In this document: positions 1-64,000 of the stretch, piece after piece | Numbering within the stretch: the first letter of the stretch is position 1 | Layout: the number at the start of each line of letters is the position of its first letter | Assembly (NCBI RefSeq): GCF_016863115.1 | Contig: NZ_BOOG01000021.1 | Span: forward strand, 1 to 64,000 | Direction: 5' to 3' | Source of the DNA: Sphaerimonospora thailandensis | Lineage (GTDB): Bacteria > Actinomycetota > Actinomycetes > Streptosporangiales > Streptosporangiaceae | DNA: 64,000 nt | Notes under the pieces: model-generated | What the model saw: the letters and a program-made list of their open reading frames with translations, nothing else | The model's database searches: none | Told to the model about the DNA's origin: nothing | Translations under genes and position numbers: made by a program

Positions 1-25
1 GAACCCCCTGGACCAGGGGTTTCAC

Positions 26-68
26 CATTCGCGATCTTGCACCTGCGAGGTCGCGAATGTCTTTTTCA
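26..68 (+). terminator. Intrinsic terminator upstream of the dnaK promoter
   Basis: CATTCGCGA (26-34) pairs with TCGCGAATG (51-59); with two G-U pairs the stem extends inward to a 4-nt loop. It is followed by TGTCTTTTTC (59-68), a usable U-tract on the plus strand. It probably ends a transcript from a gene left of the window and insulates the dnaK promoter. Confidence 0.6.
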
Positions 69-102
69 CGGCGACATCGGGCCGGGGGCGGGAATGAGGT
101 AG

Positions 103-2780
<2,678 letters not shown>

Positions 2781-2790
2781 ACACGATGAC

Positions 2791-2820
2791 TCTCCCCCGA
2801 TCGGCGAAGATCGGGGGAGA
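2791..2820 (+). other. Perfect hairpin between grpE and dnaJ
   Basis: TCTCCCCCGATC (2791-2802) and GATCGGGGGAGA (2809-2820) form a perfect 12-bp stem with a 6-nt loop. No U-tract follows, so it is more likely an mRNA processing/stability element or partial attenuator than a full terminator. Confidence 0.6.
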
Positions 2821-2852
2821 CAGTCGAGAAACCCGTGCGAAGGATGCGATAG

Positions 2853-4025
2853 ATGAGCACCAAGGACTACTTGGAGAAGGACTACTACGCCGTCCTTGGT
2901 GTGCCCAAGAACGCGACGCCTGAGGACATCAAGAAGGCGTACCGGAAGCTCGCCAGGCAGTACCATCCCGACGCCAACCCCGGGAACAAGGAGGCCGAGG
3001 AGAAGTTCAAGGGGGTCTCCGAGGCCTACGACGTGCTCTCGGACGCCAAGCGACGCAAGGAGTACGACGAGGCCCGCACGCTGTTCGGTTCCGCCGCCGG
3101 TGGCTTCGCCGGAACGGGAGGTCACCGGGGCGGGGGCTTCAACTTCGATCTCGGGGACCTGTTCTCGGGCGGGACCGGCGGTAGTGGCGACCGGATCGGC
3201 GACCTGTTCGGTGGGCTTTTCAACCGGGGCGGCGGTGCGCGTACGACCACCACAAGCAGGCCCAGACGCGGCCAGGACATCGAGTCGGAGGTCACGCTCG
3301 CGTTCGGCGAGGCCGTCGACGGAACCACGGTGTCCCTCCGATTGACCACTGCGGCGGCCTGCCCCGCGTGCTCCGGAACCGGGGCCAAGGCCGGCACCAC
3401 GCCCAGGGTCTGCCCGACGTGCGAGGGCACCGGGGCCGCCAGCCGCAACCTCGGCAACTTCGCCTTCTCCGAACCCTGCCGCGACTGCCGCGGCCGGGGC
3501 CTCCTGGTCGACGATCCCTGTCCTGTGTGCGAAGGCAGCGGTCGCGGCAAGAGCACCCGCACCATTCAGGCCCGCATTCCGGCGGGCGTGGGCGACGGCC
3601 AGCGCATCCGGATCAAGGGCAAGGGTGCACCTGGGGAGAGCGGCGGGCCGGCCGGCGACCTGTACGTGCTGGTCCACGTGAAACCGCACCGGGTGTTCGG
3701 CCGCAGCGGCGAGAACCTGACGGTGAACGTCCCGGTCACGTTTCCGGAGGCCGCGCTGGGCGCCGAGATCAAGGTGCCGACGCTCAAGGGCATGCCGGTC
3801 ACCCTGCGCATCCCCGAGGGCACTCCCAACGGACGGACCTTCCGGGTGCGGGGCCGAGGCACCGCTCGCAAGGACGGGACCAAGGGCGACCTGCTGGTCA
3901 CCGTCCAGGTCGCCGTGCCGCAGCACCTCGACGACAAGGCCCGTTCGGCGCTGGAGGAGTTCCGGGACGCGACCGAGGGCCCCGATCTCCGCGAAGAGTT
4001 GATCAAGCAGGCCAGAAGCGAGTGA
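2853..4025 (+). CDS. dnaJ: Co-chaperone DnaJ (Hsp40, type I)
   Basis: 390 residues. J-domain with HPD at 38-40, Gly/Phe-rich linker (about 80-130), four CxxCxGxG-type zinc motifs ([32 protein letters not shown]) and the C-terminal substrate-binding barrels. It delivers substrates to DnaK and stimulates its ATPase. The gene lies 72 bp after grpE, behind a perfect hairpin, and is 4 bp from hspR. Confidence 0.97.
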
Positions 4026-4029
4026 GCCG

Positions 4030-4377
4030 ATGGATGCGAAGTTCTTCGATCTGTCCGACGACACCCCCGTCTATGTCATCTCGGTAGCCGCCCAGCTCTC
4101 CGGGCTGCATCCGCAGACCCTCCGCCAGTACGACCGGCTCGGCCTCGTCAGCCCCGACCGTACGGCGGGCCGCGGCCGGCTCTACTCCACCCGGGACATC
4201 CTGCTGCTCCGCGAGGTCCAGAGGCTGTCCCAGGAGCACGGCATAAACCTCGCCGGCATCAAGCGCATCCTCGAACTCGAGACTGAGAACATGCGGCTGC
4301 GTGAGGAGGTCACCCGACTCAGGGGCGAGGTCACCATGATGCGCGCGATCGTGCGATACGAACTACCACCGGCCTGA
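4030..4377 (+). CDS. hspR: MerR-family heat-shock repressor HspR
   Basis: 115 residues. An N-terminal MerR winged helix (about 17-85; [18 protein letters not shown]) is followed by a short coiled-coil ([18 protein letters not shown]). HspR represses dnaK and clpB operons through HAIR sites, with DnaK as co-repressor in Streptomyces. Two HAIR sites are visible at the dnaK promoter; none is seen directly in front of hspR or clpB, so both probably depend on the dnaK transcript. Confidence 0.95.
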
Positions 4378-4403
4378 CGTCCGCGAATCGAGGGGATCGC
4401 AAC

Positions 4404-7004
4404 ATGGATTACAAGCTGACGCAGAAGAGCCAGGAGGCCCTGTCCGGGGCCGTCCGGCGCGCCGCGGCGGACGGCCACCCGGAGGTGGCGCCCGCTCATC
4501 TGCTCGCGACCCTGCTGACCCAGACCGGCGGTGTCGCCGTACCGCTGCTGGACGCGGTCGGCGCCGACTGGAAGCGGCTGCGGACGCGGGTGGAGGAAAT
4601 GCTCGGCAGGTTGCCCAAGGCCCAGGGCGCCACGGTGAGCGCCCCGTCGAGCTCGCGCCAGCTCCTCACGGCATTGAACACCGCCGCCCAGCGTGCCAAG
4701 CAGCTCGAGGACGAGTACGTCTCGACCGAGCACCTGCTGGTCGGGCTCGCGACCGACGGCGGCCAGGTAGCGGAGTTGCTCAGGGCTGAGGGGGCCGGCC
4801 CGGACGCACTGCTCGAGGCGTTCGAGAAGGTACGCGGCCACGCCAGGGTGACCAGTGAGACTCCGGAGGACACCTACCAGGCCCTGGAGAAGTACGGCGT
4901 CGACCTCACGGAACGGGCGAGGTCGGGCAAGCTCGACCCGGTGATCGGCCGGGACAGCGAGATCCGCCGCGTCGTCCAGGTGCTGTCGCGCCGCACCAAG
5001 AACAACCCCGTGCTGATCGGCGAGCCGGGCGTCGGCAAGACCGCCGTGGTCGAGGGTCTGGCCCAGCGGATCGTGGCCGGCGACGTGCCGGAGAGCCTCA
5101 GGAACAAGCGACTGGTCGCTCTCGACCTCGGCGCGATGGTCGCCGGCGCGAAGTACCGCGGCGAGTTCGAAGAGCGCCTCAAGGCGGTGCTCAACGAGAT
5201 CAAGAAGAGCGACGGCCAGATCGTCACGTTCATCGACGAGTTGCACACGGTGGTGGGTGCCGGCGCGGCCGAGGGCGCGATGGACGCGGGCAACATGCTG
5301 AAGCCCATGCTGGCCCGCGGTGAGCTGCGCATGATCGGCGCGACCACGCTCGACGAGTACCGCGAGCGCATCGAGAAGGACCCGGCGCTGGAGCGGCGGT
5401 TCCAGCAGGTCTACGTCGGCGAGCCGACGGTCGAGGACACGATCGCGATCCTGCGCGGTCTCAAGGGGCGCTACGAGGCGCACCACCAGGTGCAGATCTC
5501 CGACAGCGCGCTGGTGGCCGCCGCCACGCTGTCCGACCGGTACATCACCGCACGGTTCCTCCCGGACAAGGCGATCGACCTGATCGACGAGTCGATGTCA
5601 CGACTACGCATGGAGATCGACTCGCGACCCGTGGAGATCGACCAGCTCCAGCGAAGTGTCGACCGCCTCAAGATGGAGGAGCTCGCGCTCACCAAGGAGA
5701 CCGACGAGGCGAGCCGTCAGCGCCTGGAGAAGCTCCGCGAGGAGCTGGCCAACCAGCAGGAGGAGCTGAACGGCCTGGTGCACCGCTGGGAGCGGGAGAA
5801 GGCCGGGCTCAACAAGGTCGGCGAGTTGAAGAAGCAGCTCGACGAGGCACGCGGCGCGGCCGAGCGGGCGCAGCGCGACGGCGACTTCGAGGCCGCCTCC
5901 CGACTGATGTACGGCGAGGTGCCACGGCTGGAGAAGGAACTCGCGGAGGCCACCGAACTCGCGGAGAACAGGGGGGCGGCGGAGGCCGAGCCCGAACCCA
6001 TGGTCAAGGAGGAGGTCGGCCCCGACGACATCGCGGAAGTGATCTCATCGTGGACCGGGATCCCCGCCGGCCGCCTGCTGGAGGGCGAGACCGCCAAGCT
6101 GCTCCGGATGGAGGACGAGCTGGGCAGGCGCCTGATCGGCCAGCAGCAGGCCGTTCAGGCCGTCTCCGACGCGGTGCGTCGGGCCCGGGCCGGCATCGCC
6201 GACCCCGACCGCCCGACCGGCTCGTTCCTCTTCCTCGGCCCGACCGGCGTAGGCAAGACCGAGCTGGCCAAGGCGCTCGCGGAGTTCCTGTTCGACGATG
6301 AGCGGGCGATGACCCGGATCGACATGAGCGAGTACGGCGAGAAGCACAGCGTCGCACGGCTCGTCGGGGCGCCACCCGGATATGTCGGTTATGAGGAGGG
6401 TGGCCAGCTCACCGAGGCCGTCCGCCGCAGGCCGTACACCGTGGTGCTCCTCGATGAGATCGAGAAGGCGCACCCGGAGGTCTTCGACATCCTCCTGCAG
6501 GTGCTCGACGACGGCCGGCTAACCGACGGCCAGGGCCGTACGGTTGACTTCCGCAACACGATCCTGATCCTCACCTCCAACATCGGCTCGCAGTTCCTCG
6601 TCGATCCGAAGCTGGAGACCGAAGCCAAGCGCGAGGCCGTGATGGCCGCGGTGCGCGGGGCGTTCAAACCGGAGTTCCTCAACCGGCTCGACGACGTCAT
6701 CCTGTTCGACGCGCTCGGCACCGAGGAACTGTCCCAGATCGTGGACCTGCAGGTCTCCCGGCTCGCCGCGAGGCTGGCCGACCGGCGGCTGACGCTGACC
6801 GTGACGCCCGCAGCCTGTGACTGGCTGGCGCTGACGGGCTACGACCCGCTGTACGGCGCCCGCCCGCTGCGGCGACTGATCCAGTCCGCGATCGGGGACA
6901 AGCTCGCCAAGGAGTTGTTGTCGGGAGCGATCCGCGACGGCGACGAGGTAATAGTCGACTCCGATCCGGCAGGTGACACGCTCAGCATCCGGGCCGTTCG
7001 GTAA
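4404..7004 (+). CDS. clpB: ATP-dependent disaggregase ClpB
   Basis: 866 residues, the usual ClpB length. Clp-N repeats (1-145), AAA+ module 1 with Walker A GEPGVGKT (about 208-215), a coiled-coil middle domain (about 405-530) and AAA+ module 2 with GPTGVGKT (about 612-619). It threads aggregated protein with the DnaK system. The gene follows hspR by 26 bp and lacks its own recognisable HAIR element. Confidence 0.97.
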
Positions 7005-7101
7005 GGTCTTCGCCACCATTACGGCAAGCCGACCCCGCCCGATCCCCCCACTGCTACTTTCGGCGTTCGTTGGACTACCCAAAGCAATCAGGGGGACGTG
7101 G

Positions 7102-8448
7102 ATGTCCAGGACGACACGAAGTAGACGAGGGCGGTGCATCGCGCTGGCGGCGGTGACCGCGGGGGTGAGCTGGCTCACAACCGGTCCTGCGATGGCGGGA
7201 CCGGCGTCGGCGGCAGGCGACGGTGCGGCCGCTGCCCTCGTCTGCGGGTCGGCGTCAGGCAGCAAGCAGGCGGCGAGCGCCCCGACCAGCCTCACCCCGG
7301 ACGGGCTCACCCTGCACGAGCTCACCCCGAGCGACCTCACCACCCTCGCCCCGGCCACCGGAGTGCTGAGCATCACCGACGCCGCCGGCGCGGCGGCGGG
7401 CCAGGGCATGCGTTCGCTCCCCGATCGGCCCGCCGCCGCACTCCCCGCCGGGATCACACCGGCTGCCCCGACGCTCAAAGGCCTGACCCCCGCCGGTGAC
7501 TCCGCCGTCCTCCCGGCGGCGAGGGCCGCAGTCATGCCGATCCTCGCCGCGGCGCCCAGCCGGCCGGCGGTTTCCAACGCAGTCTGCCTGCCGACCACCC
7601 CCATGTCCGCGATCGAGCGTCACCCGCGCCCGCACAATCGCGTGCACCCCATGACCGAGACGAGCCCGGAGCGGCACCGGCGCCCGAATCCGGACCGGCC
7701 GCAGGCGCCGGACAGGTCACAGACGCAGACGGGCGCCAACGCGGCCGGCCCCACGAGCACGACCGACGCCCGGACTCCGGCCGGGGCCGTCAACCGGCCG
7801 CACGGACGCACAGAGGGACGCCGCCACAGGGCGGACGCGCGTACAGCGGGGGCAATTCCCGGGCAGGCGCAGGACCGCCCGCGCCGCAGGAACCGGGGCG
7901 GGCATTCGCAGCCTGAGACGATGCGCCCGCACCAGCAGGGGGACGTGAACCAGGCCCAGGCCAACGGCGGGCAGCGGAACGCAACCCGGCCCGCCCCGCG
8001 GCAGGCACGCCCCGCCCAGCCTGGTACGGCCCAGCCAGGCACGATCCGGCCGGGTACGCCCCAGGCCCCCGCGCAGGCGGGCGCGGCCCAGCCGGGCGCC
8101 GCTCACAACAAGCGACAGCGCCGCCACCAGCCGAACGGGCAGGCGGGGCAGACGGCAGCTGCCTCCACCTCGGCCTCCTCCACCTCGGCCTCCTCCGGCT
8201 CGGCGCCGGCACCGCGCCGGGTCAAGCGCGAGGGCAGGGTCAAGCGCGAGGGCAGGGTCAAGCGCGAGGGCAGGGTGCAGGAGAGCAGGATGCATGAGGG
8301 CCGGGTGTACCCGAAGGCGGTGACGGAGCAACTGGGCACCGCGTCATCGGCCCCCGGCGACATCACCACTCCCGCCCTGGCGTCGGCCACCGCGACGGGC
8401 TCCTTGGCCGACCTCGCCGGCGCAGCCGGCCGGAAACTCCTCCCCTAA
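7102..8448 (+). CDS. Secreted low-complexity protein of unknown function
   Basis: 448 residues from the ATG at 7102, preceded by GGGGGA. A twin-arginine-free signal peptide ends near AMAGPASA (about residue 35). The mature part is Ala/Pro/Thr-rich, then Gln/Arg/Pro-rich with AQPG-type repeats and three tandem RVKREG units encoded by an 18-bp repeat. No enzymatic domain is recognisable. The ORF extends upstream into clpB, but that extension lacks a start signal and is rejected. Probably an exported, disordered, basic surface or spore protein; function unknown. Confidence 0.6.
   Translation: MSRTTRSRRGRCIALAAVTAGVSWLTTGPAMAGPASAAGDGAAAALVCGSASGSKQAASAPTSLTPDGLTLHELTPSDLTTLAPATGVLSITDAAGAAAGQGMRSLPDRPAAALPAGITPAAPTLKGLTPAGDSAVLPAARAAVMPILAAAPSRPAVSNAVCLPTTPMSAIERHPRPHNRVHPMTETSPERHRRPNPDRPQAPDRSQTQTGANAAGPTSTTDARTPAGAVNRPHGRTEGRRHRADARTAGAIPGQAQDRPRRRNRGGHSQPETMRPHQQGDVNQAQANGGQRNATRPAPRQARPAQPGTAQPGTIRPGTPQAPAQAGAAQPGAAHNKRQRRHQPNGQAGQTAAASTSASSTSASSGSAPAPRRVKREGRVKREGRVKREGRVQESRMHEGRVYPKAVTEQLGTASSAPGDITTPALASATATGSLADLAGAAGRKLLP
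8221..8274 (+). repeat. Three 18-bp tandem repeats in the secreted protein gene
   Basis: The unit GTCAAGCGCGAGGGCAGG occurs at 8221-8238, 8239-8256 and 8257-8274 and encodes three VKREGR units. The copies are identical, which points to recent slippage. Confidence 0.95.
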
Positions 8449-8465
8449 CCGAACTCAAGCAGAAT

Positions 8466-8494
8466 GAAAGGGGCCGTTTCACACGGCCCCTTTC
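8466..8494. terminator. Bidirectional terminator
   Basis: GAAAGGGGCCGT (8466-8477) and ACGGCCCCTTTC (8483-8494) form a perfect 12-bp stem with a 5-nt loop between two convergent genes. A/T ends on both sides let it act in either direction. Confidence 0.85.
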
Positions 8495-8527
8495 GCATGC
8501 CCCTATCTGTCTGCTCCCTCGCAACGG

Positions 8528-9055
8528 TCAGCAGAGCAGGGCGTCGAGGTCGTCCTCGGGCAGGCCGAGATCGACCCGGATACGGTAACGGGTGCGCAGC
8601 AGGGCCTCCCTGATCGTGACTCCGGAGGGGCAGGCCAGCACCCCCTCGGTCGCCCACTCAAGGGCGGCGTCCAGGTCGTCGTAGGCCGCCAACGTCTCGG
8701 CGACGGTGAGCGCGGTGGCCGGATTCCAGCCGTCGGCCCTGACCTCGGCGATCACTGTCCGAGCTTCCTCGGCATGACCCAACTCGAACAGGGTGTCCGC
8801 GACCCCGGCACGGGGATCGACCGAGACCTCTCCCCCATCTTCGATCGCGCCGCGGAACCGGTCGAGGGCGATCTCGGGCCGGCCCGCCTGACGCCACTCC
8901 TCGGCGGCGAGGACGAGGATCGCCGCCCTCGACATCTCACCGGACTCATATCCCTGCGCCAGCGCGTCGAGCCGACTTGCGAGGGCACCATGGTCATCGA
9001 GCAGCAAGGCCTGGTCGAGCAGTCGGTCCACCTGCTCCCACGTCACGTGTGCCAC
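8528..9055 (-). CDS. Tetratricopeptide-like protein
   Basis: 175 residues from a GTG at 9055 (an ATG at 9106 would add 17 residues; neither has a clear ribosome site). Regular paired helices resemble TPR units (ALDRFRGAIEDGG, ADTLFELGHAEEARTVIAEV, LAAYDDLDAALEWATEG). Likely a cytosolic protein-interaction scaffold. Convergent with the preceding secreted-protein gene. Confidence 0.75.
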   Translation of the reverse strand: MAHVTWEQVDRLLDQALLLDDHGALASRLDALAQGYESGEMSRAAILVLAAEEWRQAGRPEIALDRFRGAIEDGGEVSVDPRAGVADTLFELGHAEEARTVIAEVRADGWNPATALTVAETLAAYDDLDAALEWATEGVLACPSGVTIREALLRTRYRIRVDLGLPEDDLDALLC

Positions 9056-9219
9056 ACAGCCGAGGCTACCCAGGTGGGTCCATCTTCGCAGGACAACGGC
9101 AGGCATTCACGAAGCAACGGTTAGTACACGTTCGGCAGCGCATCGTGTTCCATCACAGCTAACCGGGCATATTGCCCACGCCTGTCCCACCGTACGAGCC
9201 CGGCGAGGAGCGATATGCG

Positions 9220-9693
9220 ATGTCCAAGCGAGTGATCCTGGCCCTCGCTTCCGCAGCGGTGCTGTCCGCAGTGCTCCCCGGCGTGGCCGGTTATGTGACG
9301 GCCCAGTTCCAGGCCCTCGATCGGGCACGGGAGGAGCTCGCCCGTCTCCGGACCCAACTGCGCATGATGGAGCTGACGATCGAGCCGGCGGCCGCGCAGC
9401 GGTGCCGGGACGGCGAGTCCGCCGGCCGCCGCCACCGCCAGGAAGAGAACAGCATGCAGGTCCCGACGCCCCCGCGGACGGACAGTCGACCCTGGCAGGA
9501 CGCGGCATATGAGCGGACGGTCGGAGCGCCCTCCACGTGGAGCTCGCTCGTCGGCCCCACCCTCATGGCAAGGTCCGTACCGGAGCGGCCGCGTCCCCAG
9601 CCTGGCGGCGGGCCCGGCTGCTCGATGACCGGGGCGTACCTCGCTCAGCTTGGATTCGGCGCTTCCGCATCCCGCAACTGCCGCGAGAGATAG
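9220..9693 (+). CDS. Small membrane-anchored hypothetical protein
   Basis: 157 residues if read to the stop. The N-terminus has a clear hydrophobic segment (VILALASAAVLSAVLPGVAG) followed by a short amphipathic/coiled stretch (ALDRAREELARLRTQL); the rest is low-complexity. The ATG at 9220 has GAGGAG 9 nt upstream. The 3' end overlaps the convergent TetR gene by 49 bp, so the C-terminal half may not be genuine. Confidence 0.45.
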   Translation: MSKRVILALASAAVLSAVLPGVAGYVTAQFQALDRAREELARLRTQLRMMELTIEPAAAQRCRDGESAGRRHRQEENSMQVPTPPRTDSRPWQDAAYERTVGAPSTWSSLVGPTLMARSVPERPRPQPGGGPGCSMTGAYLAQLGFGASASRNCRER

Positions 9694-10310
9694 CCCCGCA
9701 CCAGCTGCTTCGCCTCGGCGACGATGTCCGGTGCGCCGTCGGAGTCATGACGGAAGGCGAGCTTCAGCACGGCGTCCCCGGCCTCGACGGCGACGAGAAT
9801 GGCACGGTCCAGCTCTTCGCTGTCCACGAGTCCGAACTCGGCGAGCAGTAGCGCACGGAGGCGCCCGGCGATCACCGTGTTGTTGTCGGCCACCGAGTCG
9901 AGGAGGTTGAGATCGAAGACATCACCGAAGTGGAGCGAGCGAAAGCCGGGAACATCCCGGTGCATCTCGACGTACTCGTCGATGATCGCGTCCACCGCGT
10001 CCCACCATCCGGCGTAGTCCTCGTTGATGAAGCGGCGCCCCACCCTCGCGACGAACATCTCGACGTTGCGCCTTGTCAGGGCGTCACTGAGGGCCCGCTT
10101 GTCCGGAAAGAACTGATAGACCGAGCCGACCGCGACTCCGGCCCGCTCGGCGACCCGGGTGGTGGTCAGCGCCTCGTAACCGACCTCGTCGAGCAGTTCC
10201 GCACATGCGTCGAGCATCCGCTCCACCCTCCGCGCACTGCGGCGCTGGGAGGGCCGGCGGCGCAAGGGATCTACCGTTCGCTGACTTTCCTTAACAGGCT
10301 GGCTGGACAC
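9645..10310 (-). CDS. TetR-family transcriptional regulator
   Basis: 221 residues. N-terminal TetR helix-turn-helix (about 30-75; ERAGVAVGSVYQFFPDKRALSDAL) and an all-helical ligand-binding domain. Target and ligand are unknown. The divergent side faces the 3' end of the CapA-like gene, so no obvious efflux target is adjacent. Confidence 0.9.
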   Translation of the reverse strand: MSSQPVKESQRTVDPLRRRPSQRRSARRVERMLDACAELLDEVGYEALTTTRVAERAGVAVGSVYQFFPDKRALSDALTRRNVEMFVARVGRRFINEDYAGWWDAVDAIIDEYVEMHRDVPGFRSLHFGDVFDLNLLDSVADNNTVIAGRLRALLLAEFGLVDSEELDRAILVAVEAGDAVLKLAFRHDSDGAPDIVAEAKQLVRGYLSRQLRDAEAPNPS

Positions 10311-10349
10311 CCATCTATCTTGCCCCCTTGGCCCCGCCTCGGTCAGCGC

Positions 10350-11462
10350 TTATCCATCAGCGGCGGAATTCGCCGCCGATCGCGTCGCCGACAACCCGGT
10401 GCAGCCCCGCAGCGCGCGATAGTTGCCCAGCGCCTGCCGCTTGGCGTCCCCCGTCAGCGGGATCGGAACGCCCCCGTTGATGCGAGCCGGCGTCCACTGG
10501 TCGCTCAGCACCTTGCGGCCGTTGATCCGCAGGGTCAGCACGCCGGTCGCACCGGTCTCCGGCCCCCAGTTGTAGAAGGCGAAGTTGCCCAGGCCGTAGT
10601 GGACGTAGGCCTGGCCGGAATAGCCGCCGCCGAGCAGGACGTGCGCATGGCCGCCCACGATCACGTCGGCGCCCGCCCGGATGAGCTTGTCCGCCAGACC
10701 GCGCTGGACAGGGGTGGGGCATTTGACCAGCTCCGCCCCCCAATGCAGGAAGACGATGACCGTGTCGGAGTTCTTGCGTGCCTGCCGTACCGCGCGGATG
10801 AGGCGGGTCTCGTCCTTGGCGGAGGCGAGGCCCGCCTTGCCCGGCCCCGCCGTCCAGGACTGGATGAACTCCGAGTCGAGCACCTGGGTGGCGCCGATGA
10901 TCGACACTCGGTTGCCCTTCACCGTCGCCCGGAACGGGCGGTAGGCCTCGGTGTCGTTCTTACCGACGCCGACCACCGGGAACCGGGACTTCTTGATCGC
11001 GGCGAGTGTGTCGGCGAGGCCGCTCTCCATGTAGTCCATGCCGTGGTTGTTGGCCATGGTCACGACGTCGACCCCGGCGGCCTTCAACGCGGTGAAGGCC
11101 GATGCGGGCGCCCGGAACGTGTACTGCTTCCCGGGGGCCGGGGTCCCGGCGGTGGTGATGGCCGTCTCGAGGTTGAGGGCCGTGAGATCCGACTTGCGCA
11201 GGACCGCGGCGATCGGGCCGAGGGCCGTACGCGGGTCGCGGTCGAGCCGGGCGCGCAGGACGCCCTCGAAGTGCACGTCGCCGGCGAAGGAGATCGTGTA
11301 CGGCTGAGGCCGCGGCTTGGGGGACGGCGGGGCGCTGGTCGCTCGCTGCTCCACGGGGGTGGGCGTCGGCTCCCCTTCGGCGGCGGTGCATCCGGCGGAG
11401 AGGAGGAGGGCGAGAAGGGTCACGGCAAGGGGCTCACGTCTCACGGCACCCGAGCATGCCAT
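10350..11462 (-). CDS. CapA-family lipoprotein (PGA_cap metallophosphatase fold)
   Basis: 370 residues from the ATG at 11462. A lipoprotein signal peptide (LLALLLSAGC lipobox) and Pro/Thr linker precede the CapA domain, with metallophosphoesterase-type motifs GDVHFEG, NLETAIT, ANNHGMDY and GGHAH. Family members are linked to poly-gamma-glutamate capsule export or wall metabolism; no capBC partners are present here, so the substrate is unknown. The ORF extends upstream another 68 codons into the fur promoter region; that extension is rejected because it lacks the signal peptide context. Confidence 0.88.
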   Translation of the reverse strand: MACSGAVRREPLAVTLLALLLSAGCTAAEGEPTPTPVEQRATSAPPSPKPRPQPYTISFAGDVHFEGVLRARLDRDPRTALGPIAAVLRKSDLTALNLETAITTAGTPAPGKQYTFRAPASAFTALKAAGVDVVTMANNHGMDYMESGLADTLAAIKKSRFPVVGVGKNDTEAYRPFRATVKGNRVSIIGATQVLDSEFIQSWTAGPGKAGLASAKDETRLIRAVRQARKNSDTVIVFLHWGAELVKCPTPVQRGLADKLIRAGADVIVGGHAHVLLGGGYSGQAYVHYGLGNFAFYNWGPETGATGVLTLRINGRKVLSDQWTPARINGGVPIPLTGDAKRQALGNYRALRGCTGLSATRSAANSAADG

Positions 11463-11520
11463 CTCCGGGTCACGACCTGCTCTCACCGGCGGGGCGCAGA
11501 AAACTTGGTTATTTCCTTTA

Positions 11521-11549
11521 CTTGAACTGTTCAGGTTTGCTGCTAACGT
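11521..11549 (+). promoter_or_regulatory. fur promoter with overlapping palindrome; mRNA probably leaderless
   Basis: CTTGAAC-T-GTTCAGG (11521-11535) is a 7-1-7 near-palindrome with one mismatch and covers a -35-like TTGAAC (11522-11527). TAACGT (11544-11549) sits 16 bp downstream as a -10, which would place the transcript start at or next to the fur ATG (11556). The layout suggests autorepression by the Fur-family product. Confidence 0.5.
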
Positions 11550-11555
11550 GGACGT

Positions 11556-12035
11556 ATGCAGGACACCGACCGACTCAGACAGGCCGGGCTTCGGGTGACC
11601 GCCGCCCGGCTGGCGATCTTGCAGACCGTACGTGAGGGCGACCATCTCGATGTGGACGCCATCCACCGCGGCGTGTGTCGACGCGTCGGGCAGGTGTCCC
11701 TGCAGGCTGTCTATGACTCACTGAACGCACTGCAACGCGGTGGACTGCTTCGCCGGATCGAGCCGGCGGGAAGCCCGACGCGGTACGAGACACGGGTGGG
11801 CGACAACCATCACCATCTCGTCTGCCGTCAGTGCGCGAGGGTCACGGACGTCGACTGTGCGGTCGGACATGCGCCCTGCCTCGAACCGGCACACGACGCC
11901 GGATACCTGATCGACGAGGCAGACGTTATCTATTGGGGCCTTTGCCCCGACTGTCAGCTCACCAGCCCCCTTCCAGCCGATTCGGCATCCGCCGAATCCC
12001 TGTCACCGCACGAGACCCGAAGGACGGCTCTATGA
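11556..12035 (+). CDS. Fur-family metalloregulator (FurA/CatR/PerR type)
   Basis: 159 residues. Winged helix (about 10-80), metal-binding HHHLVCRQC and a second CxxC (CPDC) forming the structural zinc site. Divergent from the CapA gene and 82 bp upstream of katA. In Streptomyces, Fur paralogues next to catalase genes (CatR, FurA) repress the catalase and themselves and are relieved by peroxide; the location implies the same role. Confidence 0.93.
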
Positions 12036-12117
12036 CGGACAGGCACGGCCTGCCGGGCCCGTCCTGATCGCCTTGCTGGCGACGAATGAGCACGAACGAT
12101 CGCAAGAGGAGCGAACT

Positions 12118-13581
12118 TTGGCTGCGAACAACCAGAAACCGCTGACCACCGTCGCCGGCGCACCGGTTCCCGACAACCAGAACTCCCTGACCGCCGGCCC
12201 CCGCGGCCCGATGCTCCTGCAGGACGTCTGGTTCCTGGAGAAGCTCGCCCACTTCGACCGCGAGGTCATCCCCGAGCGCCGGATGCACGCGAAGGGCTCG
12301 GGCGCGTTCGGCACCTTCACGGTGACCAACGACATCACGCAGTACACCTGCGCCAAGATCTTCTCCGAGGTCGGCAAGCAGACCGAGATGTTCGCCCGCT
12401 TCTCGACCGTCGCCGGCGAGCGGGGTGCGGCCGACGCCGAACGGGACATCCGCGGCTTCGCGGTGAAGTTCTACACCGAAGACGGCAACTGGGACATCGT
12501 CGGCAACAACACCCCGGTCTTCTTCTTCCGCGACCCGCTGAAGTTCCCGGATCTCAACCACGCCGTGAAGCGGGACCCGCGCACCAACCTGCGCAACGCC
12601 GAGAACAACTGGGACTTCTGGACCAACCTGCCCGAGGCGCTGCACCAGGTCACGATCGTGATGTCGGACCGCGGCATCCCCGCGTCGTACCGTCACATGC
12701 ACGGCTTCGGCTCGCACACCTACAGCTTCTACAACGCCGAGGGCGAGCGGTTCTGGGTGAAGTTCCATCACCGGACCCAACAGGGCATCCAGAACCTCAC
12801 CGACGCCGAGTCCGGGGCGCTGATCGGCAGGGACCGCGAGTCCCACCAGCGCGACCTCTTCGAGGCGATCGAGAGGGGCGACTTCCCGAAGTGGAAGCTC
12901 TACGTCCAGATCATGCCGGAGGCCGACGCCGAGACGTACCGGTACCACCCCTTCGACCTCACGAAGGTGTGGTCGAAGGAGGACTACCCGCTGATCGAGG
13001 TCGGCGAATGGGAGCTGAACCGCAACCCCGACAACTACTTCGCCGACGTGGAGCAGGCCGCCTTCACCCCGGCCAACGTGGTTCCGGGCATCGGCTTCTC
13101 GCCGGACAAGATGCTGCAGGGCCGGCTGTTCTCCTACGGTGACGCCCAGCGGTACCGCCTGGGTGTCAACCACCACCAGATCCCGGTCAACGCGCCGAGG
13201 TGCCCGGTCAACTCCTACCACCGCGACGGCGCGATGCGCGTCGACGGCAACCAGGGCGCGACCCCGGGCATCGAGCCGAACTCGTACGGCCGCTGGCAGG
13301 AGCAGCCCGCCTACCGGGAGCCGAGCCAGGCAGTCGGCGCGGTCGCCGACCGGTTCAACTACCGCGAGGACGACGACAACTACTACGAGCAGCCCGGGAA
13401 CCTGTTCCGGAACATGAGCCCCGAGCAGCAGCAGGCGCTCTTCGAGAACACCGCCCGGGCGATCAACGGCGCCTCGCAGGCGACCGTCGAACGGCACATC
13501 GCCAACTGCACCCAGGCCGACCCCGCCTATGGTGAGGGCGTCCGCAAGGCGATCGAGGCGCTGGCCGCCGGCCAGATCTGA
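12118..13581 (+). CDS. katA: Monofunctional heme catalase
   Basis: 487 residues from the TTG at 12118, chosen because AGGAG (12107-12111) lies 6 nt before it; an upstream in-frame TTG at 12073 lacks a ribosome site. Catalytic His57 lies in [10 protein letters not shown], and the proximal heme-Tyr motif RLFSYGDAQ is intact. Small-subunit (clade 3) catalase: dismutates hydrogen peroxide in the cytosol. The likely operon is fur-katA-ankyrin. Confidence 0.96.
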
Positions 13582-13685
13582 GGCCCCGAGACCCGTGGGT
13601 TCCCAGGCTCCCCGGCGTGGTGCGCGGTCATCCGCACCACGCCGGGGCGCGCCGGATTTCGCAGACGTGTTCAGGAGAAGGCCTC

Positions 13686-14072
13686 ATGAGCGACGGTGGA
13701 CTGACCTCGGAGCAGATCGAGCGCGTCGTGGCGATCGCGATGGACCTGGCCCGGGAAGGCGACACCGAGCAACTGATGGAATTCGTCGATCACGGGCTGC
13801 CGGTCGACGCGGCCGATCCTGCCGCGAACACCCTGCTCATGATCGCGGCCTACCACGGGCATGCCGGGACGGTGCGCGCTCTGCTCGATCGCGGCGCCGA
13901 TCCGGACCTGCGCAACGCGCGTGATCAGTCGCCCATCGCCGGCGCCCTGTTCAAGGGCGCGGACGACGTCGTGGCCGTGCTTCGCGAGGTGGGCGCCGAC
14001 CTCGACGCGGGTACGCCGAGCGCGCGGGCCGCAGCCGCCATGTTCGGCCGGGAGCACCTGCTGGCCGTTTGA
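13686..14072 (+). CDS. Ankyrin-repeat protein downstream of catalase
   Basis: 128 residues with about three ankyrin repeats (NTLLMIAAYHGHAGTVRALLDRGADPDLRNARDQ region). The ATG at 13686 follows AGGAGAAGG. Small ankyrin proteins next to clade 3 catalases are known in other bacteria (AnkB beside KatB in Pseudomonas), where they support catalase activity. Probably co-transcribed with katA across a 104-bp gap. Confidence 0.88.
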   Translation: MSDGGLTSEQIERVVAIAMDLAREGDTEQLMEFVDHGLPVDAADPAANTLLMIAAYHGHAGTVRALLDRGADPDLRNARDQSPIAGALFKGADDVVAVLREVGADLDAGTPSARAAAAMFGREHLLAV

Positions 14073-14104
14073 ACAGCGAAGCCGTTTCCACCCCGCGTGC
14101 CAGG

Positions 14105-14305
14105 TCAGAGGTCGAATTCGCCGTCCTTGACGCCCCCGATGAACGCGTCCCATTCGGCAGGGGTGAAAACCAGCACGGGGCCGCCTCGGTCCTTGCTGTC
14201 GCGCACCCCGACATGGCCCTCAGGCAGGGTGGCGACCTCGACGCAGGCGCAGTTGTTCGCGCTCCGGCTGCTCTTACGCCAGCCGGGCAGATCAGTTGAC
14301 TTCAT
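14105..14305 (-). CDS. DUF397 domain protein
   Basis: 66 residues, essentially one DUF397 domain (WRKSSRSANNCACVEVA ... VRDSKDRGGPVLVFTPAEWDAFI). It is paired with an upstream XRE/DUF5753 regulator, the usual actinomycete arrangement (BldB/AbaA-orfA/AbaA-orfD type loci), and is probably its cognate partner. Function is regulatory by association. Confidence 0.92.
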   Translation of the reverse strand: MKSTDLPGWRKSSRSANNCACVEVATLPEGHVGVRDSKDRGGPVLVFTPAEWDAFIGGVKDGEFDL

Positions 14306-14335
14306 TTAAATATCGGTCTCCCCGCCGCGGGCTCG

Positions 14336-15190
14336 TCACCAGCGGCTGATGGTCTTCTCTATGTGTTTCCGGGAGGCTCGCACATCGAGCGCCTTCGTCT
14401 CGAGGTAGTCGAACGCGACCTCGTAACGATAGACGATCGCCTCATCCTCGATCAGACGCCCGCCCAGGAGTGCCTCCAGGTACACGACGTCGTGAAACTC
14501 CGGCAGTTTGAGGTGAGAGAACGCCCCGGTGTTAATCGGGTGCTCCGCGTCCAGCGGGAGGATCCGCAGCGCGACATGTGGGAGTTCGGAGACTTCGGCC
14601 AGACGCCGGAGCTGTTCCCGCATGACCTCGCCGCCGCCGAACGGGCGCAGCAGGACCGACTCCTCCATGACGACTGAGAGCCCGGGCGGGTTCTCCGCAT
14701 GGAGGACGGCTTCCTGCCGGGCCATCCGGACCTCGATCCGGCTCCGGAGACCACCGGGCGCCTCCAGAGTGCTCCGCTGTCCGCTCTCCATCATGGCCCG
14801 GACGTACGACTCGGTCTGGAACAGACCCGGCACGACCTGGGGTTCCCAGCTGCGTGCCATGACGGCCTCGGCCTCCAGCCCCAGGAAGGTCGTGTATTCC
14901 TTGGGCAGGGAGTCCCGATACTCCTCCCACCAGCCTTTTCGGTTGGCGTCGCGATGCAGGGTGAGCAGCTCTTGGCGCTGATCAGAATCTACCACGTAGA
15001 TCACCAGAAGCGCCTCTATGTCGCTCTCGCGTGGCGAGGTCCGGGCGGTCTCGATCCGGCTCACCTTCGCCGCCGACCAGCCCAGCCGTTCCGCGACCTG
15101 GTCCCCGGTCAGCTCGGCGCGCTCCCTCAACCGGCGGAGCTCCTGGCCGAGCCGTCGTCTGCGGACGGTGGGACTGCCACGGTCCGGCAT
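14336..15190 (-). CDS. XRE-family regulator with DUF5753 domain
   Basis: 284 residues. Helix-turn-helix at about 13-70 (LRERAELTGDQVAERLGWSAAKVSRIE) and a DUF5753 putative ligand-binding domain (about 100-275). The DUF397 gene lies 30 bp downstream in the same orientation. Such pairs in Streptomyces affect sporulation and antibiotic production and some act as promiscuous partners. Confidence 0.93.
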   Translation of the reverse strand: MPDRGSPTVRRRRLGQELRRLRERAELTGDQVAERLGWSAAKVSRIETARTSPRESDIEALLVIYVVDSDQRQELLTLHRDANRKGWWEEYRDSLPKEYTTFLGLEAEAVMARSWEPQVVPGLFQTESYVRAMMESGQRSTLEAPGGLRSRIEVRMARQEAVLHAENPPGLSVVMEESVLLRPFGGGEVMREQLRRLAEVSELPHVALRILPLDAEHPINTGAFSHLKLPEFHDVVYLEALLGGRLIEDEAIVYRYEVAFDYLETKALDVRASRKHIEKTISRW

Positions 15191-15253
15191 CCCGACCGAC
15201 CTCCTTCGCCGCGCCGCGCCTACCCCCGAAAGGCTACCCGTTCACTCTGATGC

Positions 15254-15301
15254 AACTTGCACCGCAATCAGCAGTGCATGCCGAGAAGATCCTTGCAAGT
15301 T
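15254..15301. promoter_or_regulatory. Widely spaced inverted repeat upstream of the XRE gene
   Basis: AACTTGCA (15254-15261) and TGCAAGTT (15294-15301) are exact inverted repeats 32 bp apart, 64-111 bp upstream of the XRE start. Possible operator or DNA-looping sites for the XRE/DUF397 pair; not tested. Confidence 0.4.
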
Positions 15302-15372
15302 TCCTTTCGTCAAGTATTGCAGCGATATCCGTCCTGAGTCACGATCGGTACAGGGACGGTGTCTTCCAACCT

Positions 15373-15440
15373 CGAGTCCGCTCAACCGCCGAGTCCGCTC
15401 AACCGCTGAGTCCGCTCAACCGTCAAGTCCGCTCACCCCT
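15373..15440 (+). repeat. 17-bp tandem repeat, four copies
   Basis: CGAGTCCGCTCAACCGC at 15373-15389 is repeated exactly at 15390-15406, with variants at 15407-15423 and 15424-15440 and a trailing partial copy. All copies keep AGTCCGCTCA. The 17-bp period differs from codon multiples, so it is not an amplified coding repeat. Confidence 0.9.
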
Positions 15441-15610
15441 CGGGTCCAGCGGTCTCAACGGGGACACCGCCTCACGGGAATCGACGCGATCCCAGGGGGA
15501 ATCGGCACTTCCCAACGGGGATCGACACGGCCGGGCCGAAGGCTGCCGACCCTCGACCCGGCGAAAGCACATGAGAACTCCACCGCGAAGCCATCCGAAA
15601 GGAGTCTCCT

Positions 15611-15817
15611 ATGCCTCCCAACGGTAGCAACTGGCTGTTACTAATCAAGACCCACGTAAATCTGGCAGATCGGGCATTATGCGCGGATCAGGATAGATGG
15701 GCGCAGGAGCTGCGATGGACCGTCAACCGCACCGGCTTCGGCGCGCGCCTCTACCGCGACCCGCGCTTTGACCTGGTCCGAGAGGTCGAGGAGGTCGGCC
15801 GCCGCTTCTCGGCGTGA
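15611..15817 (+). CDS. Small hypothetical protein
   Basis: 68 residues. A strong AAAGGAG Shine-Dalgarno (15598-15604) lies 6 nt before the ATG, which supports it as a real gene. The body is Arg/Leu-rich (WAQELRWTVNRTGFGARLYRDPRFDLVREVEEVGRRFSA) with no membrane segment or recognised domain. Not assigned a function. Confidence 0.55.
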   Translation: MPPNGSNWLLLIKTHVNLADRALCADQDRWAQELRWTVNRTGFGARLYRDPRFDLVREVEEVGRRFSA

Positions 15818-15875
15818 CCCACCCGTGAAGGCTCCCCGATCGGGGGTACGGGACCGGTGTTAGGGGGGCCGAAAG

Positions 15876-16784
15876 ATGGAAGAGACGACCAGGTCGCGGC
15901 GCGCGGGCCGACCCCGGCTGATCCGGTCCGCCGATCTCCTCGACGGGCTCGAACGAACCACCACCCTCGACCGGCCGATCTACAAGATCTCCAAGGCCAT
16001 ATGTCGCAGGCTGGGCACGGGCAGGTTACGCGACACCCTGCACGGAGTCCCCATCGGACACCCACTGCACCCGGCGGGGGCCATGACGACCTTCGGCTGC
16101 TGGATGGCCGCCGCCCTGCTGGACTTCTCCAGGGCCGACCCACGGGCATCGCGCATGCTGATCGCCACCGGGCTCGGTACGGCGCTGCCCACCGCCGCGG
16201 CCGGGCTCACGGACTGGTCGGCCCTCCACCGGGAGCAGCAGCGCGTCGGCCTGGTACACGCGCTGACCAACATCACGGCGGCCGCGTTGTACACGGGCTC
16301 GCTGCTCCTGAGAACGGCCGGGCGGGAGCGGGCCGGACGGGTCCTGGGGTACGCCGGGCTCGGCGCGGCGAGCGCGGGCGGCTACCTCGGCGGCCATCTC
16401 TCCTACCGGCAGGGGGCGGGCTCCAACCACGCCCAGCCGGTCAGTCACCTCATGCCGCTCGGCTGGCACGACCTGTGCACGCTCAAGGACCTGCCGAACG
16501 GACGGCCGGTCCGGCGACGGCTGGGCTACATCGACCTGTTCGTGCTGCGTCTGGGCGACGGGGTGAGCGTGCTGGCGGACGACTGCTCCCATCTCGCCGG
16601 CCCCCTGCACCAGGGCCATGTGACGCCCGACGGAGGCGAACCGTGCGTGGTGTGCCCGTGGCACGGCAGCGTCTTCCGCATCTCGGATGGCTCGGTGGTG
16701 CACGGCCCGGCCACCGCACGGCAACCGGCCTTCAAGACCCGCCTGCGTCAGGGTGGCATCGTCCAGATCCGTCCCGCCGAATGA
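15876..16784 (+). CDS. Membrane protein with DUF2231 and C-terminal Rieske domain
   Basis: 302 residues. The N-terminal half is a DUF2231-type four-helix membrane domain (GVPIGHPLHPAGAM, then hydrophobic segments to about 180). The C-terminal part is a Rieske ferredoxin fold with CSHLAGPLH and CPWHG, giving the C-x-H and C-x2-H cluster ligands. It is likely a membrane-tethered [2Fe-2S] electron carrier; the redox partner is not encoded nearby. Confidence 0.88.
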   Translation: MEETTRSRRAGRPRLIRSADLLDGLERTTTLDRPIYKISKAICRRLGTGRLRDTLHGVPIGHPLHPAGAMTTFGCWMAAALLDFSRADPRASRMLIATGLGTALPTAAAGLTDWSALHREQQRVGLVHALTNITAAALYTGSLLLRTAGRERAGRVLGYAGLGAASAGGYLGGHLSYRQGAGSNHAQPVSHLMPLGWHDLCTLKDLPNGRPVRRRLGYIDLFVLRLGDGVSVLADDCSHLAGPLHQGHVTPDGGEPCVVCPWHGSVFRISDGSVVHGPATARQPAFKTRLRQGGIVQIRPAE

Positions 16785-16893
16785 CCGGCTTCGCGGCCCG
16801 CCCACGACATCGCGACGCAGTCGAACTCTCCGTCCCTGACGCCGGCGGCTCCCTCGCGGGCGGATGTCGGCAGGCTGTCCTAATCTGTGGGGC

Positions 16894-18045
16894 GTGTCCG
16901 AGCGAACCACCTCCGCCGAGTGCGACGCGGTGCTGCACGCGGTCAGTTCGGCCGTGCTGGCGGTGACCCGCCACCTGTCGGTGCGCGAGGTGCTCCAGGT
17001 GATCGTTTCTTCGGCGCGGCGGCTCCTCGACGCCTGCTACGCGGCGCTCGGCGTGCCCGACGACGACGGAGCGTTCGGCGAGTTCGTCGCCGACGGGATC
17101 TCCGACGCACAGTGGAAGATGATCGGCCCCACTCCCAGGCAGCACGGCATGCTGGGCGCGCTGCTGCGCGAGGGCAGGCCGGTCCGGCTGACGGACATCC
17201 GCACGGATTCCAGGTTCGAAGGATGGCCGAAGGCGCATCCCGTCCTCAAGGACTTCCTGGGCGTGCCCATCAAGGACGGCGACCAGGTGCTCGGCATCAT
17301 CTTCTTGTCCAACAAGAGGACGCCCGGCGGATTCACCTGCGACGACGAGGAACTCCTCGCCATGTTCGCCGCGCACGCCGCCATCGCCATCACCAACGCC
17401 CGGCTGTACGAGCGCAGTCGCGAGCTGAGCGTGGTCGAGGAGCGCACCCGGATGGCCCGCGAACTGCACGACGCGGTGAGCCAGAAGCTGTTCTCCCTGC
17501 GCCTGACCGCGCGGGCCGCGGCGGCGCTGGCCCGTTCGGACCCCGATCGTGCGGCCAGAGAGATCGACCGGGTGGAGCGGATGGCCGGTGAGGCGCTCGC
17601 CGAGCTGCGTGCGGTGATCGTGGAGCTGCGCCCGGCCGAGCTCGACCGTCAGGGCCTCGTCGAGACCCTGCGCGATCAGGTCCGACTGCTCGACCGTCTG
17701 CATCCCCCGTCAATCACGTTCACCTTCGAGGGCGAGTCGCCGACCGGCTGCCTGACACCCGAGGTCGATGTCGTCGTGCTGCGGATCGCCCAGGAGGCAC
17801 TGCACAACGCGGTCCGCCACGCCTACGCGACGTCCATTGCCGTACGGCTCTCGCGCACCGAGGCCGGGCTCGTCCTCGAGGTGCACGACGACGGGCGGGG
17901 CTTCGACGAGGAGACCGGGGCCGACGGGGTACGCGGACTCGGGCTGTCGTCCATGCGCGACCGGGCCGAGGCGGTCGGCGGGTCGTTCACGGTGGACTCC
18001 GCCATCGGGCGCGGCACCGCCGTACGGCTGGAGGTGTCCGCGTGA
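16894..18045 (+). CDS. NarL-type sensor histidine kinase with GAF domain
   Basis: 383 residues from the GTG at 16894, which sits 7 nt after a -10-like TAATCT (16881-16886) and may be leaderless; an ATG at 16864 is the alternative. GAF domain (about 15-160), HisKA_3 with phospho-His in ARELHDAVSQKLF, and an HATPase with N-box ALHNAVRHA and GLGLSSMRDRA. No membrane segment, so it senses a cytosolic ligand or redox state. It overlaps the response regulator gene by 4 bp. Confidence 0.93.
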   Translation: MSERTTSAECDAVLHAVSSAVLAVTRHLSVREVLQVIVSSARRLLDACYAALGVPDDDGAFGEFVADGISDAQWKMIGPTPRQHGMLGALLREGRPVRLTDIRTDSRFEGWPKAHPVLKDFLGVPIKDGDQVLGIIFLSNKRTPGGFTCDDEELLAMFAAHAAIAITNARLYERSRELSVVEERTRMARELHDAVSQKLFSLRLTARAAAALARSDPDRAAREIDRVERMAGEALAELRAVIVELRPAELDRQGLVETLRDQVRLLDRLHPPSITFTFEGESPTGCLTPEVDVVVLRIAQEALHNAVRHAYATSIAVRLSRTEAGLVLEVHDDGRGFDEETGADGVRGLGLSSMRDRAEAVGGSFTVDSAIGRGTAVRLEVSA

Positions 18046-18701
18046 TCCGCGTGCTGATCGCCGACGATCACCCGATCGTCCGGCAGGGGCTGCGCACCTT
18101 CCTGGAGGTTCAGGGGGACCTCACCGTGGTCGGGGAGGCGGCCGACGGCGCGGAGGCCGTCGCGCTGGTGGAGTCGCTCGCGCCCGACGTGCTGCTGCTC
18201 GACCTGAAGATGCCGGTGCTCGACGGCCTCGACACGCTCACCCGCCTGGACACGCGGGAGCTGCGAGTGATCGTCCTGACCTCGGCCGACGACCGCGGCG
18301 ACGTTGCCCTGGCCATGCGCGCGGGCGCCGCCGGCTTCCTCTACAAGGACGTCGACCCCGCCGCCCTCGTGCAGGCGATCCGCGCCGTGCACGGCGGCCA
18401 GGTGCTGCTCGCCCCGGAGGCGGCGGCGGCCGTGCTCACCCCGCCCGGAACGACAGGCGTGGCACGGCACGGCCCGGTGCCCGATGGGTCCGCTTCCGAT
18501 GATCGGGGAGCCGCGCTCACCGAGCGGGAGCGGGAGGTGCTCAAACTGATCGCCGGGGGCCACTCGAACCGGGAGATCGCCCGCGAGCTCGTCGTGGCGG
18601 AGAAGACCGTGAAGACCCACGTCTCCAACGTGCTCATGAAACTCGGCGTGCAGGACCGGACCCAGGCCGCCCTCTACGCCGTCCGGCACGGCCTGGGTTA
18701 G
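18042..18701 (+). CDS. NarL/FixJ-family response regulator
   Basis: 219 residues. Receiver domain with acidic pocket and phospho-Asp in LLLDLKMP (about 54), and a C-terminal LuxR helix-turn-helix (LTEREREVLKLIAGGHSNREIA). Start codon overlaps the kinase stop (GTGA), so they form a coupled two-component pair. Regulon unknown. Convergent with the next gene, the stops overlapping. Confidence 0.95.
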   Translation: MIRVLIADDHPIVRQGLRTFLEVQGDLTVVGEAADGAEAVALVESLAPDVLLLDLKMPVLDGLDTLTRLDTRELRVIVLTSADDRGDVALAMRAGAAGFLYKDVDPAALVQAIRAVHGGQVLLAPEAAAAVLTPPGTTGVARHGPVPDGSASDDRGAALTEREREVLKLIAGGHSNREIARELVVAEKTVKTHVSNVLMKLGVQDRTQAALYAVRHGLG

Positions 18702-19462
18702 ACCAGCGCATGATGGGCGGCGACGCGGGCGCGCCGTACGACCCGGTCGAGATCGCGCAGGGCCTCGCCGCGGGCGGAGATCTGCCCGGCGGTCAACCCG
18801 CGTTCGTCGGCGAGGCGCAGCGCGAGGGCGAGCCGCGCGGCGAGGGCGCCGACGCGGTGGGCCTGCCCGGGATAGCCGGGCGCGAGCGTGCCTTCGGCGT
18901 CGTCCCCGCCGTGGAAGGCCGTCGGGAAACCCTGGGCCGGGCCGGTGACGGCGAGCAGCGCTTCGGTGGCCGACCGCATGGCGGCCGTGAGGGCCCGCTC
19001 CGCCTCGGCGAGCGACGGCAGGTCGGGGGGTGTGGTGGACGCCTCGTGGACGGTCCAGCGGATCCCGGAGTATGACGAACCGCGCCGGTCCTCGCCCGGC
19101 ACGAGGCCGAAGCACCGGCCGGGCAGCACGGCGATCGCGGCCTGGCCGGCGTCGATGGCGACGCCGTTGAACGCGGGCGGACCGGTGAGCCCCAGCGGGT
19201 CGCCGGGCGCCGGCAGGGCCAGCCGTAACGAGCTCAGCCCTTCGATCCGCCGGTCCATCAGGAACGCGCGGAGCGTGCCCTCGTCCACGCCGCCCGCCGT
19301 GTGGGCCGCCACCACTTGGGGCCCGGCGGCGCCTTCCAGCCGGTCCACCACGACGTCCAGTCCGGTATGCCCGGCCAGCCAGGCGTTGCCCCAGGAGACG
19401 AGCGTGGCCGAGACCGATGAATCGATGCGCACCCGATCCACGATATGCGCTTCACCTGCCAT
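18698..19462 (-). CDS. Conserved hypothetical protein
   Basis: 254 residues from the ATG at 19462. Begins MAGEAHIVDRVRIDSSVSATLVSWGNAWL. Central part is Ala/Leu-rich without a membrane segment; the C-terminal third is helical. I do not recognise the family with confidence. The reading frame stays open for another 233 codons across the divergent ABC gene, which is rejected. The start lies 36 bp from the ABC gene start, so the two share a promoter region. Confidence 0.7.
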   Translation of the reverse strand: MAGEAHIVDRVRIDSSVSATLVSWGNAWLAGHTGLDVVVDRLEGAAGPQVVAAHTAGGVDEGTLRAFLMDRRIEGLSSLRLALPAPGDPLGLTGPPAFNGVAIDAGQAAIAVLPGRCFGLVPGEDRRGSSYSGIRWTVHEASTTPPDLPSLAEAERALTAAMRSATEALLAVTGPAQGFPTAFHGGDDAEGTLAPGYPGQAHRVGALAARLALALRLADERGLTAGQISARGEALRDLDRVVRRARVAAHHALV

Positions 19463-19498
19463 AGTTTTAGGGCAACGAACCTTGGGAGGGGGGCCACG

Positions 19499-20287
19499 AT
19501 GGGCGGTCAGGTGCTTCGGTTTCAGGACGTGGCCGTCCGCAGGGACGGAGCCGTCCTGCTGCGGGGCATCGACTGGAGCGTCCGGGAGGATGAGCGCTGG
19601 GTCGTCATCGGCGCCAACGGGGCGGGGAAGACGACCCTGCTGCAGGTGGCCGGGGCGCTGCTCTACCCGTCGGAGGGCTCGGTAGAGGTCCTCGGGGAGC
19701 GGCTGGGCCAGACCGACGTGTTCGAGCTGCGGCCCAGGATCGGCCTGGCCAGCGCCGCGCTCGCCGAGCGGATCCCGCCGGATGAGAAGGTCATCGATCT
19801 CGTGCTGACCGCGTCGTACGCGATCCTCGGCCGGTGGACCGAGGAGTACGACTCGCACGACGTGACCCGGGCCGTGGAGCTCATCGACCAGTTCGGCTGC
19901 GCCCATCTGATCCGCCGCAGGTTCGCCACCCTGTCGGAGGGCGAGCGCAAGCGCGTGCAGATCGCCCGGGCCATGATGCCGGATCCGGAGCTGATGCTGC
20001 TCGACGAGCCGGCCGCCGGGCTCGACGTGGGCGGCCGGGAGGATCTGGTGCGTCGCCTGGGCGCGCTGGCCAAGGATCCCAAGTCCCCGACGATGGTGCT
20101 GGTCACCCACCACGTCGAGGAGATCCCGGCCGGGTTCACCCATGCGCTGCTGCTCCGGCACGGCTCGGTGGTCGACCAGGGCCCGCTCGAGTCGGTCATG
20201 ACCGTGGACAACCTGTCCAGGACCTTCGGCGTGCCCCTCTTCCTCGACCGCGGCCGGGAAGGCCGCTGGTACGCCCGCCCCCAGTGA
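19499..20287 (+). CDS. ABC transporter ATP-binding protein (stand-alone)
   Basis: 262 residues from the ATG at 19499. Walker A GANGAGKTT, signature LSEGERKRVQIARAM, Walker B LMLLDEPAAGLD and H-loop VTHHVEE are intact. No permease or binding-protein gene is adjacent, as for the YlmA-like group of orphan ATPases. Substrate cannot be inferred. Confidence 0.92.
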   Translation: MGGQVLRFQDVAVRRDGAVLLRGIDWSVREDERWVVIGANGAGKTTLLQVAGALLYPSEGSVEVLGERLGQTDVFELRPRIGLASAALAERIPPDEKVIDLVLTASYAILGRWTEEYDSHDVTRAVELIDQFGCAHLIRRRFATLSEGERKRVQIARAMMPDPELMLLDEPAAGLDVGGREDLVRRLGALAKDPKSPTMVLVTHHVEEIPAGFTHALLLRHGSVVDQGPLESVMTVDNLSRTFGVPLFLDRGREGRWYARPQ

Positions 20288-20343
20288 TTTCTCGTACGGA
20301 CGTTTCCCTAGAGTCGGGGGACACCGTATGAGGGAGTAAGCGA

Positions 20344-21090
20344 GTGACGCCGTTGGAGGCGGTCGCGGTGTTCGCGGCCGGGGTAGGGGCCGGGGGCATC
20401 AACGCCGTGGTGGGATCGGGGTCGCTGATCACGTTTCCGACGCTGCTGGCCCTGGGTTACCCGCCGATCGTGGCCAACGTCTCGAACAACATAGGGATGG
20501 TGCCGGGCGGCATCACCGGGGTGATGGGCTACCGTCCCGAGCTCAGGGGCCAGCGCGACCGGCTCATCCGGCTGGGGACGGCCTCGGTGCTCGGCTCGCT
20601 GATCGGTGGTGTGCTGCTGCTGTGTCTTCCGGAGAAGGCGTTCCAGGTCATCGTGCCGGTGCTCATCGGATTCGCCTGCGTCCTGGTCGTGGCGCAGCCG
20701 AGGCTCAGCCGGTGGCTCGTCAAACTCCGCGTGCATCCCCACGGCGGCCCCTGGCTGTGGCTGGGCGTGCTCGGGGCGGGGGCCTACGGCGGCTATTTCG
20801 GCGCAGCGCAGGGAGTCGTCCTCATCGGGCTGCTCGGTCTCTTCCTCGACGAGGATCTCCAGCGGATCAACGCGGCGAAGAACCTGCTCTCGCTGCTGGT
20901 CAACGCGACCGCCGCGGTCCTGTTCACGCTGATCGCACAGGTGGACTGGTCGGCCGTGCTGATGGTGGCGCTCGGTACGGCCGTGGGCGGGTTCCTCGGC
21001 GCGCGGCTGGGCCGCCGGCTTCCCCCGGTGGTCCTGCGCGGCTTCATCGTCGCCGTCGGAGTCGCCGCGATCGTGAAGCTCGTCTCCTGA
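20344..21090 (+). CDS. TauE/SafE-family membrane transporter
   Basis: 248 residues with about seven to eight hydrophobic helices and the family's N-terminal Gly-rich signature (GAGGINAVVGSGSLITFPTLLALG), repeated in weaker form in the second half (GAYGGYFGAAQGVVLI). Members export sulfite, sulfonates or organosulfur anions; direction and substrate here are unknown. Confidence 0.92.
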   Translation: MTPLEAVAVFAAGVGAGGINAVVGSGSLITFPTLLALGYPPIVANVSNNIGMVPGGITGVMGYRPELRGQRDRLIRLGTASVLGSLIGGVLLLCLPEKAFQVIVPVLIGFACVLVVAQPRLSRWLVKLRVHPHGGPWLWLGVLGAGAYGGYFGAAQGVVLIGLLGLFLDEDLQRINAAKNLLSLLVNATAAVLFTLIAQVDWSAVLMVALGTAVGGFLGARLGRRLPPVVLRGFIVAVGVAAIVKLVS

Positions 21091-21198
21091 AGCGGAAATC
21101 GCGCGGGCTTCGGACCATCGGCTTAGGGCGATGGACCGAGGGTTGATCAGGTCCACGGGCCGATGCCCGGCGGGCGACCGGTTTCTAGCGTGAGAGCC

Positions 21199-21891
21199 AT
21201 GAAACACGCATTGATCACCGGAGCTTCGCGAGGGCTCGGACTCGCGCTCGCCAAGGCGCTCGCCCAGGACGGCTGGTCGCTCCTGCTCACCGCACGGGGC
21301 GAGGAGGATCTCTACTCGGCGGCCTTCGATCTCGATGCCCGGGCCATCGCGGGGGACATCGCCGATCCCGCGCACGTGGCCAGGCTGGCGAAGGCCGTAC
21401 CCGAGCTGGATCTGCTCGTGAACAACGCGAGCGGACTCGGCCCGGTCCCGATGCCGCCGCTCGCCGGTTACCCGCTCGACGCCCTGCGCGATCTGCTGGA
21501 GACCAACGTGATCGCCCCGCTCGCGCTGATCCAGGCGACGCTGCCCGCGCTGCGCGAGCGGCGCGGCGCGATCCTGAACATCTCGTCGGACGCGGCCGTC
21601 GAGGCGTACGAGGGCTGGGGCGGCTACGGCTCGACCAAGGCGGCGCTCGACCAGATATCCCATGTGCTGGCCGCCGAGGAGCCCGAAGTCGCGGTGTGGT
21701 CGGTGGATCCCGGAGAGATGCACACCCGGATGCTCGCCGCTGCGGTCGGGGCCGCCGAGGCCGCGTCGGCCCCGCCGCCGGAGATCGTCGCCCCGGCTCT
21801 GCTTCGCCTCGTCGCCGCCCGCCCGGCGAGCGGCCGGTTCACCAGGGAGAGCCTGGAGCGGGAGACGACGGGGCTGGGAGCACCGGCATGA
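21199..21891 (+). CDS. Short-chain dehydrogenase/reductase
   Basis: 230 residues from the ATG at 21199. Classical SDR: nucleotide-binding GASRGLG, NNAS motif, catalytic Ser (NISSDAA) and YGSTK (Y-x3-K). NADP(H) preference cannot be read with confidence. The stop overlaps the queA start (ATGA), implying co-translation. Confidence 0.92.
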   Translation: MKHALITGASRGLGLALAKALAQDGWSLLLTARGEEDLYSAAFDLDARAIAGDIADPAHVARLAKAVPELDLLVNNASGLGPVPMPPLAGYPLDALRDLLETNVIAPLALIQATLPALRERRGAILNISSDAAVEAYEGWGGYGSTKAALDQISHVLAAEEPEVAVWSVDPGEMHTRMLAAAVGAAEAASAPPPEIVAPALLRLVAARPASGRFTRESLERETTGLGAPA

Positions 21892-22955
21892 GCGCCGGTT
21901 TGAGCAGCGGTTTGAGTAGCGGGCCCGGAATTATCGATTTCGCGCTGACGCCGCCGCTCGAGGCGCATGAACCGCCCGAGGCACGCGGCCTGCGGCGAGA
22001 CGGGATCCGTCTGCTCGTCTCCCGCCGCGACACCGGGCAGATCACCCATCACGCCTTCACCGATCTGCCCTCCGTCCTGTCGGCCGGCGACCTGCTCGTC
22101 GTCAACAACTCGGCGACGCTGCCGGCGGCGGTACGGCTGGACCGGCTCGTCGTGCACTTCTCCACCGAGCTCCCGTCCGGGGAGTGGCTGGTGGAGCTGC
22201 GGCGCCGTACGGCCACGGCGACCGAGCCCTACTCCGGGGCCGAGCCGCGGGAGTGGCTGCCCCTGCCCGACGGGGCGATGCTCCATCTGATCGCCAAGGA
22301 GACTCCGCGACTGTGGCGGGCGACGCTCGACCGCGACGTGCCGTCGTACCTGGCCGAGCACGGCCGGCCGATCCGGTACGGCTACGTGCCGCGAGACTGG
22401 CCGATCGGGGACTACCAGACCGTGTTCGGCGTCGAGGCCGGCAGCGCCGAGATGCCGAGCGCCGGCCGGCCCTTCACAGCCGAACTGGTGACGGCGCTGG
22501 TGTCCCGGGGGATCGCGATCGCCCCGGTTACCCTGCACACCGGGGTGGCCTCGCCCGAGAAGGACGAGCCGCCCTACGCGGAACGGTTCTCGGTCTCGCC
22601 TCAGACGGCGCGGCTGGTGAACCTCACCAGAGCGAGCGGTGGGCGGGTCATCGCGGTCGGCACGACGGTCGTCCGGGCGTTGGAGTCCGCGGCGGCGCAG
22701 TCACCGGACGCCGCGGCGCGGGGGCCCGCGGGGCCCGTTCGGGCCGCCTCCGGATGGACGTCGCACATCGTGACCCCGCAGGGAGGTGTCCGGGTGGTGG
22801 ACGGCCTGCTCACCGGCCTGCACGAGCCGAGATCGAGCCACCTGCTGATGCTGTCCGCGATCGCGGGGACCGAACTGCTCGCCCGTTCATACGAGACGGC
22901 GCTGCGGGAGGAATACCTGTGGCACGAGTTCGGGGACACCCACCTGATCCTTTGA
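21888..22955 (+). CDS. queA: S-adenosylmethionine:tRNA ribosyltransferase-isomerase (QueA-like)
   Basis: 355 residues from the ATG at 21888. QueA transfers the ribosyl part of AdoMet to preQ1 in tRNA to make epoxyqueuosine. Family landmarks are present: LLVVNNSATLPA near the N-terminus, YVPRDWPIGDYQTVF, TLHTGVASP and GWTSHIVTPQ. No tgt or queCDEF genes are in the window, and QueA homologues are common in actinomycetes that lack the rest of the pathway, so the true substrate may differ. Confidence 0.88.
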   Translation: MSAGLSSGLSSGPGIIDFALTPPLEAHEPPEARGLRRDGIRLLVSRRDTGQITHHAFTDLPSVLSAGDLLVVNNSATLPAAVRLDRLVVHFSTELPSGEWLVELRRRTATATEPYSGAEPREWLPLPDGAMLHLIAKETPRLWRATLDRDVPSYLAEHGRPIRYGYVPRDWPIGDYQTVFGVEAGSAEMPSAGRPFTAELVTALVSRGIAIAPVTLHTGVASPEKDEPPYAERFSVSPQTARLVNLTRASGGRVIAVGTTVVRALESAAAQSPDAAARGPAGPVRAASGWTSHIVTPQGGVRVVDGLLTGLHEPRSSHLLMLSAIAGTELLARSYETALREEYLWHEFGDTHLIL

Positions 22956-23023
22956 CCACGCACGCGGTCGACCCTCAGGACAAGGCCCGGAGGCCTGCCG
23001 GTTCGGGAACCTGATGTACGGTC

Positions 23024-24277
23024 ATGAAAGCCCGCACAGTAACCTCAAACAACGTGAACCAGCGTACGCTCCTGATCACGTTGACGGGTCCCGACCGCCC
23101 AGGCGTCACCTCCCGGCTGTTCGAGGTACTCACCGCGTTTCCCGTGACCGTCGCCGACGTGGAGCAGGTCGTGATCCGCGGCCGCCTCACGCTCGGTGTG
23201 CTGGTCGCCTACGCCGGTGGGCCGCCCACCGGCACCGGTGGCACCATCGGCGGCCTGTGGACGGCCGTCGAGCAGGTGGCCGCCGATCTGGACATGGACC
23301 TCGAGATCGCGACCGGCACGGTCTCCAAAGAGAAACGCCGTCGCGGCCGCCTCCACGTCACAGTGCTGGGCGCACCGCTGCTGCCCGCCGCGATGGCCGG
23401 GATCACCGGGCGGATAGCCGCGTGCGGCGCCAACATCGACCGGATCGAGCGACTGTCGAGCTATCCCGTGACCTGCATCGAGATGGCGGTCTCCGGGGCG
23501 AACCCGCAGGCCATGCGGGTGGCGCTGGCAGCCGAGGCCGCCGCGCAGCAGGTCGACGTCGCCGTGCAGCGCAGCGGCCTGCACCGCCGCGCCAAGCGGC
23601 TCATCGTCATGGACGTCGACTCGACGCTCATCCAGAACGAGGTCATCGAACTGCTGGCCAAGCACGCGGGCTGCCTCGACGAGGTGGCTCGGGTGACCGA
23701 GGAGGCCATGCGGGGCGAGTTGGACTTCGCCCAGTCGCTGATCAGGCGGGTCGCCCTGCTGGAAGGGCTCTCCGAAGAAGTCTTCGAGAAGGTCGCCAAG
23801 GAGCTGGTGCTGACGCCGGGGGCGCGCACGCTGGTGCGGACCCTCAAGCGGCTCGACTACCGGTTCGCGATCGTCAGCGGCGGCTTCACCCAGATCACCG
23901 ACACCCTGGTGCGGGACCTCGGCATCGACTACTCGGCCGCCAACACGCTGGAGGTCGTCGACGGCAGGCTCACCGGCCGGGTCACCGGCGAGATCGTCGA
24001 CCGGCCCGGCAAGGCGCGTGCGCTGGAGCGCTTCGCCGCCGAGTCGAACATCCCGCTCAGCCAGACCGTCGCGGTCGGCGACGGGGCCAACGACCTCGAC
24101 ATGCTGGCCGCCGCCGGCCTCGGCATCGCGTTCAACGCCAAACCGGTCGTACGGCAGGCCGCGGACACCGCGCTCAACGTCCCGTACCTCGACTCGATCC
24201 TCTACCTGCTCGGCATCTCCCGCGAGGAGGTAGAGGCAGCCGACGCCGAGGACGGCCTGCCGCCCATGCCGGCCTGA
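23024..24277 (+). CDS. serB: Phosphoserine phosphatase SerB with ACT domains
   Basis: 417 residues. Tandem ACT-like regulatory region (about 15-180) followed by a HAD phosphatase: nucleophile motif DVDSTLI, VSGGF, and GDGANDLDML. Last step of serine synthesis. The ATG at 23024 is kept; a GTG at 23054 (VNQRTLLITLTG) is a plausible alternative because neither has a clear ribosome site. Confidence 0.95.
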   Translation: MKARTVTSNNVNQRTLLITLTGPDRPGVTSRLFEVLTAFPVTVADVEQVVIRGRLTLGVLVAYAGGPPTGTGGTIGGLWTAVEQVAADLDMDLEIATGTVSKEKRRRGRLHVTVLGAPLLPAAMAGITGRIAACGANIDRIERLSSYPVTCIEMAVSGANPQAMRVALAAEAAAQQVDVAVQRSGLHRRAKRLIVMDVDSTLIQNEVIELLAKHAGCLDEVARVTEEAMRGELDFAQSLIRRVALLEGLSEEVFEKVAKELVLTPGARTLVRTLKRLDYRFAIVSGGFTQITDTLVRDLGIDYSAANTLEVVDGRLTGRVTGEIVDRPGKARALERFAAESNIPLSQTVAVGDGANDLDMLAAAGLGIAFNAKPVVRQAADTALNVPYLDSILYLLGISREEVEAADAEDGLPPMPA

Positions 24278-24283
24278 AATCCG

Positions 24284-24787
24284 TCAGGTCGATTTCCCCA
24301 GAAAACGCCGAGGTTGGCACATCTCGACCAGGCTTCCCGTACCGAACCCGGCCTCGGCCCACGACCCGGGGAGCCGGACCACGGCGACGGCCCCGGGCGG
24401 AAAGCCGTCGCCCGCCGTGCCGGTGAGGCCCAGCACGAGCTGGTGCACACCCGGGTTGTGCCCGACCAGGACGAGCGTGTGCACGTCCGGGTCGGTACGG
24501 CACAGCAGTTCCAGCAGTTCCTCCGGGTACGCCTCGTAGATCTCCCGTTCGATCTCGACGGGCGCGTCGAGATCGAGCAGTTCGGCGGTCCGCCGCGTGC
24601 GCACCGCCGGCGAGCAGACCACCAGCTCCGGATTCAGGCGCCCGATGAGCTCCCCCGCCTCGCGGGCGTCGTGCTCGCCCCCCTCGGTGAGCGGGCGCTC
24701 CCGGTCCGGCAGCCCGGGCACGTGACCCGCTTCGGCGTGCCGTACCACGACGAGCGTCCTCATCGTCCCGCCACCGGCCCGGCTCAT
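24284..24787 (-). CDS. sixA: SixA-type phosphohistidine phosphatase
   Basis: 167 residues from the ATG at 24787, or 159 from an ATG at 24763. Histidine-phosphatase RHAEAG motif at the N-terminus and the second catalytic His in LVGHNPGVHQL. Family members dephosphorylate phosphohistidine or small phosphoesters. The ATG at 24787 overlaps the stop of a 33-codon membrane ORF (ATGA), which argues for that start. Confidence 0.9.
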   Translation of the reverse strand: MSRAGGGTMRTLVVVRHAEAGHVPGLPDRERPLTEGGEHDAREAGELIGRLNPELVVCSPAVRTRRTAELLDLDAPVEIEREIYEAYPEELLELLCRTDPDVHTLVLVGHNPGVHQLVLGLTGTAGDGFPPGAVAVVRLPGSWAEAGFGTGSLVEMCQPRRFLGKST

Positions 24788-24885
24788 CCGGCCGCCCAAA
24801 TCGCGAGGCCGACTATCAACGCGAACATCACCGCCATGCTCAGCAGGATCAGCGCCAGGGTCCGCGCGCCACTCGGCTTGTCCAT
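24784..24885 (-). CDS. 33-residue single-pass membrane microprotein coupled to sixA
   Basis: ATG at 24885 to TGA at 24784. Short polar N-terminus (MDKPSGART) followed by one strongly hydrophobic helix of about 20 residues (LALILLSMAVMFALIVGLAI) ending WAAG. The stop overlaps the sixA ATG. It begins only 18 bp after the hppA terminator, so its promoter is not obvious. The hydrophobic pattern and the ATGA coupling support a translated gene; function unknown. Confidence 0.6.
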   Translation of the reverse strand: MDKPSGARTLALILLSMAVMFALIVGLAIWAAG

Positions 24886-24903
24886 AGCGATCCAGTGTAT
24901 GAA

Positions 24904-24936
24904 GAAGGTCCCCCGCTCCCGGAGCGGGGGACCTTC
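24904..24936. terminator. Terminator downstream of hppA
   Basis: GAAGGTCCCCCGCTCC (24904-24919) and GGAGCGGGGGACCTTC (24921-24936) are perfect 16-bp inverted repeats around one base. Positioned 17 bp past the hppA stop (minus strand). Confidence 0.88.
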
Positions 24937-24952
24937 ACATCATGAGCTCGCG

Positions 24953-27286
24953 TCAGCTCGCGACGGCCGCCGAGGCGCGCTTCTCGCTGTCGCCCTCACC
25001 GGAGGGGGCGATGCCGCCGGAGCGCCGCTTGGAGACGACGACCGCGCCCACCACGATCGCCACCGCGACGACGGTCGCGCCCACGCGGAGCGCGACATTG
25101 TCGGCGTAGGCGACGACGGCCGGGGCGATCAGCAGCGCGACCAGGTTCATGACCTTGATCAGCGGGTTGATCGCCGGGCCCGCGGTGTCCTTGAACGGGT
25201 CGCCGACGGTGTCGCCGATCACCGTGGCGGCGTGGGCCTCCGAGCCCTTGCCGCCGTGGTGACCGTCCTCGACGAGCTTCTTGGCGTTGTCCCAGGCGCC
25301 ACCGGAGTTGGCCAGGAAGACCGCCATCAGCGTGCCGGCCGCGATGGCGCCGGCGAGGAAGGCGCCCAGCGGGGCGTACCCGAGCGCGAAGCCGACCGCG
25401 ATGGGCGTCAGCACCGCGAGGAGACCGGGCGTGGCCAGCTCGCGCAGCGAGTCACGCGTGCAGATGTCGACCACCCGGCCGTAGTCGGGCAGCTCGCTGC
25501 CGTCCATGATCCCGGGCTTGGTCCGGAACTGCTCGCGCACCTCGTAGACCACCCGGCCGGCGGCGCGGCCGACCGCGCTGATCGCCAGGCCCGAGAACAG
25601 GAACACCACCGCCGCGCCGATGACGAGGCCGACCAGCACGTTCGGCGCGTCCACCGACAGACTGAAGTCCGCGAACGAGCCGAGCACGTCCTTGACGCCC
25701 TGCGTCGCCCGCCCGAGCTCACCCTCGACCGCGGTGCGGAACGCACCGAACAGGGCGGTGGCGGCCAGCACGGCCGTGGCGATCGCGATGCCCTTGGTGA
25801 TGGCCTTGGTGGTGTTGCCCACCGCGTCCAGCGAGTTGAGCACGCGGGCGCCCTCGCCCTCGACGTCGCCGGACATCTCGGCGATGCCCTGGGCGTTGTC
25901 CGCGACCGGGCCGAAGGTGTCCATCGACACGATGACGCCGACCGTGGTCAGCAGGCCGGTGCCGGCGAGCGCGACCGCGAACAGGGCCAGGGTGACGTTG
26001 CCGAAGCCCAGCAGGAACGCGCCGTAGACCGCGCCGCCGATCAGCAGCGCCGAGTAGACCGCGGACTCGAGGCCGACCGAGATGCCGGACAGGATGACGG
26101 TCGCGGGACCGGTGAGGGAGCTCTCGCCGATCTCCTTCACCGGACGGCGGTTCGTCTCGGTGAAGTAGCCGGTGAGGATCTGGATCGCGCTGGCCAGAAC
26201 CAGGCCGATGAGCACCGCGCCGATCGCGATCAGGCGCGGGTCGGAGGTGACCGCCGCGATCTCGCTGCTGACACCGCTCAGTTCGGCGAAGCTCGCCGGC
26301 AGGTAGGTGAACGCGGCCACCGCCACCAGCACGGCCGAGATCGCCGCCGAGATGAAGAAGCCGCGGTTGATCGCGGACATGCCGGAGCGGTCGCGGCTGC
26401 GCGGTGCGGTGGTGAAGATCCCGATGATCGCGGTGATGACACCGATCATCGGGACGATCAGCGGGAAGACCAGGCCCTCGGTGCCGAAGGCCGCCTTGCC
26501 GAGGATCAGGCTCGCGACGAGCATGACGGCGTACGACTCGAACAGGTCGGCCGCCATGCCGGCGCAGTCACCCACGTTGTCGCCCACGTTGTCGGCGATG
26601 GTGGCCGCGTTGCGCGGGTCGTCCTCGGGGATGCCCTGCTCGACCTTGCCGACCAGGTCGGCGCCCACGTCGGCGGCCTTGGTGAAGATGCCGCCGCCGA
26701 CCCGCATGAACATCGCGAGCAGCGCGGCGCCGAAGCCGAATCCTTCCAGCACCCTCGGCGCGTCACCCTTGTACACGAGCACGACGATGGCCGCGCCCAG
26801 CAGGCCCAGGCCGACCGTGAACATGCCCGCGACGCCGCCGGTGCGGAACGCGATCCGCATCGCGACCTTCTCGCCGGACTCCCGGGCCGCGGATGCGACC
26901 CGGACGTTGCCCCGGACCGCGAGCCACATGCCGATGAAGCCGGTCAGCGCGGAGAACACCGCGCCGACGACGAAGAAGACCGAGCGGCCGATCCGCTCGC
27001 CGGTCGACTCTGCGGGCAGCAGCAACAGCAGCAGCGGGATGACGACGACGAACAGGCCGAGCGTGCGGAACTGGCGCGTGAGATAGGCCGCCGCTCCCTC
27101 CTGTACGGCTCGCGCGATGTTCTGCATGCGTTCGGTGCCCTGTCCGGCGGCGAGCACCTCCCGGACAAGGCCACCGGCGACGGCCAGCGCGAGCAGGGCC
27201 ACCGCGGCGACCACGACGACCAGTGTGAGATGAGATCCGTTAAGAGCCACCGCTGCGCCTTCGCGAGCGGCTTGGTAGGCAGACAT
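24953..27286 (-). CDS. hppA: Membrane-bound proton-pumping pyrophosphatase
   Basis: 777 residues from the ATG at 27286, preceded by GAGGAGG; the frame stays open upstream but without hydrophobic or conserved sequence. About 15-16 membrane helices. Pyrophosphate-binding DVGADLVGKVE and the acidic DNVGDNVGDCAG motif are intact. The cation selector reads GNTTKA (Lys rather than Ala), the K+-independent type. It couples pyrophosphate hydrolysis to proton export. Its location next to bldG matches Streptomyces. Confidence 0.97.
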   Translation of the reverse strand: MSAYQAAREGAAVALNGSHLTLVVVVAAVALLALAVAGGLVREVLAAGQGTERMQNIARAVQEGAAAYLTRQFRTLGLFVVVIPLLLLLLPAESTGERIGRSVFFVVGAVFSALTGFIGMWLAVRGNVRVASAARESGEKVAMRIAFRTGGVAGMFTVGLGLLGAAIVVLVYKGDAPRVLEGFGFGAALLAMFMRVGGGIFTKAADVGADLVGKVEQGIPEDDPRNAATIADNVGDNVGDCAGMAADLFESYAVMLVASLILGKAAFGTEGLVFPLIVPMIGVITAIIGIFTTAPRSRDRSGMSAINRGFFISAAISAVLVAVAAFTYLPASFAELSGVSSEIAAVTSDPRLIAIGAVLIGLVLASAIQILTGYFTETNRRPVKEIGESSLTGPATVILSGISVGLESAVYSALLIGGAVYGAFLLGFGNVTLALFAVALAGTGLLTTVGVIVSMDTFGPVADNAQGIAEMSGDVEGEGARVLNSLDAVGNTTKAITKGIAIATAVLAATALFGAFRTAVEGELGRATQGVKDVLGSFADFSLSVDAPNVLVGLVIGAAVVFLFSGLAISAVGRAAGRVVYEVREQFRTKPGIMDGSELPDYGRVVDICTRDSLRELATPGLLAVLTPIAVGFALGYAPLGAFLAGAIAAGTLMAVFLANSGGAWDNAKKLVEDGHHGGKGSEAHAATVIGDTVGDPFKDTAGPAINPLIKVMNLVALLIAPAVVAYADNVALRVGATVVAVAIVVGAVVVSKRRSGGIAPSGEGDSEKRASAAVAS

Positions 27287-27659
27287 CCGTCCTCCTCGGC
27301 CAGACGGGGTTCGGTTCCTGCCCGGAGGCGCCCTGACGATCTTGTCTGGCCTTCGCGGCGCGCATCCGGGTGGTTGGCAGTGCCGCTTCCGGTTGCATCC
27401 GCAATACCTTGGCCGGTGCGGGGAGTCTACGCAGCAGCGCCGCGGATATGAAGGCCTCCGAGCACGGTAATCGCCACCTCGGCCAGTAATGAGACAACAT
27501 TTGACGGGTTTTGCCGTCTTCTTGACCAAGTTCGTCAGGGCGGCAGGCTTCATCGGGCCGTATGGCATGGACAACCGGAAATGGCGTTTTCGGTCGTCCT
27601 GAATTTACCCGGGCATGCCGCAACCGGGTGCCGCACGGAGGCGGCACCCGGACTCCCGG
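27287..27659. other. Long 5' region of hppA
   Basis: 373 bp with no convincing gene on either strand. Contains the bldG-operon terminator (27625-27650) at its right end; the remaining roughly 335 bp is available as hppA promoter and leader. I see no recognisable riboswitch. Confidence 0.55.
27625..27650 (-). terminator. Terminator of the bldG operon
   Basis: CGGGTGCCGC (27625-27634) and GCGGCACCCG (27641-27650) form a perfect 10-bp stem with a 6-nt loop, 10 bp beyond the anti-sigma gene stop. No U-tract on the minus strand, common in actinomycete terminators. Confidence 0.75.
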
Positions 27660-28091
27660 TCAGGCGGTGGCGGCGGCTCCGTTGGAGGACGCCGGCCAGC
27701 TCATCCGAATGCACATGCCCTTGGGCCCGGGAAGCACCTCGACGTCGTCGGCGAGTCCCGCGATGACCGCGAGCCCGAGACCGGCCATCTCAGGCATGGG
27801 ATTGCCGTTCGCCGCGAGGACACGGGGTGTCACGTCGTCGCTCGGGGCGACGTCGGTGACGGTCACCTCGAAACGCCCCTCGTCATCGCGTAACTCGATG
27901 CGCACGGGCTCGTCCGGGCAGTGGAGACGATGCGCCTCCACTGCCCTCGAGCACGCCTCTCCGACGGCGAGCCGCACCTCGTCCAGGATCTCCTCCGCCA
28001 CCCCGGTGCGTCTGGCGATCGCCGTGGCGACCAGCCGTGCCGTACGCACGTGGGCGGGCAGGGCGCTGAACGTCAGCTCGACGGTGGCCAT
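27660..28091 (-). CDS. Anti-sigma-factor-like HATPase (BldG partner, RsbW type)
   Basis: 143 residues from the ATG at 28091. GHKL ATPase fold with VRLAVGEACSRAV and GLGLAVIAGLADDV. The N-box lacks the usual Asn (EACSRAVEAH), so kinase activity may be weak or altered. In Streptomyces the gene after bldG encodes the anti-sigma factor that BldG antagonises. It follows bldG by 19 bp. Confidence 0.9.
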   Translation of the reverse strand: MATVELTFSALPAHVRTARLVATAIARRTGVAEEILDEVRLAVGEACSRAVEAHRLHCPDEPVRIELRDDEGRFEVTVTDVAPSDDVTPRVLAANGNPMPEMAGLGLAVIAGLADDVEVLPGPKGMCIRMSWPASSNGAAATA

Positions 28092-28110
28092 GTCGCAGGC
28101 TCCCGCGCCG

Positions 28111-28461
28111 TCACTTGTCCCGGCCGTGCATTTCCTTGGCCTCATCCACCGAGGAGTAGATCCCGAAGACCTTGGTCAGTCCGGTGATCCGGAAGATCTT
28201 CAGGATGCGCTCCTGCGTGCAGACGAGCTCCAGCGAACCGTCGTGCGCCCTCACCCGCTTGAGCCCGCCGACCAGCACCCCGAGGCCGGTCGAGTCGAGG
28301 AAGTCCACCTTCTCCATGTTGACGAGCAGGTGGAAGTTGCCCTTGTTGACCAGGTCGATCAGCAGCTCACGCAGTCTCGGCGCGGTGTAGACGTCTATCT
28401 CACCCTCGACGTCGACGATGGTGAGATTGTCCTCGGAATGGTGGTCCAACTTCAGATCCAC
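28111..28461 (-). CDS. bldG: STAS anti-anti-sigma factor BldG
   Basis: 116 residues, one STAS domain. The phosphorylatable Ser lies in [15 protein letters not shown] (about residues 53-67). BldG controls morphological development and antibiotic production in Streptomyces through partner-switching with anti-sigma factors. The gene order hppA - anti-sigma - bldG - divergent helicase is the same as in Streptomyces, which supports orthology. Confidence 0.93.
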
Positions 28462-28627
28462 AGATCCTCCAGCGCCTTACGTGCGTTCGTCTCGATGTGG
28501 TCGTGCATCCTGGTGGTTCCAGGACTCACGACACCGATGCGCGGCATTCAACCACGCCCCGACTCCGTGTCTATACGAAATCACGACTCCCGGGCGACTC
28601 TCCCCAGAGATGCCAAACTGGAAACCA

Positions 28628-30955
28628 GTGACTCCGACTTCTTCCTATACCCAGCGAACAGGCTCACTTCTCACCCGCTTGCTCGCGGTTTCCGCGCGCC
28701 GGCAACGGGTCACTCATGTGGAGCATGTCCCCCCACGTCAGGCAGGTCAAGTCCGATGGCCGGACTGGGTGCCGGAACCCCTGGTGACGCGCCTGCGGGA
28801 CCAGGGCGTCCCGGGGTTGTGGGAGCACCAGTCGGCCACCGCCGAGCACGTCCACTGTGGCCGAAACGTGATCCTCGCGACGGGTACGGCCTCCGGAAAG
28901 ACCCTGGCCTATCTGGTCCCCGCGGTCACGGAGATCTGCGGCGGCGGCACCGTGCTCTATCTGACCCCCACCAAGGCGCTCGCCGCCGACCAACTCAGGA
29001 CCGTCCGGGGGCTGCGGATGTCCGAGGTGAGGGCCGCGACCTTCGACGGGGACACCCCGGCGGAGGAGCGGCGATGGGTCCGTCAGAACGCCAATTATGT
29101 CCTGACCAATCCGGACATGCTGCATCGTTCTATGCTGCCGCGGCACCAGTCCTGGTCCTCGTTCTGGCGGCGGCTGCGACTCGTCGTCGTGGACGAGTGC
29201 CACGGGTACCGAGGCGTCTTCGGCTCACATGTCGCCCAGATCCTGCGCCGGCTCCGGCGGGTCTGCGCCAAGTACGGCTCGAGCCCGGTGTTCCTGCTGG
29301 CGTCGGCCACCGCGAGCGACCCGGCGGTGGCGGGAACACGCCTCACCGGCCTTGAAATGGCCGAGGTGACGACGGACGCCTCCCCGCGCGGTTCGACCAC
29401 GTTCGCCCTCTGGGAGCCGCCCCTGACCGACCTGCAGGGTGAAGGGGGCGCACCCGTGCGCCGTACGGCCACCGCCGAGGCCGCCGACCTCCTGACGGAC
29501 CTGGTGATCGACGACGTCCGCACGCTCGTCTTCGTACGGTCGCGGCGCGCCGCCGAGAACGTCGCGCTCACCACCCGGCGGAACCTGGAGGAGGTCGACC
29601 CGAGCATGACCGGCGACCGGGTGGCGGCCTATCGGGCGGGCTACCTGGCAGAGGACCGCCGCGCGCTCGAGAAGGCGCTGCGCTCCGGCGCGCTGACCGG
29701 GCTGGCGACCACCAACGCGTTGGAACTCGGGGTGGACGTGTCGGGGCTCGACGCCGTCCTCATCGCCGGATGGCCCGGCACCCGAGCCTCGCTCTGGCAG
29801 CAGGCCGGACGCGCGGGGCGGGCCGGGCAGGACGCGCTGGCCGTGCTGATCGCCCGCGACGACCCGCTGGACACCTACATCGTCCACCACCCCGAGGCGC
29901 TGTTCGGCCGGCCCGTCGAGGCGATCGTCCTCGACCCGGACAACCCGTACGTGCTGGCGCCGCACCTGTGCGCAGCCGCCGCCGAGATCCCGCTGACGAC
30001 CGCCGACCTGGACATCTTCGGGCCGTCGACCGCAGAGGTGCTCGACGAGTTGGTCGACCGGGGGCTGCTGCGCAGACGGGCCAACGGCTGGTTCTGGACC
30101 AGCCGGGAGCGCGCCACCGACCTCGCCGACATCCGGGGATCGGGTGGCTCCCCGGTCCAGGTCGTGGAGACCGCCACGGGGCGGCTGCTGGGCAGCGTGG
30201 ACGAACCCTCGGCCCACACGATGGTGCACGCGGGCGCGGTGTACCTGCACCAGAGCGAGACCTTCGTGGTCGACATGCTCGATCTCGACGCCGGAGTGGC
30301 GCTGGTCTCGGCCGCCGAGCCGGACTACTCGACCTTCGCCCGGGACGTGACCGAAATCCGGGTGATCGAGTCGATGAGGTCCCGGCCCTTCGGGCCCGGC
30401 GAGCTGCACTTCGGCTCGGTGGAGGTCACCCGGCAGGTGGTCTCGTACCTGAAACGGCGCACGCAGAGCGGGGAGGTCCTCGGCGAGGAGCCCCTCGACC
30501 TGCCGCCGCGCACGCTCCGCACGCGGGCCGTCTGGTGGACGCTGCCGAACTCCGCGCTCGCCGTCGTCGGCTCAGGCGGGAAACCGATCGACCTCGGGGG
30601 CAGCGCCCACGCGGCCGAGCACGCCGCCATCGGTCTGCTGCCGCTGTTCGCGACCTGCGACCGGTGGGACATCGGCGGGGTCTCCACCGAGATGCATCCC
30701 GACACCGGACTGCTCACGGTATTCGTCTACGACGGTCATGACGGCGGAGCCGGCTTCGCCGAACGTGGTTACACGCGGGCTTCCGAGTGGCTCACCGCTA
30801 CCAGGGACGCGATCGCCTCCTGCGAGTGCGATCACGGCTGCCCGTCCTGCATCCAATCTCCGAAGTGCGGAAACGGCAACGAACCGCTCGACAAGACCGG
30901 GGCCGTCCGCCTTCTCGACGTGTTACTCGGGGACGCCTCCGGCCAGGCGAGCTGA
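28628..30955 (+). CDS. DEAD/DEAH-box helicase with DUF1998 domain
   Basis: 775 residues from the GTG at 28628 (GGAA 5 nt upstream); an ATG at 28610 is possible and the longer ORF into bldG is rejected. Motif I ATGTASGKT, motif II DECH, motif III SATAS, motif VI QQAGRAGRAGQ. The C-terminal DUF1998 region ends with a four-Cys zinc site (CECDHGCPSCIQSPKC). Homologues resemble Mrf/YprA DNA-repair helicases with 3'-5' activity. Confidence 0.93.
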   Translation: MTPTSSYTQRTGSLLTRLLAVSARRQRVTHVEHVPPRQAGQVRWPDWVPEPLVTRLRDQGVPGLWEHQSATAEHVHCGRNVILATGTASGKTLAYLVPAVTEICGGGTVLYLTPTKALAADQLRTVRGLRMSEVRAATFDGDTPAEERRWVRQNANYVLTNPDMLHRSMLPRHQSWSSFWRRLRLVVVDECHGYRGVFGSHVAQILRRLRRVCAKYGSSPVFLLASATASDPAVAGTRLTGLEMAEVTTDASPRGSTTFALWEPPLTDLQGEGGAPVRRTATAEAADLLTDLVIDDVRTLVFVRSRRAAENVALTTRRNLEEVDPSMTGDRVAAYRAGYLAEDRRALEKALRSGALTGLATTNALELGVDVSGLDAVLIAGWPGTRASLWQQAGRAGRAGQDALAVLIARDDPLDTYIVHHPEALFGRPVEAIVLDPDNPYVLAPHLCAAAAEIPLTTADLDIFGPSTAEVLDELVDRGLLRRRANGWFWTSRERATDLADIRGSGGSPVQVVETATGRLLGSVDEPSAHTMVHAGAVYLHQSETFVVDMLDLDAGVALVSAAEPDYSTFARDVTEIRVIESMRSRPFGPGELHFGSVEVTRQVVSYLKRRTQSGEVLGEEPLDLPPRTLRTRAVWWTLPNSALAVVGSGGKPIDLGGSAHAAEHAAIGLLPLFATCDRWDIGGVSTEMHPDTGLLTVFVYDGHDGGAGFAERGYTRASEWLTATRDAIASCECDHGCPSCIQSPKCGNGNEPLDKTGAVRLLDVLLGDASGQAS

Positions 30956-30974
30956 AACAGGATCGGAAGCCCCG

Positions 30975-32501
30975 TCAGGGGGCGCGGCGACGGCCCGGGT
31001 CCGCGGGATCACCGCCCTCCTCGTCCGTCGTCCAGTAGTCGGGCTCCGGCTGTCTGGGCCTTTGCTCCAGGACATCGCCGCGCAGGACGTAGGGCCGGGG
31101 CAGCAGTTGATCGGCCTGGGGGGCGCTGTTCGACAGCACGACCCTGTCCGGAGGGCTGTCCTTGGAGACGGCGAGAATGACGGCGGGACGGCGCTGCCCG
31201 GCTGGCCCCTGCTGCCTCCCGGGACCCTGCTGACCGGCCCCGCCGGGAGGAGCGGCCGTCGCCGCGCCCTCACTCGACGCCTGCGCGGTTCCCGGACCTC
31301 CGGCGCCCGCCGGGGCGCCGGAGACGGCGGCGGCGCGCCTGCGGTGAAACCACGCACCCATGTGCCCGCCGATGAGAAGCAGGGCGACCGCCAATGCGAT
31401 GTAGACCCAGTAGCCGACCCCGCCGAGCGGTGAGGCGGGGGACTGAGCGCTCGCGGCGGACAGGTCCGTCTCTCGCGGGGCCGGCTCCTCCCTCGGCGCC
31501 ACTTCGGGTTCGCTCCGGTTGCCGCCGCTCTTGCGCGCTTCGGGGAGTTTGAGGTCAGTCGTGGGTCTTTCGGGCGGTTTTAGCACCGACCGTGAAGGCA
31601 CCGACCGTGAAGGCACAGCCTGCGAAGGCACAGACGCGGGAAGGCGCGGGGCCGAGGAACGATGCACGCTCGTGTTCCCACGCGGTGCTCGGGTCTCCCC
31701 CTGCCCTTGCCGCCCCTGCGCTTGCTGCCCCTGCGCTTGCTGCCCCTGCGCTTGCCGCCCCTGCGCTTGGGCACTCGCCTTGTCGCCGAGCCTCGACAAC
31801 GGAGACGAAGGCGGAGACGGCTGGGCCGCGGGCACGCTCACGAAAGCCGTCGCCGAGCGTGATGACTCGATGGTGCCGCCCCTGCCGTCGGAACGGAGTG
31901 CCCGGACGGACACATCGACGTTCCGGCCGGCCGCCTTGGCGGTCAGCGGCAGGGTGGCTTGGCAGGTGGAGCCCGCGCACGCGGCCTCCGCGCCGACCGA
32001 GCCCGCCCTACCCGCCTCCTTCGAGGTCACCTCGTAGGTCGTCAGGTCAGGCTCGTTCCCCTTGGTCCACGTCACCATGATCGTGGTTCGGCCCTCAAGC
32101 CGGGCCTCGACTCCCGACGGGTCCTCAGGTGGACGGCTGAGCGTGAACGTCGAGGTTTTGTAGGTCCTCTTTGTGATCTCTCCGGCCAGCGTCACCGTGA
32201 ACACTCCGTTCGGAGCGTTCCCGGGATCGAAGGAACCGGTGATCGTCTTGTTGCCGCCCGCTGAGCCGATCTTCTGGCGAGGGACCGATGGCCCCTCGAC
32301 GTAGAGGGCCATCCTGACCTGGTACCAGTCGGTCTTCGCCGAAACGGTCACGGGCCCGGCCGAGCCGATGACCTCACCGTCGGCCGGAGACAGGATCTCG
32401 CCGTCTTTGGCGCTCGCCGGTGCGGCGCCGACGATGAGAGCGGACGCCACCACGAGCGGCACGAACACTGTCGCGGCGGCCAGCCTGCGAACCGTGGTCA
32501 C
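30975..32501 (-). CDS. Secreted, membrane-anchored protein with fibronectin III-like region
   Basis: 508 residues from the GTG at 32501 (GGAAGGGG upstream). Signal peptide to ASA near 30, an Ig/fibronectin-like beta-rich region (about 40-230), a low-complexity Gln/Gly linker with QAQG repeats, a Pro/Arg-rich stretch, then one transmembrane helix (YWVYIALAVALLLIGGHMG) and a Pro/Gln-rich cytoplasmic tail. It faces the helicase gene tail-to-tail and lies next to the tad locus. Possibly a cell-surface adaptor; function not assigned. Confidence 0.75.
   Translation of the reverse strand: MTTVRRLAAATVFVPLVVASALIVGAAPASAKDGEILSPADGEVIGSAGPVTVSAKTDWYQVRMALYVEGPSVPRQKIGSAGGNKTITGSFDPGNAPNGVFTVTLAGEITKRTYKTSTFTLSRPPEDPSGVEARLEGRTTIMVTWTKGNEPDLTTYEVTSKEAGRAGSVGAEAACAGSTCQATLPLTAKAAGRNVDVSVRALRSDGRGGTIESSRSATAFVSVPAAQPSPPSSPLSRLGDKASAQAQGRQAQGQQAQGQQAQGRQGQGETRAPRGNTSVHRSSAPRLPASVPSQAVPSRSVPSRSVLKPPERPTTDLKLPEARKSGGNRSEPEVAPREEPAPRETDLSAASAQSPASPLGGVGYWVYIALAVALLLIGGHMGAWFHRRRAAAVSGAPAGAGGPGTAQASSEGAATAAPPGGAGQQGPGRQQGPAGQRRPAVILAVSKDSPPDRVVLSNSAPQADQLLPRPYVLRGDVLEQRPRQPEPDYWTTDEEGGDPADPGRRRAP
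31700..31769 (+). repeat. 15-bp coding repeat (QAQGx)
   Basis: A 15-bp unit close to GCCCCTGCGCTTGCT repeats about four to five times and encodes QAQGQ/QAQGR units in the minus-strand protein. Near-identical copies suggest recent slippage. Confidence 0.8.
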
Positions 32502-32628
32502 GGCGCACCCCTTCCTGCAGAGCCGCCGGCCCTCCGCCCGAAGGAGTGCGTACGGCCACGGGCGAACCCTAGTCCAGCGGTCCACTCTTGACGCGATGTC
32601 CAAGGAGTCGTGATTTTATTGCGATACA

Positions 32629-33003
32629 TCACGCTTCCACGCTGACCGGGCCCGCTCTCGCGATCCCGATCGCCGTACGGCTCCCGGTGAGCGGGAGGGC
32701 GAACTCCACGACGACCGCGACGTCAGCCGTCGCGCCGGACAACGAACAGGACCTCAGCCGGGCACCGTTGGCCATCGCGATCGTCCGTGCCCGTTCACAG
32801 GCTTGGCCCGGTGCGGCGAGCGCCCAGGACGCAGCGGCGAGCGCGCTGAGATCGGCCGTGCTCTGCGCCCGATGCCGGGCGACGCGGGCCGTCCCTATCT
32901 GGACGACGACCAGCGCCGCCACCCAGATGATCGCCATGATCCCGACGGCCCAGACCGTCGCCGACCCCCGCTCGGCGCGAGGCCTCCTCGCGCATTCCCT
33001 CAT
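32629..33003 (-). CDS. TadE/TadG-like protein of the tad locus (Rv3654c type)
   Basis: 124 residues from the ATG at 33003. A basic N-terminus (RPRAERGSATVWAV) precedes one hydrophobic helix, the typical Tad pseudopilin-like layout, then a soluble Ala-rich domain with two Cys. It overlaps the preceding TadE gene by 4 bp and is the last gene of the locus. Confidence 0.82.
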   Translation of the reverse strand: MRECARRPRAERGSATVWAVGIMAIIWVAALVVVQIGTARVARHRAQSTADLSALAAASWALAAPGQACERARTIAMANGARLRSCSLSGATADVAVVVEFALPLTGSRTAIGIARAGPVSVEA

Positions 33004-33389
33004 GGGAAAACCCCGATCTCGGTGGCCGACACGGCCGAGGCCGTCACCTCTATGGAGGGAGCCGCCGACTTCCACAGTGGCCGGACGGAGACCGAGACGT
33101 CGACTCGGGTCACCTCCGGTCCCGGCACGACCACGACCCGGGATCCCGCCGGAGCCGACCGAAGCACCGTCTCCCGCACGGCGTTCAAGGCCTCGCCACG
33201 GGCAGCGGCCCGGGCACCCGCCCGGGCCGCGTCCACGCACCGCAGGCGGGCGTCCACCACCGTGACCGCCCAGAGCACGGCGGCGAGCACCAGCACGAGC
33301 GCCGGCAGCGCGACCGCCGTCTCCGCCGTCACCGACCCACGTTCCCGTGGCCCCGCCCTGAGCACGTCCCTCACCTTCCGCGGCATCAT
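33000..33389 (-). CDS. TadE-like pilus assembly protein
   Basis: 129 residues from the ATG at 33389, which overlaps the stop of the Flp gene (ATGA). RERGSVTAETAVALPALVLVL is the TadE signature with the conserved Glu after the cleavage-like site; a single helix follows, then a soluble domain. Minor pseudopilin of a Flp-type pilus or secretion system. Confidence 0.88.
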   Translation of the reverse strand: MMPRKVRDVLRAGPRERGSVTAETAVALPALVLVLAAVLWAVTVVDARLRCVDAARAGARAAARGEALNAVRETVLRSAPAGSRVVVVPGPEVTRVDVSVSVRPLWKSAAPSIEVTASAVSATEIGVFP

Positions 33390-33679
33390 CCGGCCAGCTT
33401 GAGCGCCTTCTGGACGAGCGCGGACAACATCGACCTGACCTCTCCGCTGCTGAGGACCTTCCACAGGAGGGCGGCGAAGCCGCATGCGGCGATCGTCCCC
33501 ACCGCGTACTCCGCGGTCGACATGCCGGCCTCGGCCCTCGTCCGGGCGATCAGCGCCGCCCGTAGCGCGGCCGCCCGGACGCGACCCCACACCGAGCGGC
33601 CCCGCCGCCGAAGCCACGACTCGGCTCCGGTCCGAGACACGGGCGGCGGCGCCGTCGGCTCGGCTGTCCACTTGACCAT
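33386..33679 (-). CDS. DUF4244 / Flp-pilin-like protein
   Basis: 97 residues. Long basic N-terminus, then AGMSTAEYAVGTIAACGFAALLWKVL: a prepilin-type processing site (G before M-S-T-A-E, with Glu+5) and hydrophobic helix, as in Flp pilins. Likely the structural pilin. No prepilin peptidase is present in the window. A DnaA-box cluster lies directly upstream. Confidence 0.88.
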   Translation of the reverse strand: MVKWTAEPTAPPPVSRTGAESWLRRRGRSVWGRVRAAALRAALIARTRAEAGMSTAEYAVGTIAACGFAALLWKVLSSGEVRSMLSALVQKALKLAG

Positions 33680-33772
33680 CGATCCTCCCGAAGGCTCCGG
33701 GGCGGCTCATCCACCCCGCCGAACCCCAGGTTGCGGGACCGCGGCTTCCACTGGAGCAGGCGAACCCCACTC

Positions 33773-33870
33773 TGTGGATAACTGGCACTGTGTGGATAAC
33801 TTCCTCGGCAAGACTGGCTGTGCGCACGACAGACGCAGGATTTCCACAGCTGTGGATGAAGTTGTCCACA
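33773..33870. promoter_or_regulatory. Cluster of DnaA boxes between tadC and the pilin gene
   Basis: TTATCCACA (minus strand) is exact at 33773-33781 and 33791-33799. TTGTCCACA, the actinomycete consensus, is exact at 33862-33870. TCATCCACA (one mismatch, minus) is at 33851-33859 and a weaker ATTTCCACA at 33840-33848; the last two sit on a perfect 14-bp palindrome TCCACAGCTGTGGA (33843-33856). Five sites in 98 bp are far above chance. The cluster is 94 bp upstream of the pilin start. Confidence 0.75.
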
Positions 33871-33886
33871 ACCACTGAAATATTGA

Positions 33887-34633
33887 TCACGGTAGCAAGA
33901 CCTGGGCGGCCAGGCCCGCGACCACGGGAACGATCCCCAGGAACACGAAGGCCGGCAGGAAGCACAGTCCGAGAGGCGCCACGGCCTGAACGCCCACCCT
34001 TCTGGCCGTCGCACAGGATGCCGCCCGCGCCGCCTGACGCGCCTCGTCCGCGAGTCGGAGCAGCACGTCCGCGACGGGTGCGCCGCCCTGCGTCGATCGG
34101 ATCATCGTCCGCGCGAGGGAGGCGAGCGGTGGCTCGGACGCCAGAACGGCCCAGGCCGTTTCGGAATCAGCCCCGAGCCGCACCTGTGCTCCCGTCCACG
34201 CCAGACGTTCTCCCAGCGGGCCGCCGACGGCCTCGGCAGCGGTCTCGATGGCACCGCTCAACGGCTGGCCTGCCCGCAGACAGGCGACCATCAGGTCAGC
34301 CGCGAAGGGAAGGTCTTCGGCCATGCGCTCGTGGCGGCGGCGCGACTCGACCGGCTCCCGCCAGTGCATGACGGCGAGCACCACGCAGGCGAGCACTCCG
34401 CCCACGACCGCGCCGGCGATCCCACCCACGATGAGGAAGCCGACGAGCCCCACAGGCATGGCGAGCATCAGCCTCGCCTTACGGGTGCCCGCCGCCGTCA
34501 GCGTTGTGGCCGCCGCACCGGCACCCGCGGCGGACGTCATCACGTGAAGCCGATCGGCAGGAGAGCGTGGCGACGGCCAGGCCCAGACGGCGAGTCCGAT
34601 GAGAACGGCCGCCGAGACGGTCATCATGGCCAT
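33887..34633 (-). CDS. tadC: TadC-like inner-membrane platform protein
   Basis: 248 residues. Type II secretion F domain (about 95-215; RAGQPLSGAIETAAEAVGG) flanked by hydrophobic helices at the N-terminus, mid-protein (VGFLIVGGIAGAVVGGVLACVVLAV) and C-terminus. It partners with TadB to form the membrane base for the TadA motor. Confidence 0.9.
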   Translation of the reverse strand: MAMMTVSAAVLIGLAVWAWPSPRSPADRLHVMTSAAGAGAAATTLTAAGTRKARLMLAMPVGLVGFLIVGGIAGAVVGGVLACVVLAVMHWREPVESRRRHERMAEDLPFAADLMVACLRAGQPLSGAIETAAEAVGGPLGERLAWTGAQVRLGADSETAWAVLASEPPLASLARTMIRSTQGGAPVADVLLRLADEARQAARAASCATARRVGVQAVAPLGLCFLPAFVFLGIVPVVAGLAAQVLLP

Positions 34634-34685
34634 CTTCGCCCCATTCGCGGCCTTCGATCGGCCAGTCTGTCCGGCACGCCCGCGC

Positions 34686-35441
34686 TCATCCCGTTCCCCC
34701 TGATGTCCGGCCCCCTCCGGGGGATCCGGTCCCTTCCGCCCGGGCCACCAGGCGATGCGTCCACCAGACGCCGGCCGCGTCGAGCACCAGCCCGACGAGC
34801 AGGCAGGCGAACCCGGCCGGGCCGCCCAGCAGGAAGGACAACGGGCTCATCCCGAGGGCGGCGCCCATGAGCAGGCCGAGCACGGGCAGCGCCGCCAGCA
34901 GCCGGGCGGTCGCACGAGGTCCCGCGAGCTGGGCCGCCAGGTCCAGCCGGTGCGCTTCGGCGTCACGGAGCGACACGGCCACCCGCTCGATGAGCGTCGC
35001 CAGGCCACCCCCCACCATCACACTCACCCGCCAGCAGGCTGCGAGCCGTACCAGCCCCTCCCCGCCACGGGCCGGCGCGACACGCAGCAGGGCGGCGGCG
35101 ACGTCGCCGCCGTCCCGAGCCACCACGGCGACCGGCGCCAGAACCGCCGGATCGGGTGGGCTGACCGCGGCGACGGCCCGGGCGAGCGCGTCTCCGGGAG
35201 TGCGGCCGGCCGCGAGCTCGGCCACGACGCCCTGACACAACTCGATGGATGTCGCCCGCCACGCGACGGCACGCGCCGCTCCGGCCGGTCGCCGTCTCCA
35301 CCGCATCCACGTCGTCCACGGCCGCCCAGGCGATCCGTCGCTCGACAGCATGAGCAGACGGGCGGCCCTGGTCCGGCCGGTGTCGGGACCGGCCCACACC
35401 CAGGCGGCGATTCCCGCGGCCAGCACGGCTATCAGGTGCAT
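34686..35441 (-). CDS. tadB: TadB-like inner-membrane platform protein
   Basis: 251 residues from the ATG at 35441, overlapping the tadA end by 10 bp. N-terminal helix, T2SSF domain (about 65-190; AAGRTPGDALARAVAAV) and C-terminal helix pair (LLAALPVLGLLMGAALG, FACLLVGLVLDAAG). Partner of TadC. Confidence 0.9.
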   Translation of the reverse strand: MHLIAVLAAGIAAWVWAGPDTGRTRAARLLMLSSDGSPGRPWTTWMRWRRRPAGAARAVAWRATSIELCQGVVAELAAGRTPGDALARAVAAVSPPDPAVLAPVAVVARDGGDVAAALLRVAPARGGEGLVRLAACWRVSVMVGGGLATLIERVAVSLRDAEAHRLDLAAQLAGPRATARLLAALPVLGLLMGAALGMSPLSFLLGGPAGFACLLVGLVLDAAGVWWTHRLVARAEGTGSPGGGRTSGGTG

Positions 35442-36670
35442 ATCCCCTCCATCTGAGGACACCGGGCCCTGAGTGCGGCGAAGGCGGCTCCGGGCACGGT
35501 GCCGCCGTCGGCGGCGAAGGTGAGTGCGGGCACCGCCGCCACCAGACCCGACGGCTCCCGCTCCAGAAGGCAGATCTCCGCCACGCGACGCGGGCCGCCC
35601 GGGAGCCGGACGAGGTGCACGACCGCGTCGAGGGCCGCCGCGATCTGACTGTGCACCGCCTCTCGGGTCAGTCCGGCCGCACATGCGAGGGCCTCGAGCC
35701 TGGCCGGCACGTCGGCCGCGTTGTTGGCGTGCAGCGTGCCGCATCCGCCCTCGTGGCCCGTGTTCAGCGCGCTCAACAATTCGATCACTTCACACCCGCG
35801 CACCTCCCCCACGACGAGACGGTCGGGACGCATGCGCAGGGCCTGCCGTACGAGATCACGAAGGTCGACGCCGCCCGCGCCCTCCAGGTTGGGCGGCCGG
35901 GCTTCCAGGCGCACGACGTGGGGATGTCCGGGGTTGAGCTCGGCGGAGTCCTCGACCAGCAGCAGCCGCTCGCCGTGACCGGCCCGCGAGAGCATCGCGG
36001 ACAGGAGCGTCGTCTTCCCCGTGCCCGTTCCGCCCGTGACGAGGAAGGCGAGCCGCGCCGTCATGATGGCGGTGAGCACGGCCGCTCCGACGCCCGGCAC
36101 GAGCTCCTCGATCTCGAACGTGCGCCGGGGCGGCAGACGCAGTGACAGGCAGGTGCCCTCCGGGGCGATCGGCGGGAGCACGGCATGCAGCCGCACGCCA
36201 CCCGCCAGTCGCGCGTCCACGTAGGGACACGCGTCGTCCAGGCGCCGTCCGGCCGCGGCCGCCAGACGTTGGGCGAGCCGCCGCACCTCATCGTCACCGG
36301 AGAAGGTCACCGCGGTCCTGCGCAGGCCGTGGCCGTCATCGATCCACACCTCGGCGGGCCCGTTCACCAGCACGTCGGTCACGCCCGGCTCGGCCAGGAG
36401 TCCTTCGAGCGGGCCGGCGCCGATCAGGTCGGCACGTAGGGTCCGCGCGATGGCCAGAACTTCAGCGTCGCCGAGGACCGCCCGCTCGGCGCGCAGTGCC
36501 GCGGCCACCTGCGCCGCCGTGGGCGGGGCCCCGGCGAGCGAGAGCCGTACCCGCACGGCCTCAACCAGTTCCGCCGGAACCGGCTGAACCGGCTGAACCG
36601 GCTGAACCGGCTGAACGGGGCGTCCGGAACGTGTGGCGGGGCTGGCCGGGGTGTCGGAAGGCCGGGTCAC
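35432..36670 (-). CDS. tadA: TadA/CpaF-family secretion ATPase
   Basis: 412 residues. Hexameric ATPase powering Flp pilus assembly: Walker [10 protein letters not shown], Asp box LLVEDSAEL, Walker B LVVGEVRG and the His box [13 protein letters not shown]. The N-terminal VQP repeat (9-bp units, about 36579-36620) is low-complexity and probably recent. Overlaps the CpaE-like gene by 4 bp. Confidence 0.95.
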
Positions 36671-37710
36671 GCCGCATCCACCAACCCGGCCAGCAGATCG
36701 GAGCAGAACCGGCCGAGCGGAGCGCGGCCGAGCGGAGGCGGATCACCACGATCGAGGGTCGCCACCAGGCCGCGGATCTCGGGAAGGACCCCCACGCAGG
36801 GAGCGTCGAGGGACGTGGAGATCACCTCGGGGTCGATGCCGCCCGGACGCACAACGGCGCGCAGCTCGCCCGTGTGACGCCGGAGCAGGGCGGCGGTCTG
36901 CGCGGCCGAGAGCACCCCCCTGAGATCGGCATGCACCACGACCAGCGTCACGGCGGCCCTGGCCAGGGCCTCGGCCGCACCATCGTCCACGTGGCGGGGC
37001 AGATCGACGATCACGAGGTCGCATCCGCGCCGCGCGGCGTCGAGGACGGCCCGCATCGCCTCGCGGGGCACCCGCTCCGGCTCGCCGCGATGCCACGACA
37101 GCACGGTCAGCTCGCCGAACGTGGGCAGCGCGTCCTGGAGAGCGGCGAAGCTGACCCTCCCCTCCCGGCCGGCGATGTCCGGCCATCTGGCGCCCAGTGC
37201 CTCCTCTTGGCCGAGAATGACGTCGATGCCGCCGCCCAGCGGATCGGCGTCGACCAGCAGTGTGCGTAGACCGCCGCGCGAGGCGGTCAGCGCGAGCGAG
37301 GCCGCCAGCACCGTGGCGCCGGCGCCGCCCCTCCCGCCGGCGACGCAGACGACCAGGCCCGCTTTGATCGCGGGTTCGGCCACCTCGCCCAGTTCCTCGA
37401 CCAGCAACCGTTCCGCCTGTGGCAACTCGAGCACGGTCTGCGCCCCCACGGCGACACACCGGCGCCACATGTCGGGGTCGGCCGCTGCTCTCGTGACGAG
37501 GACGACGTTCTGCCGGGGAGGGGGGCCGGTGGCGGCCAGGTCCTCGGCGACGTCACCGCCCACAACCACAAGCGGAGCGCGATTCCAGTACGGCCTGGCC
37601 CGCGTCGGGGCCTGGGCCACGTCGAACTCCACACCCGCGGCCGCTCCGATGCGCAGCAGGTCGTCGAGGAGTTCCCGGTCACCGGTGATGGCCAAGGGCC
37701 GCGGCTGCAT
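36667..37710 (-). CDS. CpaE/TadZ-like ParA-family protein (Ssd type)
   Basis: 347 residues. Receiver-like N-terminal domain (about 1-115) and a MinD/ParA ATPase domain with a deviant Walker A GGRGGAGATVLA (GGxGGxG[A/K]T type) and VIVDLPRH. Members localise the Tad machinery to the pole or septum; the mycobacterial relative is annotated Ssd. First gene of the tad operon. Confidence 0.88.
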   Translation of the reverse strand: MQPRPLAITGDRELLDDLLRIGAAAGVEFDVAQAPTRARPYWNRAPLVVVGGDVAEDLAATGPPPRQNVVLVTRAAADPDMWRRCVAVGAQTVLELPQAERLLVEELGEVAEPAIKAGLVVCVAGGRGGAGATVLAASLALTASRGGLRTLLVDADPLGGGIDVILGQEEALGARWPDIAGREGRVSFAALQDALPTFGELTVLSWHRGEPERVPREAMRAVLDAARRGCDLVIVDLPRHVDDGAAEALARAAVTLVVVHADLRGVLSAAQTAALLRRHTGELRAVVRPGGIDPEVISTSLDAPCVGVLPEIRGLVATLDRGDPPPLGRAPLGRFCSDLLAGLVDAA

Positions 37711-37784
37711 CGTGCCTCCCTGTCTTGTCGTGGAAGACCACCTTGCGAGACCGCGTCCTCTGCGAGGCCGGCCGAATCAGGTTC

Positions 37785-37793
37785 TGTGGATAA
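37785..37793 (-). promoter_or_regulatory. Exact DnaA box upstream of the tad operon
   Basis: TGTGGATAA is the reverse of TTATCCACA, 75 bp upstream of the first tad gene. Together with the 33.77-33.87 kb cluster it places perfect DnaA boxes at both transcription-entry points of the locus. Confidence 0.55.
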
Positions 37794-37813
37794 AGTCACC
37801 CGGCCGCCGTACT

Positions 37814-37930
37814 GCAAGATCACGGACGCCGAGTGCGCAGGTCAGCCGCACAGCGTGCGAGTTTCTGCAAGATCACGAAAGGTGTCGCGGCTGGTCGGCA
37901 CGGCACCCTGCGAGAATTTGCAAGATCACG
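37814..37930 (+). repeat. 53-bp-period intergenic repeat, cluster 1
   Basis: Core GCAAGATCACG at 37814-37824, 37867-37877 and 37920-37930, exactly 53 bp apart. The first full unit reads core-N11-CGCAGGTCAGCCG-N7-TGCGAG-N5; the second keeps the core, a related GGCTGGTCGGC block and TGCGAG at the same offset. The same layout recurs at 44146-44341. Confidence 0.85.
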
Positions 37931-38067
37931 TCCAAGGGAGGGGCGTGGGCGCGGGGAATTACGGACAGGGCGGAGGCCACGGGGATGAGGAGGCTTCATT
38001 TCCGGGGCCGAGAACGCCGGGAAGGGGGCCCGGAACGCCGGGAACACCGGGAACACGCCGGAAAAGG

Positions 38068-38102
38068 GGCGACCCCCGCCGGGGGGGAGGGCGGGGGTCG
38101 CC
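38068..38102 (-). terminator. Strong hairpin, terminator-like on the minus strand
   Basis: GGCGACCCCCGCC (38068-38080) and GGCGGGGGTCGCC (38090-38102) form a perfect 13-bp stem; on the minus strand it is followed by CCTTTTCC. A second stem, CCGGCTCT/AGAGCCGG, lies at 38110-38133. They could insulate the tad promoter from minus-strand transcripts to the right. Confidence 0.5.
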
Positions 38103-38650
38103 GACTGGCCCGGCTCTGGGGGGGTAGAGCCGGCCCTTACCGGAAGAAGCTTCAAGAGCAGGTCAAGTGTGATAAGAGCCCGATCATCTGCGACCCATGC
38201 ACAATCTCCCGGAAGCAGGGACACACCGTATGTTGCCTGACACACGTGGAGTTAGTCGAGTATCCAGCAAAATCTGAGCAAGATTTTTGCCCTGAGTCAG
38301 ACCATCTGTCGACGGAGAGTCACGGTGAACGGGAGGGGGAGCTGGGACCCCGAGTGATGGAGATCCACCATATCGGTCATGTCCTATTTGCCGTCATCAA
38401 CTCCCCTTAACCAGGTCATTAAGGGAACAAAACCGACAATTCGGGAAGTCCGATCACTTCGTTAATGGTCTTGGTCCGAGGGCTTTCCAACTCGAGGAAA
38501 CGGACGTAGAAAGGGATTACGGACTCACGAGTCCGCGTACGACCCACCGGGTACCCACGCGCGACCAGCCGCGGGAGGCGTGCCGAGACGGGCTTGACCC
38601 GATCCGGCAAATCAAAGGTGCACGCTTGGTAACCCGGGAGGACGTGCAGA

Positions 38651-38686
38651 GGACGGCGTTCCACTCCGGGACGCCGTCCACTTTTT
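38651..38686 (+). terminator. Orphan intrinsic terminator (plus strand)
   Basis: GGACGGCGT (38651-38659) and ACGCCGTCC (38671-38679) form a 9-bp stem, followed by ACTTTTT (38680-38686). No plus-strand gene precedes it within this non-coding region, so it may end a small RNA. It lies just past the stop of the convergent Fic-like gene. Confidence 0.6.
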
Positions 38687-38697
38687 GTGAGCCTGCC

Positions 38698-39474
38698 TCA
38701 CCGCGACAGGGCCTCGCAGATGGCGGTCGTCTCCCGGGCGCCGGCGACCACCGCCTCGGCGCAGTGCCTGACCCAAACGCCCACGCCGTCGGCCGTTCCC
38801 TTGAGATAGGCCCGCAGTCCCTCCGCGTACGCGTCACCGAGCTCGAGATGGCCCACCTCCACCGCGATGAGCGACTTGGGGTCGAGCCCGTGCTCCACCA
38901 ACGTCAGGCGACCGGCCCCCCGGGCGACGAGCCCGTCCGCGACCCCGAACGGCCGCAGCACGACGAGCTCGGCGTGGACGACCGCGGCCAGGACGAGAGC
39001 CGGGGCCTTCGTCGTGCCCGACAGCAGCCCGGCCAGCGCGGACATCCGTACCGCGGTCTCCTCCGGAGCGGGGGCGGGGCCGAGCCCGAGCGGGTCGGCG
39101 GAGGTCGGCTCGTTCCTCGGCCGGCCGGGGTCGGCCATCAGGCCCGCCGCGGCGAGGGTGTGCAACCTGGCCAGGATCTGACGGGGCGCCGACCGCCACG
39201 TCGCGCCGAGCCGCCCCAGCTCGGCGGACACCCGCAGCGCGCCCTGGGACACCGGGTCGGCCGCCTCGCCGAGCCGCAGCGCCTCCAGCGGCACATCGAC
39301 GCCTTCGAGCGCCGCGGAGGCCCTGGCCCCCCGCAGGGCCGACTCCGCCGACACCTCGGGGCTTCGCCTCCGCAGCGCACGGTGCCGGTAGAGGCGGTCG
39401 GCCGCCTCACGGGCCTGCTGTACGGCCTCGGGCACTCCAGGCAGTTCGGCTATGGCAGCCAGCGGGTCGCTCAC
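38698..39474 (-). CDS. Degenerate Fic-fold protein
   Basis: 258 residues from the GTG at 39474. Helical Fic-like layout: an N-terminal segment with SALRGARASAALEG and, near residue 180, VHAELVVLRPFGVADGLVARGAGR. This aligns with the Fic motif HPFx[DE]GNGR, but the catalytic His is Arg (LRPF) and the loop is longer. AMPylation is therefore unlikely; a structural or regulatory role is more probable. Homologues in actinomycetes are often mislabelled oxidoreductase. Confidence 0.7.
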   Translation of the reverse strand: MSDPLAAIAELPGVPEAVQQAREAADRLYRHRALRRRSPEVSAESALRGARASAALEGVDVPLEALRLGEAADPVSQGALRVSAELGRLGATWRSAPRQILARLHTLAAAGLMADPGRPRNEPTSADPLGLGPAPAPEETAVRMSALAGLLSGTTKAPALVLAAVVHAELVVLRPFGVADGLVARGAGRLTLVEHGLDPKSLIAVEVGHLELGDAYAEGLRAYLKGTADGVGVWVRHCAEAVVAGARETTAICEALSR

Positions 39475-39737
39475 AGGCAACGACCATACCGACCGGTAGA
39501 AAGTCGTTCGGCGAGGAGGTCCGGCCGTTGAGCGCACAAGAGGGGGCCTGGCCTGCTCTTCATCACCAAATGTCACTATGTTCCACCACATAGCACCAGT
39601 TGCGCCGATCGCGAGGGGAGGCGCCCGCTTACTTGTACTTGACGCCCCTGGCCTGGTGAAGTGGGAAACTACATACCCCAGCTTGGCCGAGGCGGCCGAA
39701 CGGATGACAACCCATGAGAAGCGGTAAGGAGCACGGA

Positions 39738-41714
<1,977 letters not shown>

Positions 41715-41728
41715 GGCACCACCGGGAC

Positions 41729-41763
41729 GCGGGGCCTCCGGCGGACGCCGGGGGCCCCGCTTT
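41729..41763 (+). terminator. acs terminator
   Basis: GCGGGGCC (41729-41736) pairs with GGCCCCGC (41753-41760), with an inner CGGC/GCCG stem, followed by TTTCC. Located 14 bp after the acs stop. Confidence 0.8.
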
Positions 41764-41774
41764 CCGTCCACAGA

Positions 41775-41834
41775 GTCCAGATGCGCGCCGTCCAGATGCG
41801 CGCCGTCCAGATGCGCGCCGCCCGGATGCGCGTT
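41775..41834 (+). repeat. 15-bp tandem repeat upstream of the holin-like gene
   Basis: GTCCAGATGCGCGCC is exact at 41775-41789, 41790-41804 and 41805-41819, with a degenerate fourth copy at 41820-41834. It lies between the acs terminator and the next promoter/start, not in a gene. Confidence 0.92.
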
Positions 41835-41885
41835 CTCCGGGTAGGCACGACATGATGTTTGATAGGCGCTGATAGGAGGTCACCG

Positions 41886-42461
41886 ATGCCCGAGGACGAA
41901 TCGCTCGGCGCGCTGGTCGCCCAGGCGAGCCATCAGATCTCGACCCTCGTACGCTCCGAGATCGAGTTGGCCAAGGCCGAGCTCAAGTTCGACGCGAAGC
42001 GGGTCGGCACCGCCGCCGGGCTGTTCGGCGCCGCCGCCTTCATCGGGCATCTGTGCCTGATCCTGGCCTCGTTCGCGATCGCGTACGGCCTCGTCGCGTT
42101 CGGACTGGCACGGTGGCTGGCGTTCGCCATCGTCACCGTGTTCTACCTCCTCGTGGCGGCGCTGCTGGTCTTCGTCGCGTACCGGCGGCTGAAGGGCCTG
42201 TCCGGCATGCGCCGCACGGCCCGAAGCCTGCGCAACCTCGCGGGCGGTGCCGAGGCCGAGGCTCCGGCGACGGAGGTCGAAGCCGAGCCGTCGGCCGGCA
42301 CGGGCACGCCCGCCAAGCCGGCGCGCGAGCCGTACACGGGACCGACCGCGGGGCAGGTGGGCGCGCACCGGGAACCCGTGGACGCGCAGCGGGTGCCCGC
42401 CGGTGGGCCCCGAGACCCCGCGGGCACGCCCGGTGGGGAGCCGTCGTCCGATGCCTCCTGA
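41886..42461 (+). CDS. Phage-holin-superfamily membrane protein (DUF1469)
   Basis: 191 residues from the ATG at 41886 (AGGAGG upstream). An amphipathic N-terminal helix (QISTLVRSEIELAKAELKFDAKR) precedes two membrane helices (about 45-115) and a disordered acidic/Pro-rich tail. Despite the family name this is a chromosomal protein of unknown role, common in actinomycetes. Overlaps the hydrolase gene by 11 bp. Confidence 0.88.
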   Translation: MPEDESLGALVAQASHQISTLVRSEIELAKAELKFDAKRVGTAAGLFGAAAFIGHLCLILASFAIAYGLVAFGLARWLAFAIVTVFYLLVAALLVFVAYRRLKGLSGMRRTARSLRNLAGGAEAEAPATEVEAEPSAGTGTPAKPAREPYTGPTAGQVGAHREPVDAQRVPAGGPRDPAGTPGGEPSSDAS

Positions 42462-43371
42462 CGAGTCCCTGGTCCGGGTCGACGGACCCTGGACCCATCG
42501 GGAGGTGCACGCCGGGGGCACGCGCTTCCACGTCGTGGAGGCGGGCGAGGGACCGCTGGTGCTGCTGCTGCACGGTTTTCCCCAGTTCTGGTGGACCTGG
42601 CGCCACCAACTGGTCTCGCTGCCCGCGGCGGGCTACCGGGCCGTCGCCGTGGACCTGCGCGGGTACGGCGCCAGCGACAAGCCGCCGCGCGGGTACGACC
42701 TGCCGACCCTGGCCGTGGACGCGGCCGGTCTCGTCCGCGCCCTCGGCGAGACGGGCGCCATCGTGGTCGGCCACGACTGGGGCGGGCTGCTGGCCTGGAC
42801 GATGGGCGTGCATGATCCGAAGGTGGTGCGGCGGCTCGTACCGGTGTCCGCGCCGCATCCGCTGCGCCTGCGCGCGGCGCTGTTCGGCGAACCCTTCGGC
42901 CAGCTCAAAGCCAGCCGGTACGCCTTGGGATTCCAGCTCCCCCTGCTGCCTGAGCGGCGGCTCACGGCCAGGGGAGGCGCCCGCGTCGGCCGTCTCATCC
43001 GCCGGTGGGCGGGGCCGGAGTGGCCGTCGGACGAGGCCACGCGCACCTATCAGGAGGCGCTGCGAATCCCGGGGGTGGCGCACTGTGCCCTGGAGTACTA
43101 CCGCTGGTTCGCGCGTTCCCAGTTCCGGCCGGACGGCCTCCGCTACGCGCGGCGGATGCGCACCGAGATCGAGGCGCCCACGCTGCAACTGCACGGCGCG
43201 CTCGACCGGTGTCTCCTGCCGCGTACGGCCCAGGGCTCCAGCCGTTATGTGGCCGCGCCGTACCAATGGCGGCTGATCGAGGGAGCCGGCCACTTCCCGC
43301 ACGAGGAGCGACCCGACCGGTTCGACGCCGACCTGATCGCCTGGCTCGCCGACCCGAAACCCGACCAGTGA
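42451..43371 (+). CDS. Alpha/beta hydrolase, epoxide-hydrolase-like
   Basis: 306 residues from the ATG at 42451. Oxyanion-hole motif HGFPQFW, nucleophile elbow GHDWGG with Asp as nucleophile (typical of epoxide hydrolases and haloalkane dehalogenases), charge-relay Asp in HGALDRC and catalytic His in GAGHFPHEE. Substrate unknown. Translationally coupled to the holin-like gene. Confidence 0.93.
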   Translation: MPPDESLVRVDGPWTHREVHAGGTRFHVVEAGEGPLVLLLHGFPQFWWTWRHQLVSLPAAGYRAVAVDLRGYGASDKPPRGYDLPTLAVDAAGLVRALGETGAIVVGHDWGGLLAWTMGVHDPKVVRRLVPVSAPHPLRLRAALFGEPFGQLKASRYALGFQLPLLPERRLTARGGARVGRLIRRWAGPEWPSDEATRTYQEALRIPGVAHCALEYYRWFARSQFRPDGLRYARRMRTEIEAPTLQLHGALDRCLLPRTAQGSSRYVAAPYQWRLIEGAGHFPHEERPDRFDADLIAWLADPKPDQ

Positions 43372-43492
43372 CTCCAAGTAACCGGCGCGCCCCATTGGAT
43401 CGTCGTCGTCCGGTTTCAAGTTTTGGCTTCATCCATATCGTGTAAGCGATCGGGCATGGTCTCCCACCTGGCTCGCCGGAACGAACCTCCGG

Positions 43493-43503
43493 CGTGATCT
43501 TGT
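43493..43503 (-). repeat. Isolated degenerate copy of the intergenic repeat core
   Basis: CGTGATCTTGT is one base from the reverse core CGTGATCTTGC. No second core is found 53 bp away, so it is a relic or chance match. Confidence 0.35.
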
Positions 43504-43595
43504 GGAATCTTGTAGAAATGTGCCCTGAAGTGCCGCGACCCCATGGTGTGATCACAGCGTGATCGTGGCGTGACCCTGCAGTGCGGAGAAACCAT

Positions 43596-44102
43596 ATGCG
43601 TGACCGTGATGAAGCGGGCCGGCCCCGGAACTCCCGTTCTAGGGACGAGTACGGCAGGCCGCTTCCCCGGGGCGTGGAAGGAGTGCCGCGCGTCCCCGAC
43701 GATTACTCCCCCGGCGCCCGGCAGGCGATCGAGGAGGCCCGGCGGTTGCTCGCCGTCGAACGGCCGTTCCACGCGCACGAGGTTCTGGAGGCACGCTGGA
43801 AGACCGGTCCGGCGGAGGAGCGGGAGCTGTGGCAGGGCCTGGCCCAGATCTGTGTCGGGCTCACGCACGTGCAGCGCGGCAACCTGTCCGGGGCCGCGGC
43901 GCTCCTGCTCCGCGGATCCGCCCGGCTGGGCGGGTACGGCTCCCGCAGGCCGTACGGGCTGGACCTGCGCGCGCTGGAGTTGGCGGCCGACAGGGTCATC
44001 ACGGCGCTCGATTCGGGCGGCATCGCCGCGTCGACGGCGATCAACGTGATTCTCGGCCATCTCCAGGACACCGAGGGCGCCCGCCCCGGCCAGCCAGACT
44101 GA
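43596..44102 (+). CDS. DUF309 domain protein
   Basis: 168 residues from the ATG at 43596 (GGAG 7 nt upstream). The DUF309 helical core occupies about 40-110: EEARRLLAVERPFHAHEVLEARWK with the conserved HAHE, followed by WQGLAQICVGLTHVQRGN. Biochemical role of the family is unknown; often found as a single-domain protein. Confidence 0.9.
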   Translation: MRDRDEAGRPRNSRSRDEYGRPLPRGVEGVPRVPDDYSPGARQAIEEARRLLAVERPFHAHEVLEARWKTGPAEERELWQGLAQICVGLTHVQRGNLSGAAALLLRGSARLGGYGSRRPYGLDLRALELAADRVITALDSGGIAASTAINVILGHLQDTEGARPGQPD

Positions 44103-44145
44103 CCACCTGAACCAGGACCACTCCGCAACCACTCCCCACCTCGGG

Positions 44146-44341
44146 CATGATCTTGCGAATACCCGCAGATGAGCCCCTTGAACAGGCATTTCCCGTTCCA
44201 TGATCTTGCAGTTTCTCGCAGGCCTATCTACTGACCCGCGAAAACAGCATTCGTGATCTTGCACTACACCCCCAACTGCAAGATCACGAAAGTGATTCGC
44301 GCAGGTCAGCCGGGGATTGTGCGAGAATTCGCAAGATCATG
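44146..44341. repeat. 53-bp-period intergenic repeat, cluster 2 (two opposed arms)
   Basis: Reverse cores (CRTGATCTTGC) at 44146-44156, 44199-44209 and 44252-44262, then forward cores (GCAAGATCAYG) at 44278-44288 and 44331-44341; within each arm spacing is exactly 53 bp. The unit starting at 44278 and the reverse unit starting at 44262 both show core-N11-CGC[AG]GGTCAG-block-N7-TGCGAG-N5, as in cluster 1. The region lies between two convergent genes. Confidence 0.85.
44250..44290. other. Hairpin at the junction of the two repeat arms
   Basis: TTCGTGATCTTGCA (44250-44263) and TGCAAGATCACGAA (44277-44290) form a perfect 14-bp stem with a 13-nt C/A-rich loop, between the convergent DUF309 and MarP-like genes. 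It may also act as a bidirectional terminator. Confidence 0.7.
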
Positions 44342-44388
44342 GGGATGGAGGGGGGACACGGGGCTGGGGAAGGGGGGCGATGGAAGTT

Positions 44389-45573
44389 TTAGTCGCATTC
44401 CTGGGTGCTCACCCTGCCGACGGCGGCGGTGCCGTCCTCGGCGTCGGGCAGGACCTCCTCGGCGGTCAGGGCGAAGCCCGTCTCCTTCTTGTCGATCGCG
44501 GCCGCGAAGATCACTCCGTACACCTTGCCGTCCGGGCTGAGCAGCGGGCCGCCGGAGTTGCCCGGCTGGACGTCGCCGCGGATCGCGTAGACCTCCCGGT
44601 TCACCTTGCGGTCGTTGTAGATGTTGAACGACTCCGCCCGCTGCTTGACCCGGATCCGCGCGGCCGCCGGGGTGAAGCCATGCCCCTTCGGATAACCGGC
44701 GATGATCGAGTTGTCGCCCCGTTCCGCCGAATAGTCGAACCGCAGCGGCCCGGCCTGCAGGTCGGAGACGAGCAGGACGGCGATGTCCCGGTCCGGGTTG
44801 TAGAGCACGACCTTCGCCTCATGCTGCGAGCCGGTGGAGTCGGTGACCCTGAGCCCGTCGGTGACTCCCGCGACGACATGGGCATTGGTCATGACCCGAT
44901 GCCGGGCGTAGACGAAGCCGGTGCCCTCGATGCGCTTGCCGCAACTCGGAGCCGTGCCCTGGATCTTGACGATCGCGTGCCTGGCCCTGGTCAGCCCCGG
45001 GCTGCCTCGGAGCACGCCCTGGTCGGGCGGCGCGACGTTGCGCCCGTCGATGGCCGTGATGACCTGGGGCCAATCGGAGGCCTTGACGAAGTCCCGGAAC
45101 GGTTTCTGCCAGGATCGCACGTTGTCCGGGATGGCGTCGTCCACCGTCTGCCACACCACCGAGCGGCTGACCTGGTCCTTCACCACCTCGATGCTCAGCG
45201 ACACGAGCAGCGACCCGAGCAGCCAGGCAACGGCCAGGACCGAAAGTCCGCCGGCCACCGAGCCACCGAACGCGTCGACCATCTTGGCGGGCTCCCACGT
45301 CACGTGGCTGCGCACCACCACGCCGATCGTGGAGAACGCGAAGTGCCCGACCGTCGCCGCCAGGAAAACGATCACGATGGCCAGCAGCGCCCGTTCGAGC
45401 ACACCGCTGACGATCGCCCCGACGACGGGCGGCGCGAGGAACATCCCCAGAAGCGCGCCGCCGAGAAAGCCCACGAAGCTGAAGGCCCCGATGATGAAGC
45501 CCTGCCGGTATCCGGATACAGCGAAGGCCAGCACCAGGCCGATCAGAATGAGGTCCAGGAGATCGCCGTGCAC
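44389..45573 (-). CDS. marP: Membrane serine protease, MarP-like (CvpA + trypsin-like)
   Basis: 394 residues. Four N-terminal membrane helices of the colicin-V-production (CvpA) type (1-130), then a periplasm-facing chymotrypsin-fold protease: His in TNAHVVAG, Asp in DRDIAVL, Ser in GNSGGPL. Two Cys bracket the domain (SCGKRI and the C-terminal QECD), possibly the disulfide seen in MarP. The mycobacterial orthologue is needed for acid resistance through peptidoglycan hydrolase processing. Confidence 0.92.
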   Translation of the reverse strand: MHGDLLDLILIGLVLAFAVSGYRQGFIIGAFSFVGFLGGALLGMFLAPPVVGAIVSGVLERALLAIVIVFLAATVGHFAFSTIGVVVRSHVTWEPAKMVDAFGGSVAGGLSVLAVAWLLGSLLVSLSIEVVKDQVSRSVVWQTVDDAIPDNVRSWQKPFRDFVKASDWPQVITAIDGRNVAPPDQGVLRGSPGLTRARHAIVKIQGTAPSCGKRIEGTGFVYARHRVMTNAHVVAGVTDGLRVTDSTGSQHEAKVVLYNPDRDIAVLLVSDLQAGPLRFDYSAERGDNSIIAGYPKGHGFTPAAARIRVKQRAESFNIYNDRKVNREVYAIRGDVQPGNSGGPLLSPDGKVYGVIFAAAIDKKETGFALTAEEVLPDAEDGTAAVGRVSTQECD

Positions 45574-45643
45574 ACCTCAACGGTAGCCAGCCACGCTGCG
45601 TATCGTGCGGGCGTCGGCAAGGTCTCATCGATATCGTGACGTC

Positions 45644-46282
45644 ATGGGGGAATCGGAGGGGCGACAACACGGAGTCGAGGGAAGGCCGAGCGATCCCGCC
45701 GCCGATATCGACGGGCGGGTCGACGAACTGGTCCGGATCGCGCTTTCGGACACGGACCCGGACGGGCCGGTCAGATGGCAGGCGATCACGGCGCTGCAGA
45801 AACGCGGTGATCTGGAGACGTTCACCCTGGCCAGGCGGTTGTGTGCGAGCGAGGCGACCGCCGAACGGGTGCTCGGGGCCGACATCCTCGGAGAGCTCGG
45901 CCGGGACCGGCCGTTCACCGACCGCACGCTGCCCGTCCTACGCCACCTCGCGGCGAGCGAGACCGACCCCCGCGTGCTCTATTCGGTGCTGCTCGCTTTC
46001 GGGCACCTGCGCGACCGGCGCGCGCTGCCCTCGGTGATCAGGCTGTCCGAGAACGTCCATCCCACCGTCCGGTACGGCGCGGCCTACGCCCTGCCCCATG
46101 TGATGGGCGATCCTCCCGACCCGGCGGGCATGGCGGCGCTGCACCGGCTCACCGGCGACCCGGACGAGGACGTGGCCGACTGGGCGTCGCTGGGCCTGGC
46201 TCTGGGCGGAGGCGGTTCAGCCTCGGGTACGGTCCCGGGAGGCGAGTGCGACGACATCGGGGGGCAGATCCTCGACCCGTGA
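45644..46282 (+). CDS. HEAT-repeat protein
   Basis: 212 residues from the ATG at 45644. Repeated two-helix units (VRWQAITALQKRGD, ERVLGADILGELG, VLYSVLLAFGHLRD, VRYGAAYALPHVMG, VADWASLGLALG) describe about five HEAT repeats. A protein-interaction scaffold; partner unknown. Its 3' end overlaps the convergent NUDIX gene by 66 bp. Confidence 0.88.
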   Translation: MGESEGRQHGVEGRPSDPAADIDGRVDELVRIALSDTDPDGPVRWQAITALQKRGDLETFTLARRLCASEATAERVLGADILGELGRDRPFTDRTLPVLRHLAASETDPRVLYSVLLAFGHLRDRRALPSVIRLSENVHPTVRYGAAYALPHVMGDPPDPAGMAALHRLTGDPDEDVADWASLGLALGGGGSASGTVPGGECDDIGGQILDP

Positions 46283-46882
46283 CCGGTCCCAGGGCTGTTC
46301 GAACCCGGTGGCGGCCAGCACGCCGTCGAGCACCCCGGCGGTGAAGCCCCACACGAGCATGCCGCGCACCCGGAAGGCCACGGAGGGCATGATCCCTGCG
46401 GGGTGGCGCAGCCGCAGCCGGTTGGCCGGGTCGACCAGCTCGGCGATGGGGACGCGCTCCACGGACTCGACCTCGTCCGGCGAGGCGGCATGCACCGCGC
46501 TGGGCGTGTGCCACCACCCGAGCACCGGCGTCACCCGGTTGTCGCTGCGCCACAGATAGAGCTCGGGCATGGTGCCGATCACCTGAACGCCGTCGGGCTC
46601 GACCCCGGTCTCCTCCCGGGCCTCCCGGAGCGCCGCCGCGATCGGCCCGCCGTCCTCGGGGTCCACGCCTCCGCCGGGAAACGCCGGCTGGCCGGCGTGT
46701 ACGCGCCCCCTGGAGCTGCGCTGGATGAGCAGGATGTCAGGGCCCTGCGGCCCCTCCCCGAACAGCAGGAGCACCGCGGCGCGCCGGCCCTCGCCGTTCG
46801 CCGGCGGCCGCATCGCCTTCGGCACCGGCGCGTACCCGGCCTCCGCCGCGAGGTCCGTCAACCATCCGGGAGCCACGACCAC
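46217..46882 (-). CDS. NUDIX hydrolase, CoA-diphosphatase-like
   Basis: 221 residues. NUDIX box GGVDPEDGGPIAAALREAREETG preceded by LLIQRSSRGRVHAGQPAFPGGG, the UPF0035/CoA-pyrophosphatase arrangement. It likely cleaves CoA or CoA-ester pyrophosphates. It is downstream of nth on the same strand, as in Streptomyces. Confidence 0.9.
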   Translation of the reverse strand: MVVAPGWLTDLAAEAGYAPVPKAMRPPANGEGRRAAVLLLFGEGPQGPDILLIQRSSRGRVHAGQPAFPGGGVDPEDGGPIAAALREAREETGVEPDGVQVIGTMPELYLWRSDNRVTPVLGWWHTPSAVHAASPDEVESVERVPIAELVDPANRLRLRHPAGIMPSVAFRVRGMLVWGFTAGVLDGVLAATGFEQPWDRSRVEDLPPDVVALASRDRTRG

Positions 46883-46946
46883 CTCCGATGCAACGTCCCA
46901 CGCAGGTTACGCCAGTCACACTCCGAACGCGTGCCGACCGGTGGTG

Positions 46947-47666
46947 TCAGGAGAACGGTCCCGGCTTGACGAGCTTGGCCGCCTCGGCGGGATCGGTGGG
47001 GCCCGTGCCGTACGAGGGGCACAGCGTCGCGACCGGGCACGCGCCGCAGGCCGGCCTGCGGGCATGGCAGATCCGCCGGCCGTGCCAGATGAGCCGGTGG
47101 GAGAGCATCGTCCACTCGGACTTGGGGACGAGGCCGCCGATCTCGTGTTCGATCTTCACGGGATCGGTCTCGGCGGTCCAGCCGAATCTGCGCGCCAGGC
47201 GCTGGAAGTGGGTGTCCACGGTGATGCCGGGGACGCCGAAGGCGTTGCCGAGCACCACGTTGGCGGTCTTGCGGCCGACGCCGGGGAGGTCGACCAGGTC
47301 GGCGAGCCTGCCGGGGACCTCGCCGCCGTGCCGCTCGCACAGGGTCTGGGCCATGCCGATGATGCTGTTCGCCTTCGCCCGGTAGAAGCCGGTCGTCTTG
47401 ATGATCTCTTCCAGCTCCTCGCGGTCGGCGGCGGCGTAGTCACCCGCCGTCCGATACTTGGCGAAAAGTACCGGAGTAACCACATTTACCCGTTTGTCCG
47501 TACACTGCGCCGAGAGGATCGTGGCGACCAGCAGCTCGAGAGGGGAGCCGAAGTCGAGCTCGCAATGGGCGTCAGGGTAAGTTTCGGCCAGAATTCTGTT
47601 GATCCGCCGAGCGCGGCGTACGAGCGCGAGCCGGGACTCACCCTCCGAAGGGACTTTACGGGGCAC
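46947..47666 (-). CDS. nth: Endonuclease III
   Basis: 239 residues. Helix-hairpin-helix [13 protein letters not shown] carries the catalytic Lys, with catalytic Asp in TVDTHFQRL; the C-terminal [4Fe-4S] site has the C-x6-C-x2-C-x5-C pattern ([17 protein letters not shown]). Base-excision repair of oxidised pyrimidines. Divergent from crp over a 54-bp gap. Confidence 0.96.
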
Positions 47667-47720
47667 CCCGTAAGCCTACGCGGTGGGCAGGGGTCCACAA
47701 TGGCAAGCAAGGGAGGCACC

Positions 47721-48401
47721 GTGAGCACCGAAGAAGTCTTGAGCAAGGCGCCCCTGTTCTCCGCGCTCGACCGAGAAGGCGCCGCTGCGCTGCGAACGAG
47801 CGTCACCATCGTCGAACTGCCCAAGGGGCGCACGCTGTTCAGCGAGAACGAGACGGGCGACCGGCTCTATGTGGTGCTCGAAGGAAAGATCAAGCTCTCG
47901 CGGGCCGCGCCCGACGGCCGTGAGAACCTGCTGAGCGTGCTCGGCCCCGGAGAGATGTTCGGGGAGTTGTCGCTGTTCGACCCCCGCCCTCGTACGGCTT
48001 CCGCGATCGCGCTGACCGACGTCCGCCTGGCCGGGCTCGGCCACGACGACCTCAGGCCCTGGCTGACCGGCCGCCCCGAGGTCGCCCTTCACCTGCTGCG
48101 GGCCCTGGCGCAGCGGCTGCGCCGTACCAACGACGTGCTGGCCGACCTGGTCTTCACCGACGTGCCCGGCCGGGTCGCCAAGCAGCTGCTCGACCTGGCC
48201 GACCGCTTCGGGCAGAAGACCGACGACGGCATCCGCGTCCATCACGATCTGACCCAGGAGGAGCTCGCCCAGCTGGTCGGAGCCTCCCGGGAGACCGTCA
48301 ACAAGGCGCTGGCCGACTTCGCCCAGCGCGGTTGGCTGCGCATCGAGGCCAAGGCCGTGGTCATCATGGACTGGGAGCGGCTCTACAACCGCTCCCGGTA
48401 G
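47721..48401 (+). CDS. crp: Crp/Fnr-family regulator (Crp)
   Basis: 226 residues from the GTG at 47721 with GGGAGG just upstream; an ATG at 47700 is an alternative. Cyclic-nucleotide-binding domain with phosphate-binding FGELSLFDPRPRTASA and a C-terminal Crp winged helix (LTQEELAQLVGASRETVNKAL). The orthologue in Streptomyces, also next to nth, controls germination, development and antibiotic synthesis. Confidence 0.95.
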   Translation: MSTEEVLSKAPLFSALDREGAAALRTSVTIVELPKGRTLFSENETGDRLYVVLEGKIKLSRAAPDGRENLLSVLGPGEMFGELSLFDPRPRTASAIALTDVRLAGLGHDDLRPWLTGRPEVALHLLRALAQRLRRTNDVLADLVFTDVPGRVAKQLLDLADRFGQKTDDGIRVHHDLTQEELAQLVGASRETVNKALADFAQRGWLRIEAKAVVIMDWERLYNRSR

Positions 48402-48409
48402 GCGCCGCT

Positions 48410-49201
48410 CTACAGGTTCTTGAGGTAGTCGAGCTGGGCCGCGACGGACGCCTCGGCGGCGGCCCGCAGCGATTCGCCGACGTCCGCGTAGACGATCTCG
48501 ACGATCTCCCTGGCATCCCTCGCCCCATGCCGGATGGCCTGGCGGATCTGGTCCAGGCGCTGCCGCCGGTGGGCGATGTACTCGTCGATCTTCCCGATCG
48601 GGTCGGGCAGCATCGGCCCGTGCCCGGGCAGCAGCGCCTCGGCCTCCAGCATCTCGGCGCTCCATCTCAGCTTGTCGAGGCTGCGCAGGTAGTCGGCGAG
48701 GTTCCCGTCGGGAGCGATCACCGTGGTGCCCCGGCCGAGGATGGTGTCCCCGGTGAGCATCGCCCGATCCTGCGCCAGCCAGAAGCAGAGCGAGTCGAAC
48801 GAGTGGCCGGGGGTGCCGACCACCCGGACCTCCAGGCCGTCGACGGTGAGGACGTCGCCGTCGTCCAGGCCCTCGTCTCCCAGCCGATGCCGGGGATCGA
48901 GGGCCCGGACCGGGGCGCCGACCATCTCCGCGAACCTCGCGGCGCCGCCGCTGTGGTCGGGGTGGCCGTGCGTGAGCAGGACCGCTGCCACCTGTCGCTC
49001 GCCGAGGTGGTCGGCCACCCGCCTGAGGTGGGCGTCGTCGTCCGGCCCCGGGTCCACGAGGAGCACGCTCTCTCCTCTGCCGAGGACCCAGGTGTTCGTG
49101 CCGTCGAGCGTCATCGGCGACGCGTTGGGCGCCAGGAGGTTGGTCGCCCGGGCCGTACCCGAGCCGTCCGGCCCGTCCACGGGTATGCGCAGGCCGCTCA
49201 T
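48410..49201 (-). CDS. MBL-fold metallohydrolase
   Basis: 263 residues. Zinc-binding HGHPDHSGG and downstream His (PGHSFDS, LPGHGPM). The N-terminal MTLDGTNTWVLG is typical of the LACTB2/RNase-like MBL group. The ATG overlaps the upstream NUDIX stop (ATGA). Substrate unknown; a nuclease or thioesterase is possible. Confidence 0.9.
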   Translation of the reverse strand: MSGLRIPVDGPDGSGTARATNLLAPNASPMTLDGTNTWVLGRGESVLLVDPGPDDDAHLRRVADHLGERQVAAVLLTHGHPDHSGGAARFAEMVGAPVRALDPRHRLGDEGLDDGDVLTVDGLEVRVVGTPGHSFDSLCFWLAQDRAMLTGDTILGRGTTVIAPDGNLADYLRSLDKLRWSAEMLEAEALLPGHGPMLPDPIGKIDEYIAHRRQRLDQIRQAIRHGARDAREIVEIVYADVGESLRAAAEASVAAQLDYLKNL

Positions 49202-50061
49202 GGCCTCGTCTCCTTCTCGTCCGCTGAGCCCTCTGGCCCGTCAATGCCGGCAGAGACCTCAGAGACGTCCAGAACGACCTGTCCGTCCACCTCCACGGCG
49301 GCGGGCTGTACGGTGCTGATGTTCCGCTCGGCCGCGAACACCCCGTCGATCGCGTCGAATGCCGATATCTCCTGCAGCGTGCGATGGGTCGGCGGCAGGA
49401 GGAACACCTCGCCCGCCGCGGCGCCGGCCAGGGCGGACCGCGGGCTCAGCCAGGCGACCTTGTCCGCCTCGCCCCCCACGTCACGGGTCCGCTGGCCGGG
49501 CGGGAGCGCCGCCACGAAGAACCGGGTGTCGTACCGCCTGGGCTCGATCTCCGGGGTGATCCAGTGCGCCCACGCCTTGAGCAGGTCGGACCTGAGCACG
49601 AGCCCGCGGCGGTCGAGGAACTCGGCGAACGAGAGCGTCCGCCCGATCAACGCCAGGCGGTCGGCCTCCCAGTCGTCCCCGGTCGTGTCGGCCACGACCG
49701 TCGCGGCGTCGGGCCCGGCGAGCAGGACTCCGGACTCCTCGAAGGTCTCCCGTACGGCGGCGCACACCAGGCCGCGGGACACGGCCTCGTCGGCGCGGAG
49801 GATCTCTCCCCACTCGGCCGGTGCGGGCCCCGCCCACGCCACGGCGTGATCGGAGTCGCGGGGGTCCACCGAGCCCCCCGGGAACACGTACGCCCCCGCG
49901 GCGAAGGCCATCGTCGCCGTGCGGCGCAGCAGGTACGCCTCCAGGGGGGCGTCGCGGAGCAGGACGACGGTGGCGGCGTCACGGGCGCGGACGGGGGCGA
50001 CACGGCCGGCGAGGACATCGCGAGCCCGCTCCCCGAGCTCGCCCGGCAGCGGGATCCTCAT
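49198..50061 (-). CDS. NUDIX hydrolase with long insertion
   Basis: 287 residues. Starts with a NUDIX core (VVLLRD, AYVFPGGSVDPRDSD) and continues after an insertion with AAVRETFEESGVLL, so the box is split compared with the classic pattern. Same strand and coupled to the MBL gene; in Streptomyces the two are also adjacent. Confidence 0.87.
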   Translation of the reverse strand: MRIPLPGELGERARDVLAGRVAPVRARDAATVVLLRDAPLEAYLLRRTATMAFAAGAYVFPGGSVDPRDSDHAVAWAGPAPAEWGEILRADEAVSRGLVCAAVRETFEESGVLLAGPDAATVVADTTGDDWEADRLALIGRTLSFAEFLDRRGLVLRSDLLKAWAHWITPEIEPRRYDTRFFVAALPPGQRTRDVGGEADKVAWLSPRSALAGAAAGEVFLLPPTHRTLQEISAFDAIDGVFAAERNISTVQPAAVEVDGQVVLDVSEVSAGIDGPEGSADEKETRP

Positions 50062-50180
50062 ACGGTCCCCATCTCCCAGCAGAACGAGATTCGGTTAACC
50101 GTCCCGATATTTCCGCATATGTCCCGACTGACGCAATGCCAGTCCCGCCCGCGCCTCAGCTTGACTCCAGCCCGTTCGGG

Positions 50181-50648
50181 TCAGCGGACCTCGGCGACGA
50201 GATCCAGTTCGACCGGGGCGTCGAGCGGGAGGACGGCCACGCCCACCGCGCTTCTCGCGTGCCGGCCCGCGTCGCCGAGGACTTCTCCGAGCAGCTCGCT
50301 CGCACCGTTCACGACCACCGGCTGACCGGTGAAGTCGGGCGCGCTCGCCACGAAGCCGACGACCTTCACGATCCGTACGACCTTGGACAGGTCGCCGACC
50401 ACGGACTTCACGGCCGCCAGCGCGTTGAGCGCGCAGATGCGGGCCAGTTCCTTGGCGTCCTCGGCCGAGACCTCGGCCCCGACCTTGCCGGTGACGGCGA
50501 GCTTGCCGTCGACCACGGGAAGCTGGCCGGAGGTGTACACGTAGTCGCCCGTCCTCAGCGCGGGCACGTACGCGGCCAGCGGGGTCGCGACCTCGGGCAG
50601 GGTCAGCCCGAGCTCGGCGAGGCGCTCTTCCGGGGTCGCCGCGCTCAT
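50181..50648 (-). CDS. RidA-family protein
   Basis: 155 residues of YjgF/RidA fold (RTGDYVYTSGQLPVVDGKL; GDLSKVVRIVKVVGFVASAPDF). RidA hydrolyses reactive enamine/imine intermediates; the catalytic Arg seen in the best-studied members is not obvious here, so it may belong to another subgroup. Its ATG overlaps the stop of the upstream DUF4177 gene. Confidence 0.9.
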   Translation of the reverse strand: MSAATPEERLAELGLTLPEVATPLAAYVPALRTGDYVYTSGQLPVVDGKLAVTGKVGAEVSAEDAKELARICALNALAAVKSVVGDLSKVVRIVKVVGFVASAPDFTGQPVVVNGASELLGEVLGDAGRHARSAVGVAVLPLDAPVELDLVAEVR

Positions 50649-50797
50649 GACTTGGCCCGCTTCATGTAGGCGACCAGCTGCTCGGGGTTGGGACCGGGGA
50701 TGACCGAGACCAACTCCCAGCCGTCCTCACCCCAGTTATCCAATATCTGCTTCGTGGCGTGCACGAGCAGCGGGCCGGTAGTACGAATCCCGCGCAT
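50645..50797 (-). CDS. DUF4177 protein, copy A
   Basis: 50 residues (MRGIRTTGP...LLVHATKQILDNWGEDGWELVSVIPGPNP...AYMKRAKS, abbreviated). Nearly identical to copy B except for the first eight residues, with several AT-rich codons (ATA TTG GAT) unlike the neighbourhood. Start overlaps copy B's stop by one base (TAATG) and its stop overlaps ridA (ATGA), so the operon is tightly coupled. Confidence 0.85.
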   Translation of the reverse strand: MRGIRTTGPLLVHATKQILDNWGEDGWELVSVIPGPNPEQLVAYMKRAKS

Positions 50798-50955
50798 TAT
50801 TCCCCCTTCTCCCGCTTCATGTAGGCGACCAGCTGCTCCGGGTTCGGACCTGGGATCACGGTGACGAGATCCCAGCCGTCCTCGCCCCAGTTGTCGAGGA
50901 TCTGCTTCGTCGCATGGACCAGCAGAGGCACCGTGGCGTATTCGTAGCGCTTCAT
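50797..50955 (-). CDS. DUF4177 protein, copy B
   Basis: 52 residues beginning MKRYEYATVPLLVHATKQIL and sharing DNWGEDGW and PGPNPEQLVAYMKR with copy A. The N-terminus YEYATVPLL is the canonical DUF4177 start, so copy B looks like the ancestral gene. It is the first gene of the B-A-ridA operon and the last conserved-core gene before the mobile element. Confidence 0.88.
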   Translation of the reverse strand: MKRYEYATVPLLVHATKQILDNWGEDGWDLVTVIPGPNPEQLVAYMKREKGE

Positions 50956-50985
50956 GGTCGGCACTCTACGCCAGGCCTCGAACGC

Positions 50986-51023
50986 AAAAACGGCACCTAC
51001 CCGCAGGGAAGGGTAAGTGCCGT
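50986..51023 (-). terminator. Terminator for the left-end minus-strand genes of the element
   Basis: ACGGCAC (50990-50996) and GTGCCGT (51017-51023), plus TACCC/GGGTA, form a 12-bp stem with one mismatch and an 8-nt loop; on the minus strand it runs into TTTTTGCG. It stops transcription from 51038-51868 before the core DUF4177 operon. Confidence 0.8.
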
Positions 51024-51037
51024 CGCCTTGCGGTCAG

Positions 51038-51286
51038 TCAAGGCAGACTGCTCAGCGCCGCCCGGGCGGCCTGCACGGCGGTAACCGGTGGAGGCAGACC
51101 GAGAGATTTCCGGATCGCCGGCTGCTGGGACTCGGGGTACAGCTGGTTGGCGAGCACCGCGAGGATGTCCCGGGGGTAGCCCGGCGGTACCGTGATCACC
51201 ACTCCTCGTCGAGTCGTGACGAAATGAGGGCCATGATACGGGGGCGGAAACGAGGCTTCGACTACCTGCACGAAGCTGCTGGGCAT
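51038..51286 (-). CDS. Hypothetical protein of the element's left operon
   Basis: 82 residues from the ATG at 51286 (GTG at 51289 possible). Beta-rich N-terminus (VVITVPPGYPRDILAVLANQLYPESQ) with a short helical tail. Not recognised. It sits downstream of the repressor-like gene, behind its own upstream CGCCTAAAACGG motif, and ends at a strong terminator, so it may be a second lysogeny or immunity gene. Confidence 0.65.
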   Translation of the reverse strand: MPSSFVQVVEASFPPPYHGPHFVTTRRGVVITVPPGYPRDILAVLANQLYPESQQPAIRKSLGLPPPVTAVQAARAALSSLP

Positions 51287-51397
51287 CACACCGCCTAAAA
51301 CGGTCCAATTTGTGGTCCGGCCAGGCTAGACCGGGTGTAGTGGGGTTCGTCAAGACTCAATAGCATTCCAGTCGAACACGCGCACTGTGAGTAGCGC

Positions 51398-51868
51398 TCA
51401 CACCTGAAGATCTAGATCTACGAGCAACTCGCGTAGCTTGGCGATCGTCCGGCGGCGCGCCTCATCACGCTCCTCGTCGCTCATCGCCTCCGCCACCTCG
51501 GCTGCAGCCGTCAGGTGCGCCTCAAACTCGCCAACGCGCACATGCTCGACCAGCACCCGCTGACCACCCGGACCGACATCACCGATCTCGTCCGTCGGCA
51601 CGATCGGCTCCGGCATCGGCGCCCCCCCGCCGAGGACGGCCTCGACCGACCCGGTCTCCCACCGGTAGGCGCTCTCGATCCGCCGATAGGTGAGCGCTTC
51701 GTAGTTGTCTCGCCGCCCGACCTCGAGGTCCGACACGGTCCGATAGTCCAGGTTGTGAGCGTCGGCAAAGCGCCGGCGGAACCTCCAGTCGGCGTCCAGC
51801 GCGCGCGACAGCTCCTTGCGCCGCGCGATGAGTAGGTCAGCGAGTTGGGTCCATTCGGGCCCTGCCAT
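51398..51868 (-). CDS. Repressor-like helix-turn-helix protein
   Basis: 156 residues from the ATG at 51868, with GAGGAGCGG 7 nt upstream. The N-terminal HTH resembles XRE/phage repressors (RRFADAHNLDYRTVSDLEVGRRDNYE) and the C-terminal half is helical and acidic. Divergent from the Cro-like gene at 52101, with motif-rich DNA between, so it is the best candidate for the maintenance repressor. Confidence 0.8.
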   Translation of the reverse strand: MAGPEWTQLADLLIARRKELSRALDADWRFRRRFADAHNLDYRTVSDLEVGRRDNYEALTYRRIESAYRWETGSVEAVLGGGAPMPEPIVPTDEIGDVGPGGQRVLVEHVRVGEFEAHLTAAAEVAEAMSDEERDEARRRTIAKLRELLVDLDLQV

Positions 51869-51960
51869 CAGTCCGCTCCTCTGCATGGGGTGCTGCTGCT
51901 GTACCTGCATGTGCGGGTTGAGCTGTCTACGCCAGTGGAGACAGCTTGAGCATAACGAAT

Positions 51961-52096
51961 CACATTTAGGCGTCAACGCTTGATTTGGAATCAGTATGCC
52001 CCCAGCTCATGGCATGCGCCGACTCGGAAACGTAGATCATTTTTGATTCGCACCTGTGTGCGACCTTGCCTAAAGTGGAGTCAGACCCTAATGTGG
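51961..52096. promoter_or_regulatory. Divergent control region with repeated CCTAA motifs
   Basis: CGCCTAAATGTG (minus, 51961-51972), TGCCTAAAGTGG (52067-52078) and ACCCTAATGTGG (52085-52096) share a [GC]CCTAA[AT]-type core; a fourth copy, CGCCTAAAACGG, lies at 51292-51303 before the 51038-51286 gene. They are candidate operators for the repressor pair. Confidence 0.5.
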
Positions 52097-52100
52097 CGCC

Positions 52101-52388
52101 ATGCCACACCCGCCCCGTCCACCCCTTTCACACAACGGGGTGGCCATACGCACCATCCGCCAGCTCCGCAAGAAGTCCATGAAGGAGCTGGCCGAGGCTG
52201 TGAAAATCACACCGCAGTCCCTCAGCAACGCCGAGAACGAGACCAAGCGCGTGTCATTGGACCTGCTCAACAGGATCGCCATCGCGCTGGAGATCCCCCT
52301 CGCAGCTATCAGCCGCGTCCCCGTGGCCACCGGACAGCGCCCGGCCTTGCAGGGCGACTTCGTTCCCGAGCAGGAGACCGCAGCCTGA
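52101..52388 (+). CDS. XRE-family (Cro-like) regulator
   Basis: 95 residues. XRE helix-turn-helix at about 18-72 (LRKKSMKELAEAVKITPQSLSNAENETKRVSLDLLNRIAIALEI). First plus-strand gene of the element, divergent from the repressor-like gene, hence a Cro-type role is likely. Its stop overlaps the next start (TGATG). Confidence 0.9.
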   Translation: MPHPPRPPLSHNGVAIRTIRQLRKKSMKELAEAVKITPQSLSNAENETKRVSLDLLNRIAIALEIPLAAISRVPVATGQRPALQGDFVPEQETAA

Positions 52389-52549
52389 TGGCGATCAACC
52401 CCGACTCTGAGGCATTCCACGCCGGATGGGCGGCGGCCGCCGACTGGCCGCCCCTCACCGAGCAGGAGATCGCCCGGCTCGTGCTGATCCTCCGGCCCGG
52501 CGGCACACCGCTGCTCAGTCCCGACACGTGCAAGGGAGTCGCCGCGTGA
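52388..52549 (+). CDS. Small hypothetical protein
   Basis: 53 residues starting MAINPDSEAFHAGWAAAADWPPLTEQEIARLVLIL. TGATG overlap with the upstream regulator and GTGA overlap with the next ORF. The N-terminal DSEAFHAGW and TEQEIARLVLIL pattern is typical of small actinophage proteins; no function. Confidence 0.65.
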   Translation: MAINPDSEAFHAGWAAAADWPPLTEQEIARLVLILRPGGTPLLSPDTCKGVAA

Positions 52550-52650
52550 ACACCTTCACCCAGCCCGGTTCGGTCTACGCGATCTGCGGGTTCTTCGCCC
52601 GGTGCGAGGAACTCGCCGAGCTCGACCGCAACGAGGCCCCCGCCTCCTGA
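52546..52650 (+). CDS. 34-residue hypothetical protein
   Basis: GTG start overlapping the preceding stop. Contains two Cys (AICGFFARCEELAELDRNE). Too short to classify; supported only by the coupled start and position. Confidence 0.45.
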   Translation: MNTFTQPGSVYAICGFFARCEELAELDRNEAPAS

Positions 52651-52732
52651 CAGACCGAGGTCCTCACCGAGTGCGCGGAGAGGACCTCGAGGACCCACCA
52701 ACAGATCCCGTGAAGGAAGGAGTGGTGGATCA

Positions 52733-53182
52733 GTGACCACCACGGTACCGGTCCCGGGCGACACGGCCACGGCGCCGGATCCCCGCGAGGAATACATCCA
52801 GGGCCTGGAGGCCCTCGCCCGGCTGCTGCGTGAGCACCCCGAGGTGCCCCTGCCGGTCGTCGGCAAGCACGTGTCCACCGCGGTCACGCTGTACCTGTTC
52901 GACGACCCCCTGGTCCACGCGCGGACGCTCATCCCGCACATGACGGGGACGCGCGCCGAGGTCGACACCGCGGGATCCTACGACGCGGTCAACGTCCACG
53001 GCGCCGTGCGCGGCCTCCGGGTGCGGCTCTACATGAAGGCTGAGGACGTCTGCGAGCAGGCCGTCACCAAGAGGATCACCAGCCCGGACGACCGGGTGCT
53101 GCACGAGATGATCGAGTGGCAGATTCCCGCCGCGCTCCTGGACCTGGTCGGCCCGGCCGAGGGCGAGGTGTCCCGTGGCTGA
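52733..53182 (+). CDS. Hypothetical element protein
   Basis: 149 residues from a GTG preceded by AAGGAAGGAG. Mixed alpha/beta, with a beta-rich middle (VHGAVRGLRVRLYMKAEDV). No recognised domain. Overlaps the next gene by 8 bp. Confidence 0.75.
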   Translation: MTTTVPVPGDTATAPDPREEYIQGLEALARLLREHPEVPLPVVGKHVSTAVTLYLFDDPLVHARTLIPHMTGTRAEVDTAGSYDAVNVHGAVRGLRVRLYMKAEDVCEQAVTKRITSPDDRVLHEMIEWQIPAALLDLVGPAEGEVSRG

Positions 53183-53819
53183 CACCCCGACCTATCAGCG
53201 GGACGAGATCCTGCGCATCGCCAGCGAAGTGCGTGTCGTCGAGGTCATCGAGGACCCCGACCACGATGGTCGCGAGTTGATCGGCGAGGTCACGACGGCC
53301 GACGGGTCAAAGCTGTACGGCACGTTCTACCTCGACGCCCGCGACTGCACGGTCACGCGCGTGCGACCTGCCGACGGAGAGCCGCGCCCGGGCCAGATCT
53401 GGGCCGACCGGTTCGGCAAGGAGTGGTTCGCCACCAGCGACGGCATGACCGTGAGCCTCCGATCCGGCACCAACAAGTGGACGAGCTGGGAGACGCTGCA
53501 CCGCGGCGTGGAAGGGCCGATCGTTCTGGTCCGTGACGTCCCCCAGGTGGGCGGTGAGGGCCTGCCGGAGGGCGACTGGACGTGGACCGAGGACGACTCG
53601 GCCCGAGCCGTCGACCCGTCCGGCACGGTGTGGGACCTGAATCTCCACTACGTCGACGGCCGAGGGCAGCGCTGGCACTGGGCCGGCGGCTACTCGAGGG
53701 AGACCCCGGACGGCACCATGCAGCCGCTGATGTCCCGCGACGACTACACGCAGCAGGACGTGCCGATCGGCAGCATCCCGGGCCCTCTCACGCCGCAGGG
53801 GTGTGAGTCATGCCAGTGA
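53175..53819 (+). CDS. Hypothetical element protein, Trp-rich
   Basis: 214 residues from a GTG. Rich in Trp and Gly beta-hairpin-like repeats (RPGQIWADRFGKEWFATSDG; WTWTEDDSARAVDPSGTVWDLN; WHWAGGY). The arrangement suggests a beta-propeller- or lectin-like fold, but I do not recognise the family. Confidence 0.75.
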   Translation: MADTPTYQRDEILRIASEVRVVEVIEDPDHDGRELIGEVTTADGSKLYGTFYLDARDCTVTRVRPADGEPRPGQIWADRFGKEWFATSDGMTVSLRSGTNKWTSWETLHRGVEGPIVLVRDVPQVGGEGLPEGDWTWTEDDSARAVDPSGTVWDLNLHYVDGRGQRWHWAGGYSRETPDGTMQPLMSRDDYTQQDVPIGSIPGPLTPQGCESCQ

Positions 53820-54262
53820 CCGCATCGCTTGCTGAGATGACCGCGCAGATCGACGCGGCCGAAGAGGACTGGCTGCGCGCCCGGGCGCTCCTGACGTACG
53901 GGTCGACCCGCTCGGCCACCCTCTGCGCGAGAGTGCAGCAGCTCCACCAGGTGGTGCTCGACCTGAAGGACCAGGCCGGCATGTGCCGGGAGGACGGCTG
54001 CCGGACGATCGGCCGCTGCGTCGAGCACCTCGCGTTCGGCGGGCTGCGCCGCGCCGACCACATCCAGCTGTGGGACCCGGAAGGGGAACGGTGGCTGCCG
54101 CAGCTGCTGGTGCTCGACGACCCCCGCCCCTGCCCGACATGTGACTGCCTGGTCGTCATGGTCCAGCCCCGGCAGGGCACGGCCCGCCGGCTGCATCGGG
54201 ACCGCCACGCCCGGGTGCGGGTCGTCGCCCGGCCGGTGCCCGCCCAGGCGGTGGCGGGATGA
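53810..54262 (+). CDS. Hypothetical element protein with Cys pairs
   Basis: 150 residues. A central helix (RVQQLHQVVLDLKDQAG) is followed by CREDGCRTIGRC and, near the end, PCPTCDC, giving two possible zinc sites. DNA/RNA binding is possible. Overlaps its neighbours by about 4-10 bp. Confidence 0.72.
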   Translation: MPVTASLAEMTAQIDAAEEDWLRARALLTYGSTRSATLCARVQQLHQVVLDLKDQAGMCREDGCRTIGRCVEHLAFGGLRRADHIQLWDPEGERWLPQLLVLDDPRPCPTCDCLVVMVQPRQGTARRLHRDRHARVRVVARPVPAQAVAG

Positions 54263-54975
54263 AGCGGTCCCCGATGCCCCCCAGGCGCACGCCGTTGTCA
54301 CGCGGGGCCAAGCAGCTGGCCCGGAAGACGTCGATCCGCGCGGTCGGCAAGGCGGGCGGGAAGCCCGGTAAGAAGGCCACGGCCGGGCCGAAGCCGCTAC
54401 CGGCGAAGGTCGTGGCGCTCGTACGGCACCGCTCCGGCGGGCTGTGCGAAGTCGGCCTGGAATGCGGCGGCCTGGCCCCCGCCGTGGAGCGGGCGCACCG
54501 CATGGCCAAAGGGACCGGCGGCCCCGGACGCAAGGGCAGGGCGGTGTCGAACTCGCCGTCGAATCTGCTGGACGCGTGTCGGCGGGATCACGACCGGATC
54601 GACCGGGCGAAGGTCACTGACGCGTACGCATGGGGCTACAAGATCCGTCACGGGATCGCTCGGCCGTACGAGGTGCCGGTCCTGCACGCCGGGTACGGCT
54701 GGGTCCTGCTCGACGACCGGGGCGGGTGGCGGTCGGTTCCGGACACGGTGCTCACCCCCTCGGGTCTCCTTCCCGTGGTGCAGATCACCTGCTCCGAGTA
54801 CGAGTACGACACCCCGGGCGTGCTGATCAAGACGCTGCACCGGTACGGCCACCTCGACTGCGGCGGATGGTCCTACGACTGGTCCGGCGAACTCGACGCG
54901 GTCCTGTTCTGCGCGTGCGGGTCGGACCCGTTCGTCGTCGTCCTCACTGATCTCCCTCCGGAGACCTGTTCCTGA
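54259..54975 (+). CDS. HNH-family endonuclease (phage type)
   Basis: 238 residues. A basic N-terminus (RRTPLSRGAKQLARKTSIR) precedes an HNH-like core: LCEVGLECGG, ERAHRMAKGTGG and SNLLDACRRDHDRID, with His-Asn-His residues in place. A C-terminal extension of about 130 residues is less conserved. Resembles phage HNH/Ref-type nucleases used in packaging or recombination. Confidence 0.8.
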   Translation: MKRSPMPPRRTPLSRGAKQLARKTSIRAVGKAGGKPGKKATAGPKPLPAKVVALVRHRSGGLCEVGLECGGLAPAVERAHRMAKGTGGPGRKGRAVSNSPSNLLDACRRDHDRIDRAKVTDAYAWGYKIRHGIARPYEVPVLHAGYGWVLLDDRGGWRSVPDTVLTPSGLLPVVQITCSEYEYDTPGVLIKTLHRYGHLDCGGWSYDWSGELDAVLFCACGSDPFVVVLTDLPPETCS

Positions 54976-55057
54976 CCTCGCCCTGTCCCGCTGCTCTTCG
55001 GGGGTGAGCAGCGGGGCCCCGAGCCTTCCTTACCCCGACTCCCGAACGGAGATCACC

Positions 55058-55501
55058 ATGATCGGCAACAAGCCGAAGCCGTCTGATCAGCTCGTCGCCT
55101 CAGCTCCGGCAGTGAGGTTCGCGACCGACGAGGCCGCGCAAACCGTCCTGGGGAGCCTGCGCTCCACCTACGACAACGCCGTCACCTTCGCTAATCAGCA
55201 GGCCGCGCTGGCTGACGCCTGCCAGGCCGACATGGACAAGTGGGCGGCGGAGATCGAGGAGCGGAAGGCCTGGATCGAGGAGCGGAAGGCCTGGATCGAG
55301 GAGCGTGACCTGGAGAAGCGGGCCGCGTTGCAGCAGGCCCAGCGCGGCCGGGACGCCGCCAAGGGCGCGGCGGACACGCTCGCCGTGCTGGGGGCGCCGG
55401 TCCCTCCGGCGAACGGGGAGCTGTCGCACGACCCGGACGGGGCGTGGTCGCGGGTGGACGCGGCGCACGACGCGTTGAACGCGAGCGGGGGTGCCCGGTG
55501 A
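55058..55501 (+). CDS. Coiled-coil hypothetical protein
   Basis: 147 residues from the ATG at 55058 (GGAG upstream). Residues about 45-110 are a strong coiled coil with a 21-bp, 7-residue repeat IEERKAW (heptad length). Probably a structural or scaffold-like protein. GTGA overlap with the next gene. Confidence 0.72.
   Translation: MIGNKPKPSDQLVASAPAVRFATDEAAQTVLGSLRSTYDNAVTFANQQAALADACQADMDKWAAEIEERKAWIEERKAWIEERDLEKRAALQQAQRGRDAAKGAADTLAVLGAPVPPANGELSHDPDGAWSRVDAAHDALNASGGAR
55253..55306 (+). repeat. 21-bp in-frame heptad repeat
   Basis: ATCGAGGAGCGGAAGGCCTGG (21 nt, reported as one unit) is repeated exactly at 55253-55273 and 55274-55294, with a partial third copy. It encodes IEERKAW, one coiled-coil heptad, so the coil has lengthened by slippage. 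Confidence 0.92.
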
Positions 55502-55674
55502 CCGCGCTGTTCTCCCGCCGCCGAGGCCGCCACGTACGGCACGGATCCTTCACCGGGTGGGGCTGCCTGGCCAGGGCCGTACAGGGTGCCGCCGCGCACC
55601 CGGTGGTGGACGCCGCGATCGCCCGCCCGGTCCTCGGGCGCAAGCCGTACGAGACCCCCAGGAGCGCAGGATGA
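55498..55674 (+). CDS. Small basic hypothetical protein
   Basis: 58 residues from a GTG overlapping the preceding stop. Arg-rich N-terminus (FSRRRGRHVRHG) and a short amphipathic helix. ATGA overlap with the next gene. Confidence 0.6.
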   Translation: MTALFSRRRGRHVRHGSFTGWGCLARAVQGAAAHPVVDAAIARPVLGRKPYETPRSAG

Positions 55675-56342
55675 ACAGCCCTCGCGACACGACCAAGACC
55701 GACCCGCTGCTGCTCCTGGCCGACGCGATGGGACCCGGCGGACCGTCGGCGTCGATCGAACGGTGGGAGGCCCAGGGCCAGCAGGAGCTGGTCAACTCCG
55801 AGACCATTCCCACCTGGATCCAGGGCGGCAGCGACGACGATCTGACCGCGCTCGGCTTCCAGCTCGGCGAGGTGGTTGAGGACGACCCGCTGTTCCGCCG
55901 CGCAGTCCTCCCGGAAGGCTGGGCGCGGGTGCCCTCCGACCATTCCATGTGGTCCCACATCGTCGACCCGCTCGGCCGCCGCCGCGTGGCCATGTTCTAT
56001 AAGGCCGCGCCGTACGACCGGAAGGCGCACATCTCGCTGAACACGGTCTACAGCTACGTGCAGAACTGCCTATACGAGGGCACCACGCCGGTCCTGGACG
56101 ACACATGGGCGACCCGCGAGGACGTCCTCAAGGTGCTCGCCGAGATCGAGACCTACGAGCTGGCACATGTGAAGGAGTGGTCCGGCCACAGAGAGGACTA
56201 CGCCCGCGAGTACGAGGCCGAAGCGCGTGAGAAGGCTGCCCAGTGCGCCCAGCTCGCCGATGAGCTGGGCGCCCCGACGGGCGGCTGCTCCTGTTCGGAA
56301 TTCGGCCCGTGCCCGGCAGATGGCGGGGCGGCCCATGAGTGA
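55671..56342 (+). CDS. Hypothetical element protein
   Basis: 223 residues. Acidic N-terminus, then DDDLTALGFQLGEVVEDDPLFRRAVLPEGWARVPSDHSMW; contains DPLGRRRVAMFYKAAPYDRKA. C-terminus has a Cys cluster (GGCSCSEFGPC). Not recognised. Confidence 0.72.
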   Translation: MNSPRDTTKTDPLLLLADAMGPGGPSASIERWEAQGQQELVNSETIPTWIQGGSDDDLTALGFQLGEVVEDDPLFRRAVLPEGWARVPSDHSMWSHIVDPLGRRRVAMFYKAAPYDRKAHISLNTVYSYVQNCLYEGTTPVLDDTWATREDVLKVLAEIETYELAHVKEWSGHREDYAREYEAEAREKAAQCAQLADELGAPTGGCSCSEFGPCPADGGAAHE

Positions 56343-56778
56343 TCTCGACCAGGACCAGGCCGGCGTCGAGGTGGATGTCCACCTGTCGCCGGTGGAGCGG
56401 GCCGCTGCGGAGGTCCCGCCGTACGCCTCCGCGTGGGCGGTCAGCGCGATGGTGACGCTGATCGTGGCCGCCGCCGTCGTGACCGGCTCGCCCGTGGTCG
56501 TGGTCGCGATGGCCGCGATCGCCATAGCGGCCGGCTGGTGGGGCGCCATGTACGGGATCCAGGTCGGCCGTAAGCGTGAGGCTGGCCGGGTCCGGGCGGC
56601 CAGGCAGGAGATGGCCCGCCTGCAGGAGGACAAAGCCAGGGCGGACGCCGACCTCGCTCGCGTGTCCGGCGCGATCGAGACCCTCGCCAGTGAGTGGGTG
56701 CGCCTGCATCCGGCGGTGCCGGACACGTGCGTGCGGCAGCTCCGGGAGATCCACTCGACCCGGATGGAGGGCCGGTGA
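56335..56778 (+). CDS. Membrane protein with coiled-coil tail
   Basis: 147 residues. Two adjacent hydrophobic helices (SAMVTLIVAAAVVTG and VVVVAMAAIAIAAGWWGAMYG, residues about 38-78), then a helical charged tail (RQEMARLQEDKARADADLARVSGAI). Likely an element-encoded membrane anchor or superinfection-exclusion-like protein; inference only. Confidence 0.7.
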   Translation: MSDLDQDQAGVEVDVHLSPVERAAAEVPPYASAWAVSAMVTLIVAAAVVTGSPVVVVAMAAIAIAAGWWGAMYGIQVGRKREAGRVRAARQEMARLQEDKARADADLARVSGAIETLASEWVRLHPAVPDTCVRQLREIHSTRMEGR

Positions 56779-56972
56779 AGGGCCTCCTCGACCTACTCAT
56801 CCCCGTGGTGCTGGTGTTCGTCGGCGCGCTCGTCGTCGTGATCGTCGGGTTCTGGGCCTGGGGTGCGTGGGACGCGCGGCAGGCCCGACGACAGACCGCG
56901 GAGACCCGGGCACGGTTCGACGCGATCGTCGCTGCCGACCTGCACGACGTCTTCCCCGCGGAGGACTGCTGA
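56775..56972 (+). CDS. Small single-pass membrane protein
   Basis: 65 residues from a GTG overlapping the preceding stop. One hydrophobic helix (LLIPVVLVFVGALVVVIVGFWAWGAW) and a short basic helix. Forms a run of membrane genes with the previous ORF. Confidence 0.68.
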   Translation: MKGLLDLLIPVVLVFVGALVVVIVGFWAWGAWDARQARRQTAETRARFDAIVAADLHDVFPAEDC

Positions 56973-57370
56973 TGTGGGGGTCACGCCTGTGGCTGTGGGC
57001 GAGCACTAAACGGCAGCTGGTCGACGACGTCGCCCGGCTGGAGCGGATGCTCGCCCACACCGACGCCCAACTGGCCAAGGCCCGCACCGACCTTGCTCGG
57101 GAGCGGCAGGCGGCGCTCGCACGCCGCCTCCCGGCCGAGTTGGCCACCGTGGCGGAGACGCTGCTCGGCACGGGCGGCATCACCCGGGACCTGAGCGCGG
57201 CGGCCGCCGCCCTGCGTACGGGCCAGCCCATCCGGGAGGCGGTACGGGGCCCGCTCGCGGACTTACTCGAGGACCACGCACACGAGCACAGCTCGTACGA
57301 CTGCCCGTGGGCTGAGCACATCTGCCCGGCAGGCCGTACAGCCCGAGCCCTGACTGGGGAGGCCAGATGA
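56972..57370 (+). CDS. Coiled-coil hypothetical protein
   Basis: 132 residues. An amphipathic N-terminus (WGSRLWLWASTKRQL) is followed by a long helix (VARLERMLAHTDAQLAKARTDLARERQAALARRL). HSSYDCPWAEHIC near the end has two Cys. TGATG and ATGA overlaps with its neighbours. Confidence 0.68.
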   Translation: MWGSRLWLWASTKRQLVDDVARLERMLAHTDAQLAKARTDLARERQAALARRLPAELATVAETLLGTGGITRDLSAAAAALRTGQPIREAVRGPLADLLEDHAHEHSSYDCPWAEHICPAGRTARALTGEAR

Positions 57371-58389
57371 CCAGGCCGATGGCGGAGTCGATGTCCAAGA
57401 CGCTGGCGCTGCTGGCGGCCGGTCACACCGTGCAGGACACGGCTGATCTCATGGACTGGCCGCTCGGCGCAGTCCGCAAACTCGTGATGAGCTGCAAGGG
57501 GTGGCTGGTCGGCTCCGACGGGCGGGTCTGCTGTCCCGGCGCTCGGGGCGGTCGGATCCCTGTTCCCGCCGGGGTCGACCGCGCCCACCTGGAGTGGGCG
57601 CAGCAGGTGAAAACCGGCGGGACGAAAGAACAACCCGCCGCTGATCCGCCGCTGACGATCGACCTGGCCCTATCCAGCATCCACGCCAACCCGGGCAACA
57701 TACGCGACGAGGTCGGCGACATCTCCGAACTCGCTACGTCGATCCGCGCGCACGGGCTGCTGCAGCCGCTCACCGTACGACCCCATCCCACAGTGGCCGA
57801 CAGGTATGAGTTGCTGGCGGGGCATCGCCGACTCGCGGCCGCTCGCGAGGCAGGCCTCGCAGTCGTTCCTGCGGTCATCCACGCTGACATGGATGATGCC
57901 ACCGCGATCGAGGTCATGATCGTGGAGAACGTTCAACGGCGCGACCTGAACCCGATGGAGAAAGCCGAAGCTCTCGGCAAACTCCGCTCCCGCGGCTACA
58001 CCAACGCGCTCATCAGCACCCGGACGGGCATTCCCGACTCCACCGTCTCCTACCTCCTGGCCCTCCTGGAGTTGGACGAGGCCGGACGTGAGAAGGTCCG
58101 CACAGGTGAGATCACCGCCGGTGAGGCCGTCGCCGCGGTGCGGAAGTTCCGCAAGAAGCAGCGGGTGAAGGCCGGTGGTAGCGACCAGGCGTGGGCCTGG
58201 GAGCCGGACTACCTCACGATCAACCACCCGCTGGCCAAGCGTGCTCAGCGGACCTGTGATGCCCGGGAGCACACCGCCCGGCGCCGGATCGGCAAGGTCG
58301 CCTGCGGCCAGTGCTGGGAGACCGTGATCCGCCAAGACGAGCAGATCGTCATGGCGGCCGCGCACCGGGACCGGGGGGCCACGGCATGA
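57367..58389 (+). CDS. ParB/Spo0J-family protein with N-terminal extension
   Basis: 340 residues. After about 95 N-terminal residues with a HTH-like segment (TVQDTADLMDWPLGAVRKLVM) comes a ParB CTPase core: ILANP-like start (LSSIHANPGN), ELLAGHRRLAAARE (GHRR nucleotide box) and VMIVENVQRRDLNPMEKA, then the KorB-type HTH (NALISTRTGIPDSTVSYLLALL). No parA is adjacent, so it is more likely a transcription regulator or DNA-binding scaffold than a partition partner. Confidence 0.9.
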   Translation: MTRPMAESMSKTLALLAAGHTVQDTADLMDWPLGAVRKLVMSCKGWLVGSDGRVCCPGARGGRIPVPAGVDRAHLEWAQQVKTGGTKEQPAADPPLTIDLALSSIHANPGNIRDEVGDISELATSIRAHGLLQPLTVRPHPTVADRYELLAGHRRLAAAREAGLAVVPAVIHADMDDATAIEVMIVENVQRRDLNPMEKAEALGKLRSRGYTNALISTRTGIPDSTVSYLLALLELDEAGREKVRTGEITAGEAVAAVRKFRKKQRVKAGGSDQAWAWEPDYLTINHPLAKRAQRTCDAREHTARRRIGKVACGQCWETVIRQDEQIVMAAAHRDRGATA

Positions 58390-59228
58390 GCCCGGAAACC
58401 CGCGCCGTACGGCACGGCACCCAGGCGGGCTACACCCTGGACGGCTGCCGTTGCCCCCGCTGCACCAAAGCTCATCGTGACTACCAGAACATGCGCAGCC
58501 GTCAGATCGCCTACGGCCAGTGGAACCCCCTCGTCGACGCCGACCCCGTCCGGGAGCACCTCGCGCTGCTGGCCGACCAAGGTATCGGCTGGCGTCGCGC
58601 TACCCGCCTCGCGGGTGTTTCCCGGTACACCGTCCACCGGCTGCTGTACGGCACCCCAGCGGCAGGAAGGCCGCCACCGAAACGCATCAAGCCGAAGACA
58701 GCAGAGAAACTGCTCGCGGTACGCCTGGACCTGGACACGCTCCCCCCGTCGTCCGTGATCGACGGCACGGCCACTCGGCGCCGTATCCAAGCCCTGTGCG
58801 TCGTCGGCTGGTCCGTCGCCGAGCAGGCCCGCCAGATCGGCATGTGGCCGGCGAACCTGAACGCTGTCCTGACGAGCAAGCGGGTGGGCGTCGCTGTCGC
58901 CCGGAAGGTCCGGGACCTGACCGAACGCCTGTGGAATCAGCCGCCGCCGGAGACGACCAGATCAGAGCGGAAGTCAGTGTCGTACACCCGCGGCCGCGCG
59001 GCACGTAAGGGCTGGCTGCCGCTCGCGGCGTGGGACGACGACCTGATCGACCTGCCGGACGCGTGGCTCGCTGCGGAGTTGCAGCGCCGGGTAGCGGAGA
59101 TGGACCTGACTGAGCTTGCCCGCTGCGACCGGTACAGGCGGGAGCACGGGGAGCGGTCCCCGCTGGTCGTGGCCGGGGCGGAGGAGTACAGGCGGCGCCG
59201 GGCTGCAGCACGCAGGGGGGCCGCATGA
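58386..59228 (+). CDS. DNA-binding protein with GCRCPRC motif and HTH segments
   Basis: 280 residues. N-terminal [24 protein letters not shown] is a motif seen in many actinophage and element proteins (possible zinc site). Two HTH-like segments follow ([41 protein letters not shown]), then a basic C-terminus. Probably a regulator of element genes. ATGA overlaps with its neighbours. Confidence 0.78.
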
Positions 59229-59494
59229 TGCTCGCGCTGGAAGCCCACTACCCCTGCCCCGTGTGCGGGTGCCGCCTGCGCACCGTGATGACCGCCGAGG
59301 CGCGGATCAACAAGCGGTCCCTCCGCGTGGAGCCGTTCATCGGAGTCGCCCCTGGCCCGTGCCCCGAATGCGGCGCCACGGCCCAGCCCCCCGACCGGCT
59401 CACGTACGAACTCACCGCCAAGTCCGCCGCCGACGTGGCCGCGTACCGGGCCAAGCGGTGGCCCGAACTCCTCGAGGAGGCCCCGCCCCTGTGA
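59225..59494 (+). CDS. Zinc-ribbon small protein
   Basis: 89 residues. CPVC (11-14) and CPEC (about 46-49) make a zinc-ribbon pair; a charged helical C-terminus follows. Common type of small actinophage/element protein with no assigned role. GTGA overlap with the clamp-FtsK gene. Confidence 0.78.
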
Positions 59495-60489
59495 CCCGTA
59501 TCGACATGACCACCCGAGAGTTACACGAGTTGATCGACCCGGTGCTGCCACACACGGTCAACGATCCGACCCTGCCCGAGCTCGGCGTCATCCGTATCGA
59601 GACCCGCGCAGATGTGCTGTACGCCGTAGCGACCGACCGGTACACCCTCGGCGCGGCCCGGCATCCCGTCGGCGACCCGGTTGACGACGTGGTGATCGCG
59701 ATCGACCGGTCCGAGGCCGCCGCGATGCTGAAGCTGTTCAAGCACAGCAAGGACGACGACCCGCAGCTGCGGCTGGTCATCGACCGGGTCCCGGTGCCGG
59801 TGACCGACCGAGGCAACACGGTCGAGTCGTTGGGGCTGACGGTCGACTCCGAGGACGGCACTCGCCTGATCCTGCACGGCCGGGCCCAGTCGGTGCTCGG
59901 CAATTGGCGTTCGCTGGTGGGCCGGATCCTCGCACGGCCGAACGTCCCGGCCGCCCCGGCGCTGTTCCTCACCCCGACGTACCTGCGCCGGTGGACTAAG
60001 GCGGCACGGAAAGGGGAGCGGCTGTCGGTGTTCGTCGGGCCAGAGCCCACGGACCCGCTGCTGATCCAGGCAGAGAACCACTTCATCGGGATCTGGATGC
60101 CGGCCGGTCACCTGGACGCGGGTGAGGAACTGCCGGGCAGCCCGTGGCGTCGCGAGCTCCTGGTCGACGAAGACGACCGGGAGACGGCCGAGCAGCTGCT
60201 GCGGACCCCGCCCGCGCGAGAGCCACTCGACACCGATGAACCAGGTGGCGACCTCGAGCTGTTGGTGGAGGCGGCCGAGCTTGTGATGTCCACCCAGTTG
60301 GGCTCGACCTCGATGGTCCAGCGCAAACTCCGGGTCGGCTTTGCCAAGGCTGGCCGACTGATGGACCTGCTGGAGAGCTGGAACGTCGTCGGGCCTGCGC
60401 AGGGCTCCAAGGCCCGCGACGTCCTGGTCCCGCCGGACCAGGCCGACGAGATCGTACTCAAGATCCGCAGTGGGGAGGCGGCGGAATGA
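59491..60489 (+). CDS. DNA sliding-clamp-like / FtsK gamma-domain fusion protein
   Basis: 332 residues from the GTG at 59491 (GTGA overlap; ATG at 59506 possible). Residues about 7-205 carry beta-clamp features: [16 protein letters not shown] (46-58) and the terminal [18 protein letters not shown] (188-205), but only about two of the three DnaN sub-domains fit. Residues 254-320 match an FtsK gamma (winged helix, KOPS-binding) domain: [20 protein letters not shown] and [26 protein letters not shown]-tracking or site-recruited replication/segregation factor is inferred; the combination is unusual. Confidence 0.75.
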
Positions 60490-60650
60490 CCCGTTGGAAC
60501 GGCCCCGCGCATCGCGGCGCGGCCCGGGAGGCCCGTGAGCGGAGACGCGCCGAGGCCGAGGCACGGAATGCGCGCACCCCGATGGAGCGGACCGCGCGGT
60601 TCCGCCGGCAGTTGGACGCCCTCGCCGACCCGAGGACAGCCCGTGACTGA
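60486..60650 (+). CDS. Small basic hypothetical protein
   Basis: 54 residues, ATGA overlap with the clamp-FtsK gene. Arg/Ala-rich helical ([19 protein letters not shown]). Could bind nucleic acid; no evidence beyond composition. Confidence 0.55.
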
Positions 60651-60978
60651 CCAGACCGCCATCACGCGCCGCAAACTCGCCATCACCATCCAGGCCCTCG
60701 TACCTCTGCGGGTTCTTGAGCTCGCCGGCACCAGCTTCGAGGAGCGGGAACGCGCCGTCGGCCGGGCATCCCAGGTGATCGCCGAACACGGCGACGACCT
60801 CCAATTCGGCGGCCGCCACCGCCCCGACGCGATCAAGACCCTGGTCCGCGCCCTGGCCGTGCTCGCCTACCAGCCCGGCGGCGTCACCTATGAGGGCATG
60901 CACTTCTGCGTCGACCACGCCGAGTGTGAGCAGGCCGACCAGGCGGCGCAAGCCGTACTGGAGGCCGCCCATGCTTGA
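60643..60978 (+). CDS. Hypothetical element protein
   Basis: 111 residues from a GTG overlapping the previous gene. Helical N-terminal half (RKLAITIQALVPLRVLELAG) and FHCVDHAECEQ-like C-terminus (GMHFCVDHAECEQADQ) with two Cys and a His. Unassigned. Confidence 0.65.
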   Translation: MTDQTAITRRKLAITIQALVPLRVLELAGTSFEERERAVGRASQVIAEHGDDLQFGGRHRPDAIKTLVRALAVLAYQPGGVTYEGMHFCVDHAECEQADQAAQAVLEAAHA

Positions 60979-61192
60979 CCCCGCCCCCCAGGTGCACGCC
61001 GCCCAGATCTGGGCGCGCCGCGCCGATGAATCCCGCCAGTTCTTCGTCCTCCGCTCGGAAGCCGGCCAGGTCCGCGGCTGGTCCTACCAGGCGCGCACGT
61101 CGGCCACCTGGGACAGGTTGATCCCGCTGCAGGCATTCCTCACCCAGTACCGCCTGGTAGACGACGCCCCGCACCTGCGGGAGGCGCCATGA
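60971..61192 (+). CDS. Small hypothetical protein
   Basis: 73 residues. WARRADESRQFFVLRSEAGQVRGWSYQAR resembles a beta-hairpin. No known family. Confidence 0.6.
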   Translation: MLDPAPQVHAAQIWARRADESRQFFVLRSEAGQVRGWSYQARTSATWDRLIPLQAFLTQYRLVDDAPHLREAP

Positions 61193-61527
61193 AGCCAACG
61201 TCCACACCGTGCATGCCGTGGGACGGCCCCGTCCGGGACGGCCTGCCCATCCTGCGTGGCGGCCGATCTGCCCGCCGCGCCGCCTACGCCGCCGTCCACG
61301 GCGATCCCGGCCCCCACCCCATCGTCACCGTCTGCGGAACGTCGGACTGTGTCGAACCCGACCACCTCGCCACCACGTTGGACGCCCGCACCCACTGCGG
61401 CAACCGCCACCCGTGGCGGCCCGAAACCACCCGGTGGCGGCGGCGACGTGGCCACGTCGAACGCGACTGCCTGCTCTGCCGGGCCGAGCAGAAAGCCCGC
61501 GCACGTGACCGCCGGAGGTACATGTGA
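61189..61527 (+). CDS. HNH-like small protein
   Basis: 112 residues. Contains VTVCGTSDCVEPDHL, the typical C-x2/4-C...P-x-H start of HNH endonucleases of phages, and later CGNRHPW and CLLCRAEQ. The second catalytic His is not certain. Likely a nuclease-like or regulatory zinc protein. ATGA overlap. Confidence 0.68.
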   Translation: MKPTSTPCMPWDGPVRDGLPILRGGRSARRAAYAAVHGDPGPHPIVTVCGTSDCVEPDHLATTLDARTHCGNRHPWRPETTRWRRRRGHVERDCLLCRAEQKARARDRRRYM

Positions 61528-61694
61528 CCGCGCAAACCACGACGATCGGCAACGTCCGCATGTACCTCGCCGGGCCGCGCTGCCCCGCGTGTACCCCTGC
61601 CGCTATCGCGGGCCGTCCCGAACCCCCGTCGAGTCCGGCCGTCAGCGCGGCGGCCGCCGACACACCACCTGATGGAGGACAGGAAGATGAGTGA
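61524..61694 (+). CDS. Small CxxC hypothetical protein
   Basis: 56 residues from a GTG overlapping the previous stop. RCPAC is a possible half zinc site; the rest is Ala/Pro-rich. Weakly supported. Confidence 0.45.
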   Translation: MTAQTTTIGNVRMYLAGPRCPACTPAAIAGRPEPPSSPAVSAAAADTPPDGGQEDE

Positions 61695-61920
61695 CCCCAA
61701 GATCGGCGTGCCCCGTACGAAGGCCCGCCGCGGCAAGACGTTCACGCCGAAGCGGCACCGCCGGGAGGAGTCCCGCGCTGTGCTTTCCGCTGACGGTCAG
61801 CGGGTCCTGGCCGTCGTGCACGGCCGCCACGTCACCCCGGAAGACCTCGACCAGGCGTTGCAGTGCCTGCTGTCGGCGCCGAACCGGACGTGGGATGTGG
61901 AGGCGCTGCGTGGCCAGTAG
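61687..61920 (+). CDS. Small basic hypothetical protein
   Basis: 77 residues from the ATG at 61687. Basic N-terminal half (RTKARRGKTFTPKRHRREESR) followed by a helix (EDLDQALQCLLSAPN). Possibly a DNA-binding accessory factor. Confidence 0.62.
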   Translation: MSDPKIGVPRTKARRGKTFTPKRHRREESRAVLSADGQRVLAVVHGRHVTPEDLDQALQCLLSAPNRTWDVEALRGQ

Positions 61921-62161
61921 CGACCAGGTCGTGGTCCGCCTAGACGCGGACGCAGAGGGGCTCCACAAGGCTGCGGCCATGGCCCTGAACGTGTACCGCG
62001 ACGGCGTGCGGCAGGAGTTCGCCCGCGAGGTCGCCGCGACGTTAACCGCGATGCGTCCGCGCCAGGTCGACGGCGCGGACGTGCGGGTCATGGACGACAC
62101 CCTGCAGATGGCCGTCCGGACGGTCCTGCGGCTGGCCGGCCTGCCAGAGCCGGAGGTGTGA
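61910..62161 (+). CDS. Hypothetical element protein
   Basis: 83 residues from a GTG overlapping the previous gene by 11 bp. Helical throughout (HKAAAMALNVYRDGVRQEFAREVAATLTAM). TGATG overlap with the DUF5131 gene. Confidence 0.6.
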   Translation: MASSDQVVVRLDADAEGLHKAAAMALNVYRDGVRQEFAREVAATLTAMRPRQVDGADVRVMDDTLQMAVRTVLRLAGLPEPEV

Positions 62162-63231
62162 TGGGCGACAAGAGCGCGATCGAGTGGACCGACGCGACAT
62201 GGAACGTCGTGACGGGCTGCACTCGGATCTCCGACGACTGCCAGGTCTGCTACATCGAGCGGACCCCGCCGTTCCGGATGGAGGGCCGCCGCTTCGACGG
62301 CCCGCATATCGGGGCGACTACGGGTGTCCGCCTGCACCCGGAGCGGCTGGACCAGCCGCTCCGCTGGCAGAGGCCGCGCCGGATCTTCGTCAACAGCCTC
62401 GCCGACCTGTTCCACGACGAGGTGCCCGACGCGTACATCGCCGAGGTATTCGCCGTCATGGCGCTGAGCCCACGGCACACCTTCCAGGTGCTGACGAAGC
62501 GGCCTGCGCGGATGCGGGCACTGATGAGCAGCGACACGTTCAGCGGCCAGGTCGCGCGCCTCACCGTTGCGATGGCCGAGGCCGAGCCCGGGCCGCCGTA
62601 CCTGCCGGAGCATCTCGTCGTGACGCACGGCCGCCCGTGGTGGCCGCTGCAGAACGTGTGGCTCGGTGTGAGCGCCGAGAACCAACGCTGGGCCGACCTT
62701 CGTATCCCCGTTCTGCTCGATACGCCGGCCGCCGTCCGGTGGATCTCTGCCGAGCCGTTGCTCGGCCCGATCGATCTCCGCTACCTGGCCGGAGTGGACG
62801 CCCTGTTGCCGGACTGGATGGGCGGCCCTGGCGGCGGAACTGGCGCCCCTCACCCGCTGCTCGACTGGGTGGTTGCCGGTGGCGAGTCCGGTCCGGGTGC
62901 GAGGCCGATGCACCCGGACTGGGCTCGCTCCCTGCGGGACCAGTGCCAGGACGCCGAGGTGCCCTTCCTGCTCAAACAGTGGGGCGGGTGGGAGCCCATC
63001 GGCCCGTTGTACGGCGACGACGACGAGACCGCCGACGCCCACATGGAGGCCGTGGTGATCGAGGTCCACGAGAACCGTCGCGTGATCCAGCTGGAGCGAA
63101 GCGGCTACATCGCCGAAGGCCACCAGCCCACCGACGACCGGACGTGGCTGATGGCGCGCGTCGGTAAGAAGCGTGCCGGGCGGCTGCTCGACGGCCGTGT
63201 CTGGGACGAGTACCCCCGGGAGGCCCACTGA
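62161..63231 (+). CDS. Phage Gp37/Gp68-family protein (DUF5131)
   Basis: 356 residues. AIEWTDATWNVVTGC followed by the C-x6-C-x2-C pattern (CTRISDDCQVC) defines the family, thought to be related to radical-SAM-like iron-sulfur proteins. SLADLFHDEVPD, VLTKRPARM, WLGVSAENQ and VAGGESGPGARPM complete it. Widespread in phages and mobile elements; activity unproven. ATG at 62161 (TGATG) preferred over GTG at 62158. Confidence 0.93.
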   Translation: MGDKSAIEWTDATWNVVTGCTRISDDCQVCYIERTPPFRMEGRRFDGPHIGATTGVRLHPERLDQPLRWQRPRRIFVNSLADLFHDEVPDAYIAEVFAVMALSPRHTFQVLTKRPARMRALMSSDTFSGQVARLTVAMAEAEPGPPYLPEHLVVTHGRPWWPLQNVWLGVSAENQRWADLRIPVLLDTPAAVRWISAEPLLGPIDLRYLAGVDALLPDWMGGPGGGTGAPHPLLDWVVAGGESGPGARPMHPDWARSLRDQCQDAEVPFLLKQWGGWEPIGPLYGDDDETADAHMEAVVIEVHENRRVIQLERSGYIAEGHQPTDDRTWLMARVGKKRAGRLLDGRVWDEYPREAH

Positions 63232-63794
63232 TGGGAGACCCTCACCCGCTCGTCGTGCACCTGATGGACCGCCGGCGGCAGCTGCGCCTGTCCCAGAGGG
63301 CCGTGGCCCCCGCCGCCGGGGTGAAGTCCGGGAGTGTCGGCCTGTGGGAGCTGGGACAGGCGCAGCCCCGGCTGACCAGCCTCGCGGGGTACGCCCTCGC
63401 GCTCCGGCTGCGCCTGGCCGTCGTCGACCCGTGGACGCGGGAAACCCTGTCGAGTGACCCGGCCACGCTGATGAGCGCGGCCGCCGCGCACCGTCGGCGC
63501 CTGGACCTGTTGCAGGGGCAGGTGGCGCGGCTGATGCGCTGCGACCGGGTGACTGTGCGGCGGGCTGAGACGGGGCATCCGCGGTTGTGGCTCGGGATCG
63601 CGGATCGGTACGTCACAGCCGTCGGGCTGAAGTTCGTGCTGGTTTATGACCGGCCGCGTTGCTGCCGGTGTGACCCGTGGTGGTGTGAGAAGGACGAGGA
63701 GCATTGCGCGACGCAGGCGTGCCCGCGGTGTATGCACGGCTGCCCTGCCCCTGAGGGGGAGTGCTGCGAGCGGGCTGGTGGGGCGGCGCGATGA
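63231..63794 (+). CDS. XRE-family regulator with Cys-rich C-terminus
   Basis: 187 residues. HTH at about 8-60 (LRLSQRAVAPAAGVKSGSVGLWELG), then a second, diverged HTH-like segment (RVTVRRAETG) and a C-terminal tail with at least ten Cys (CCRCDPWWC...CPRCMHGC...CC). The tail may coordinate zinc or an iron-sulfur cluster and could make the regulator redox-sensitive; inference only. Confidence 0.8.
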   Translation: MGDPHPLVVHLMDRRRQLRLSQRAVAPAAGVKSGSVGLWELGQAQPRLTSLAGYALALRLRLAVVDPWTRETLSSDPATLMSAAAAHRRRLDLLQGQVARLMRCDRVTVRRAETGHPRLWLGIADRYVTAVGLKFVLVYDRPRCCRCDPWWCEKDEEHCATQACPRCMHGCPAPEGECCERAGGAAR

Positions 63795-63805
63795 ACGCGG
63801 GACGT

Positions 63806-63991
63806 TCAGGAGCCGGCGGCCGGAGTGGCGGGAGGACGCTCGGGCAGCTTCGCGCCGCGCTCACGGACGTACCAGCGGATGAAGTCGCGGATCACTGCCG
63901 AGCGGTTCCGCTTCCCGACCAGTTCGCCGAACGCTTCCCACAGCTCGGTCTCGACCCGGATGGGCCGGAGCGGGGTGTGGTTGTCGGTCAC
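63806..63991 (-). CDS. Ribbon-helix-helix (Arc/CopG-like) protein
   Basis: 61 residues from a GTG at 63991. Beta strand PIRVETELW followed by two helices (EAFGELVGKRNRSAVIRDFIRWYVRERG), the RHH signature. Small repressor or antitoxin-like DNA-binding protein; no toxin is visible inside the window. Confidence 0.8.
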   Translation of the reverse strand: MTDNHTPLRPIRVETELWEAFGELVGKRNRSAVIRDFIRWYVRERGAKLPERPPATPAAGS

Positions 63992-64000
63992 GTCGAACAG

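Follow-up and report, generated by a model that had tools for sequence, protein, structure and literature searches.

A prophage protein of Sphaerimonospora thailandensis that joins a reduced beta-clamp module to an FtsK gamma domain, a candidate DNA-tethered adaptor

A prophage of the actinomycete Sphaerimonospora thailandensis encodes a 332-aa protein in which a reduced module of the bacterial beta sliding clamp is joined through a linker to an FtsK gamma domain. The gene occupies 59491..60489 on the forward strand of the window (the whole 64,000-nucleotide stretch analysed, bases 1-64000 of the 124,814-base contig NZ_BOOG01000021.1), and its parts were delimited with Pfam, PHROG, an AlphaFold2 (AF2) model and VIA structural comparisons. 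We judge the chances to be about equal that this ring-less derivative is, or is not, a DNA-tethered adaptor for clamp-binding proteins in phage DNA metabolism. The peptide pocket appears largely kept, ring parts have been lost and a DNA reader has been added, so that an adaptor is the simplest function. Sliding clamps are defined by encircling DNA, and a ring-less group with a pocket and a reader would separate recruiting from the ring. It would also account for a phage gene family that now carries three incompatible public names.

The open reading frame begins at a GTG codon, and its first four bases are shared with the preceding gene. Residues 1-136 (59491..59898, forward strand) correspond to beta-clamp domain II, with two beta-alpha-beta-beta-beta units according to AF2, VIA and hhalign, and have block-mean pLDDT values of 79-97. 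Residues 137-207 (59899..60111, forward strand) correspond, in AF2 and in alignments, to a reduced domain III, which consists of a helix (139-148) followed by the second beta-alpha-beta-beta-beta unit. AF2 places a linker at residues 208-250 (60112..60240, forward strand), with block-mean pLDDT of 47-56 across residues 211-250. The FtsK gamma winged helix, identified with Pfam and phmmer, comprises residues 256-313 (60256..60429, forward strand); within it, residues 277-296 (60319..60378, forward strand) contain the predicted recognition helix (284-296), as judged from AF2 and comparison with the host FtsK. The model as a whole has a mean pLDDT of 82.9 and a pTM of 0.65. Both coding halves are under purifying selection, judged against the gamma-bearing relatives L078, L079 and L080 (dN/dS ∼0.21-0.36 for the clamp half and 0.25-0.45 for the gamma half). 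The values against the more distant L084 (∼0.65 and ∼0.55, respectively) are rough, with pS near 0.5.

Sequence profiles and structural models show homology of residues 1-207 with the bacterial beta clamp. The DnaN-like motifs picked out by an earlier, sequence-only reading of the window are present, VATDRYTLG at residues 46-54 and DPLLI...IWMP at residues 188-204. TDRYTL (residues 48-53) is the counterpart of E. coli T172-L177, which belongs to the peptide pocket and lies in domain II, and IWMP at the C-terminal end of domain III is the counterpart of E. coli VVMPMRL. The Pfam check which that reading had proposed gave a divided answer. DNA_pol3_beta_2 stays below its cut-off of 27 bits (E 0.03, 15 bits; 17.2 bits in a second search), which is nominally not significant, and a single-sequence scan would for this reason have dismissed the clamp half; profiles, PDB comparisons and structure nevertheless make the clamp match significant. 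The PHROG family phrog_947, ‘DNA polymerase processivity factor’, matches residues 4-92 with E 2.5e-6. An eight-row phage profile of residues 1-222 finds matches at E≤1e-4 in 356 of 394 class-level genomes, the one studied here among them, and each of the 22 loci examined from this search (L039-L060) has frames that a DnaN model matches at E≤1e-10. Against PDB sequences at E≤1, a nine-row profile of relatives returned 15 matches, all beta clamps (best E 1.1e-6), and a seven-row integrative-element profile returned 42, of which 37 were beta clamps (best 4.6e-5) and five were unrelated, with E values of 0.2 or worse.

The structural comparisons point the same way, the N-terminal fold of the monomer model being clamp-like. 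The best 50 Foldseek rows for the window model are all beta clamps (top E 2.1e-9), and VIA superposes residues 1-207 on E. coli beta 125-366 with a Z score of 19.9 and an rmsd of 2.1 over 184 aligned residues. A separate model of a Gordonia phage relative gave Z scores of 17.5-18.9 against domains II-III of several clamps. A few VIA rows align to domains I-II instead (1vpk for the window model; 1vpk, 8pay and 4trt for the Gordonia relative), as do some sequence matches of the integrative-element profile. The beta domains resemble one another, and the assignment to domains II-III follows the majority of VIA rows together with ATDRY in domain II and the C-terminal MP/MPMR in domain III.

The matched span of E. 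coli beta covers 242 residues, yet 184 align in VIA. By global alignment (hhalign -glob -norealign), domain I is absent and E. coli residues 248-262 and 277-315 have no counterpart; helix 263-276 and the entire second half of domain III are kept. The edges of the missing stretches vary with the alignment mode, being 251-265 and 277-308 with -glob, and 252-273, 277-292 and 297-312 with -loc -mact 0.05. The default local mode aligns 78 columns, in domain II only, and local alignment without realignment gives 120 columns ending at residue 143. Because the local alignments are this short, the mapping of domain III depends on the global and low-threshold modes, the models and the motif positions. 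All 30 aligned relatives have 11-17 residues in place of 68 in E. coli. This count excludes L028 (clamp match over residues 1-132 only, followed by different sequence), L078 (a copy of L061) and L088 (a copy of L015), and the alignment is also without L022-L027, L037 and the phage-record loci; L022, L024-L026, L037 and four phage rows are included in the tree described below.

The sequence-only reading had seen room for about two sub-domains rather than three, the size of PCNA/gp45 subunits. Fewer than three is correct, but the alignments and the 30 relatives leave about one and a half. The two-domain ring subunit has to be given up, as the protein consists of beta domain II and a domain III lacking ∼54 residues, and thus has neither the three domains of a DnaN subunit nor the two complete domains of PCNA/gp45 ring clamps. 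Neither PF00712 nor PF02768 matches the protein at E≤1, and in its own genome PF02768 is found on host contig C31 only. We take I272/L273 and I305 in domain III of E. coli beta to pair with domain I of the partner subunit. The stretch around I305 is missing here, and I272/L273 align to V152/P153 (hhalign -glob -norealign). With the residues in these roles, the DnaN ring interface as known, between domain I and III', appears to have lost both of its faces, since domain I and ∼54 residues of domain III are absent.

Several copies might still form a true small ring clamp by closing through a new interface, with the gamma domain parking the ring at motifs. The clamp fold and a net charge less acidic than that of DnaN would suit such a ring, and there is no full DnaN in the prophage, the two DnaN loci of the genome both lying on contig C31. 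We nonetheless consider a small ring unlikely: domain I and ∼54 domain III residues are missing, and with them, it appears, the known interface, and three beta-alpha-beta-beta-beta units per chain should not allow a 12-unit ring to be split into equivalent head-to-tail protomers. The mean net charge is -1.1 for the clamp module and -10.7 for DnaN domains II-III. As a test of DNA encirclement helix charge was uninformative, three of the four helices being equally or more positive than those of DnaN and one less. Taken together, the less acidic module and the helix charges do not indicate a loss of DNA contact. One of the two DnaN loci of the genome is a second DnaN-like gene (L098; C31:25161-25484). 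It is separated from the other dnaN of C31 by ∼54 kb and has a 440-aa open frame scoring 84 bits for the central domain and 100.6 bits for the C-terminal domain.

The adaptor reading leans on the peptide pocket, which in E. coli beta we take to comprise L155, T172, L177, P242, V247, V360, M362 and P363. With these roles, its counterparts between domains II and III seem largely kept, and in the window protein the pocket would lie around residues 31, 48, 53, 201 and 203. Those of L155, L177 and V360 are hydrophobic in each of the 30 relatives, the T172 counterpart is T in 27 and the P363 counterpart P in 25. Conservation is lower for V247 (hydrophobic in 21 of 30), M362 (M in 17 of 30) and P242 (P in 10 of 30). 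As a set, the pocket columns exceed randomly drawn ones in conservation only slightly (993 of 20,000 draws as low), and the pocket claim thus leans on position more than on statistics. Clamp-binding motif and pocket are treated in sections of PMC9690074 and PMC3762901.

A survey of C-terminal Q..LF motifs near the clamp gene was discarded as evidence. The 712 proteins surveyed contain four, where shuffled sequences predict 0.385, but the enrichment vanished once regions far from the gene in these genomes served as controls (4 of 383 proteins near the gene versus 2 of 361 in distant regions; Fisher p 0.69). None of the 65 proteins of the own prophage has the motif. An acidic fourth-last letter (Q.[DE]LF), spotted post hoc, occurs in all four motifs near the gene and in neither of the two controls.

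The FtsK gamma domain claimed earlier for residues 254-320 was borne out, with PF09397 matching residues 256-313 (E 6.6e-21, 74.2 bits, cut-off 30.6) and phmmer relating it to the solved gamma domain 2ve8 (E 2.7e-6). It is identical to the gamma domain of the host's own FtsK at 53 of 75 positions, and residues 277-296, including the predicted recognition helix, are fully identical. Given this identical stretch, the window gamma should read the same sites as the host FtsK. Other phage gammas, including those of the Gordonia rows compared, differ from the host FtsK within the stretch. No ATPase motor matches the window protein at E≤1; clamp and linker precede the gamma domain.

Identity with the host FtsK over residues 277-296 would also suit a decoy or antagonist, whose pocket would soak up host clamp-binding proteins and halt or redirect host replication, and whose gamma domain would deliver it to host KOPS. 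Phage clamps are toxic when overexpressed, according to the relevant parts of PMC11373665, PMC9339283 and PMC11797047. Examples are Waterfoul gp48, a ‘DNA Pol III sliding clamp’ of 376 aa (PMC9339283), and Adephagia gene 35, a sliding clamp in the text and an exonuclease in the table of PMC11373665; membership in the present group is not established for either. However, the recognition helix of several other phage gammas differs from that of the host FtsK, and seven of the 15 other carriers in the host's family have loci resembling integrative elements, where host shutdown would be costly. We regard a decoy as distinctly unlikely.

By tblastn, 170 phage records match, of which 46 cover at least 80% of the query. 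Among the matches listed, 22 Gordonia rows show 92-99% query coverage, 27-34% identity and the same fusion. A whole-protein scan of genome contigs gave no locus and a second scan one locus. The clamp part is present in 16 of 341 genomes of the host's family, own genome included. The seven integrative-element-like loci (L070-L076, clamp at ∼9.5-10.5 kb within each) were called on gene content other than integrases. All seven have a short clamp alone, without gamma, downstream of a 747-936-aa gene; six have no called gene in the gap between the two, and one has two small ORFs there. The 747-936-aa gene was identified in two loci, with FtsK gamma in L070 and as FtsK/SpoIIIE-like in L074. Five of the seven have a prim-pol cluster (F2) gene downstream of the clamp (Pfam check in L075). 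The remaining eight carrier loci are phage-like where recognizable, and three of them have gamma. Viral contigs contributed 15 and 4 loci from two scans, some duplicating loci already collected.

The gamma domain is present in 15 of 39 tree rows. Parsimony requires six or more changes of its state on the tree, and well-supported branches alone force four or more; by this reconstruction the fusion has been repeatedly gained or lost. In one protein (L083:5001-5822; the same protein in L064, ∼9564-10781) an Lsr2 DNA-binding domain replaces gamma (PF23359, E 8.9e-10). An odd relative is the 175-aa neighbour of the L066 clamp gene (L066:8677-9204), which falls in the same cluster as that gene. The best 50 viral structure models include 16 of 185-280 aa that resemble the window protein, Rhodococcus phage REQ2 among them (E 5.6e-14), and a 202-aa viral protein among the models listed has a TM-score of 0.78 by target length.

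Several relatives lie among recombination genes. The Streptosporangium canum relative (L061/L062), which is 73% identical over residues 1-222, has a YqaJ exonuclease, RecT, a DnaQ-type exonuclease and a RuvC-like gene as neighbours. Directly upstream of its clamp-gamma gene is a phage-encoded complete DnaN with all three Pfam domains over cut-off (L062:8552-9664), which already provides this locus with a ring clamp. A RusA gene lies near the L067 clamp. Mycobacterium phage Fishburne has the order RecE, RecT, hypothetical gene, matching gene and RusA; the very long branch of Fishburne gp48 (3.19) leaves the kinship of its clamp part unsure.

In the adaptor reading, domain II would form a pocket for clamp-binding motifs of the QL[S/D]LF type together with the C-terminal half of domain III, and the sequence-specific DNA binding of FtsK gamma would replace topological linkage to DNA. 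The tethered adaptor would gather host or phage polymerase, ligase, nuclease and resolvase at chosen sites, in action timed to phage replication or recombination. We infer a monomeric or otherwise non-ring state, as well as peptide binding, DNA binding and recruitment. A DNA-binding part that varies (gamma, or Lsr2 in L083), the complete DnaN next to the L062 gene and the recombination genes near several relatives speak in favour. Counted against it are the 24 of 39 rows without gamma, the negative controlled Q..LF survey, charges that do not oppose DNA contact, and the own prophage, which is without any member of the relatives' recombination-gene clusters. A clamp parked on DNA by its own reader is plausible. 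The wider proposal falls a little short of an even chance in our estimation: that a group in mobile elements turned the ring clamp into a pinned adaptor, keeping the peptide pocket and losing the ring parts, with exchangeable domains (FtsK gamma, Lsr2) attaching it to DNA and recruiting to sequences rather than to primed ends.

The location in a mobile element was upheld, with the gene in the early region of a prophage whose genes span ∼51 to 98 kb of the contig. They include an HTH regulator (52101), a replication initiation protein (phrog_2149, E 3.6e-50), terminase, portal, head protease, capsid and endolysin. Three genes on the forward strand precede the clamp gene: a ParB-like gene (57367..58389; TIGR00180, E 1.5e-30), from which it is separated by the other two, a phage-type gene of phrog_1590 (58386..59228; E 1.3e-46), and a gene for an 89-aa protein with paired CxxC motifs (59225..59494), seen in the sequence, which overlaps the start of the clamp gene. 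The ParB had been described as lacking a ParA, and an AAA_31 (ParA-type) search indeed found no match within the element; the two AAA_31 matches of the contig lie outside it, at 114-116 kb. All five Gordonia phage loci viewed likewise have a ParB-like gene upstream, separated from the clamp gene by one or two others. Window positions 62158-63231 encode a DUF5131 protein (E 3.5e-94), which also matches a radical SAM mobile-pair family below threshold. Beyond the window, the head maturation protease (C21 78990-80762) has a C-terminal part matching the ADP-ribosyltransferase family phrog_3895 (E 9.5e-16).

The nearby ParB-like genes, in the window and in Gordonia phages, would be in keeping with a segregation, roadblock or packaging factor, in which gamma at KOPS-type sites would meet host FtsK/XerCD or mark phage DNA and the clamp would be a scaffold. 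So would the FtsK gamma found on the small terminase of Bacillus phages (in the part of PMC8190038 that describes them) and the position of all seven integrative-element-like stubs downstream of the 747-936-aa gene, which was identified as FtsK-related in L070 and L074 only. Against such a factor stand the recombination and replication genes around several relatives and the largely kept pocket residues, and we hold it to be highly improbable beside the tethered adaptor.

The region at 106-113 kb of the contig contains an integrase (phrog_95, E 2.5e-90), which also matches DNA invertases and is therefore of the serine type, and an FtsK/SpoIIIE-like gene; these two suggest that the prophage may have a second, conjugative element joined to it. 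In a search for attachment sites, the longest repeat that the left end (50.6-51.5 kb) shares with 97.5-101.7 kb has 13 bases, and with 112.8-114.7 kb it shares no repeat of 12 or more. A small gene, presumably of the DUF4177 family, is present in two 123-bp copies (83% identical) at the left end of the insertion (window 50651-50928), and MTKWEYVTV, the apparent start of that family, overlaps the integrase start at the right end (C21 ∼113.17 kb). The small gene is a possible attachment site for a ∼63-kb insertion.

The sequence-only reading knew of no described protein with this architecture. No paper describing a clamp-FtsK gamma protein turned up in the open literature, which was the main scope of the search, so that an earlier description in subscription papers is possible; the fusion itself, however, has already been deposited in public databases, where Gordonia phage entries give it conflicting names. 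These are ‘DNA polymerase III sliding clamp’, ‘FtsK-like DNA translocase’, ‘RusA-like Holliday junction resolvase’ and hypothetical protein. NC_030930.1, NC_031099.1 and NC_016652.1 carry ‘RusA-like Holliday junction resolvase’ in RefSeq, and ‘FtsK-like DNA translocase’ or ‘DNA polymerase III, beta subunit’ in GenBank. That an FtsK-like translocase or a RusA-like resolvase is the correct identity, as GenBank and RefSeq entries and PHROG 12598 have it, we consider scarcely credible. The domain searches contradict it, with no ATPase motor and, in the window protein and ten relatives, no match to the RusA domain PF05866 at E≤1, and the fold is that of a beta clamp. The RefSeq ‘RusA-like’ names were apparently mis-propagated. 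In the literature seen, the role of single gamma genes in phages is called unknown in a passage of PMC8190038, part of PMC3706429 deals with phage FtsK proteins with divergent gamma, and PMC3364876, in its relevant part, concerns the host clamp only.

Among known systems, the protein is like DnaN in its fold, in the order of its parts (domain II, then the second half of domain III) and in the positions of the pocket motifs; unlike DnaN, it has no domain I, lacks ∼54 domain III residues and has an additional FtsK gamma. It shares the clamp-gamma fusion with the Gordonia family (RayTheFireFly gp60, Hedwig gp56, Nyceirae gp49), although the Gordonia rows compared have a different recognition helix. 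The best viral structure match among the models listed is the 266-aa ‘DNA polymerase III, beta subunit’ of Rhodococcus phage REQ2. UL42 acts as a monomer, and in UL42 and UL44 DNA is bound by the clamp part's own surface, unlike in the window protein, which has a separate DNA-reading domain. A clamp fold without a closed ring would nevertheless be common to the window protein and viral processivity factors of this type, UL44 being described as a C-shaped dimer in PMC9690074; this is a working parallel, and no kinship is claimed. In PMC3218068, on actinomycete integrative elements, DNA_pol3_beta_2 appears as an abbreviation in a figure legend of the Frankia section; the likeness to these genes is drawn through the seven element loci described here and, for the Frankia genes, by name only. 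The seven integrative-element relatives stand alone without gamma, unlike the window gene. Finally, FtsK_gamma is fused to the small terminase in the Bacillus phages Sam46 and Sam112, in the section of PMC8190038 on these phages; as in the window protein, FtsK gamma is joined there to another phage protein, but the partner protein and the host phylum differ.
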